In this document: positions 1 to 40,725 of the stretch, one piece after another
Layout: each line of letters opens with the position of its first letter
Numbering within the stretch: the first letter of the stretch is position 1
From: an uncultured bacterium
GTDB taxonomy: Bacteria > Verrucomicrobiota > Kiritimatiellia > RFP12 > UBA1067
NCBI GenBank assembly: GCA_902775595.1
Contig: CACYNF010000012.1
Coordinates: 1-40,725 of the forward strand
DNA: 40,725 nucleotides
Direction of reading: 5' to 3'
Notes under the pieces: model-generated
The model's input: only the letters and a program-made list of their open reading frames with translations
Told to the model about the DNA's origin: nothing
The model's database searches: none
Translations under genes and position numbers: made by a program

Positions 1-1644
1 TCCGCCCATCGCTTCCATAAGACCGGCGACGTCATGTACTACGCTCCACGTCCAGTGCAGCGAATTGCCTTCGACGAAATCGCCGTCGCCCCACTTGATT
101 GGATTGAAGTCGTCGCGGAACTTGCCGTCGCGCCAGCGCCCGTTCGCGAGACGGTGCTTCGGGTCAATCACGTTGCGCGAGTTCCCGGCGTTCTTTCTGT
201 ACTGCGCCGTCTCCTGTTCGCTCTTGCCGATCGCCTTGCCGAACTGCCAGATACACCAGTCGTCGTAGGCGTATTCGAGCGTGCGCGCGACCGTTCCATG
301 CCGGCCGTGGTCGTGCGCGACATAGCCGAGCGAATTGTAGTCCGCGACGCCCCAGCGACCGGTCGCGCCCTGGTTCGGATGCTGGTTGTTCGCGCCGTGG
401 ACAAGTCCCTGCCACAGCGTCTCGGCATCGGCATTCCCGCGCGCGCCGCTGAGCCATGCGTCCGCGATGACGCTCGCGGAGTTGTTGCCAGTCATGCAGT
501 CGGAAAGCCCTGGGCTCGACCACTCCGGAAACCATCCGGCCTCCTTCCAACTGTTCTCGAGCCCCTCTGTCATCAGCGCGTTCACCTCGGGATAGGCGAA
601 GTTGAGAAGCGGGAAAAGCGCGCGGAACGTATCCCAGAATCCCGTCCCGACATAGAACGGTCCCTCGAAGACGCCGCCGGGCGTGGGGCTCCGGTGCACC
701 GCCTTCTTCGTTCTCGCATCAATGTCGTAGTACGCGCGCGGGAAAAGCGACGCGCGGTAGAGCGCCGTGTAGAACATGCGCTTTCGGTCGATGTCGGGCG
801 TCTCGGCCTTGAAGCGTCCGAGGACGCTGTTCCAGACCTTTGCGGACTCCGCGCGCACGGCGTCAAAGCTCCTGCCCGAGACCTCGGCCAGATTGGCGAC
901 GGCATATTCGCGGTCGACAAAGCTGGATGCCATCCGCGCCGTAAGCACGTCGCCGCGCCTCGCGGGGGCGAAACGGACGCAGCACCATGAGCCGCCGCCT
1001 TCGACGGACACGATCTCGCGGTCGAATTCGACGACGAACCGATTGCCGAAATCGTCTGCCACAGGCGTCGCGCGGCGTGCCGAAACACCATAGACCCGCC
1101 GCTTCTCTCGGTCGACCTCGACCTTTCCGTCACCGCCCATTGCATCCACGACGAAGCCGGGCTTCTCGGCATCGCCGTATGTGATGCGCATGACGCAAGA
1201 CCTCTTGGCTGCCGTCAGCTCAAATCCGATGTCGCTGTCACCGAGGTAGACGCGGTAGTAATCTGGACGAATCGTCTCCGCCTTGTGGCTGAAATGGCTG
1301 CGGCGGCTTTCCATCTTCTCGTCAACCGGGCCCGAAACGGGGACTACCGTGACCTGACCGAAGTCATTCATCCACGGACTCGGCTGGTGCGTGAGGCGCA
1401 TGCCGTAGAACTGCGTGCCCGTGTAGTCGTAAAACCACCCTTCGCTGTGTCCGGGCTTGGTGACAGGCGCCCACATGGGACCGCCCCACGGACGGCAGAT
1501 GGCGGGATACACGTTGCCCGCCGACAACGCGAACGAATTGATCGTACCCGTCGTCGCACGAACATAATCGAGAGGCTGCGAGTCGGCATGCGCTTCTGCG
1601 GCAAGGGCAATCGCACCTGCCGCCGCGACCACGGCTATTTTCAT
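1..1644 (-). CDS. GH92 family exo-alpha-mannosidase, 3' end cut by window edge
   Basis: The frame is open from an ATG at 1644 to the window edge, giving 548 residues of a family usually over 700. It starts with a signal peptide (MKIAVVAAAGAIALAAEAHA), so the enzyme is exported. GH92 hallmarks seen in order are CRPWGGPMW, GFWDTFRALFPLLN, EWSSPGLSDCMTGNNSAS, EYAYDDWCIW and, almost at the edge, FVEGNSLHWTW, the segment expected to hold the general-acid glutamate. The later catalytic-base segment lies outside the window. GH92 enzymes are calcium-dependent exo-acting alpha-mannosidases that trim mannose from N-glycans or mannans. The start is fixed by a 4-nt ATGA overlap with the stop of the upstream regulator gene, implying coupled translation in one operon. 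The linkage it cuts cannot be read from the sequence. Confidence 0.93.
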   Translation of the reverse strand, partial: MKIAVVAAAGAIALAAEAHADSQPLDYVRATTGTINSFALSAGNVYPAICRPWGGPMWAPVTKPGHSEGWFYDYTGTQFYGMRLTHQPSPWMNDFGQVTVVPVSGPVDEKMESRRSHFSHKAETIRPDYYRVYLGDSDIGFELTAAKRSCVMRITYGDAEKPGFVVDAMGGDGKVEVDREKRRVYGVSARRATPVADDFGNRFVVEFDREIVSVEGGGSWCCVRFAPARRGDVLTARMASSFVDREYAVANLAEVSGRSFDAVRAESAKVWNSVLGRFKAETPDIDRKRMFYTALYRASLFPRAYYDIDARTKKAVHRSPTPGGVFEGPFYVGTGFWDTFRALFPLLNFAYPEVNALMTEGLENSWKEAGWFPEWSSPGLSDCMTGNNSASVIADAWLSGARGNADAETLWQGLVHGANNQHPNQGATGRWGVADYNSLGYVAHDHGRHGTVARTLEYAYDDWCIWQFGKAIGKSEQETAQYRKNAGNSRNVIDPKHRLANGRWRDGKFRDDFNPIKWGDGDFVEGNSLHWTWSVVHDVAGLMEAMGG

Positions 1645-2822
1645 TTTGTCTTGCTTCTTTCTTTTGGACGCCGCGCATCGTGTCTGCGACGCGGCGGCGT
1701 GGACTGGGTTGTGCTCCGGATGGTCGAGGCGCGCTCGACCAAGGTCGCGTTCATGTATATCGTGGAAGGAGGGAGGGACGGATCGGCCATTCGGCGCAAG
1801 AGGGCTGCAAAGAGCGTCTGCGCGAGGCTCGCACAGGGCTGGCGTATGGTCGTGAGCGGAGGATTCTGAAGGGACGCGAGAGGTATGTCGTCAAAGCCCG
1901 CTACCATCAAGTCTTCCGGCACCCGCATGCCTAGCTTCTCCAGCGCGGCCATGAGCCTTATGGCGAGAAAGTCGTTTCCGCATATTATCGCGTCGGGGCG
2001 GTTACGCTTGCCGAGGATTCTGCTGAGCGCGGCCGTATCCTCCGGCATCGAGTAGATAGCGAAGTCGTGCGCCGCGCATCCTGACATCGAAACGGCGTAC
2101 TTCACGCCCTCCATACGGCCGAGGACGCTCAAGGACCAGTTGTCCTCCATCATGAAGGCGATCCGTTTCGCCCCGCTGCGGACGAGGCACTGCCCGATAA
2201 GCCGCCCGGCGTCGAAATTGTCTATGCCGACCAGGTCGTATTCGCTCCTCTCCGGCGTGGGCACTATGTCGTAGTCGAAAAGCGCAACAGGGATGCCCGC
2301 CTTGTCGAACAGCGAAAGGACCGAGCGGTTCACAGCAGGGCTGTCGCCCGGGAAGTCTATCGGCTGGTAGATGACTCCGGAAACGCCTTTGTCGACCAGG
2401 TTCCGCGCGATGCGAAGGAGTTTCTCCTGCCAGTTCACCGCGCCGTCGGGCAGAACTTCGACCATCTCCACGCCGTATCCGTTTCTCCCTGCTTCGCGCG
2501 CGAACTCCGCTATTATAGTCGGAAGGACGCCTCCCTCCCCTTCGCGAAAGGCGCCGGTTATCATTATCCCGATTTTCCCGCCCATCGTCCTCGCGCGGCG
2601 CGACACGTACATGCCCGAGCCCTGCCGCGCGAAGATGTAACCCTCGGCCTTCAGCTCGTCGAGAATGGACCGTATGTGCGTGCGTGAAACGGAAAAGCGG
2701 CGCATGAGGGCCCTCTCGCTCGGAAGCTTCCCGTTTGCGTAGCGTTTTTCCAATATGTTCCTGCGCAGCTCCTCAAATATCGCGCTGCGCTTCGTTCCAC
2801 TGTCGTGTTCGTCGCGATTCAT
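1641..2822 (-). CDS. GntR-LacI hybrid (AraR-like) transcription regulator
   Basis: A 393-residue sugar-responsive repressor type. Residues 8-75 form a GntR-type winged helix (LPSERALMRRFSVSRTHIRS, then a wing ending GSGMYVSRR). The rest is a LacI/periplasmic-binding-type effector domain, with GVIYQPID, VGIDNFDAGRLIGQ, AIICGNDFLAIRLM and VAGFDDIPLASLQNPPLTTI as landmarks. The frame also offers a GTG nine bases further upstream, but that codon overlaps the Shine-Dalgarno AGGAG. The ATG at 2822, eight bases downstream of AGGAG, is the better start. The gene sits 26 bp after the CotH-type gene and overlaps the following GH92 gene by 4 nt, so it should be a local regulator of this glycan locus. 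The effector is probably a mannoside or other sugar, which is inference. The C-terminal 30 residues are basic and not conserved-looking. Confidence 0.9.
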   Translation of the reverse strand: MNRDEHDSGTKRSAIFEELRRNILEKRYANGKLPSERALMRRFSVSRTHIRSILDELKAEGYIFARQGSGMYVSRRARTMGGKIGIMITGAFREGEGGVLPTIIAEFAREAGRNGYGVEMVEVLPDGAVNWQEKLLRIARNLVDKGVSGVIYQPIDFPGDSPAVNRSVLSLFDKAGIPVALFDYDIVPTPERSEYDLVGIDNFDAGRLIGQCLVRSGAKRIAFMMEDNWSLSVLGRMEGVKYAVSMSGCAAHDFAIYSMPEDTAALSRILGKRNRPDAIICGNDFLAIRLMAALEKLGMRVPEDLMVAGFDDIPLASLQNPPLTTIRQPCASLAQTLFAALLRRMADPSLPPSTIYMNATLVERASTIRSTTQSTPPRRRHDARRPKERSKTK

Positions 2823-2848
2823 TATATTCACTCCTGCGCTTTACAAAG

Positions 2849-5800
2849 TCACCTTATTTTGACTTTGAGGCCTTCATACTTCTCGCGCCACACGTTTCGC
2901 CGCTCCATGGCGCTCCATTCGCCGTCCTGCGAGAGAACGCGGGCGCAAAGCGTGGCAGGGACAAGCGGCGGACGCACTGGAGCCGAGTAGCGCACTGCGC
3001 CGCCAGACACCGTCCCGTCCTCCGACATGGGATCCGAACCGTCTAAAGTATACAAAATTTCGCCGTTCCCTGCAAGGGCAAACGTGCCGCCCGCCGAAAC
3101 CGGGCATCCATCGGCGAGAGCCAGCCCGTCCGCACCGAGTACGACTGGCGGATCGACGCTTGGATACCAGCCCCTCGCCCTGTACTGCGCAAGCATGAAG
3201 GGCATGCGGTTTTCGATGAACTCACGGCACTCGCCGCACGCGGCGAGCCAGGTCTCGCGCGTCTGCCCCTTGCGCGCCCACCGCGCCGCCTCGGCCACGA
3301 CGGCATCGTCGATTTCCGCCATGCGCGACGAAAACCGCGCCCACACGGCGTCGCACGTCAGCGCTCCGCCCTCCCGCAGACATTCCCTGTAGAACATGTC
3401 CGCGAACGCCATGCGGTAGCGGACGTTGCCGCAGAGTTTCATGTGGAGCTCCGACGGCGTGAAGTTGACGACGGACGCGAACGTCCGGTGTCGCTCGGAA
3501 GTCCCGTAGCCCGTAGGATCCTGGTCGTAGCGGCAGTATGCAGCGCGCTTGTCCGTCGAGTCGGCCGTTCCCATCGAGTGCTCGGCGTCGTGGCGGAGAA
3601 ACACGAAGCCGTCGTGCCCCGCGCCGTCAACCCTGTCGCGTAGCGCATAGAGGTTGTTGGCGTGGTTTCCCCATACGGACGCCGGGGAGTCGGCGTCCAC
3701 CGTATAGTGCGCCACAAGCATGTACGCCATGACGTTCACCGGATCGAGCAGCACGGGGTATGCGGGGTTGCGCGTGCCGTCGGGGTTCAGGCCCTGCGCC
3801 CTCATGTAGTTCGCGTCGTCGAAACCGAGATCGGCGAAGTCGCAGAGCGCGCGGTATGCGTCTATCGTGCCTTCGCTCGCGCCGAGAATGTAGTCCGACG
3901 TCTTTACGACATCCCAATCCTCCTTCTCCCCGCCCAGATAGGTGGAGGCGAAGTTCTCGTCGCCGCGTTCCTGAGTCTGGTAGAGACCCCAGTAGACGCC
4001 GTTTATGAAGAGGTGCAGGTAACGGCTTCTCGTATAGGCCACGCCGAGGTCGCGCTGCGTGTCGCGCGAGAACACCTCGTGCACGAACGTGTCTTTCATT
4101 GAGTCCTCGTTCGCCCACGAATAGTTCTGCGAAGTGCGCAGATCGACCTTGTCGAACTTCGACGCGCCTTCGTCGCCGAAAAGCGGATATTCGAGCTTTG
4201 AAAGTCCGTAGGAGCTGCGGAAAAAGAGCCGCAGCGAATGCTTGGCGTAGCTCTTCCCCCGGCTCGCCCCTCCGCGGATCCTCAGTCCCGCAGGGGCCGA
4301 GAAACCGTCGCCTCCCGAAGCCGGTGTGATCCATTCGACCATCGTCGCGCGCTCCCACTCGCGCCCGTCGCCTTGCGGGTTCACGTATATGCCAGTTTGG
4401 GAATCGAAAAGATTCGCCGGATCTATGACAATCGAAACGGTGTCGATTCCGTTCGTGAACGAGCGCACCAGCCTTTCGCCGTCTTTCCCGTTCACGACAG
4501 ACTGGTCCATGCCGTAGCGGAACGCATGCCCGTTCACCTCGCCGTCCGCGGGGAACCCTTCGGGGACCGATGAATCCTGCGACAGCACGTCGTCGAGGAA
4601 GATGTACGTCGCCGCGTTGTCGCGCTGGAGTATGCTTTGTCCGTCGACCGCCGCTGCGCGCAGGCATGTCGTCGAGGAAACTGCGACCGGTCTTTCGTAG
4701 AGCGTGCTTGCCGATGTCGGCGACGTGCCGTCGAGCGTGTAGCGTATTTCCGCCTCGCCGTTGGCCGGACAAGAGATTTCGACTTCGAAGGAATCCGTCT
4801 TGTAGCCATGCGCGACGGAGAATTCGACCGGATCCGTCGGCGCCGTGTACTCATCCTCGGCGTTATCCGCGCCCGGAGTGGGGGCTTTGTAGTAGACTAG
4901 ACCGCCAGACTGTCCAATCCCCTGAGAAAAGTCCTTTATCGCCTCGGTGAAGTCCACCCTGTGCACCAGTCCTCCCGCGGTGTCGGCGATGAACAACGGC
5001 TCTCCGGAAGAGGAAAGTCCGATGCGCACATACGCCTCGCTCTCATCGAACGATTCGTACGACTTGTCTGCCCAGACAATCTTGCAGCCTCCGGACGGAA
5101 TGGTGCAGTCTCCTTCTATCTTCGTCCACTTCGAGATTTTCTTGTCGGGGCCGTCGAAAAGATACCAGCCTGCGAGGTCTACTTCGAACGGCGCCGAATT
5201 GCGTATTTCGATCCAGTCGAGCTCCTTGCCGCCCCGAGCGGTCGCGAGCGTGTCGCCGTTCGACGCCATTATCTCGTTTATGCGTATGACGTCCTTCGCC
5301 GCATAGACGCGCGGGAGCGAATCCTCCGGACAGACCGAATCCTCATAGCCCACCGCGTAGCCGGCGTATGGCGAGCCTATCAAATAGCCTGTCTCTGCGG
5401 CGAACTCCAGCGTCGCCACGCTTCCGGCGGGGGCAACGAACGCGCCGCTTGAGTCCTTTTCCAGCGCCGTGCCCGCGACGCTTGCGGAGACGAGCGCGGC
5501 ACCCTCGACCGCAGGGCACGAAAACGCGACGGTCGCACCGTCGCTTTCGTAGTCTCCGGCAAGGGAATCGACGCTACTGACGCCGCCAAAGGCGAACGAG
5601 GCTACTTCCGCAGCGTCGCCGCCGAAAGCGAGCGGAATCCATTCCCGCGAGGACGCATCGACGAGGACAGTTTGGCCTATGCAATATCTCGCGACAAGCG
5701 AATCGCCGGAAAGCCTGAACGAAACCGAGATAGACACGGCATCCCCGCCGTCTGGAGCCGCCCCCGAAAGGCGCGCCCATGTGTTAGTGCCGTCTTCTTC

Positions 5801-6040
5801 GGCAAGACACCAGAAACTGCCGTCGAACGCTGCAAGTGAAACGCCGCCTTGCGGCTCCGGGAGATATTCTCCGCATTCCGTAGGAGCCGAGAAGCGGACC
5901 GTCGCGACACGGTCCGACGCCGGACGAGCTGCGACCAGCGAGTATTTGAGATTGTCCGCGTCCGACGATCCGGTCCATTCTCCGCATCCGGGGACGGACG
6001 CGTCGAACCACACGGCCGCGATTACCGCAAGAACAATCAC
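2849..6040 (-). CDS. Exported lamin-tail / chitobiase-like / CotH-domain surface protein
   Basis: A 1063-residue modular surface protein. It has a short hydrophobic N-terminus (residues 1-12, signal-like but with no basic n-region) and a beta-rich domain to about 245. A lamin-tail domain follows at 250-385 (INEIMASN, LDWIEIRNSAPFEVDLAGWY), then a chitobiase C-terminal-type domain at 405-475 (IRYTLDGTSPT). The CotH-type region spans about 535-890 (GLRIRGGASRG, HSLRLFFRSSYG, LHLFINGVYWGLYQTQER, FLRHDAEHSMG). A second YTLDGSDP domain lies near 990-1045. CotH proteins are atypical kinase-fold proteins, and the bacterial lamin-tail versions are secreted, but the function here is unknown. The start is a GTG overlapping the TGA of the preceding mannosidase (GTGA), with AGGGG five bases upstream. 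The chain ends in LKVKIR, nearly the same tail as the beta-helix protein two genes upstream. Confidence 0.85.
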   Translation of the reverse strand: MIVLAVIAAVWFDASVPGCGEWTGSSDADNLKYSLVAARPASDRVATVRFSAPTECGEYLPEPQGGVSLAAFDGSFWCLAEEDGTNTWARLSGAAPDGGDAVSISVSFRLSGDSLVARYCIGQTVLVDASSREWIPLAFGGDAAEVASFAFGGVSSVDSLAGDYESDGATVAFSCPAVEGAALVSASVAGTALEKDSSGAFVAPAGSVATLEFAAETGYLIGSPYAGYAVGYEDSVCPEDSLPRVYAAKDVIRINEIMASNGDTLATARGGKELDWIEIRNSAPFEVDLAGWYLFDGPDKKISKWTKIEGDCTIPSGGCKIVWADKSYESFDESEAYVRIGLSSSGEPLFIADTAGGLVHRVDFTEAIKDFSQGIGQSGGLVYYKAPTPGADNAEDEYTAPTDPVEFSVAHGYKTDSFEVEISCPANGEAEIRYTLDGTSPTSASTLYERPVAVSSTTCLRAAAVDGQSILQRDNAATYIFLDDVLSQDSSVPEGFPADGEVNGHAFRYGMDQSVVNGKDGERLVRSFTNGIDTVSIVIDPANLFDSQTGIYVNPQGDGREWERATMVEWITPASGGDGFSAPAGLRIRGGASRGKSYAKHSLRLFFRSSYGLSKLEYPLFGDEGASKFDKVDLRTSQNYSWANEDSMKDTFVHEVFSRDTQRDLGVAYTRSRYLHLFINGVYWGLYQTQERGDENFASTYLGGEKEDWDVVKTSDYILGASEGTIDAYRALCDFADLGFDDANYMRAQGLNPDGTRNPAYPVLLDPVNVMAYMLVAHYTVDADSPASVWGNHANNLYALRDRVDGAGHDGFVFLRHDAEHSMGTADSTDKRAAYCRYDQDPTGYGTSERHRTFASVVNFTPSELHMKLCGNVRYRMAFADMFYRECLREGGALTCDAVWARFSSRMAEIDDAVVAEAARWARKGQTRETWLAACGECREFIENRMPFMLAQYRARGWYPSVDPPVVLGADGLALADGCPVSAGGTFALAGNGEILYTLDGSDPMSEDGTVSGGAVRYSAPVRPPLVPATLCARVLSQDGEWSAMERRNVWREKYEGLKVKIR

Positions 6041-9000
6041 CTGTCCCCTTTCCGCTCGCGGACTGGACTCATTTCAAACTCCAGCTTTCCGCCCTTTGCG
6101 ACATCCTTGTGCCTCAAGACGAATCCCGCAAGCGGACGACCGTTTAGCCTGACGGACTTCACGTACTTGTTTTCGCGCGAGAGGTTCTTCGCCAAGACGG
6201 TGAACCGCTTCCCGTTCCCGACATCGAACGACACCTTCGGCAACTGCGGAGCGCCGAGCACGTATTCGCCGCTCGCGGGGTTCAGCGGATAGAATCCCGC
6301 CGCCGAAAGCAGGTACCATGCGCTCATCTGTCCGCAGTCCTCGTTGCCGCAAAGCCCGTCGGGGGCGGCCCTGTAGAACTTGTCGCAGATCTCGCGCACG
6401 AGCTCCTCCGTGCGCCAGCCCTTGCCGAAATACCTGAACAGATACGCCGTATGGTGTCCTGGCTCGTTGCCGTGGGCGTACTGTCCGATGAGTCCCGTCA
6501 CGTCCGAAGTGAACCCCATGCCTTCCGCTTTCTCGGGCTGTGCGAAGAGCGCTTCGAGCTTCGAGGCGGCCTTCTCCTTGCCGCCCAGCGCGGCGGCGAG
6601 CCCTTCCGGATCGTGCAGCACGTGCCACGTCCACTGCCAGGAGTTGCCCTCCGTGAAGTCGTTCTCGCGGCTTGCGTCATGTCCGAGCGCGAACGGATTG
6701 AACGGCTCGCGCCAGTTGCCCGCCGAGTCGCGTCCGCGCGCGAATCCCGTCGAAGGGTCTATGACGTTTTTCCAGTATCCCGCCCTCTTCGCGAAGAACC
6801 TGGCGTCATCCGCGTGTCCGAGCGCCTTCGCCATCTTCGCAGCGCACCAGTCGTCGTATGCGCATTCCAGCAGGCGCGAGACGGATTCCGACCTTATCTT
6901 GTCGAATGGATAGTATCCGTATCTGTCGAGCTCGTCCCAGTTCTCCTTCTGGCGGCGGGGGTGGTTCTCGCGCAGAGTGGCGCGTATGGCCCGGTAAACG
7001 CGTTCCGGATCGTTGCCGCCGAGAAGTCCCTTGAAATAGGCGTCGGCGAGCAGAGGAATCGAGTGCGTGCCGATCATGCACTGGTTGTCCTTGCCCCACA
7101 ACGCCCAGATCGGCAGGAATCCGGCGATGCTCTGGTGCTCGACGCAGGACGCGACCATCGGCGCTATCTTCTCCGGCACGAGAATCGTGTACAGCGGATT
7201 GGCCGCGCGGAAGGTATCCCAGAACGAGAAAGTCGAGTAGTATTCGCCGCAGGGGGACTTCTTGACTATATCCTCGTCGCCGCGATACTCGCCGTCGACG
7301 TCGGCCATGTTCACGGGCTGCAGGAAAAGATGGTACAGCGCGGTGTAGAAAGTCTCGAGTTCCGCCGCGCCGCCTTTGGCGGTCATCTTCGAAAGCATCC
7401 CGTTCCACGCCGCCCTCGCGTCCGCCTTCGTCTTCGCGAAGTCCCAGCCGGGGATTTCCGCGTAGAGATTCCGGCGGGCCTTTCCGGGCGAGACAGAAGA
7501 CAGGCCGATCTTCATGGTCAGCGTCTCGCCGCGCTTCATGTCGAACCGGAAATTGCGGCGTCCCGCGTCGCGTCTGCCGCCGGTGGCGGGCAGATCGGAA
7601 AAGCCGGACCAGTCCCTGTCGAATTCAAGCGAGAATGCGAAAGTCCTGTGCACCCATCCCCAGCGCCGCTTCTCGCCTTCGAATCTGCGTCTGCCGTCGT
7701 CGGAGATCTTGACGTCGTGCATCTGATCCCTGCCCGGATCGCCGATCGCCCACTGGTTGTCGAACATTATGTTCGCGCCGCCTCCGTCGAGAAAAGTGAA
7801 GCGGTATATCGCGCAGTGCGGACTTACGGAAACCTCCACTCGCGTCCTGGACCTGCCGAGGTCAACCGCGTAATAGCCGGGCTCCATCGTTTCCGAACCC
7901 TTGTCAAAATCGCTCGAAAAACCGTCTTCGCGCGATGGGCCGCAATACGGGAAGAACAGGAAATCGCCGAGGTCGGTGCATCCCGTGCCGCTGAGGTGCG
8001 TCTGCGAGAAGCCTTTGATTTCCTTCTCTTCGAAGCGGTATCCCGAGCAATGTCCCCACCCGTCGCAGCCGGTGTCGGGTCCGGCCTGGACCAATCCGAA
8101 CGGATATGCCGCGCCCGGAAACGCATGCCCGTTCCCGCCCGTGCCGATTTCGGGTCGCACCCATGAGGACAAATCGTTCGGAGGCGGCTCTATCTCGCCG
8201 CGAGACACCATGTTCCAGACGAGTTCCCCGAACAACGTGTTGGCCCAGGCGAACCAGCTTCGCGAATACTTCGCCGGATCGTCCGCGTCCACGCCTTCGT
8301 GCATGAAGCCGGTTCCGGCGGTGCAGTTCGCGAGCGCCGAAAGGCACTCTTTCGCCTCTCCGGACGTCTGGGCGGTAAGCGCGCGCATTATGATCGACAT
8401 CGGCCAGACGCGCCCCTTCTCCGTGTGGGGCGAGCCTATTCCCTTCAGCGCCTTGCCTTCGAACCAGAAGGGGTTGTCGCGGCTCAGGACGAAGCGCCTC
8501 GTGTTGAGATACACGGGATCGTCCTTGTCGACGCCGCACAGGTAGGGAAGCGAAAGAAGGGACGGTGCGTTGGCGTCGTCCATCAAAAGCGCCCCGCCGC
8601 GTCCGTCGACCTCGAACGCGTAGATCTCGCCGTACTTCTCCGTCTTGACCACGGCGTGGCTGCGCAGCGCCTCGCGGACTTCTCCGGCGAGGGCGCGGCA
8701 CTCGTCCGCAAGGCGCTTCGCTCCGTTCGCGCTCTCGAGGACTTCCGCCGTCTTCTCAAGGACGTCTGCGGCGAAGAAATTCGACGGCACGAGGAACGGA
8801 TACGTGCACGAATCGTCGGAAGGACGGAACGCGCTCGCTATCAGTCCGACGGGCTTTACTTCCGGGCCCCAGCCGGCGTTCGTCAAGGTGTCGGTCGCCT
8901 TCGCGTTTTCGCGTTCGAAGCGGTAGGACGTCCTCTGTCCGCCCTTCCGCTGTTGCTCGCGCATCGCCGCAAGGACTGTTCCGACGGCATCGAGCCATCT

Positions 9001-9570
9001 GTCGCCAAAGGGGGTTTTGTCGCCCGTAGCCTTCCAATAGCCATGCGCAAGGCGCAGCGGATAGCACAAGGAGTCGAGCTCGTACTTGCGCTCGTGCACC
9101 CCCGGCTTCATTTCGGTTTTGTCGCTCTTCCATTGGCTCTCTCGCTTTTCGTCGTCGTAGAAGGCGTTGGCGTAGGGGTCGTGCAAAAGGCAGTCGAACT
9201 GACGCACAAGCAGGTCGCGGACGAGATTCCGCACGGCAGGGTCGTCCTTCGCGAACCTGAGATACGGCCATACCTGCTGGCCCGAGTCCCTGAGCCACAT
9301 GGCGTCTATATCGCCGGTGATGACGTAGCCTTTGCCCTTCACCGTCGTGTCAAGCGTGTTCGGGTAGCATGCCTCGAACATCTTCCTGATGCGCTGGTCG
9401 CCTATTTTCGCTGCGACTGCGGCAACCGCCCTGTCTACGGTTTCCGAGCGCAATGTGCGCTTTTCGGCCGCCGGACGCGAATACGGTCTGCAACCTGGCG
9501 GACATTCGGCCGCGCCTGCGGCTTTCGCGAACAAGGCGACAACACCAACCAAAACGACTCCTGTCTTCAT
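6037..9570 (-). CDS. Two-enzyme alpha-mannosidase: GH125 fused to GH92
   Basis: A 1177-residue exported protein with a signal peptide starting MKTGVVLVGVVALFAKAAG. The open frame runs 26 codons further upstream, but that part lacks a signal and overlaps the previous gene, so ATG 9570 is chosen. Residues about 45-460 match GH125, exo-alpha-1,6-mannosidases: CYPNTLDTTV, YVITGDIDAMWLRDSGQQVW, YPFLVPSNFFA and LLMDDANAPSLLSLPYL. Residues about 470-1170 match GH92: GTGGNGHAFPGAAYPFGLVQ, FSFWDTFRAANPLYTIL, FTEGNSWQWTWH, HGNEPGHHTAYLF and CGNEDCGQMSAWYLLSAAGF. Both active-site neighbourhoods look complete, so both halves should be active. Two exo-mannosidases in one chain suggest sequential trimming of branched mannose glycans. 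It lies 29 bp after the beta-helix gene and overlaps the CotH gene by 4 nt. Confidence 0.92.
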   Translation of the reverse strand: MKTGVVLVGVVALFAKAAGAAECPPGCRPYSRPAAEKRTLRSETVDRAVAAVAAKIGDQRIRKMFEACYPNTLDTTVKGKGYVITGDIDAMWLRDSGQQVWPYLRFAKDDPAVRNLVRDLLVRQFDCLLHDPYANAFYDDEKRESQWKSDKTEMKPGVHERKYELDSLCYPLRLAHGYWKATGDKTPFGDRWLDAVGTVLAAMREQQRKGGQRTSYRFERENAKATDTLTNAGWGPEVKPVGLIASAFRPSDDSCTYPFLVPSNFFAADVLEKTAEVLESANGAKRLADECRALAGEVREALRSHAVVKTEKYGEIYAFEVDGRGGALLMDDANAPSLLSLPYLCGVDKDDPVYLNTRRFVLSRDNPFWFEGKALKGIGSPHTEKGRVWPMSIIMRALTAQTSGEAKECLSALANCTAGTGFMHEGVDADDPAKYSRSWFAWANTLFGELVWNMVSRGEIEPPPNDLSSWVRPEIGTGGNGHAFPGAAYPFGLVQAGPDTGCDGWGHCSGYRFEEKEIKGFSQTHLSGTGCTDLGDFLFFPYCGPSREDGFSSDFDKGSETMEPGYYAVDLGRSRTRVEVSVSPHCAIYRFTFLDGGGANIMFDNQWAIGDPGRDQMHDVKISDDGRRRFEGEKRRWGWVHRTFAFSLEFDRDWSGFSDLPATGGRRDAGRRNFRFDMKRGETLTMKIGLSSVSPGKARRNLYAEIPGWDFAKTKADARAAWNGMLSKMTAKGGAAELETFYTALYHLFLQPVNMADVDGEYRGDEDIVKKSPCGEYYSTFSFWDTFRAANPLYTILVPEKIAPMVASCVEHQSIAGFLPIWALWGKDNQCMIGTHSIPLLADAYFKGLLGGNDPERVYRAIRATLRENHPRRQKENWDELDRYGYYPFDKIRSESVSRLLECAYDDWCAAKMAKALGHADDARFFAKRAGYWKNVIDPSTGFARGRDSAGNWREPFNPFALGHDASRENDFTEGNSWQWTWHVLHDPEGLAAALGGKEKAASKLEALFAQPEKAEGMGFTSDVTGLIGQYAHGNEPGHHTAYLFRYFGKGWRTEELVREICDKFYRAAPDGLCGNEDCGQMSAWYLLSAAGFYPLNPASGEYVLGAPQLPKVSFDVGNGKRFTVLAKNLSRENKYVKSVRLNGRPLAGFVLRHKDVAKGGKLEFEMSPVRERKGDR

Positions 9571-9599
9571 CTTACCGTCTTTTCTGGCCAAATGCCGTT

Positions 9600-12500
9600 T
9601 CACCTTATTTTCAAGGAGAATCCGGGCCTGCGACCGTAGCACAGCCATCCGTCGAACGTCGTAAAGAAGTGATTGCCGTCGTCGTCTTTCTCCGTTTCGT
9701 CGACACCTTCGAAAGCGGCGGCCTTGGCGATTCTGACGAACTTCTTGCCTTCCGCGATTTCCGGAACCGTTATGGACGCGCCGGATTCGAGTGAAATGGA
9801 GCCGGCGAACGTGACGCCAGTGGCGGAAAGAGTTGCGCCGCTCTTGATGACCGTGTCACCCATGTACTTCTGGTCGGCCGACACCGCGAGAGTCCCCTTT
9901 TCGACCGTGATGCCGCCCGCGCCGGCAAGCGAAGTCGTAACACCTATGCGCTTGTCGTTGACAAAGCTCACCCCGCCCGCGCCAAGAATGAACGGCACCT
10001 CCCCGCCAACGTAGCCGTCGATCTTGAAGTAGTCGTCCTGATCCTGGTCGCACTCGATGCGAACGCCATCAAGCATGGCCCTGAAGCTATTCACCTTGCC
10101 AGCAATGATGCCTCTCGCGTCGAGTTTGCCGCCGACAAGCTCGAAAACCGCCGACGATGCTGCGGGTACGTTGGCCCAGCCGCCGCTTCCTGCGCGGACG
10201 TACCCAGCCTTGAATTCGCCGTTTGTTATGTTAACCGTCGCGACCGCTCCTAGGCTGTCGCCAACAAGGTAGAAGTCGTGCCTGTTGACGTCAACCTTGC
10301 CGCCGTCGCCAAACATGCGCGCCGTGTTGCCGCTGCGCCCAAACTGGGTGTCGCAGTTGTCCGGATGGAACCGTCCGCCGTTCTGGAGTTCTATCGTCAC
10401 TTCGCTCACGCCGGAGCCGCTCGCGACATACACGCTCTCCTGGCTCGAATGGCTGTAGAGACGCGCCCCGTCTGCTATCTTCACGTGCATCTTCCCTTCC
10501 GAATCGCCGCGCGCGAAGTTGAGGACAGGACCGTCGGTGCCTTCTATCCTCACTTCCGTTCCGCTTCCGCACAGCGTGAAGCTGCCGTTCGGCGCGAAAT
10601 AGTGGTTGCCGGTGGCGATCTTGACGACGCCGTTCGTGAGCGTGAAGCCGTCGAGGGCGAACGTCTCGCCGCTTGTCGAAGACATCGTGACGGTCTGCGT
10701 CGCGCCGCCTAGATCGAGCGTGCCGGCGATTCTGAGCGAGTCCGATGCCGTCGAAAATGGATTCGTCTTCCCGCCGTCGTCCAAATCCTTCAGCCTGAAC
10801 CCACCCTCATTGAGCACAAGCCTTCCGCCAGGGCCCTTGCCGGCGACTGTGACTGTGCCTGCGCCGCCCTTGGTGATTTCCGTAGATGCGCCGGTAGTCA
10901 GTCCGCCGACGAACGCAATGTCGCCGCTGCCGCCAAGCCCGAGCGTCGCACCGCTGTCCCTGACTGCGCAGGCAAACCTCTGCACATTCGCCGAGTTGTT
11001 GGTCACAGCACGGACGTCGAGTCCATTTCCGCTTATCGCGAACTCACCGGCCCCCGCCGCGAAACGCACTCCCGAAAGGGTGAGGGACGCATAATCGTTG
11101 GATGCAGTTCCTCCTGCGGCAAGCGGGAATAAGACGCTGTCGAAGCCCTTGGGCCCTTCCCCGCCGGTCCAGTTGTCAGATGTCGTCATCAGCGTGTCGC
11201 CAGAAGCGTTGCTCCACGTCCGTTCGACTGGCGAGACAATTCCGTAGAGCTTCCCGTTCCTGACCTCGAGGTCAAGTCCGTTTATGGATATCTTCGCGAG
11301 GTCTGCGTCGGTCCAGCCTGTCTGTGCGGGGAAAAGGTCGAAATACTTGTTATGCTCGACGTCTACATCGTATGTGACGCTGACTACGAACGGGTTGTCG
11401 GCCGTCGCAGTTATCTCGCTGACCGTGACCGGGCAAAGGCCCGAAAACCCGTTCTCGCCATATGTGACAGCCATTGATCCGCCAGGAGCGAGCACAACGC
11501 CGGACGAGGCAAAGGTCTGCCCATTGAAATCAACCGGTCCTGCAATGGTAAACGCGCCCGTAAACTCCTGGCCGGCGCTGAACTTCAGCAGTCCGCCTCC
11601 GGTTTTGGTTAGCGCACCAGCTCCTTTCAGTGTGTCTGGCACGACGACGTCATGCTCGTTGGCAATCGTCAGGCCCCCGGCAGCGATCTCGAACGGCGAC
11701 ACGCCCCTTGATATGTCGTCGCGGCAGATGAACTCGGTGTGCTCGCCACTTGACTTGATCGTGGCGCCGTCGAACACGACTGTGGTCTCGTCTCGGTCGT
11801 CCCAGACTTTCAGGTTGCGCACAGTGACAACGCTATCCTTGCCAAAGTAGAGATGATACCATCCAGCACGCGATGCCGAATCATCATTGACCGCTCCTAA
11901 ATGCAGCCCCTCGCCCACCGAAAGCGATGCGCCGACGACGCTCAGTGCCGCCCGGAGCTCCTTTGCGTGCTTGGTTTTTTCACGTCCGAACGTGAAGTTC
12001 CTGCCGACAGACAACGCGGCGCCGTCTTTCACGTCAATATCTATCTGCGCCAAGTCAAGAACCTTCTCGTTTGAGGCGACGCAGTACAGATTGCCGGCGA
12101 ACGCCGCGTCGGCGCCATTAGTGACAGACAGCTTGAATTTGCCGGTTGAATTCGATTGCATCCAGGACGTGCCGCCGCCTAGGACAAGCCTTCCGCCATC
12201 GACACGAAGCTCGTAGTCTTCGCCATCCTGTGGAGTGTTTATCGATGCATACGTCGGTCCTGAGACGGTCGCGCCCTCGCCTATGGTCCAGAGGCGCGGC
12301 ATGTTGAGGCCAGGATCCAGTGGGTCGGCCGTATACGTGAACGTACCGTTGTAGTACGCTATCACGCCGTCAGCAGAAAGATCGCCCGCTGAAAAGCCAA
12401 GCGAACCGCCGCTCAGATCGAGGCCACCAGCCTCCAGAACAAGTCCTTTCTCCAACGGCTGCGTGACCTTGAGCGTACCCGCACCTTTCTTAACGACCTT

Positions 12501-15500
12501 GCCGCCAAATGGAGCGTCTACCGTGAGAGTCTTGCCTTCTGCGACAGTGATCGCCTCCGAAACCCTGAGGCTCGGCTGCTCGTCGACGTCGTATTCGATC
12601 TCCCACGTGCCTGCGAGCGCGCAGCGGACTTCGGTGGTGTTCTCGTTCACTTTCGCATCGAGTGTCACCCACGCACCCGCGTCCTCGTCGTATCCGAGAA
12701 CCTCCCAGCTGTACGGGTCGCGGCCTTGCTCGTCGTCCGCCGTGTACCAGCGGTAGCGCGTTAGCGCGAACGCATCTTCGTAGACCATGTCGATGTAGCA
12801 GTTGGCGCGCGCCTCCTCGCTCCTGCCGTTGCCGCCGCGGCGGTCGAGCCACTTCGTCGAAGTGGAGCCGTCCACCGCGTATCCGGGAGCCTCGCCGGAC
12901 GGGAAGTTTTCGTATCCGCTATAACTCGTCGTATCGTATTCGATGGACGAAGGCGATATCTTGGTCCACCCGCTGTAAAGTTCGATTTCCGACAGCTGCA
13001 TCATGTCGTTATTCGACTTCGTCCTCGATATGTGGAAACGGAACTTCTTGTATTTGGGCGTCGGATCGGTCCATTCGTCCGCCGTGATTCTGGCGTCTTC
13101 GTGTGCGGCGAGCGTGCCTACCGTGACAGCCTTGTCCAGCTTCACGGTGTCGGCCGCGTTCGTGAAAATCGCATTGTCGCCCGAGACGAACGTCTCGTCG
13201 GCGTTCTCGCCCCACACGGCGTCGGACCAGTTCGCGCCCTCGGTTCCGCCGCCGTACACCCTGTCTTTCGATTCATGGGTTATCGTTATGTCGCCGTCTT
13301 CGTCTATCCCTATAATGTATCCCTCCTCGGAGCATGTGAACTTCGCGGCATCTGAGGCGGAAAGACTGGTTCCTGTGACAAGCTTGCTGGCTTCGTTCAC
13401 GGGGAGTGCGGAAAGGACCTTCGGGGTGAACACGAACGGACTCTCAGCTGTCGCGTTCACCGTCACGTTCGATCCCGTGGCGACGGCGAATGCGTCAGAA
13501 CCTGAGGAGGAGACGTCGAACCTGAACGCGAAGCCCGCACCGAACGTCACGTCGCCCAGAGTGTTCGTCTCGACAGCGCCGTTGTCGAAGACGTGCATCG
13601 TGCCGCCGTTCAGCGAGAGCGAAATGGTTTCGTTCGTGAAGGTGGCGGACGAGAGGTTCATCGTGCCGCCGTTCATGACGATCGCTCCGGCGGCAAACGT
13701 TATTCCCGAAGACGACGTGTCGTTTATCGTGCCAGAGTCGCACTGCAACGCGCCGGTGAAATACTGGTCGTAGTATATGTCGATCTTGTCGGTGCCCTGC
13801 TTCACGATGCCGCCCGTGCCGCGCAAATGGCCTTTGAGGACTGTGTTGTGGTTGCAGACCACGGTCAGACCGTCGCCTTCGACGACGAACGGCGCGTCGT
13901 CACGCCTGTCCTGCATGAGGAAGTCCGAAGAGTTGGCGCGCGATTCGAACGTCGCCCCGTCGAACTTGATTTCGACGTTCTCCCGTTCGCGTCCGACGAA
14001 GATGCGCTGCGCCTTGACGTACGCCCCGTCCACGAATTCCGCCTTGTACCAGCCGCCGGAAAGCATCGCTGATTCGTCCCAGTATGTCGTGTTGGAGTAG
14101 TCGCTCTTGATGCCGAAGTCTATGCAGTCGGAAACAACCACGTTCGCGTTTGAAACGAGCATGTAGCCTTCCGGAGAAATGGCGAATTTCGTGTCTTTCT
14201 GCCCCCAAGAGAGGCGGCTGGCCATAGTAAGAGTTCCGCCGTCAGTGACAAGAAGGTCCGCGCGAGGATTCTGGCACTGCGAATCGTTTGACGGAATCAT
14301 GTATATTTCGCTGCTGCACGCGAACTCCGACCCTTCCCCGGTTATCTCGATGATCGTCTTGCCATAGTCGTGATGCTGGATGTAGTTGTTGTTCGAGCCG
14401 ATGACAAGCCGGCCGCCGTCTTTTATCAGCAGGTGGCATTTGCGGTCCGCCGATTCGGGAGAAAGAACGATCCTCGGGGCGCCCGTGAACACGGCTCGTG
14501 AGCCAATGACCCATTCCGCCGGGGCGTTGTCGCCGATCGTCCAGTTCTCGCTGCCCATGCTGTAGGTGCCGTTGTAGAATGCGACCGAGCCGTCCTTCGG
14601 CAGAATCGCGGTAGTGACGGAAAGCGAATTGCCGCCCAAGTCGAGTCCGCCCGCCTGCATGTCGATTCCGTTCGAAATGCCCGCCGAGGCGACGAGCGTC
14701 CCGGCGCCTGTCTTGGCGAAAGACGACACCGGTGCCATGCCAAGCGTAAGCGTCGTGCCTTCCGAAACTTCGATTTCGTCCGCCGAAAGCGTCGGCGAGT
14801 AGTCTATCGTCCAGACTCCGGCGCTCGCCTTTCTCTCCGACGTTGCCGTGAATCCGCTGCGGACGTCCAAGTCGACCCATACTGCCCCAGACGAATCCGG
14901 ATTGTCATTCGAGCCTTGCAACCTCCACGCGGCAGGGTCTCTCGCCTCGGCATCGTTAGCGGTGAACCATTCATACTTCGTGACCTGCTTTGGCTCGCGG
15001 AACCCGACCGCAAGCCACACGGCGTCGAGGCTCGCCGGCGACGAGCCGTCCTTGAGGCGCCTGTCGAGCCACTTTGTGTCATTATCTCCATCGACGAGCT
15101 TGTATGGCGCCTCATTATCAGGGTACTTTTCGTTGTCCACGTTCTTTGTAGATGAATCGAAGTACCGCTGGATATTCTCTTGTGTTATGTCCGTGTCGCC
15201 GCTGTAGAGCTTCAGCTCGGCGATCTGGACCATGCCGTTGTCATTGCCTTTGCGCCCCTCTATCTTGAAGCGAAAGTAAGTGTATGAGTTGGTCGTCGCC
15301 GCCTCGCCTTTGGAGATCGTCGTGGGGATGGAGGCGGAAATCTTCGCCGCCGTGACGTCCGTATCGACAGTCGCGCTGGCGGTTTTATCTCCGTAGTAGT
15401 CTGAGAACACGGCGTTGGCCCCGTCTTCGAAATAGTAGCCGTTGCCGATCCAGTTTCTGCCGCTCCATGCCGTGCTGCCGGATTGCGGATACCAAAACTT

Positions 15501-15575
15501 GTCGGACGCAAAGGCGCACGACGCGGCGACTAGGGCAAATGCAAGAACTGTCTTTTTCATAACTGTCTTTTTCAT
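9600..15575 (-). CDS. Giant exported beta-helix protein with two F5/8-type domains (autotransporter-repeat type)
   Basis: A 1991-residue exported protein built of three related units starting near residues 25, 770 and 1450. Each opens with a tryptophan-rich segment (WYPQSGSTAWSGRNW, GANWSDAVWG, TWSNASGDTLMTTSDNW) and continues into a repetitive beta-helix with GAGTL and GGLDLGGNSL turns typical of autotransporter-associated beta-strand repeats. Units 1 and 2 also carry a discoidin (F5/8 type C)-like domain, at about 95-260 and 840-995. Both share the core ELxLYSG...TKWLDRR, which marks a tandem duplication; unit 3 lacks it. No C-terminal beta-barrel is visible, and the chain ends in GFSLKIR. 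Such proteins are usually cell-surface or secreted adhesins or glycan binders. The start is ATG 15575, nine bases after AGGAGG; it is the first of two ATGs created by a 15-bp tandem duplication. Confidence 0.85.
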   Translation of the reverse strand: MKKTVMKKTVLAFALVAASCAFASDKFWYPQSGSTAWSGRNWIGNGYYFEDGANAVFSDYYGDKTASATVDTDVTAAKISASIPTTISKGEAATTNSYTYFRFKIEGRKGNDNGMVQIAELKLYSGDTDITQENIQRYFDSSTKNVDNEKYPDNEAPYKLVDGDNDTKWLDRRLKDGSSPASLDAVWLAVGFREPKQVTKYEWFTANDAEARDPAAWRLQGSNDNPDSSGAVWVDLDVRSGFTATSERKASAGVWTIDYSPTLSADEIEVSEGTTLTLGMAPVSSFAKTGAGTLVASAGISNGIDMQAGGLDLGGNSLSVTTAILPKDGSVAFYNGTYSMGSENWTIGDNAPAEWVIGSRAVFTGAPRIVLSPESADRKCHLLIKDGGRLVIGSNNNYIQHHDYGKTIIEITGEGSEFACSSEIYMIPSNDSQCQNPRADLLVTDGGTLTMASRLSWGQKDTKFAISPEGYMLVSNANVVVSDCIDFGIKSDYSNTTYWDESAMLSGGWYKAEFVDGAYVKAQRIFVGRERENVEIKFDGATFESRANSSDFLMQDRRDDAPFVVEGDGLTVVCNHNTVLKGHLRGTGGIVKQGTDKIDIYYDQYFTGALQCDSGTINDTSSSGITFAAGAIVMNGGTMNLSSATFTNETISLSLNGGTMHVFDNGAVETNTLGDVTFGAGFAFRFDVSSSGSDAFAVATGSNVTVNATAESPFVFTPKVLSALPVNEASKLVTGTSLSASDAAKFTCSEEGYIIGIDEDGDITITHESKDRVYGGGTEGANWSDAVWGENADETFVSGDNAIFTNAADTVKLDKAVTVGTLAAHEDARITADEWTDPTPKYKKFRFHISRTKSNNDMMQLSEIELYSGWTKISPSSIEYDTTSYSGYENFPSGEAPGYAVDGSTSTKWLDRRGGNGRSEEARANCYIDMVYEDAFALTRYRWYTADDEQGRDPYSWEVLGYDEDAGAWVTLDAKVNENTTEVRCALAGTWEIEYDVDEQPSLRVSEAITVAEGKTLTVDAPFGGKVVKKGAGTLKVTQPLEKGLVLEAGGLDLSGGSLGFSAGDLSADGVIAYYNGTFTYTADPLDPGLNMPRLWTIGEGATVSGPTYASINTPQDGEDYELRVDGGRLVLGGGTSWMQSNSTGKFKLSVTNGADAAFAGNLYCVASNEKVLDLAQIDIDVKDGAALSVGRNFTFGREKTKHAKELRAALSVVGASLSVGEGLHLGAVNDDSASRAGWYHLYFGKDSVVTVRNLKVWDDRDETTVVFDGATIKSSGEHTEFICRDDISRGVSPFEIAAGGLTIANEHDVVVPDTLKGAGALTKTGGGLLKFSAGQEFTGAFTIAGPVDFNGQTFASSGVVLAPGGSMAVTYGENGFSGLCPVTVSEITATADNPFVVSVTYDVDVEHNKYFDLFPAQTGWTDADLAKISINGLDLEVRNGKLYGIVSPVERTWSNASGDTLMTTSDNWTGGEGPKGFDSVLFPLAAGGTASNDYASLTLSGVRFAAGAGEFAISGNGLDVRAVTNNSANVQRFACAVRDSGATLGLGGSGDIAFVGGLTTGASTEITKGGAGTVTVAGKGPGGRLVLNEGGFRLKDLDDGGKTNPFSTASDSLRIAGTLDLGGATQTVTMSSTSGETFALDGFTLTNGVVKIATGNHYFAPNGSFTLCGSGTEVRIEGTDGPVLNFARGDSEGKMHVKIADGARLYSHSSQESVYVASGSGVSEVTIELQNGGRFHPDNCDTQFGRSGNTARMFGDGGKVDVNRHDFYLVGDSLGAVATVNITNGEFKAGYVRAGSGGWANVPAASSAVFELVGGKLDARGIIAGKVNSFRAMLDGVRIECDQDQDDYFKIDGYVGGEVPFILGAGGVSFVNDKRIGVTTSLAGAGGITVEKGTLAVSADQKYMGDTVIKSGATLSATGVTFAGSISLESGASITVPEIAEGKKFVRIAKAAAFEGVDETEKDDDGNHFFTTFDGWLCYGRRPGFSLKIR
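15546..15575 (-). repeat. 15-bp tandem duplication of the start codon and signal-peptide n-region
   Basis: ATGAAAAAGACAGTT occurs twice head to tail (15575-15561 and 15560-15546), so the protein begins MKKTVMKKTV. Either ATG can give a signal peptide. The Shine-Dalgarno AGGAGG at 15584-15589 is best spaced for the first. Confidence 0.95.
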
Positions 15576-15601
15576 AACTGCATTCCTCCTTGGCAACGCA
15601 A

Positions 15602-15636
15602 ATTATATCCTAAATCCACCGCCAGCGGAGAGCTGG
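15602..15636 (-). promoter_or_regulatory. Candidate promoter and operator of the mannoside/surface locus
   Basis: A perfect TATAAT lies at 15607-15602 on the minus strand. It would start transcription near 15595, about 20 nt before the start codon and just upstream of AGGAGG. No good -35 hexamer is visible. The -35 zone is occupied by a perfect inverted repeat, CCAGC-5 nt-GCTGG (15622-15636), which could be an operator for the GntR-LacI regulator of the locus. The promoter is inferred from motif and position, the operator only from position. Confidence 0.45.
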
Positions 15637-15670
15637 TGTGTACCACTTTTTTTGGAACTACTGCAATTTG

Positions 15671-15704
15671 TAGAAAACCGAGGTCGTGCGACCTCGGTTT
15701 TCTA
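15671..15704. terminator. Perfect 16-bp hairpin, terminator-like in both directions
   Basis: TAGAAAACCGAGGTCG and its exact reverse complement are separated by two bases (TG). The stem starts with a run of A and ends with a run of T, so RNA from either strand gives a GC-rich stem followed by U residues. It lies between the intron remnant and the promoter of the beta-helix gene and would insulate that operon from upstream transcription. It could also be part of the original intron target site. Confidence 0.6.
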
Positions 15705-15817
15705 TCGTTGGACAAAAGGGTGTAGAGTAGAGCGGGACGCCCCCGCAGGGTACGCCCGCTCGGCCTTCGGCTACCCTCAAAACGTGCTTCGCCGTTTTTC
15801 GGCGGATACCCCTCATC

Positions 15818-15850
<33 letters not shown>

Positions 15851-15872
15851 TCCGTGTGGGACCCGTAACGTG

Positions 15873-16235
15873 TCACTTCCGCCTCCATTGAAGCCAGTGC
15901 AGCCCCATTGCCTGTAGTTCTGAGTAGAAGTTCGGCGCATATTTCAAGCCATAGCCCCTTTGGCTCTTCCTGTTGAAATGAAGGTACAGGCGGTTTCGCA
16001 CGTACCAGTTCACCTTGTCAAACGCCTTCTTCGGATATCCGCATTGGAAGTAGTTTCCCCAGCCGACAAGTATCTTGTTGACCCTCTGCACAACTTCCTC
16101 GTTCTTCACGGGCTTGAAGATGCTTAGAGTCTGTTCCTCGACCTTCGCGCAAACCTCCTTGACCGATTTCATCGACGGGCCGTAGGTCAGGTAGTCTCTC
16201 CCTGTGCCATAGCGCCTGTCCTTGACATATCGGAA
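15873..16235 (-). pseudogene. C-terminal fragment of a group II intron reverse transcriptase/maturase
   Basis: About 120 codons remain, starting within the thumb/maturase region (FRYVKDRRYG, YLTYGPSMKSVKEVC) and running through ILVGWGNYFQCGYPKKAFD, WYVRNRLYLHF and GLHWLQW to a normal stop just upstream of domain V. This is the usual C-terminus of intron-encoded proteins in the class whose product ends before domain V. All reverse-transcriptase catalytic motifs are absent. Similarity is lost upstream of 16235, and the frame meets a stop near 16285. An 8-bp inverted repeat (GCCTGTCC 16214-16221 / GGACAGGC 16243-16250) brackets the broken end. It is a 5'-deleted, immobile relic. Confidence 0.82.
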
Positions 16236-16304
16236 ACTTGAGGGACAGGCCCCACGAAAGGCCCATTTTTCAAGGGGGTTGCGTTTCTATTCTCCGGGCA
16301 ACGC

Positions 16305-16811
16305 TCATGGCAGCAGTGCCAGCAGCTTCGCAATCTCCTTCTGGTCGCGGGTGGAGTAGGAAGTGACGCGACGGCCGAGGCAGTTGATGGGCGAGCCAAG
16401 GCCGTGCAGCTCGATGTTGTCGGATTTGGAGAATCACGGATGGATGATGGTTGTGTCGAAATCGTTCATGGATTCGACACGAAGGATGGTTGTGTCGTGG
16501 GTGTTTGCCAAGCGCGGGATCGTCCGTTTGGCGGATTCGGGCGGCTGGAATGTGATGGGATAACAATTGAGGCGTGGCTGTGATTGGCTCGCGGTTGCGT
16601 GGCGGTTGAAGGACGGATGAAGATTGGTTGAGGTTCCCGATGGTTGGCGCGGGGTTGGAAAGCGGTTGTGTAGCGGTTGAATTAGCGTTGAGGTAGCCGA
16701 AAGGCGGGCGGCTCGGTCGCCTGACGCCTCCCCCGCAAAGGGGGCCGCGCCTGCGGGTGCAACGAGATATTTATGCAGAGGCAATAGTCTCTGCACAGAC
16801 CATGCTGGCAT
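16305..16811 (-). pseudogene. Unrecognised decayed reading frame with an in-frame TGA
   Basis: One frame is open from 16811 down to a TGA at 16436-16434 and, in the same frame, for 42 more codons to a TGA at 16307-16305. The last 42 codons (FSKSDNIELHGLGSPINCLG, then RRVTSYSTRDQKEIAKLLALLP) read like real protein. The region before the internal stop is rich in Pro, Asn and Gln because of a degenerate CAACC repeat and may be partly noncoding. I recognise no family. It could be a gene remnant interrupted by a nonsense mutation, or chance. Confidence 0.25.
16446..16497. repeat. 13-bp direct repeat around a 10-bp hairpin
   Basis: GATGGTTGTGTCG occurs at 16446-16458 and again at 16485-16497. Between and overlapping the copies, GTGTCGA(A)ATC pairs with GATTCGACAC (16453-16480) around a 7-nt loop. 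The following 200 bp carry many degenerate GGTTG units. No function is evident. Confidence 0.6.
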
Positions 16812-16825
16812 GTCTGGCGCTACGC

Positions 16826-16852
16826 GCGGCGCCTACCGGCGCGGACCACGAA
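16826..16852 (+). repeat. Left copy of a 27-bp inverted repeat
   Basis: This 27-bp sequence beginning GCGGCGCCTACCGGCGCG recurs in inverted orientation at 17396-17422 with one mismatch (G versus A). Each copy is itself a small hairpin (GCGCC-TACC-GGCGC), as in REP-type repeats. The pair brackets 543 bp without a recognisable gene. No target duplication is visible outside the repeats. Confidence 0.75.
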
Positions 16853-16854
16853 AA

Positions 16855-17023
16855 CGCGGCGCATCTGACGCGCGGCTGGCGCCGCTTGAGACGCCGCGAC
16901 GACGCCGTGGCCTGAAGGTCGCGCGGTGGTCCCGTCGGCTTTAACGGGGACTGCTCTGCCCAGGCGACCTTCGCCCGTCGCCGCCGCGTCGTCTCGACCT
17001 TCGGCCTGCGTCAGATGCCCGCG
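16855..17023. other. 169-nt long imperfect palindrome, candidate structured RNA or repeat core
   Basis: Five nested pairings share one axis. They are CGCGG 16855-16859 with CCGCG 17019-17023; CATCTGACGC 16862-16871 with GCGTCAGATG 17008-17017; GAGACG 16888-16893 with CGTCTC 16990-16995, continuing imperfectly inward; GAAGGTCGC 16914-16922 with GCGACCTTC 16964-16972; and GTCCCGT 16929-16935 with ACGGGGAC 16944-16951 around the loop CGGCTTTA. RNA from either strand would form one long interrupted hairpin. No known RNA family signature (RNase P, tmRNA, SRP, 6S) was recognised. It lies inside the 27-bp inverted repeats. Confidence 0.55.
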
Positions 17024-17395
17024 TCACGAAAACCTGCCTGCGCAGGGCACGAAATGACACAAAAGAAGCCTTGTTTTTGGCGCATATTCGAAGGAGATTG
17101 TCAGACTGTGGGCAAACTGACGCCTTTGATTTTTGTGAAGCCCGCGCGAAGTATCGGGTTGGCGAAGTGAGCCGCGAAGCGGAGCCCGCGTGGGCGTTTT
17201 CGTGCGCCGCTTTAGGCGGCTTTCGTGTCACGGGGCTTGCCGAGAACCGCAGGTTGGAATGGCGGGCGACGTTTGACGAAGGTCGTCGGAAAACAGAATG
17301 CCAAATGAGTGTCTCGAAATATCCCATCCGACCTTCAAGTCAAAACGGCGACGCGACATTCCAGCGGCGGAACGCCGCGAGGCAAGCCGCCGTGG

Positions 17396-17422
17396 TTCGT
17401 GGTTCGCGCCGGTAGGCGCCGC
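17396..17422 (-). repeat. Right copy of the 27-bp inverted repeat
   Basis: Partner of the copy at 16826-16852, with 26 of 27 positions matching in inverted orientation. The 17024-17395 stretch between the long palindrome and this repeat also holds short hairpins (for example GCCGC-TTTAG-GCGGC around 17210-17224). Open frames there occur on both strands, but none has recognisable protein character. Confidence 0.75.
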
Positions 17423-17518
17423 ATCAGCGGCAAACACACATATACGCCAATATATGCGCAATGCGCAAAAGCCATCAATTTCCTGGTTCCTTGCATAAAT
17501 CGCCCGTTGCACCCCGCG

Positions 17519-17555
17519 CCTGCGGACCCGCAGATTTCGCGCTTGCGGGCGCAGG
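17519..17555 (-). terminator. Strong hairpin after the phosphatase/kinase gene, possible terminator without a T run
   Basis: CCTGCG-GA-CCCGCA (17519-17532) pairs with TGCGGG-CGCAGG (17544-17555) around an 11-nt loop, giving a 12-bp stem with a 2-nt bulge. It starts 15 bp after the stop codon at 17571. The minus-strand sequence after it has no T tract, so it would be a weak or factor-assisted terminator, or an mRNA 3' end stabiliser. Confidence 0.4.
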
Positions 17556-17570
17556 CAAGGACGGCCACCG

Positions 17571-19676
17571 TCACGCAGACAGGACGACCGAGAGGATGTT
17601 GCGGCCGTGCGAGCGGCGGTAGGCGATCGAAGAGGCCATTCTCTTGACCATGAAGATGCCGAGGCCGCCGATAGGCCGCTCCGCCGCGGGAAGCGTCGTG
17701 TCTGGATCGGCGTGCGCAAGGGGATCGTAGGCATCGCCGTCGTCGATGAACGTCAGTCTCACGCCGAGCGGCGTCTCAACGATCTCTATGTCGACCTCGA
17801 AGCCGGCGGCGTTGGAGTAGCGCACGATGTTGGAGCACATTTCGTCGAGTATCACGTGCAGCGACGGCAGAAGCGGCGAAAGCTGCTTGTCGCGCAGCTC
17901 CTCCCTGCCGATCGTCTCGTCGAGGAACTCCGACGCATTGGCGACGCCTTCCTGCCGCGGCGGGAACTTGCGCGAGTACAGCTTGGGCGGCTTAAGGTAG
18001 CGGACGGCCATCACGGTTATGTCGTCGGCCTGCGGCATCCCCTCGGAGAACGCCGCGACCACTGTGCGGACGACGCCGCAGATAGCGTGCGGATCTGGGT
18101 CGGTCACGGCGTTCAGCGCGTCGAGCAGCCGCTCCTCGCCGAACAGCCCGTTCTTCGCATCCGTGGCCTCGGTAACGCCGTCGGTGTAGAGGAAGAGAGT
18201 CCCCCCCGGCGGAAGACGCATAGTGCGCGCGGCGTACTTGACGCCGTCGATGAACGCGAGGACCGGGCCCGACGTCTTCCGCACGAAGGCGGCCGACTTC
18301 GGCCCCGCGATGGCGACGGGCGGGTTGTGGCCAGCGTTTGCGAAGGTAACCACCCCCGTCTCGAGATCGAGAACCCCGACCCACGCCGTGAGGAACATCA
18401 TGGCGGGGTTGTTGGCGCAGAGCTCGGCGTTCGCCTCGGTGAGCGCCGCGGCCGGGTCTCGCACGGCGAGGAGCGTGTTCTTTATGAGCGTCTTCGCCGT
18501 CATCATGTAGAGCGCCGCGGTGACGCCCTTTCCCGACACGTCGGCGACGAGAAAGGCGATGTGCGTCGCGTCGAGGACGAAATAGTCGTAGAAGTCGCCG
18601 CCGACATCGCGCGCCGCGTGCATCGCGGCGTCTATCCTGAAGCACGGGCTCTCGGGCGCAGCGGTCGGCAGAGCGGAGTTCTGGATCGTCTTCGCGATCT
18701 CCATGTCCTTCGCGCGGCGGTCGTCCTCGGCGGCATAGAACTTCTTGAGCCTGTCGGAGTCGCGGAATATCCTGTCCAGCAGAATCGCGAACGCGCCGAG
18801 CACCACGAGGAAGGTCACCCCGAACACGACGGCGAGCATGTTCCGCCCGCCGTAGTACTCGCGCTCCGGCAGCGCGGCGACGAAGCGATGCCCGCCGAAC
18901 AGAAAAGCCCGGCAGAAGCACTTCTCCCCGAAAAGCGTCTGGACGAACGTCCTGCCCATGTTCTTCCCGTCGGCGACCACCTCGTACCGCCTGGCGCCTT
19001 CGGTGTCGTAGCCCGCCTCGGCGAGCGTGCGCGCCTCGCCGCGGTGCCGCGACGGATTTGATATGAGGCGCCCGGTATCCATGTCGGCGCACAGGAAAAA
19101 GCCCTTCTCGCCGAGCAGCCATTCGTCGAATATGTAGCCGAGGATCGACGGCAGCATCTTCTTCAGCCGCGACTCCTCGAGCCCGACCTGCACGTACCCG
19201 TCGCCGCCGGGAAACGCCGCGGCGAGGTACTTGGCCCGGAAATTGGGATTGCGGGCGTGCGCCCTGAACGGCTGCGAGACAGTCGCCGTGACTCCGTTCG
19301 TGAGCTCCATGAATTCGTTCAGCACGGGAGAGGCGGTCATGTCCACGCCGATGCTGCGGGGGTCGTTCGAGGCGATGACGATGCCTTCGCGGGAAACCGT
19401 GCTGACCTCGTCAATGTCGAGCTCCTTCGCGCCGGCGGCCATCCGCTCCAGCGACATCACCTGCGCGCTGCCTATGTGCCGCACGGCCGTGCGCGCAATG
19501 TGCCCGAGCATCGTGTCGATCGCACCTGCGACGGTGTCGTGCAGATTCAGGACCGCGTAGTCGAGCTGCGTCTGCGTGTTCTCCTCGGCCTGCCTCGTGC
19601 TGACGATCCACGTCACGGTCATGAGAACCGTGTAAAGCGCGGCGACTCCACCGAATATCAACAGGCGACGGCTCAT
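17571..19676 (-). CDS. Membrane sensor with fused PP2C/SpoIIE phosphatase and HATPase kinase domains
   Basis: A 701-residue partner-switching regulator. TM1 is at about 5-26 and TM2 at 280-303, with a 250-residue extracytoplasmic sensor (dCache-like) between them. A PP2C/SpoIIE-type Ser/Thr phosphatase spans about 350-558, with its metal-binding motifs DVGGDFYDYF, VADVSGKGVTAALYM, NAGHNPP, LYTDGVTEA and QADDITVM. Residues 575-700 form an anti-sigma-factor-type histidine-kinase-like ATPase, with DEMCSNIVRYS as N-box (E611, N615), IDDGDAYDP and GGLGIFMVKRM. Such proteins dephosphorylate and phosphorylate a STAS antagonist, and the STAS gene lies 5 bp upstream in the same operon. Having both activities in one chain is less common than separate RsbU and RsbW proteins. 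The signal sensed and the sigma factor controlled are not in the window. Confidence 0.92.
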   Translation of the reverse strand: MSRRLLIFGGVAALYTVLMTVTWIVSTRQAEENTQTQLDYAVLNLHDTVAGAIDTMLGHIARTAVRHIGSAQVMSLERMAAGAKELDIDEVSTVSREGIVIASNDPRSIGVDMTASPVLNEFMELTNGVTATVSQPFRAHARNPNFRAKYLAAAFPGGDGYVQVGLEESRLKKMLPSILGYIFDEWLLGEKGFFLCADMDTGRLISNPSRHRGEARTLAEAGYDTEGARRYEVVADGKNMGRTFVQTLFGEKCFCRAFLFGGHRFVAALPEREYYGGRNMLAVVFGVTFLVVLGAFAILLDRIFRDSDRLKKFYAAEDDRRAKDMEIAKTIQNSALPTAAPESPCFRIDAAMHAARDVGGDFYDYFVLDATHIAFLVADVSGKGVTAALYMMTAKTLIKNTLLAVRDPAAALTEANAELCANNPAMMFLTAWVGVLDLETGVVTFANAGHNPPVAIAGPKSAAFVRKTSGPVLAFIDGVKYAARTMRLPPGGTLFLYTDGVTEATDAKNGLFGEERLLDALNAVTDPDPHAICGVVRTVVAAFSEGMPQADDITVMAVRYLKPPKLYSRKFPPRQEGVANASEFLDETIGREELRDKQLSPLLPSLHVILDEMCSNIVRYSNAAGFEVDIEIVETPLGVRLTFIDDGDAYDPLAHADPDTTLPAAERPIGGLGIFMVKRMASSIAYRRSHGRNILSVVLSA

Positions 19677-19681
19677 CGGAG

Positions 19682-20002
19682 CTACCGCTGCGGAGCACCC
19701 TGGCCCTGGACGATTTCGAACACGCCGCTCAGGCCCGTCATGTCGAGAACGCCCATGACGATGCTGTTCGGGTTGACGATGACGACGCTGCCGCCCGTCG
19801 CCATGACGGTCTTCTGCACGGACATGAGGACGCGCAGCCCTGCGGAGGATATGTATTCAAGCTCCGAAAAGTCGAACACGACGCTCGACACTCCGTCGCA
19901 CGATAGCTTGTCGGAGAGCTCCGGCGAGGTGTTTGTGTCGAGACGCCCCGCAACCTTCAACGTCAGCTTCCCGTCCTCAAGTTTACTGTCGATCTGAATC
20001 AT
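19682..20002 (-). CDS. STAS-domain anti-anti-sigma factor
   Basis: A 106-residue single-domain protein of the SpoIIAA/RsbV type. It has the strand-helix pattern of STAS proteins, with VAGRLDTNTSPEL near the start and the phosphorylation loop LEYISSAGLRVLMSVQK, where the conserved serine (about S52-S53) would be phosphorylated by a HATPase anti-sigma kinase and dephosphorylated by a PP2C phosphatase. Both activities are encoded by the next gene, 5 bp downstream. The 11-nt leader carries no clear Shine-Dalgarno sequence. Its likely role is to release a sigma factor, or another kinase partner, when unphosphorylated. Confidence 0.92.
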   Translation of the reverse strand: MIQIDSKLEDGKLTLKVAGRLDTNTSPELSDKLSCDGVSSVVFDFSELEYISSAGLRVLMSVQKTVMATGGSVVIVNPNSIVMGVLDMTGLSGVFEIVQGQGAPQR

Positions 20003-20020
20003 TGTAGTCCAATCACCGGT

Positions 20021-20029
20021 ATTTTACCA
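20021..20029 (-). promoter_or_regulatory. Extended -10 promoter (TGG-TAAAAT) of the STAS operon
   Basis: TGGTAAAAT on the minus strand would start transcription near 20014, leaving an 11-nt leader before the ATG at 20002. It sits 13 bp beyond the stop codon of the preceding gene. There is no recognisable -35 element. Confidence 0.5.
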
Positions 20030-20042
20030 TATTCCCGCCATG

Positions 20043-20507
20043 TCACACGGAGATGAGGCCTGGAGACGCCAGCCCCGCCCGGCCGCCGTCGTCGACCTGC
20101 CCCACGGAGTCGAGGACGCCCCTGTAGTCGCCGATCACCTTCGTCCACGTCTCAAGCGTGCAGACGAAACGCTCGATCTCCGCGTAGAGGGAATCGACGT
20201 CGGTGATGCGGCACGGAAGGAACTGGCACAGGGCGAACCGCCCCGTGTCGGTGTCGAGCGAAAGCGTCGCGCCGCCCGTGCCGCCCAGAAGGTGGTTGGC
20301 CTCGAGCATCATCCTGAAAAGACGCTCCAGCCGCTCGGGAGGCGGCTCGCCGAGGTCTCCGACAAGCCCTATGGAGTCTATCTCACGGACATCCGTGATT
20401 GCGACGCGGAGCCCGTCCGCCTCGAACACGCACGAGCCGAACTTGTCCGGCTCGTATGCGATGCCGATCTTTCCGCAGAACGACTTGATGATCTCTGTTG
20501 CATCCAT
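20043..20507 (-). CDS. CesT/Tir-type secretion chaperone-like protein
   Basis: A 154-residue small acidic protein. The pattern is that of class I type III secretion chaperones: an N-terminal helix (IIKSFCGKIGI), a beta strand CVFEADGLRVAIT, an acidic strand DSIGLVGDLGEPP, a helix LERLFRMMLEANHLLGG, then GATLSLDTDTGRFALCQFLP and a C-terminal helix ending ERFVCTLETW. The aN-hhGGTGGATLSLD core is typical of the Tir chaperone (CesT) family. No secretion-apparatus gene or obvious effector lies nearby; the neighbours are RNase HIII and the STAS/phosphatase pair. ATG 20507 is chosen because the -10 element lies directly before it. The family call rests on pattern alone. Confidence 0.65.
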   Translation of the reverse strand: MDATEIIKSFCGKIGIAYEPDKFGSCVFEADGLRVAITDVREIDSIGLVGDLGEPPPERLERLFRMMLEANHLLGGTGGATLSLDTDTGRFALCQFLPCRITDVDSLYAEIERFVCTLETWTKVIGDYRGVLDSVGQVDDGGRAGLASPGLISV

Positions 20508-20513
20508 GCCGCT

Positions 20514-20522
20514 ATTATACCA
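20514..20522 (-). promoter_or_regulatory. Extended -10 promoter (TGG-TATAAT), leaderless start
   Basis: TGGTATAAT ends six bases before the A of ATG 20507, so the usual start of transcription falls on the start codon itself. There is no room for a Shine-Dalgarno sequence. A short hairpin (CCGCA/TGCGG) lies just upstream, beyond the RNase HIII stop. Confidence 0.6.
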
Positions 20523-20564
20523 CAATCCGCAGCACGCCGTGCGGAAAATATGCCCGGCGCCCGG

Positions 20565-21617
20565 TCAGGCAGTGCGCTCTTTCCCGGCGGACAGCTTCGA
20601 GGCGGAGACGACCCGTCCCTCGGGCGGAAGGTCTTCGCGCGACTTTCCGCAGGCGGCGAGAACCTTGTCCGTCGTCTGGAAATGGGCTTTTGCGTGGTTC
20701 ATGAGCCATACCGGCCCTTCCCTGCGCACCATGTCCTCGGCGAGCGAACGGACGCGCGGGTCGGACGACCCGGCGGGCACGTTCTCGCGCCCCTCGGCCG
20801 GCGGACCGAACAACTCGTCGCCCATCTTCATGATGTCGCGCAGGAACATCTCGCGCGCTATAACCGACGCGGCGGCGACGGCGATGTCGCTCTCGGCCTT
20901 GTGCCGCTGCTCGACCTTGACGGCCTTGCCGCGCGCCTTGAGGGCGCGGAGAATCGTCGCTTCCGTCGGCGCGAACTGGTCGACTACGACGCGCGGACAC
21001 GACCGGCGCTTCTCGAGGAGCTCCTCGATCGCGGTGCCGTGCGCCCACGCGAGCATGCGGTTGATGTTCCTGATCTTCGCGTAGAGCCTGTTGTACGCGG
21101 CGGGGCCGAGCTTCACCACGGCGTAGCCGGTCGGGCCGAGCAGCGCGCGCAGCTTCGCGCCCGTCGAGAGGACGGACTTGTCGGACATCTGCTTGCAGTC
21201 CTTCACGCCCATCTCCTGCATCTTCGCGGAAAGCGTCTCGTCGGTGTAGGCGCAGCAGACGACGAGCGGGCCGAAGTAGTCGCCCTTCCCCGACTCGTCG
21301 CTCCCGGCGTGCGGCGCGACGAGCTCAGGGTTGAGCACCGTCTCGTAGCCGAGCGTCGCCGCGCCGAGGACGTGCGGCTCGAGGACGAACAGCACGAAGT
21401 CCTCGGCCTTCGAGCCCTGCACGCAGAGCTTGCGCCTGCCGTGCTTCTCCTTTGCGTATAGCGTCGCGTTGAAATGGTCGCCTTCAATCGACCACAGCGA
21501 ATAGGGGACTTCGCGCTTCCGGTAGTTTCCGTTCACCATCACGCCAAGCAGAAGCTCCTGCTGGTCGTTCGTGAGCTCGTACGTGAAGCTCGACTTCTTT
21601 GTTCCCTCTGCGTCCAT
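20565..21617 (-). CDS. rnhC: Ribonuclease HIII
   Basis: 350 residues. It cleaves the RNA strand of RNA-DNA hybrids, acting in removal of primers and misincorporated ribonucleotides. Residues 1-90 form the N-terminal substrate-binding (TBP-like) domain that sets HIII apart from HII. The catalytic domain opens with GSDESGKGDYFGPLVV (D107, E108; the GSDESGKGD form is diagnostic for HIII). It continues with KQMSDKS, a VVVDQFAP segment holding the third acidic residue and AESDIAVAAASVIARE holding the fourth. The frame is open far upstream because it is antiphase to the sirtuin gene. The true start is ATG 21617, directly after a TATAAT. RNase HIII is found in Firmicutes, Chlamydiae and relatives, consistent with a PVC-group host. 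Confidence 0.95.
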   Translation of the reverse strand: MDAEGTKKSSFTYELTNDQQELLLGVMVNGNYRKREVPYSLWSIEGDHFNATLYAKEKHGRRKLCVQGSKAEDFVLFVLEPHVLGAATLGYETVLNPELVAPHAGSDESGKGDYFGPLVVCCAYTDETLSAKMQEMGVKDCKQMSDKSVLSTGAKLRALLGPTGYAVVKLGPAAYNRLYAKIRNINRMLAWAHGTAIEELLEKRRSCPRVVVDQFAPTEATILRALKARGKAVKVEQRHKAESDIAVAAASVIAREMFLRDIMKMGDELFGPPAEGRENVPAGSSDPRVRSLAEDMVRREGPVWLMNHAKAHFQTTDKVLAACGKSREDLPPEGRVVSASKLSAGKERTA

Positions 21618-21624
21618 CGGCGAT

Positions 21625-21633
21625 ATTATAGCA
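21625..21633 (-). promoter_or_regulatory. Extended -10 promoter (TGC-TATAAT) of rnhC, leaderless start
   Basis: Seven bases separate TATAAT (21630-21625) from ATG 21617, so transcription should begin one base before or at the start codon. It lies in the 35-bp gap after the sirtuin stop codon. Confidence 0.6.
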
Positions 21634-21652
21634 AATCCGGAACAGATGCGGC

Positions 21653-22414
21653 TCAGCCGGCGGGGAACGCCGCCTCGACAGCGGCCGAGAATTCGGTGAG
21701 GTCGGGATACCGCCCCGCGGCGTACTCGTCGAGCGAAGTCGGCTGAGCGTTCACGATGAACACCTTGCCGCCCTTCTGGAGCGTCAGCCGCGGCAGACCC
21801 GCCGCGGGGAACACGGTCAGCGACGTGCCGAGGACGAGCATGACGTCGGCGCGCATCGCCAGCTCCTGGGATTTCGCGAATGCGACCTCGGGCAGCTGCT
21901 CGCCGAAGAACGTGATCGCCGGCTTGTAGACGCCGCCGCACCGGCAGCGCGGCACATACGGCTCGCCAAGCCTCTCCACGCCGCCGTTCTCCGCGATCAT
22001 GGCCGTTATCTCGTCGAAGCTCCTTATGTCGCCGCAGCGGCGGCAGGCGTGGACGATCGGAGAGCCGTGCACCTCGTATACGTTCGACGACCCCGCCTTC
22101 TGGTGGAGCATGTCGATGTTCTGCGTGATGATGCCGTCGAGACGCCCGGCGTCCTCGAGGAGCTTCAGCGCGCGGTGGACCGGCCCCGGCGAGAACTCGC
22201 CGAGCCCGTAGACGAGCTCGCGGCAGCCGCGGTAGTAGACCGACGGGTCGCGGTCGAACCAGCCGATGTCGAATATCCGCTCCGCGTCGGGATTCCGGTA
22301 GAGCCCCTTCGGGCCGCGGAAGTCGGGAATGCCGCAGAGCGTGCTCACGCCCGCCCCCGTCATCGCCGCGACGCACTTCGCGCCCTTCAGCGCTTCTGTC
22401 ATGTCCTCAAGCAC
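21653..22414 (-). CDS. Sirtuin, NAD-dependent protein deacylase (Sir2 family)
   Basis: 253 residues, full length for a bacterial sirtuin. The NAD-binding motif GAGVSTLCGIPDFRG is at 20-34 and TQNIDMLH at 97-104. The catalytic histidine is in YEVHGS (H116). A zinc site is formed by C124 and C127 (CRRC) with C157 and C159 (CRCG). LGTSLTVFPAAGLP completes the cofactor pocket. It removes acyl groups from lysines and links protein activity to NAD. The start is a GTG at 22414, five bases after GGGAGG, 12 bp beyond the glutamine synthetase stop, so it belongs to the same operon. Deacylation of glutamine synthetase or other operon products is possible but only inferred. Confidence 0.95.
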   Translation of the reverse strand: MLEDMTEALKGAKCVAAMTGAGVSTLCGIPDFRGPKGLYRNPDAERIFDIGWFDRDPSVYYRGCRELVYGLGEFSPGPVHRALKLLEDAGRLDGIITQNIDMLHQKAGSSNVYEVHGSPIVHACRRCGDIRSFDEITAMIAENGGVERLGEPYVPRCRCGGVYKPAITFFGEQLPEVAFAKSQELAMRADVMLVLGTSLTVFPAAGLPRLTLQKGGKVFIVNAQPTSLDEYAAGRYPDLTEFSAAVEAAFPAG

Positions 22415-22426
22415 CTTTGCCTCCCC

Positions 22427-24496
22427 TCAGTGGACGAAGAGTATCTCGCGGTATTTCGGGAGCGGCCAGCGCGAGTCGTCGACGAGGCTCTCGAGCCGGT
22501 CCACCGTGCGGCGGAGATCGTTCATCGCCGCGATCTGCGCCTCGTGCCTGCCGCGCGAGAGGGCCTTTTCAAGGCGGTCGCACTTGACATGCAGGTCGTC
22601 GAGTCCCGCGCCGAGCTTCGAAGAGAGCGCAGTGAGGCCGCGGATGCCGAACTTGAGCCCGTCAGACTTGGCCTGACCGAGCGCCGTCGCGAGCCGCGAG
22701 AACTCGTCCGCGACTACGGGCCGCACCATCGAGCGCGCGATCTCGAGCGCGATCGACGCCTCGATGCGGATGCGACGGTGGTAGTCCTCCATGCCGATCT
22801 CCCAGCGCGACAGCATCTCCGTCCGCGACAGGACGCCGTACTTCTCGAAGAGCGCGACGTTGCGCGGGTCCTTCAGCGGCGCGAGCGCGGCCATCGTGTC
22901 GCGCAGGTTGGGGAGCCCCCTCTTCGCGGCCTCCTTCGGCCACGCCGCGGAATAGCCGTCGCCCGAGAAGATGACGCGCTTGTGCGCCTTGACCTCGTAC
23001 TGGAGGAGCTTCTGGAGGTTTGCGTTGAAGTCTCCCTTCATCCCGTCGAGCCGGTCGCATATCGCGTCGATCGACTCGGCGACGATCGTGTTCAGCACCA
23101 TCTGGCTCTGTGCGCAGTTCTGCGACGAGCCGGGCGCGCGGAACTCGAACTTGTTGCCGGTGAACGCGAAAGGCGACGTGCGGTTGCGGTCGGTCGTGTC
23201 CTTCGGGAGGGCGGGGAGCGTGTCAACGCCGACGCGGAGCGCCGTCTTCGCGGCGCCCTTCGTGCCCTTCGCGCCGGTCTCGATCGCGTTAAGGACGGCG
23301 TTCAGCTCGTCGCCGAGGAACACCGAGATGATCGCGGGCGGCGCCTCGTTCGCGCCGAGGCGGTGGTCGTTCCCCGCGCCCGCCGTCGTCATGCGGAGGA
23401 TGTCGGCGTGCATCTCGATGGCGCGGATGATCGCGAGGAGGACGGTGAGGAAGATGGCGTTCTCGCGCGGGTTGTCGCCGGGCGTCAGGAGGTTCCTTCC
23501 GCCGTAGGCGATCGACCAGTTGCAGTGCTTGCCGGAGCCGTTCACGCCCTCGAATGGCTTCTCGTGCAGGAGGCAGACGAGGCCGTTGCGCTCCGCCGTC
23601 TGGCGCAGCACCTCCATGATCATCATGTTGTGGTCGACGGCGAGGTTCAGGTCCTCGAACATCGGCGCGAGCTCGAACTGCGCCGGCGCGACCTCGTTGT
23701 GGCGCGTCTTCGCGGGGATGCCGAGCTGCCAGAGGCGCGTCTCGACCTCGGACATGAACTTGAGGATGCGCGGCTTGATCGCGCCGAAGTAGTGGTCTTC
23801 GAGCTGCTGGTGCTTCGCGGGCGCCGCGCCGAACACCGTGCGCCCCGTCTGGAGGAGGTCGGGCCGCTTCATGTAGAACCGGCGGTCGATGAGAAAGTAC
23901 TCCTGCTCCGCGCCGAGGGTGATCTCCACATGCGCCTTCGGCTGGCCGAACTTGGCCATGAGGCGCTCTATCGCCCTGGAGACGGCCTGTATCGACCTCA
24001 GGAGGGGCGTCTTCATGTCGAGCGTGTCGCCCGTGAACGAGCAGAACGCCGTTGGGATGCACAGCGTCGCACCGTTCTCGTGGCGCTTGATGAAGGCCGG
24101 CGACGTCGGGTCCCACGCCGTGTAGCCGCGCGCCTCGAAGGTAGACCTGAGGCCGCCCGACGGGAACGAGCTCGCGTCGGTCTCGCCGCCGATGAGGTTC
24201 CTGCCCGAGAAGCGCTGCACCGCCTGCGCGGGGCCGGTCGGCTCGAGGAAGGCGTCGTGCTTCTCGGCCGTGCCGCCCGTCAGCGGCTGGAACCAGTGCG
24301 TGAAGTGGGTCGCGCCCTTCCCGATCGCCCAGTCCTTCATCCCGTTCGCCACCGCGTCGGCGATCGACGGGTCGAGGGGCTTCCCCTCGCGCATCGTGGC
24401 AAGCAGCTTCGCGGCGACCGGCTTCGGCAGGAATGCGCGTATCGCCTTCTCGGAGAATACGTCTTCCCCGTAGTCCTTGATCTTCGTGTCACCCAT
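22427..24496 (-). CDS. glnN: Glutamine synthetase type III
   Basis: 689 residues, the usual length of the large GSIII class and far longer than GSI. It makes glutamine from glutamate, ammonia and ATP. GSIII signatures are clear: THWFQPLTG, AKTRHNEVAPAQFELAPMFE, DHNMMIMEVLRQTAERNG, CLLHEKPFEGVNGSGKHCNW and NRTSPFAFTGNKFEFRAPG. GSIII enzymes form dodecamers and are found in Bacteroidetes, cyanobacteria and some others. The frame could start at a GTG nine bases upstream, but GAGGAG ends eight bases before ATG 24496, making that ATG the start. The Shine-Dalgarno lies in the last codons of the DUF4340 gene, so the two are tightly linked. No nitrogen-control site is visible. Confidence 0.97.
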   Translation of the reverse strand: MGDTKIKDYGEDVFSEKAIRAFLPKPVAAKLLATMREGKPLDPSIADAVANGMKDWAIGKGATHFTHWFQPLTGGTAEKHDAFLEPTGPAQAVQRFSGRNLIGGETDASSFPSGGLRSTFEARGYTAWDPTSPAFIKRHENGATLCIPTAFCSFTGDTLDMKTPLLRSIQAVSRAIERLMAKFGQPKAHVEITLGAEQEYFLIDRRFYMKRPDLLQTGRTVFGAAPAKHQQLEDHYFGAIKPRILKFMSEVETRLWQLGIPAKTRHNEVAPAQFELAPMFEDLNLAVDHNMMIMEVLRQTAERNGLVCLLHEKPFEGVNGSGKHCNWSIAYGGRNLLTPGDNPRENAIFLTVLLAIIRAIEMHADILRMTTAGAGNDHRLGANEAPPAIISVFLGDELNAVLNAIETGAKGTKGAAKTALRVGVDTLPALPKDTTDRNRTSPFAFTGNKFEFRAPGSSQNCAQSQMVLNTIVAESIDAICDRLDGMKGDFNANLQKLLQYEVKAHKRVIFSGDGYSAAWPKEAAKRGLPNLRDTMAALAPLKDPRNVALFEKYGVLSRTEMLSRWEIGMEDYHRRIRIEASIALEIARSMVRPVVADEFSRLATALGQAKSDGLKFGIRGLTALSSKLGAGLDDLHVKCDRLEKALSRGRHEAQIAAMNDLRRTVDRLESLVDDSRWPLPKYREILFVH

Positions 24497-24501
24497 ATGG
24501 T

Positions 24502-26190
24502 TCACTCCTCGACAATGTCAGCTGAAAGGTCGTACACGGCGGATTCCGGCAGCACGAACACGGCGTCCGACGCGCCGACCGTCGCGAAGCACCCGCCGTC
24601 GGTCGCGTCGCCGACGAGGATGTTGCGCCTTATCGCGTCTTCGCGCTCGAGGTCTATCGCGACCGTGAGCCGCGGTTTTTCAAGCCCATAGCCGCCGAGA
24701 TCGTCGGCCGAGACCTTCAGCTTCACGATCCTCCCGGCCTCAAGGGGGTTCACCACGCCGAGAACGCGCGCCACGCCGTTCTCGGACACAGTGCCCTTGA
24801 CGGACGACACCTCGACGCTCCATGCGCGCCTGTCGCGGTCATAGACGACGGATTCCGTCCCGTTCGTGCCGGAACCCGTGACCGAAAGTCTCCTGACGGA
24901 AGCGGGGTCTATCTTCAGTATCTCGAGGCTGCGGAGATTCTCGAGGCGGAAACCCGGCCCGAGCGCCGCGCGCGACACGCGCACCTTGCGCTCGTCGGCC
25001 GAGATGGAGACCTCGACGCCGTTCTCGTCCGTGTCGCCGCCGCGCAGGGCGAGCACCGCCGAAAGAAGCGAGTCAACCGCCGTCGACGAAGCAGCGGCGG
25101 AGATCGGCGAGTCCAGCCGCCACGTGCCGTCCTCGTTCTTGGCGAGCATGCACGCGACGCCGTCGTCGACAATCGACATTCCCGACACCTGCGAAGTCTC
25201 GTACGGGAAGAGCCGCGTGTCGGCAAGGGCGGAGTTCCCGGGGGAGACAAGGTCCTTGAGCGCCGCATCGACCGTCACGACCGCCGCGCCGTTGTGGACA
25301 AGCGCGTAGACACGGCCTTCGCCGGCGTCGGAACCGAAGGAGATGCGCCTGTCCGAGCCGTCCGTCCCCTTGAGAGTGAGCGTGACGGCGCTTTCCGCGC
25401 CGAGCCCGTAGCCCGCGAGAAGCGCGTCCGACGCCTCCGCCACCTCGTTCGAGCCGCCGACCGGCCACACGAAATCGACCGCGCTCGCCGACATCACGTC
25501 GGAAAGGAGCTTCTTGATCTTCGTCAAGGACGCAGGGCCCTCGGTCGGCTGCACCATGAGCCACCCGTCGCCCTCCCTCCTGAAGCGCATGAACTCTCCG
25601 GCGCCGCGCTTCACGTCGAACGACGCGACGGACTCCTCGCCCGAGGTGAAGAGCGTGCGGCGGCGGAACCCCGACGCCGGGACATCGACCGCGGCGAACG
25701 TATTCGAGGGGACGACGAACACTGCGCGCACGTCGTCAATCGCCGCGTAGACGCCCGAGGCGGAGGGGGTGGGAGAGCCGAACGAAATCGCGGCCTCGGA
25801 CGCACCGGCTCTAAGGCGCACGGCGAGCCGCGGGCTCTCGAGGCCGAAATCGGCCCGCGTGCGGCCGAGCCTGAGCAGCTCCTGGTCGCCGAGCGAGTCG
25901 TCGAGCGGAGCGTACGCGAGCGCGTCGAGCAGCTTAAGCACCACCGCCTCGTCGACGCTGCCTGCGAACGGCTCGACGAGACGCCAGCTGCCGGTGTGCG
26001 TGAGGACAGACTCGACGACGCCGCCGCGCGAGATCTCTATGAGCGAAACAGCGTCGTCGGGGAACGGCAGGAGGCTCGTGCGCTGCACGATCGCAGTGTC
26101 CTGGGAATCGTTGAACGTGAGGAGGATGTTCACCCCGAGCAGCGCCGCGATGCCGACGGACAGCCAGACGATTATGCGCATGTTCCTCAT
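24502..26190 (-). CDS. DUF4340 protein, accessory to Gld-type ABC transporter
   Basis: 562 residues with one N-terminal membrane anchor (IIVWLSVGIAALLGVNILLTF, about 6-26). The rest is a long beta-rich extracytoplasmic region with repeated modules of the DUF4340 type (SWRLVEPFAGSVDEAVVLKLLDALAYA; a similar WRLDSPISAAASSTAVDSLLSAVLAL follows later). DUF4340 proteins commonly accompany GldA-GldF-GldG-like ABC-2 systems, as here: the gene overlaps the permease/GldG gene by 4 nt (ATGA). The exact role is unknown; a periplasmic partner of the complex is likely. Confidence 0.85.
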   Translation of the reverse strand: MRNMRIIVWLSVGIAALLGVNILLTFNDSQDTAIVQRTSLLPFPDDAVSLIEISRGGVVESVLTHTGSWRLVEPFAGSVDEAVVLKLLDALAYAPLDDSLGDQELLRLGRTRADFGLESPRLAVRLRAGASEAAISFGSPTPSASGVYAAIDDVRAVFVVPSNTFAAVDVPASGFRRRTLFTSGEESVASFDVKRGAGEFMRFRREGDGWLMVQPTEGPASLTKIKKLLSDVMSASAVDFVWPVGGSNEVAEASDALLAGYGLGAESAVTLTLKGTDGSDRRISFGSDAGEGRVYALVHNGAAVVTVDAALKDLVSPGNSALADTRLFPYETSQVSGMSIVDDGVACMLAKNEDGTWRLDSPISAAASSTAVDSLLSAVLALRGGDTDENGVEVSISADERKVRVSRAALGPGFRLENLRSLEILKIDPASVRRLSVTGSGTNGTESVVYDRDRRAWSVEVSSVKGTVSENGVARVLGVVNPLEAGRIVKLKVSADDLGGYGLEKPRLTVAIDLEREDAIRRNILVGDATDGGCFATVGASDAVFVLPESAVYDLSADIVEE

Positions 26191-28253
26191 CCGCGGAATC
26201 TCCTTCTCGCGGCGACGGCAACAAGGAAAAGGAACACCGCGAACGGAACCGCCCCCACGAGGACGACGGCGAAGCGGAAGCGCCCCGCGCGGTCGAGCCC
26301 GGTGGACAGAACGTTCGCCTCGGCGCCGCTCGCGACCGCCGCGTCAGTCCCCGAAAGATAGGCGACACAGTTGAGGAAGAAGTCGCGGTTCGCGTTCGCG
26401 CGCGCGGCGAGCTGGCCGTTCATCACGAACCCGGCGTCGCCGATCGCGACTATGCGCATCGGACGTATCGAGAGGTCCGCCCCCGCGCCCACGCCGCGCT
26501 CAACCGTCGCCGCCACAACAGCCGTCCCCGCCTTGGCGAGGGGCGTGAACTCTATGCGGTCCGCCCCCGCGCCGGCCTCGGCCGCGGCCGAGGGCATGAA
26601 GCCGACGGGACGCTCGAGGACTATGCGCGAGCCGTGGAGGGGCTTTGATATCGCATGCTCGGAGAATTCGCCGACGACTACGTCGGTCGCGGAAAGCGTC
26701 TTCGCGCCGGCCGTGGACATCTGCGACGGGCGAAGCCCCCACCCGGGCAGAAGCGACGCGACGCCGCCGGAATCCGCGGAGGAGAGGAGCACGAGCATGC
26801 GCCCGCCGGCGCGGAGATACGAATCGACGCGGCCCGCCTCGGCGCGCGAGAAGTCCTCCTTCGCGCCGGCCACGACGATGAGGGCGCAGTCGGAAGGTAT
26901 CTGCGCGTCTCCCGCGAGGTCGATGACCATGTTCCTGTACCCCTCGCGGGCAAGGTCGCGCGCGATGTCGCTCATCCCGAAGGCCCCGTAGTCGTCGCCC
27001 GCCGTCTCGCCGTGCCCGACGGTCCAGTACACGTTGCGGCGCTGGGGCGGCATCGTCATGCTCTGTATCGACGACGCGCATATCCTCTCGTCGAACCCGC
27101 CGGCGAGAGGCAGAACAACGCTGCGGCGCCCCTTCTCGAAAACGAGGCTTCCCTCTTCTGCGCCGAGGCGCACAAGCCGCTCCGCCGGGCCGAGGTCCCA
27201 GAGGGGATCGACGAACCGGAGGTCGATCCTCAGGCCGCCGAGCGAAGCAGACTCGCGCTGCAGAGAGCGGAGGAAATGAGCCGTCGGACGGAAGCGCGCG
27301 TCCCTGCGCGGAAGGAAGCACGTGACGGACATGTCGCCGTGCGCCTCGGCGAGAATGCCGCGCGTCCTCGCGGAGAACCCTGCCTCCACGCTGCCGACCG
27401 GCAGGTCGATCTTCGTGTCGAGCCTTCCGGCGAGCAAGGCAAGAAGCACGGAAAAGACGGCCGCGAGAAGCAGGGCGAAGGCGGTGGAGATGCGCAGGGA
27501 ACGGCCTCCGCGGCCGCAGAACCGGCACATGGCGACGTTCTTCGAGGCGACGAAGAGGAAGAACGACGAGAACACGAGATAGGCGACAACAGTCCCCGAG
27601 GAGAAGAGCCCGGACGACATGTCCATCACGTGCGCGTCTAAAGGCATCTCCCCGAACACCGTCCTTCCCTGGGGCGCGAGGGCGAGAAGCGCGGCCCATC
27701 CGCCGCGGGGGATGCCGACGAGCAGGAAAAGCGACGCGCACGCGGCGGCGGCTGCGTGCCGGAACATCGAGCTCATGGCGACCGACACCGCGCACCAGAG
27801 GCTTCCCTGGAGCATAAGCGCGAGGAAGGCGGGGCAGAAGCCGAGCACGCCGACGCCTGCAAGCGCGGACGGCGCGTAGACGCGAAGCACGGCGACCGTC
27901 GCCGCGAAGGAGAGGAAAGTGGCGAACACCGTCATGGTGAACACGCCGAGGAACTTGCCGAGCGTGAACTCGCGCTCCCTCACCGGCGTCGTCAGGAGAA
28001 GCTCTATCCGCCCGGTCTGCAGCTCGTCGCTCCAAACGTCCATCGCGAGAAAAGCCGCAAGCGCGGGGAGGAACGGAGCGACGCCCATCGCCCACACGGA
28101 CGCCACCGAAAGGTTCGCGCCTTCGGCCGCGTCGAGACGGGACGCAAAGAGCGCCGCCGACGCCGCGAGAAAGCCGCCGGCGGCGAACGCCGTCGAGAAA
28201 AGGCTCCTCGCGCGGCCGATCGTGCGGTTCCATGTGACGCGCACGGGGCTCAC
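26187..28253 (-). CDS. ABC-2 permease fused to GldG-like extracytoplasmic domain
   Basis: 688 residues. Residues about 1-245 form a GldF/ABC-2-type permease with six hydrophobic segments and the motif DVWSDELQTGRIELLLTTPV typical of that family. A further TM at about 270-295 leads into a GldG-like auxiliary domain (FSARTRGILAEAHGDMSVTC, VYWTVGHGE, LIVVAGAKEDFSRAEAGRVD, YLRAGGRMLVLLSS), and a final TM lies near the C-terminus before a basic tail RRRFRG. GldF and GldG are separate in gliding Bacteroidetes, so this is a fused version. The start is GTG 28253, six bases after GGGAGG and overlapping the ATPase stop by 4 nt (GTGA); the frame extends further upstream only by chance. The transported substrate is unknown, and a role in gliding cannot be inferred. 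Confidence 0.88.
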   Translation of the reverse strand: MSPVRVTWNRTIGRARSLFSTAFAAGGFLAASAALFASRLDAAEGANLSVASVWAMGVAPFLPALAAFLAMDVWSDELQTGRIELLLTTPVREREFTLGKFLGVFTMTVFATFLSFAATVAVLRVYAPSALAGVGVLGFCPAFLALMLQGSLWCAVSVAMSSMFRHAAAAACASLFLLVGIPRGGWAALLALAPQGRTVFGEMPLDAHVMDMSSGLFSSGTVVAYLVFSSFFLFVASKNVAMCRFCGRGGRSLRISTAFALLLAAVFSVLLALLAGRLDTKIDLPVGSVEAGFSARTRGILAEAHGDMSVTCFLPRRDARFRPTAHFLRSLQRESASLGGLRIDLRFVDPLWDLGPAERLVRLGAEEGSLVFEKGRRSVVLPLAGGFDERICASSIQSMTMPPQRRNVYWTVGHGETAGDDYGAFGMSDIARDLAREGYRNMVIDLAGDAQIPSDCALIVVAGAKEDFSRAEAGRVDSYLRAGGRMLVLLSSADSGGVASLLPGWGLRPSQMSTAGAKTLSATDVVVGEFSEHAISKPLHGSRIVLERPVGFMPSAAAEAGAGADRIEFTPLAKAGTAVVAATVERGVGAGADLSIRPMRIVAIGDAGFVMNGQLAARANANRDFFLNCVAYLSGTDAAVASGAEANVLSTGLDRAGRFRFAVVLVGAVPFAVFLFLVAVAARRRFRG

Positions 28254-28960
28254 GCAGCACCTCCCTTGATCGCGGACGAAAGGCGGGCGCGGAGAGCCGT
28301 CCTGTCGACGCCGGCGGCCGTAACCGACGCGGAGATGACGCCGTCCCTGAGCACAAGGAACCTGGTCGTCCACTTCGCGAGGTCGTCAAGTTCGTGGCCA
28401 GTCGCGATGACGGCGGAAAACGCGGCCGCGGCGGAAAGCACGGGCCCGGCGGCTTCGCGCATCTCGCCGTCGAGCCCCGCGAGGAAGTCGTCGAGCAGCA
28501 GAACGCGCGGCCGCAGCAGCAGGGTGTCGGCGAGCGCCACGCGCTTCTTGAGCCCTGCGGAGAGGCTGCATATCGGGGAGCGCAGGAAGTCGGAGACGCG
28601 GCACATCTCGCACGCCTCGTCGACGCGGCGGCGTATGCGCTTGAGGGGCTCGCCCTTGAGCGCCGCGCGGTAGACGAGGTATTCCTTCACGGTCATGTCC
28701 TCGTAGAGCGAGACGCGCTCTGGCATGTAGCCGAGCTGCCTGCGGTAGCGCAGGGGTTTCGCGAACGCGTTCTGCCCGTCCACCATGACGACGCCGGAGT
28801 CGGGCGCGGCGAGGGTCGCAAGCACCTTGAGGAGCGTCGTCTTGCCGGCGCCGTTCGCGCCGACGACGCACACGACCTCGCCGGGGGAGACGACAAACGA
28901 CACATCCCGCAAGACTGGTTTCTTTCGGTAGGTAAACGCGATGTTTCGCACTTCGAACAT
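28250..28960 (-). CDS. ABC transporter ATP-binding protein (ABC-2/GldA-like)
   Basis: 236 residues. Walker A is GANGAGKTTLL, the Q-loop region is LGYMPERVSLYEDMTV, the signature is the variant LSAGLKKRVALA, Walker B is VLLLDDFLAGLD and the switch histidine is in IATGHELDD. The Walker B sequence has Asp where nearly all ABC ATPases have the catalytic Glu, followed by Phe instead of Pro. This could slow hydrolysis, but Asp can work in some members. It powers the fused permease encoded by the next, overlapping gene. Transcription probably starts at the -10 element overlapping the end of the upstream HAD gene, leaving about four untranslated bases. Confidence 0.93.
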   Translation of the reverse strand: MFEVRNIAFTYRKKPVLRDVSFVVSPGEVVCVVGANGAGKTTLLKVLATLAAPDSGVVMVDGQNAFAKPLRYRRQLGYMPERVSLYEDMTVKEYLVYRAALKGEPLKRIRRRVDEACEMCRVSDFLRSPICSLSAGLKKRVALADTLLLRPRVLLLDDFLAGLDGEMREAAGPVLSAAAAFSAVIATGHELDDLAKWTTRFLVLRDGVISASVTAAGVDRTALRARLSSAIKGGAA

Positions 28961-28970
28961 TGGCTGCTAT

Positions 28971-28979
28971 ATTATATCA
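28971..28979 (-). promoter_or_regulatory. Extended -10 promoter (TGA-TATAAT) of the ABC/glnN/sirtuin operon
   Basis: TATAAT at 28976-28971 directly follows the TGA stop codon of the HAD gene, and that TGA supplies the TGN extension. Transcription would start near 28964, four bases before ATG 28960, leaving no room for a Shine-Dalgarno sequence. Confidence 0.5.
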
Positions 28980-29615
28980 TACTTCGGCGGGGGTCGCGGC
29001 GATGCGGCTCGCAAGGGCGAGCTCCTCGGGTTTGCCGTAGCCCCACGTGACGCCAACCGATTCAATGCCGTTGTCCTTCGCCGCCAGGAAATCGCTCTTC
29101 GTATCGCCGACGATCGTGCAGTCACCGGGCGCTGCGGCGTATTTCCGCATGAGAAACGCGAGAAGCGCCGACTTCGTCATCTTGCCCACGGCGGGATCGT
29201 CCTTGAACATGTCGCCGGCGTAGATCCCGTCGAAGACCCTCTCCCAGCCGAACTTCCGCGCGATGAGCACTGCGCCGACATAGCGCTTGTTCGTCGCGAC
29301 GACGACCGTTGCGCCAGCCGCCTTCAGCGCGCGAACGCGGTCGACGATCCCCGGATATTCGACCGTGTTGGGGAAGCCGTCGTTGTCGTAGTGCTCCCCG
29401 AAGCCCTTTCGTATCGCCGCGCCGAGCGCATCGGTGTAGATTTCGGGGAAAAGGGCCTTCGCCATGTCCTCGATCGGCGGGCCCGCCACGAAAAGCTCGT
29501 CGAAGCGCGGGCACTCGAGGCCGAGGTCGGCGAGCGTGGCCTTCCACGCCTCGCGGATGTCGCGGTCGGTGTCGGCGAGAGTGCCGTCGAGGTCGAAGAA
29601 CCAGAGCTTCTTCAT
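28977..29615 (-). CDS. HAD-superfamily phosphatase, phosphoglycolate-phosphatase-like
   Basis: 212 residues. Motif I is FFDLDGTLADT (nucleophile D8, acid D10), motif II is VVVATNK, and motifs III-IV lie in MTKSALLAFLM and IVGDTKSDFLAAKDNG. An alpha-helical cap spans about 15-80. Size and motifs place it with Gph/PGP-type small-molecule phosphatases; the substrate cannot be read. It overlaps ptsN by 4 nt (ATGA) and is the last gene of the holA operon. Confidence 0.88.
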   Translation of the reverse strand: MKKLWFFDLDGTLADTDRDIREAWKATLADLGLECPRFDELFVAGPPIEDMAKALFPEIYTDALGAAIRKGFGEHYDNDGFPNTVEYPGIVDRVRALKAAGATVVVATNKRYVGAVLIARKFGWERVFDGIYAGDMFKDDPAVGKMTKSALLAFLMRKYAAAPGDCTIVGDTKSDFLAAKDNGIESVGVTWGYGKPEELALASRIAATPAEV

Positions 29616-30325
29616 TTCAGGAAGCCCTCCTCTGCCGCGCGGACGATCTCTATGACCTGCTCCGGGTCTGTCGCCTCGTCGAGTATCTGCAGGAACTCGG
29701 TGGCATGCGCCATGACCGCAAGGCGCGAGAGTATGTGGAGGTGCATCTCGTGGTCGGTCGAGCAGACGAGGAAGAAGTGCCGCGTGCCCTGTCCGTCGGG
29801 CGCGCCGAAGAACACCGGGCGTTCGCTACGCCCGTACGCGACGAAAGTCTCCTGGAACATGTACGGGTCGTGGAAACGCGGGTGCAGAAACGCGGCGCCC
29901 TCGCCAACCGCCGTGGAGGCCGTCTCCTCGCGGGCGACGAGCTCCTTGAAGAGCGCGTCGGGATCGTAGACGAACCCCGTCGCGTCGGCGATGCTCGTCA
30001 TGTCGCGCAGGATCCCCGCCTTCGCCTTGCCGGGCACGCCGAGCACGATCCCCGTCGGCGCGAAGAGCCGCCACACGCGCCAGTCGGCGCTGTTGGAGCG
30101 GCGCTGCTCCTCGAGGATGACGTTGTGCTGGCGGATCTGCTCCCTGTGGCCCGACGCGAGAAGATTGCGCTGAGCCCATTCGTCGAGGGCACGGTGCTCG
30201 AACCACAGATCGCCACCATGCTCGCTGAAGTCTATCTCGCCGCGCTGCGCGACATGGCGGAGCTCGTTCGCGTCCATATGGACGTGCTCCGCGGCGGAAC
30301 GGAGGTTCAGCATCTCGCGGCTCAT
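29612..30325 (-). CDS. ptsN: PtsN-like EIIA phosphocarrier with N-terminal HTH domain
   Basis: 237 residues. Residues 1-60 look like an excisionase/MerR-type helix-turn-helix (LNLRSAAEHVHMDANELRHV, then a short wing GGDLWFEHRALDEW). Residues about 85-235 are a PTS EIIA fructose/nitrogen-type domain: VAREETASTAVGEGAAFLHP carries the phosphorylatable histidine, followed by VFFGAPDGQGTRHFFLVCS and HLHILSRLAVMAH. EIIA-Ntr proteins are regulatory rather than transport components. The start, ATG 30325, overlaps the holA stop by 4 nt. No EI or HPr gene is present. It probably modulates a partner protein or DNA-linked process. Confidence 0.85.
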   Translation of the reverse strand: MSREMLNLRSAAEHVHMDANELRHVAQRGEIDFSEHGGDLWFEHRALDEWAQRNLLASGHREQIRQHNVILEEQRRSNSADWRVWRLFAPTGIVLGVPGKAKAGILRDMTSIADATGFVYDPDALFKELVAREETASTAVGEGAAFLHPRFHDPYMFQETFVAYGRSERPVFFGAPDGQGTRHFFLVCSTDHEMHLHILSRLAVMAHATEFLQILDEATDPEQVIEIVRAAEEGFLK

Positions 30326-31335
30326 CGCGCGGCCCTCCTGCGGCACACCTGCGCGAGACGCACGACGACGAGCGAGTCTGCCGACTGCGACGACACCGCG
30401 CGTTCGCGCAGCTCGAGGAAACGGAAGCGCGCGGCGCGAAGCTCATTGAGCGACCAGTTGCGCAGAAAGCCCTGGTTCTTCTTCGCGGCATACGGGTTCA
30501 TGCCCTCGGCCGCCTCGCGGAAACGGCCCTTTGCCTCGGCGTCCTTGAGCTCGGCGAGCTGGCGGAAGAACTTCTCGACGACGGTTGTCACAAGCACCGC
30601 GAAGCCGGTCTCGCGCTCAAAGCGGCCCACGGAATCGAGGACCTTCGCAAAGTTACGCTCGCCGAGGGCGTCGGTGATAGCCCATATCTCCGGCTCCACC
30701 CCGACGCCCTGCGACGATATCTCGGCTATGTCCGCGGCCGACACGGCGCGGCTCTCGCCGCCGATGTAGTCGCGCATCTTCTCGAGCTCGCTCACGAGCG
30801 AGCGCGAATCGGTGCCGACGCGCGCGACAAAGAGCTCTGCCGCGCCGCGCTCGAACGAAAGCCCCATCTCCTTCGCGAGGTCAACGACGCGCACAACCGC
30901 GCTTCTCGCCTGCTCCCAGGGTTTTCCAGCGGAGAACACGATCATCTCCACCGAGGACTTGAGGGTCTTGGCGAAGATAGAGGTCTGTAGGAGCCTAGGA
31001 CCCGACAGGATAAAATGCTGGTTTTCGGGGAGGTCTGCGGCGGCGAGCTTCTCGGCGAACCTCTCAAGCGCAAGCTTGACAGCTTCGGACGGGCCGCCCT
31101 TCCCGCCCTGGGGCAGAAAGCCGACGTTGCGCCACCATGTCGTCTTCCTGGGGTCGAGGAAAGGCGGCGTAAGGAGCGACGCCTCGGCCTCTCGCAAGTC
31201 CCTTAGCTGAAGCTCCTCGTTCGTCGAATTGGCAGAGTCTACCGTCTCGAGTCCTACGCCGTCGCCGACGATGCGCTTCGCGGCCTCCGACACGAGATAG
31301 TCGTCCTCCCCTATTATGACATGGATCTGCGCCAC
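30322..31335 (-). CDS. holA: DNA polymerase III delta subunit
   Basis: 337 residues, close to the usual 330-345. The clamp-loader subunit that opens the beta sliding clamp. Start of the fold is AQIHVIIGEDDYLVSEAAKR; further landmarks are LFVARVGTDSRSLVSELEKM, IWAITDALGERNFAKVLDS and the C-terminal collar helices ending LVVVRLAQVCRRRAAR. The open frame continues 79 codons upstream through a terminator and promoter, so it is cut to the GTG at 31335. An AAGGGG lies 12 bases before that GTG. It is first in a holA-ptsN-HAD operon. Confidence 0.85.
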   Translation of the reverse strand: MAQIHVIIGEDDYLVSEAAKRIVGDGVGLETVDSANSTNEELQLRDLREAEASLLTPPFLDPRKTTWWRNVGFLPQGGKGGPSEAVKLALERFAEKLAAADLPENQHFILSGPRLLQTSIFAKTLKSSVEMIVFSAGKPWEQARSAVVRVVDLAKEMGLSFERGAAELFVARVGTDSRSLVSELEKMRDYIGGESRAVSAADIAEISSQGVGVEPEIWAITDALGERNFAKVLDSVGRFERETGFAVLVTTVVEKFFRQLAELKDAEAKGRFREAAEGMNPYAAKKNQGFLRNWSLNELRAARFRFLELRERAVSSQSADSLVVVRLAQVCRRRAAR

Positions 31336-31360
31336 TCTTTCACTTTGCCCCTTGGCGGAT

Positions 31361-31369
31361 ATTATACCA
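31361..31369 (-). promoter_or_regulatory. Extended -10 promoter (TGG-TATAAT) of the holA operon
   Basis: TGGTATAAT follows directly on the T run of the ferredoxin terminator, so the -35 region would lie inside the terminator hairpin. The predicted start is near 31354, giving a 19-nt leader with AAGGGG. Confidence 0.55.
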
Positions 31370-31394
31370 AAAACGACGCGCCCGCACGGGCGCG
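31369..31394 (-). terminator. Intrinsic terminator of the ferredoxin gene
   Basis: On the minus strand CGCGCCCG (31394-31387) and CGGGCGCG (31384-31377) form a perfect 8-bp stem around TG, followed by TCGTTTTT. This is a clear Rho-independent terminator about 120 bp after the ferredoxin stop. Confidence 0.8.
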
Positions 31395-31397
31395 CCA

Positions 31398-31516
31398 TTT
31401 CTACATTGCCAAGATTCGTTCGGTGGCGGAGCGAAGGTCCGAGCGAGTGGATACGGCGTATCCGCCGAGGTTCCACGAGGAGGAGCCTTCGGACGCCTCC
31501 GAACGGTCTCTCGACC
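31398..31516 (-). other. Structured 3' untranslated region of the ferredoxin mRNA
   Basis: The 119 bp between the ferredoxin stop and its terminator hold no gene. They contain two further inverted repeats: TTCGGA-4 nt-TCCGAA (31488-31503) and the near-perfect palindrome GGATACG-G-CGTATCC (31449-31463). They may protect the short transcript from nucleases or form a 3'-derived small RNA. Function is not established. Confidence 0.4.
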
Positions 31517-31687
31517 TTAGGCCGGGGCAATCGCCTCGTTCGGGCAGGTCGCGGCGCAGGCGCCGCAGTCAACGCACTTGTCGGCGTCGATCACGTAGGG
31601 CGTACCTTCGCTGATCGCCTCGGCGGGGCATGCATCCTTGCAGCAACCGCACGCGACGCACTTGTCGGCAGCAATCTTGTGAGCCAT
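31517..31687 (-). CDS. 2[4Fe-4S] ferredoxin (clostridial type), 56 residues
   Basis: A complete small gene with two bacterial ferredoxin motifs. Cluster I is CVACGCCKDACP (C10, C13, C16, C20, plus an extra C15) and cluster II is CVDCGACAATCP (C38, C41, C44, C48). Each four-cysteine motif supplies three ligands to one cluster and the fourth to the other. It is a soluble low-potential electron carrier for fermentative or anaerobic redox enzymes, which supports an anaerobic lifestyle. AAGGAG lies nine bases before the ATG. It is monocistronic, with its own promoter upstream and a terminator downstream. Confidence 0.97.
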   Translation of the reverse strand: MAHKIAADKCVACGCCKDACPAEAISEGTPYVIDADKCVDCGACAATCPNEAIAPA

Positions 31688-31725
31688 TTTGTTTTTCTCC
31701 TTTTTGGTTGTTTGAAATCGACGCC

Positions 31726-31755
31726 ATTATACCACCCCGCGCACGAGTTAGGCAA
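31726..31755 (-). promoter_or_regulatory. Promoter of the ferredoxin gene (TTGCCT-18-TATAAT)
   Basis: A perfect TATAAT (31731-31726) preceded by TGG, with TTGCCT at 31755-31750 as -35, spacing 18. It is the best sigma-70-type promoter in the window. It lies in the 83-bp gap after the MacB-type permease gene, where no terminator is evident. Confidence 0.7.
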
Positions 31756-31770
31756 CGGTAATTTGCACCC

Positions 31771-32996
<1,226 letters not shown>

Positions 32997-33000
<4 letters not shown>

Positions 33001-33740
33001 GCCAGCGCCTCCTTGACGAGGCGGGAGACCTCCTCGGTCGTCTTGCGGCCGCCTTCGCCGCGGTCGTCGCGCATGACCTTGCCGTCGCGCATCACGACGT
33101 GCCGCTTCGCGTAGGCGGCGATGTCGTCCTCGTGCGTCACCATGACGATTGTGATGCCCTCGTTCGAGAGCTCGGTGAAGAGGTCCATGATCTCTATCGA
33201 GCTCTTTGTGTCGAGGTTGCCGGTCGGCTCGTCCGCGAAGACCACTGGCGGGTTGTTCATGAGCGCGCGCGCGATCGCGACGCGCTGCTGCTGGCCGCCG
33301 GAGAGCTGCGCCGGGGTGTGCATCTCGCGGCCCTTGAGCCCCACGCGCTCGAGAAGCTGCATGGCGCGCGCCTTGCGCTCGCGGCGGTTTAGCCGCCCCA
33401 TGTAGAGGTCGGGCAGCTCGACGTTCTCGAGCGCGCTCGTGCGCGGCAGTAGGTTGAAGTTCTGGAAGACGAACCCGAGCTTCATGCAGCGGATCCGCGC
33501 GAGCTCGGCGGGCGAGCGCTTCGCGACTTCGAGGCCGTCGAGGAGATACGAGCCCTTTGTCGGGACGTCGAGACAGCCAAGGATGTTTAGCATCGTCGAC
33601 TTGCCGGAGCCGGACGAGCCCATTATCGCGACAAACTCGCCGTCGTCTACCGAGAGAGACACGCCGTCGAGCGCATGCACCGGCTCGTCGCCGATGGCGT
33701 AGATCTTGTACATGTCGCGTATCTCGATGAGATGGGCCAT
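32997..33740 (-). CDS. MacB/LolD-type ABC exporter ATPase
   Basis: 247 residues starting [14 protein letters not shown]. Walker A is GSSGSGKST, the Q-loop [10 protein letters not shown], the signature [15 protein letters not shown], Walker [13 protein letters not shown] and the switch [10 protein letters not shown]. All catalytic residues are present. It shows the tight similarity to LolD/MacB ATPases expected for mechanotransmission exporters. The frame is open 15 codons further upstream through a hairpin; ATG 33740 matches the family start. No clear Shine-Dalgarno is visible. It lies 55 bp after macA and overlaps the permease gene by 4 nt. Confidence 0.94.
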
Positions 33741-33760
33741 ATTTTCGTTACACTTGCGGT

Positions 33761-33775
33761 CGCCTCGGAGAGGCG
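33761..33775. repeat. REP-like hairpin between macA and the exporter ATPase gene
   Basis: CGCCTC-GGA-GAGGCG forms a perfect 6-bp stem with 3-nt loop. Its minus-strand flank GGTAGGGGCGCC resembles GGTAGGCGCC in the 27-bp inverted repeats at 16.8 and 17.4 kb, so it may be a member of a dispersed repeat family. It could also moderate expression between the two genes. Confidence 0.4.
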
Positions 33776-33795
33776 CCCCTACCAATTGCCATTAC

Positions 33796-35106
33796 CTACT
33801 TCTTCGGCTCGGGCGCAGTGCCCTTGTTCTGGTTGCGCTTCGGGAACTTCGGCATGAAGGGATTCGTCGAGTCCTTGCCGTCCATCGCGGCCATGTTCGC
33901 CGTCTGGTAGCCAACGACCGCCTCGCGGCCCTCGAGCGCATCAACGCCCTCGCAGACGATGGACGTGAACGAATCGTCCGTAACGCCTTCTTCAACAAGG
34001 ACATACTCCAGCGGATCGCCCTCTTTCCGCGGCGCAAGCCAGATCTTGCGTCCGCGCGGTATTTCGCCGGCGATGCGGTCGCGATCCTCGTCCTTCGGGC
34101 GGAACCTGAACGCCGCCGCCGCGACCGCGAGCACGTCCTCGGCCCGCGCCGTCTCGATCGAGAGCGTCGCCGTCATTCCGGGGAAGAGCTTCTGGCCGGG
34201 GTTTTCGGCCTCGACGATCACGGGGAACGTCACGACGTTGTTCGTCGTCGTCGACGCCTTCCTGATCTGCTTCACCTTACCCTTGAAGCGCGTACGGTAC
34301 GCGTCGACGGTGAACGTGACGTCCTGCCCCACCTGAATGCCGCCGATGTCGGCCTCGGGGATGTCTGCCGCGACCCAGATCGTGTCGAGATCCTCCGCGA
34401 TCGTGAGGACGGGCACCGCGTTCATCGACGAGACGACGGTCTCGCCCTCCTCCACCTTGCGGTCGATCACTATGCCGTCGACCGGCGAGACGATCGTGCA
34501 GTAGCTCAGATTCGCCTCGGCCTGGTCTACGCTCGCCTGCGCGCTCTCGACCTCGGCCTTCGCGCTCGCAAGCGCGGCCTTCGCGCTTTCAACCGCGGCC
34601 TTCGACTTCGCAAGCGACTCCTCCGCGCTGTCGAGATCGGCGACCGGAGCCATCTTCTTCTCCGCCAGCGCCTTCTTGCGGTCGTACGTCTTCTGCGCGA
34701 GGACGAGCTCGGCCTCGCGCTGGCGCAGGGAACACTCGCTCGTCATGACGCCGGCATTGCTCATGTGCAGCCGCGCGACGGCGCTCTTGTAGTTCGCCTT
34801 GTAGACGAGGGGGTCGATCTCCGCGACCACCTGCCCGTTGGTCACGACGTCGTTGTAGTCGACATAGAGCTTTATGAGCTTGCCGTTGACCTGCGCGCCA
34901 ACCGGGATCCCCTTCGAGGAATTGCGCGGCGTGACGGAACCCGTCGCGGAGACCGTGCGGACGATGTCCGTCCGGGCGATCGGCGCGGTGCGGTACGACG
35001 GGGACTTCTTCCCCGCGACAATCGGCATCTTGTCGCCGCATCCCGCGGCGAGGGCGAGGCACGCCGCAAGCAGCGCGGCGCGCACCGCCTCATTTCTCGT
35101 CTTCAC
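33796..35106 (-). CDS. macA: MacA/HlyD-type periplasmic adaptor lipoprotein
   Basis: 436 residues. Signal peptide with lipobox LAAGC (cysteine about 23), so it is a lipoprotein. It has the adaptor order: beta-barrel and lipoyl half (GAQVNGKLIKLYVDYNDVVT, GQVVAEIDP), a coiled-coil hairpin at about 105-200 rich in Ala, Lys and Glu, the second lipoyl half (CTIVSPVDGIVIDRKVEEGE), a beta-barrel (VGQDVTFTVDAY) and a membrane-proximal domain. The start is GTG 35106, seven bases after GGAGGAG, overlapping the tolC-like gene by 17 nt. It bridges the inner-membrane transporter and the outer-membrane channel. The tail after about 415 is Lys/Pro-rich and not conserved-looking. Confidence 0.93.
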   Translation of the reverse strand: MKTRNEAVRAALLAACLALAAGCGDKMPIVAGKKSPSYRTAPIARTDIVRTVSATGSVTPRNSSKGIPVGAQVNGKLIKLYVDYNDVVTNGQVVAEIDPLVYKANYKSAVARLHMSNAGVMTSECSLRQREAELVLAQKTYDRKKALAEKKMAPVADLDSAEESLAKSKAAVESAKAALASAKAEVESAQASVDQAEANLSYCTIVSPVDGIVIDRKVEEGETVVSSMNAVPVLTIAEDLDTIWVAADIPEADIGGIQVGQDVTFTVDAYRTRFKGKVKQIRKASTTTNNVVTFPVIVEAENPGQKLFPGMTATLSIETARAEDVLAVAAAAFRFRPKDEDRDRIAGEIPRGRKIWLAPRKEGDPLEYVLVEEGVTDDSFTSIVCEGVDALEGREAVVGYQTANMAAMDGKDSTNPFMPKFPKRNQNKGTAPEPKK

Positions 35107-36526
35107 TGATCGTCTCCTCCGTGTATTCGGGCCAGCGGCCCGTTAGCCTGAAAAGCATCGCCTCCGCGATCTGCCCGCGGTAGAACGCGCGCACGCGGTC
35201 GCCGAGCGACGAGGCGTATCCCGCGACGGCGTCGGCGAAATCGATGCGGCTCGCGTCGCCGAGCATGTACTGCTCGCGCACCGTGTCGAGGTTCTCGCTT
35301 GCGCTCCTGACGCTCGTGCGCGCGGCGGCGAGCGCCTCAACGGCGTTGTCGCGCTCGGCGACGGCGATTTCGATGTCGCGGGACAGCTTGAGCTCCGCCG
35401 TGTCAACGTCGCACGCGGCGGAATCGAGCGCGACGGTCGCGCGCTCCACGGCGGCCGTTCTGCGCCAGCCCGTGAAGAGCGACGCCGCGCCGTTCACTCC
35501 CCATCGCCAGTACCAGAGGGGGTCGGTCCAGTTGAGGGCGAGGCTCGCGCTCAGGCTCGGGTATAGGTCCGCGACCGCGGCATCGACCCTGTGCGACGCG
35601 GCCCTGAGGCGAGTGCGCGCGACCGTCACGGCAGGCGCGTTCGTGCGCGCGAAGCCGTAGAGTTCGGCGATCCCTCCCGAGGTCGACGCGAACGAGCGCT
35701 GCATGTGCGAAAGCTCCATCCGGCGCTGGCCGAGGACCTCCCTGAAGCCGCCGGACGAGGCGTCGACTCCAAGCGCCGTCATGAGCTCCGCACCGGCGAT
35801 CGCGACGTCATTAGACGCGGCGACGACGTTCTGCACCGACTTCGCGAGGTCGAGCTTGGCCTTGAGGACGTCGACCTCCTTCGCCTCTCCGTGCTTCATC
35901 CGCATCTCCGCCTGCTCGAGATGCTCCGCGTACTCGGCCTCGTTCGTGAGCGCTACCTCGAGAAGCGTCTCGTTGCGGACAAGGGCGAAATACCCGGCGG
36001 CCACCTCCTCGAACACGGTATAGCCAGCGTCCACGAGCGCCGTCTCCGCCGCGACGACCTCTTCGGCATACGCCCGCGCGGCCGCGGCGTTGCGCCCGAA
36101 ATCATAGAGAAGGACGTCGAGGGAAAGCGACCCCGACGCGGAGCCGTCGGTGTCTCCGCGGAGGCTGTAGCCGGCTCTCGAAGACTCGGAGCGGCCGATT
36201 GACGCCGACGCCCCGAACGCGCCCCACGGCGTCGACGAGAGAAGCGGCGCATCCGCCGCGGCCTGCCTGAGGGCTATGCGCGCATCTTCAACCGCAAGGC
36301 GGGCGCGCATCATCGACGGGCGGTTGTCGAGCGCAAAGCCGACGAGCTGCGAGAGCGACATACCCTTGAGATCGGCATTGGCGGCGGGGATTCCGGCGTC
36401 GCTCCCCGTTCCGCGGGCGGCATGCGCCCTCTGTGCGCTCCGCGCCTCGTGGACGGCATGGAATGTGCCGCAGCCCGCGAGCACAGCGGCCATCGCAAAA
36501 ACCTGAAGAAAACGCGGTATATCCAT
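35090..36526 (-). CDS. TolC-like outer-membrane efflux channel lipoprotein
   Basis: 478 residues, starting MDIPRFLQVFAMAAVLAGCG with lipobox LAGC. The body has the two internally similar helical repeats of outer-membrane efflux proteins: LVGFALDNRPSMMRARLAVE opens repeat 1, and ELYGFARTNAPAVTVARTRL opens repeat 2. LDVLLYDFGRN and GVNGAASLFTGWRR match the paired beta-strand motifs, and long Ala/Glu-rich helices line the tunnel. It forms a trimeric outer-membrane duct. First gene of the exporter operon. AGGGAG lies 13 bases upstream of the ATG, rather far, but no better start exists in frame. Confidence 0.9.
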   Translation of the reverse strand: MDIPRFLQVFAMAAVLAGCGTFHAVHEARSAQRAHAARGTGSDAGIPAANADLKGMSLSQLVGFALDNRPSMMRARLAVEDARIALRQAAADAPLLSSTPWGAFGASASIGRSESSRAGYSLRGDTDGSASGSLSLDVLLYDFGRNAAAARAYAEEVVAAETALVDAGYTVFEEVAAGYFALVRNETLLEVALTNEAEYAEHLEQAEMRMKHGEAKEVDVLKAKLDLAKSVQNVVAASNDVAIAGAELMTALGVDASSGGFREVLGQRRMELSHMQRSFASTSGGIAELYGFARTNAPAVTVARTRLRAASHRVDAAVADLYPSLSASLALNWTDPLWYWRWGVNGAASLFTGWRRTAAVERATVALDSAACDVDTAELKLSRDIEIAVAERDNAVEALAAARTSVRSASENLDTVREQYMLGDASRIDFADAVAGYASSLGDRVRAFYRGQIAEAMLFRLTGRWPEYTEETISEDEK

Positions 36527-36556
36527 CTTTGCGCAAGTTCTCCCTACATGCGGTGA

Positions 36557-36565
36557 ATTATACCA
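36557..36565 (-). promoter_or_regulatory. Extended -10 promoter (TGG-TATAAT) of the tolC-macAB operon
   Basis: TTTTTTGGTATAAT on the minus strand would start transcription near 36550, giving a 24-nt leader. The preceding T run may be a remnant of a terminator for the HAD gene, but no stem is evident. Confidence 0.55.
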
Positions 36566-36599
36566 AAAAATTGCCGCCCATAGTGACGCGATGCAAAGT

Positions 36600-37277
36600 C
36601 TATTCCGCAAGCGCGAGTCGGATGGCGTCTTCGAGCGTGTCGCCCGTCGGCGCTATCTCCCTCAGCCGCCAGGCCGCATGGCTCCCGACAGCGCAGAGGA
36701 CGCATGGTATCCCGATCGCGTCCGCCACCTCCTTGTCGTGCACCGCGTCGCCTATCATGACGAATTTCGCATCCGCGTCGCGCGAGCGCAGCTCGGCGAG
36801 GAACTCACGCGCGCGGACGACCTTCGACGCGCCGTGCAGGTTGTCTGAGCCGCAGATGCGCTCGAAGTATCCGTCGATGCCGTACTCCTTCGTCTGCGCA
36901 TCGAGGAGATCCTGCCTGAGCGCCGAGAGTATCGACTGGCGGCACCCCGCCGCCTTCGCCATGTCGAGCGCGGCAAATGCGCCGCGGTTCAGCGCCTTGG
37001 GCTGGCGGAGGTACGTCTCGTGGTATTCGCGGGCGATCGCGTTCCATTCGTCCTCGTCGTGCGCGACGATGCCGATCCTGTCGTAGAACGGACGCACCGG
37101 AAAAGCGAAGTTGTCCAAGTAGAACGGCATCCCGATCGGCGTTCCGCCGCGCTCGGCGATCATGATGTTGAGCGTGGCGAGAGCCGCCTCGGTGTCGTCC
37201 AAGAGTGTCCCGTTCCAGTCCCAGATGATGTGAACAGCATCCAACGTCTCAATTCCTTTTCGTCGTTTCCCGTTCAT
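36600..37277 (-). CDS. HAD-superfamily hydrolase
   Basis: 225 residues. Motif I is IIWDWNGTLLDD (D20, N22 in the second position where many HADs have Asp, as in several phosphatase subfamilies), motif II is QSILSAL, and motifs III-IV are SKVVRAREFL and VMIGDAVHDKEVADAIG. A helical cap spans about 30-95. Substrate unknown. ATG 37277 overlaps the end of the CCA-enzyme/beta-helix frame by 4 nt, so it is translationally coupled to it. Confidence 0.85.
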   Translation of the reverse strand: MNGKRRKGIETLDAVHIIWDWNGTLLDDTEAALATLNIMIAERGGTPIGMPFYLDNFAFPVRPFYDRIGIVAHDEDEWNAIAREYHETYLRQPKALNRGAFAALDMAKAAGCRQSILSALRQDLLDAQTKEYGIDGYFERICGSDNLHGASKVVRAREFLAELRSRDADAKFVMIGDAVHDKEVADAIGIPCVLCAVGSHAAWRLREIAPTGDTLEDAIRLALAE

Positions 37278-40200
37278 TTCTCGGATGGTTTGAGCACAAT
37301 CACTCCGTCCTGACGCGCGGACCAGCTGTAGTTCGCAATCTCGCCCACAACTATCTTCAGGATATCACCGACCCTTATATTGGAACATGTCATAGGCGGA
37401 AGAATCGGATAGCCCGATGTTCCAGCAGGCTCGGTCGCGAAAAGCAACGCGCTTTCATCAGGATAGGACTTAGAGAACTCCACCTGAACGAACAGCAGAA
37501 GATCCATCAACGTCCATTTCCCACCAGAGGGGATGCACAACTCAGACAAGTCCATTTGGAGCTTGGATTCCACGCTGAAGGCCCCGGAGGCGATGTCTAA
37601 TGGCGAAAGAACACGCTCAAGGGACTGAGAATACCTTTTCTCGACGGCTGCCGGGTCGTCGAGAGTGTCCTTCCCGAGGTCAAGGAGTCTGCGATGCCCC
37701 CTCTCGTCCGGGGAATAGGAGTAGAATCCGCATCTCCACCACCCCGGGCCACCGACTCCGCCGAAGCCGCGTTTTCGGGCCGACAGAATGTCGTGCCCGG
37801 CGGACAACCCCTTTTCGTCCAAATGCCAGATCATCGCTCCTCTCTGATCGACGCAGACAACCGCCGCTCCGCCTGGCAGTCCTGGTTCGACATGACGAGA
37901 AATGAATCGCACGCACCCAAACATATATTCGGCATCACCGAGAACTTCCCGATATCCATTCGTCGCAACTGCGTGCGACAGGACATTTGTCGCGATACGG
38001 AAGATATCCTCTTCTGTTGTCAATCCGTACAGACAACCGTCCGGTCCCGTCCGAAACCCTCGAAGGCCCGGCGAGTTGGTCGTCATTACCCAACGGACGA
38101 AATCCTCATCCGTCTTTGACAGCTTCGGCTTCAGATATCTGTCGAGCACGATGATTCCCGGAGCGAGGCGTTCCTCGGCATCTGAGCCGTGCGGCGCGCG
38201 GCGGTTCTCAAACGTATTGCCCAATCCCAGATACGTCGAATAGGGACGGACGCTCTCCTCGCCGACCGAGACCATCACACCGTTCGACGCCTTGGGCGAC
38301 TGGACGAATCGGCAATTGCGAATGACGACTTTGCCGCCGTCCGGGCAGTCGACGAGATAGCTCGAAGCGCCGTCGTCGCCGTCGTCGAACACAGAATGCT
38401 CAACAACCGTGGTGCGCGCACGGCTCTTGAGGCAGTGGCCCCGGACGGCATGATCCGAGACGCAGTTTCTGAACTCGAGCTTTCGCACCGCGCCGATGTA
38501 GACGTTGTGCGAGAAACCGTCGCCCGCTCCGTTCTGCGAGAAGACGCATCCGTCAATCGTGATCTCGCTCCTGCCGAGCGCGCCGGAGAGGATTCCGTTC
38601 TCGTTGCCGCGAAACGCGCACTTCCTGACGGTCAGGTTTCCGTCTGCATCCAGCCTTATTCCGGCGCCGTTCCTGTCCTTGCACTTCGCGCCGGTAAACG
38701 ACACTCCTTCGATGACGGTGTTCGTTCCGCAGATAACCCAGATGCCCTTCCCCATGCAGATTTTCCCGGCCGCATCGACGACGGTCGCGTCACGGCCGGC
38801 CCCGCGTATGACAAGGTCGTTCGCACGCCACGCGCATACGTCGCCCGCGTATCTTCCGGCCGATATCTCGACAACATCGCCGTCGCGAGCCGCCCGCGCG
38901 GCTTCCGAGGGAAGAGCATAGGCGCACCCCGGCCCCACTTCAAGAGTCGCCGCGGACGAGGCGACGCCCATGAGAAGCAGGAGCGAGGCGATTGCCGGCT
39001 TGAACTTCTTCCCAAGATACCTCAGTCCCGACTCGAGGTCGGAGAACCTGCCGTCGAGCTGCGCCTCATAGAGCTCTGCAAGAGCTCTGCCCATCGCAGG
39101 GCCGGGCTTCATGCCTTGCGCGATCAAGTCACGCCCCCTCACTATCGGCTTCGGGGCGGAATCCTCGACCTCGAGCCGCTTCGCCTGCTCTGCAAGCCAC
39201 TTCAGGGGCTCTGGCTCTGACGGGAAAGGCGGCCTGCCGGCGTCGTCTGCCGCGGCGACGCGCAGGAGGCGGTCGATGCGGATGACTTTCGCGGCAAGCC
39301 GCCTTATCGCGCCATCCGACGACTTGTCCTTCCACATGGCGAAGGGCCGCATGTGTAGCCGCACGAGCGGGGGAATCTCCTTGAGAAGCCGCTCCTCGTT
39401 CGTGAGGCGGCGCAGGAACGACAGCGTCGGCTCGACGCCGCGCTCGTCGTGCCCGAGCGAACGGATGCGCTTCTTCACGGGGTCGTAGAACGAGCAGTCG
39501 GGCTTGCCGAAGTCATGGCAGAGGACGGCGAGCCCGACGAGAAGATCCTCTGCGTCGTCGCCGATGCGAGACGCGGCGAACGCGTCGAGGCAGCAGAGCG
39601 TGTGGTTCCAGACGTCGCCCTCCGGATGCCACTCCGGCGCCTGGTCGCATCCTATTAGCCGCTCGAGCTCTGGGTAGTACTTCACCCACCCGACGTCGCG
39701 CAGGAAGTTGAGCCCCTTCGAGATTTTTACGCCTTTCAGAATCAGCTTCGACCACTCGCCGAAAAGACGCTCGCTCGCAAGGCCCTCCGGCGTCATGGCG
39801 CGGCAGACCTCGATCGTCTCTGGAGCGGGATCAAGATCAAATCGGGCGACGAACTGCATTCCTCGGAGGACGCGCAGCGGGTCTTCGCAAAAATGGTCGG
39901 AGACGTGGCGGAGAATGCGCTTCTCGAGGTCGGCGCGTCCATTCCACGGGTCGACGATTTCGTCCGTAAGCGGATCGCGGTATATGGCGTTGACGGTGAA
40001 GTCGCGCCTTGCGGACGCGTCGCGGACGGTCAGCGTCGGGTCGTACTCCATCTCGAACGCGCGATGCCCGAGGCCAAGCTTCGTCTCGCGGCGCGGAATC
40101 GCCATGTCGACGTCGAGATGCGCGAGCTTTATGACGCCAAAGCTCGCGCCGACGAGATCGAGGTCGAATTTCTTTGCGAGCACGGCCTTGAGGTCGGCAG

Positions 40201-40354
40201 GCGCGATTCCAAAACACTCGACGTCAAAGTCCTTTGGGTCTCCGCCGAGAATGGAGTCGCGAACGCAGCCGCCGACGAGAAGCGCGCGGCCACCCGCCGC
40301 CTTCACGATCTGCGCGACTTCGCGCACCGCCTCCATACCCGATGTAGTATCCAT
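37274..40354 (-). CDS. CCA-adding tRNA nucleotidyltransferase with HD domain, fused in frame to an exported-type beta-helix protein
   Basis: One uninterrupted 1026-codon frame. Residues about 1-450 are a class II nucleotidyltransferase of the bacterial CCA/poly(A) polymerase family: LVGGCVRDSILGGDPKDFDV holds the catalytic DxD, with RRDFTVNAIYRD, DPLRVLRGMQFVARFD and an HD domain (WNHTLCCLDA, LCHDFGKPD). The normal family ending GRDLIAQGMKPGPAMGRAL...YLGKK is reached. Without a stop codon follows FKPAIASLLLLMGVASSAA, a typical signal peptide lacking its own start codon. Then comes a beta-helix domain (about 470-720: VVEISAGRYAGDV, LVIRGAGRDATVV, VRKCAFRGNENGI). A final 300 residues are of unknown type, ending in an STN/secretin-like motif (RVGDILKIVV...GVIVLKP). 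ATG 40354 was preferred; ATG 40366 is possible. A true fusion, a lost stop codon or a sequence error are all open. Confidence 0.8.
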   Translation of the reverse strand: MDTTSGMEAVREVAQIVKAAGGRALLVGGCVRDSILGGDPKDFDVECFGIAPADLKAVLAKKFDLDLVGASFGVIKLAHLDVDMAIPRRETKLGLGHRAFEMEYDPTLTVRDASARRDFTVNAIYRDPLTDEIVDPWNGRADLEKRILRHVSDHFCEDPLRVLRGMQFVARFDLDPAPETIEVCRAMTPEGLASERLFGEWSKLILKGVKISKGLNFLRDVGWVKYYPELERLIGCDQAPEWHPEGDVWNHTLCCLDAFAASRIGDDAEDLLVGLAVLCHDFGKPDCSFYDPVKKRIRSLGHDERGVEPTLSFLRRLTNEERLLKEIPPLVRLHMRPFAMWKDKSSDGAIRRLAAKVIRIDRLLRVAAADDAGRPPFPSEPEPLKWLAEQAKRLEVEDSAPKPIVRGRDLIAQGMKPGPAMGRALAELYEAQLDGRFSDLESGLRYLGKKFKPAIASLLLLMGVASSAATLEVGPGCAYALPSEAARAARDGDVVEISAGRYAGDVCAWRANDLVIRGAGRDATVVDAAGKICMGKGIWVICGTNTVIEGVSFTGAKCKDRNGAGIRLDADGNLTVRKCAFRGNENGILSGALGRSEITIDGCVFSQNGAGDGFSHNVYIGAVRKLEFRNCVSDHAVRGHCLKSRARTTVVEHSVFDDGDDGASSYLVDCPDGGKVVIRNCRFVQSPKASNGVMVSVGEESVRPYSTYLGLGNTFENRRAPHGSDAEERLAPGIIVLDRYLKPKLSKTDEDFVRWVMTTNSPGLRGFRTGPDGCLYGLTTEEDIFRIATNVLSHAVATNGYREVLGDAEYMFGCVRFISRHVEPGLPGGAAVVCVDQRGAMIWHLDEKGLSAGHDILSARKRGFGGVGGPGWWRCGFYSYSPDERGHRRLLDLGKDTLDDPAAVEKRYSQSLERVLSPLDIASGAFSVESKLQMDLSELCIPSGGKWTLMDLLLFVQVEFSKSYPDESALLFATEPAGTSGYPILPPMTCSNIRVGDILKIVVGEIANYSWSARQDGVIVLKPSEK

Positions 40355-40355
40355 G

Positions 40356-40725
40356 TCACATGCCATCGAGTGCGGAGATCCACGAAAGCTCACGGCGGCG
40401 CATCCGCGCATAGTCGCGAGACGAAAAGTCGTCGGCGCCGGAAAGATGGTCTATGCCGTGGGCGATGTAGAGAAGAAGCTCCTTCGCGGGCGACCAGCCC
40501 CTGCGCTTCGGCGCCACCTTCTGCGCCCTGTCGCAGTTTACATACACCTCTCCGTAGACGCCCGGCTCCTCGCCGGGCATCGGGTCGTATCCCTGCGTAA
40601 TCGCGTCCGTCGGCCCTTCTGCGCCGTTGACGGCAAGATGCACCTCTGCGGACGATGCATCGTCCTGAAGTATAACCGTGACCTCGCGAAACGGGATTCC
40701 GACGCGCGCCGACGAACGGGCGACG
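40356..40725 (-). CDS. ybeY: YbeY-type endoribonuclease, 5' end cut by window edge
   Basis: The frame is open from the window edge to a TGA at 40358-40356, giving 122 residues of the C-terminal part. YbeY is a metal-dependent RNase acting in 16S rRNA 3'-end maturation and ribosome quality control. LAVNGAEGPTDAIT matches the family's LN...TDVLSF region, GEVYVNCDRA matches GDI.IS, and the metal site reads IAHGIDHLSGADD. The usual HGxLHLxGYDH has a third histidine where this sequence has Asp, which may weaken or alter metal binding. The stop is one base before ATG 40354 of the CCA-enzyme gene, so the two are co-transcribed. Confidence 0.85.
   Translation of the reverse strand, partial: VARSSARVGIPFREVTVILQDDASSAEVHLAVNGAEGPTDAITQGYDPMPGEEPGVYGEVYVNCDRAQKVAPKRRGWSPAKELLLYIAHGIDHLSGADDFSSRDYARMRRRELSWISALDGM

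Follow-up and report, generated by a model that had tools for sequence, protein, structure and literature searches.

The window, by which we mean the whole stretch of DNA that was analysed (40,725 nucleotides), contains a 760-bp element with a G+C content of 61% near the 3' end of a gene. The element and its parts are as follows.

16746..16754, no strand: left target-site duplication (TSD) CGCGCCTGC, identical at 9/9 positions to 17515-17523 and present as a single copy at the empty site
16755..17514, no strand: whole non-autonomous, MITE-like transposon of 760 bp, defined by its terminal inverted repeats (TIRs) and its TSD, with the exact empty site preserved in two relatives
16755..16777, plus strand: left TIR GGGTGCAACGAGATATTTATGCA, 23 bp, pattern search with 0 mismatches to the motif
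16826..16852, plus strand: left arm of an inner inverted repeat (GCGGCGCCTACCGGCGCGGACCACGAA), repeat search, 27 nt, 96% complementary
16852..17032, plus strand: hairpin unit H1, which contains the reported palindrome; found by its fold, by a covariance model match (this copy is in the training set) and by alignment with pair counts
17033..17219, no strand: core between H1 and H2; blastn against the core of the contig 41 copy shows the two in opposite orientation
17033..17046, no strand: small hairpin CCTGCCTGCGCAGG between CACGAA linkers (sequence; linker pattern search)
17207..17219, no strand: small hairpin CCGCTTTAGGCGG between TTTCGTG linkers (sequence; linker pattern search)
17220..17397, minus strand: hairpin unit H2, inverted homologue of H1 in the right half of the element (nhmmer seeded with H1 alone; covariance model match)
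17396..17422, minus strand: right arm of the inner inverted repeat, partner of 16826..16852 (repeat search)
17492..17514, minus strand: right TIR GGGTGCAACGGGCGATTTATGCA, 23 bp, pattern search with 1 mismatch to the motif
17515..17523, no strand: right TSD CGCGCCTGC, identical at 9/9 positions to the left copy and single at the empty site

To the right of the element the minus strand carries, within 17571-20002, a 701-aa ORF that by eye resembles a SpoIIE/RsbU-type phosphatase with a C-terminal ATPase-like domain, adjoined by a 106-aa ORF (19682-20002) that by eye is STAS-like. To the left, at 16600-16745, lies another dispersed repeat, which includes a stretch resembling the end of ribosomal protein L15 (..GGCGGGCGGCTCGGTCGCCTGACG) and is also found in contigs 30, 58, 13, 128 and 179 and near several contig ends. 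Further left are a group II intron remnant, consisting of an Rfam RF00029 match (15722-15852, minus strand) and a maturase C-terminal fragment (Pfam GIIM, 15873-16172, minus strand), and a repetitive minus-strand ORF of 1998 aa (9600-15596), autotransporter-like in appearance.

The 169-nt palindrome of the original prediction, 16855-17023, is real and non-random. It folds as a single long arm with the apical loop CGGCTTTA, and the folding energies, -100.9 kcal/mol on the plus strand (z -5.0) and -109.4 kcal/mol on the minus strand (z -7.3), were matched by 0/200 shuffles on either strand, so that the proposed comparison of minimum free energy with shuffled sequence favours the structure in both orientations. 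The coordinates were about right, the homologous unit defined by the covariance model match being 16852-17032. Folding likewise confirms the one long arm, but two short lateral hairpins on the H1 arm, GCGGC..GCCGC on the 5' side and one around CCTTCGG on the 3' side, were missing from the stems first listed. The predicted extent covers part only of a larger structure: outward of the palindrome lie the inverted arms 16826-16852/17396-17422 and 16755-16777/17492-17514, and the region 16715-17560 folded whole with DNA energies gives a z of -9.2 (20 shuffles).

The object at 16755-17514 is a MITE, with TIRs, a TSD, an empty site, dispersed copies and no transposase gene. When the window flanks were joined with one TSD copy and searched for in the genus, two loci (G040:C125 and G042:C170) matched at 382/382 positions; there the right flank is 99.8% identical over 1.7 kb, the left flank about 97-98%, and the element is missing. 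The exact empty site and the near-identical flanks in these relatives therefore indicate that the window insertion is recent. Exact 9-bp TSDs of different sequences also border two other copies, L084 (GATGTAAGG) and L092 (GCGGGAGAG); a search for the empty site of the L084 copy returned partial flank matches only. A few TIR-bounded copies show no recognisable TSD, and the recognised terminal repeats were not found in several copies (the G009 set), which have the left repeat and one hairpin. A six-frame search of 16755-17514 for a transposase gene yielded nothing but overlapping ORFs, none longer than 168 aa and several of them crossing the element ends. A coding function of the hairpin unit (H) was rejected because its copies differ by indels of 1-3 nt, and a search for phage DNA found none. 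The terminal repeats, the target duplication and the empty site thus show that the palindrome, put forward as a candidate noncoding RNA, belongs to a transposable element as one of its internal arms.

In a congener, an insertion sequence is flanked by the same terminal repeats. This IS (G024:C17) is 1784 bp long, each of its TIRs has 1 mismatch to the motif, and the open frame containing its 413-aa ORF matches ISKra4 (NF033572, E 1e-58) as well as Pfam UPF0236; the NF033572 score of 199.3 bits lies just below the NCBIfam curated cut-off of 205. The window TIRs match this ISKra4-like IS, and in this the element resembles the ISKra4 family (prokaryotic Mutator-type p-MULT 4 elements); it differs in encoding no transposase and in its interior, which is unrelated by blastn. 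Since the element has no transposase gene and none of the ISKra4 type was detected in the host's own assembly (86% complete), we infer that it is mobilised in trans by an ISKra4-type transposase such as that of G024. The lack of a detected ISKra4 transposase in the host assembly counts against this and leaves present mobility in the host genome unexplained; we therefore claim kinship of the termini only, and no source in the host genome. Several ISKra4-group elements have been reported to insert upstream of sigma-A promoters (PMC3942029). Many other copies of the present element lie near TATAAT-like motifs in intergenic DNA.

Copies were detected by blastn in 28/61 congeneric genomes. The hairpin covariance model matches 21/162 genomes of the order, in 4/33 genera and with a patchy distribution, and gives 6 hits in the host's own genome. 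Rumen and gut Kiritimatiellae/Lentisphaerae assemblies are among the named records that carry the hairpin's flanking motif; an exact-pattern scan of genome contigs also gave single-site matches in unrelated actinobacteria, proteobacteria and other groups. Starting from H1, iterated nhmmer retrieved 42 full-length units of 174-187 nt in the fetched loci, and all ten loci that hold two full-length hairpins have them in the order H(+) then H(-).

Each H unit consists of an outer stem, then the lateral hairpin of the 5' side with GCGGC..GCCGC, a middle stem, the lateral hairpin of the 3' side (in most copies CCTTCGG), an inner stem built from GAAGGTCG..CGACCTTC and, at the apex, a region that varies. 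On the minus strand, loop counts show that the 3' lateral hairpin usually closes with C-GNA-G, and such triloops are unusually stable in DNA. The smaller hairpins that follow the H unit are separated by CACGAA linkers in the left half and by TTCGTG linkers in the right half, and the two kinds of linker are able to pair with each other. A search for CACGAA-N-CACGAA (45 hits) revealed no separate hairpin arrays, and most hits outside the element family look unrelated.

A covariance search in related genomes had been proposed as a further check, and it found homologues with abundant compensatory changes. In the H alignment 97.6% of cells are standard pairs, compared with 30-49% when the partners are slid by 1-3 columns. 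Double changes occur in 21/42 pairs, a number reached by 0/500 shuffles, although the alignment rows are related copies and the double changes are not independent events. The apical loop is barely alignable. Compensatory changes had been expected to support a functional RNA; alone they cannot separate RNA from DNA hairpins, but a wobble test can. Over 41 consensus pairs in 42 copies, 97.0% of the combinations are Watson-Crick, 0.8% are G·T, 1.2% are A·C and 1.0% are of other kinds. RNase P RNA from 30 congeners, counted identically, has 12.0% G·U and 0.9% A·C. It was chosen as the control because the small SRP RNA (RF00169) was found in none of 59 genomes (the window genome and 58 congeners), although controls were detected; strict filters or divergence of the SRP RNA could account for the missing hits. 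On the reverse strand RNAalifold selected 46 pairs with 2.0% G·T and 0.6% A·C, far under the RNase P level; this asymmetry is weak and arises partly from RNAalifold picking different pairs. Because G·T is as rare as A·C, unlike in RNase P RNA, the H fold appears to be conserved either on both strands or as Watson-Crick DNA, in the form of a cruciform or a hairpin of single-stranded DNA. Two readings thus fit the wobble data: either the DNA itself folds, or hairpins are required in RNA of both orientations.

H1 is an arm of a 760-bp transposase-less element of rumen and gut Kiritimatiellota-type bacteria, and together these results make it probable that an ISKra4-type transposase moves the element in trans and that its hairpin stems are selected as DNA and not as a one-strand RNA. 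The element interior is a tree of hairpins, with the large opposed H1 and H2 and the smaller, linker-separated ones. The selected form may be a cruciform or a hairpin of single-stranded DNA, as could form on an intermediate of replication or transposition, and such a DNA fold would help the element to move or persist. That H is a structured noncoding RNA of one strand, carried and spread by the MITE, seems very unlikely. The strong covariation, the oriented homology, the absence of coding potential and a weak promoter-like site that reads into the element from the right would agree with it. Against it stand the covariation itself, which lacks the G·U tolerance typical of one-strand RNA and shown by RNase P RNA in the same genus, and folding energies that are alike on both strands in most copies. 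Likewise, the earlier remark that no standard RNA family fits is borne out by Rfam, which gave no match over the element at the gathering threshold and, at E<=1 over five homologous loci, only two sub-threshold hits at chance level. We consider it unlikely that H works at the RNA level, forming a hairpin in transcripts of either orientation and serving as a bidirectional attenuator, an RNase III site or a stabiliser of mRNA 3' ends, roles reported or proposed for other bacterial MITEs, which are known to affect co-transcribed mRNAs (PMC10969869, PMC3049150). Constraint on both strands predicts exactly the observed dearth of G·U and A·C, and copies are often intergenic; however, H is not followed by a T tract, the number of terminator-like sites in the region is close to chance (3 vs 1.6 +/- 1.4), and the fixed head-to-head pairs of hairpins are not readily explained.

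Functionless copying of one arm onto the other, by template switching or palindrome correction, might also keep up the pairing in a cruciform-prone element. The predominance of Watson-Crick to Watson-Crick changes speaks for this, as do internal segments inverted between copies, which point to recombination within the palindrome. Such copying should not by itself slow divergence of the stems, yet the apical loops of copies with identical paired columns differ by 12%, and where the stems show 1-4 differences the loop differs by 44% and the remaining unpaired sites by 18%. The stems are thus slower to diverge than the loops; the poor loop alignment inflates the loop divergence and makes the size of this contrast uncertain. 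Over all copy pairs, the mean number of double changes rises from 0.5 to 12 with stem divergence while single-side changes stay at 1.6-3.0, and at 1-4 stem differences single-side changes exceed double ones (1.62 vs 0.49), which also counts against such copying. The asymmetric lateral hairpins persist as well. Purifying selection on the H fold is therefore favoured, and we regard arm-to-arm copying without function as unlikely. A more specific form of selection on folded DNA can be offered tentatively, as a possibility that we rate well short of probable: H would be a folded-DNA signal recognised, when extruded or single-stranded, by some host or element protein, and the head-to-head pair would build a branched DNA tree for mobility or maintenance. 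Equally tentative is the fixed shape that such a signal would have, a main stem with two lateral mini-hairpins, one of them usually C-GNA-G on the minus strand.

The modules of the element differ in arrangement between copies. Between the cores of the window and contig 41 copies blastn gives two matches on opposite strands, of 85 nt (88%) and 32 nt (94%). An insertion common to three species (L021, L088 and L087) carries the other hairpin type on the left in L087, where the right side is changed too. The inverted cores and the swapped hairpin type indicate that modules are apparently rearranged by recombination inside the palindrome. L021 and L088 hold an orthologous insertion in two species with a nearly identical left flank and a clearly diverged right flank, which suggests recombination at the element.

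Bacterial MITEs such as ERIC, the Correia elements, RUP, QMITE2 and Nezha are likewise short and without transposase, have TIRs and TSDs, are mostly intergenic, fold strongly and have termini matching an IS of a relative (PMC10969869, PMC3049150). They are typically smaller and AT-rich with simple folds, in contrast to the size and G+C content of the window element, its two large opposed homologous hairpins and its linker-separated small ones. Pneumococcal BOX elements share modular repeats and extensive secondary structure (PMC3049150); their boxA/boxB/boxC modules are by description distinct from paired inverted hairpins with CACGAA linkers. Within the literature library searched, no paper joined MITE, ISKra4 and hairpin, and none joined Kiritimatiellota-type bacteria and miniature inverted elements. 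We found no earlier description of this structured MITE family, which is unusually elaborate. The window hairpins can be likened to the DNA hairpins of REP/BIME repeats and integron attC sites, in which shape is better conserved than sequence; they differ in their flanking motif, CACGAA.

The family supplies a natural data set: in more than 40 copies the hairpin stems covary as strict Watson-Crick pairs, free of RNA-type wobble. Palindromic mobile DNA can thus show covariation that passes wrongly for functional RNA, and the frequencies of G·U and A·C, judged by an RNA control, distinguish the two. Should the hairpins prove necessary as DNA, this family would offer a tractable bacterial transposon in which to study a folded-DNA signal. 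Two contigs assigned to two other species (L291 and L292) match the flanks within window positions 15064-19232 at 97-99.8%, which suggests recent transfer or shared or misbinned contigs.
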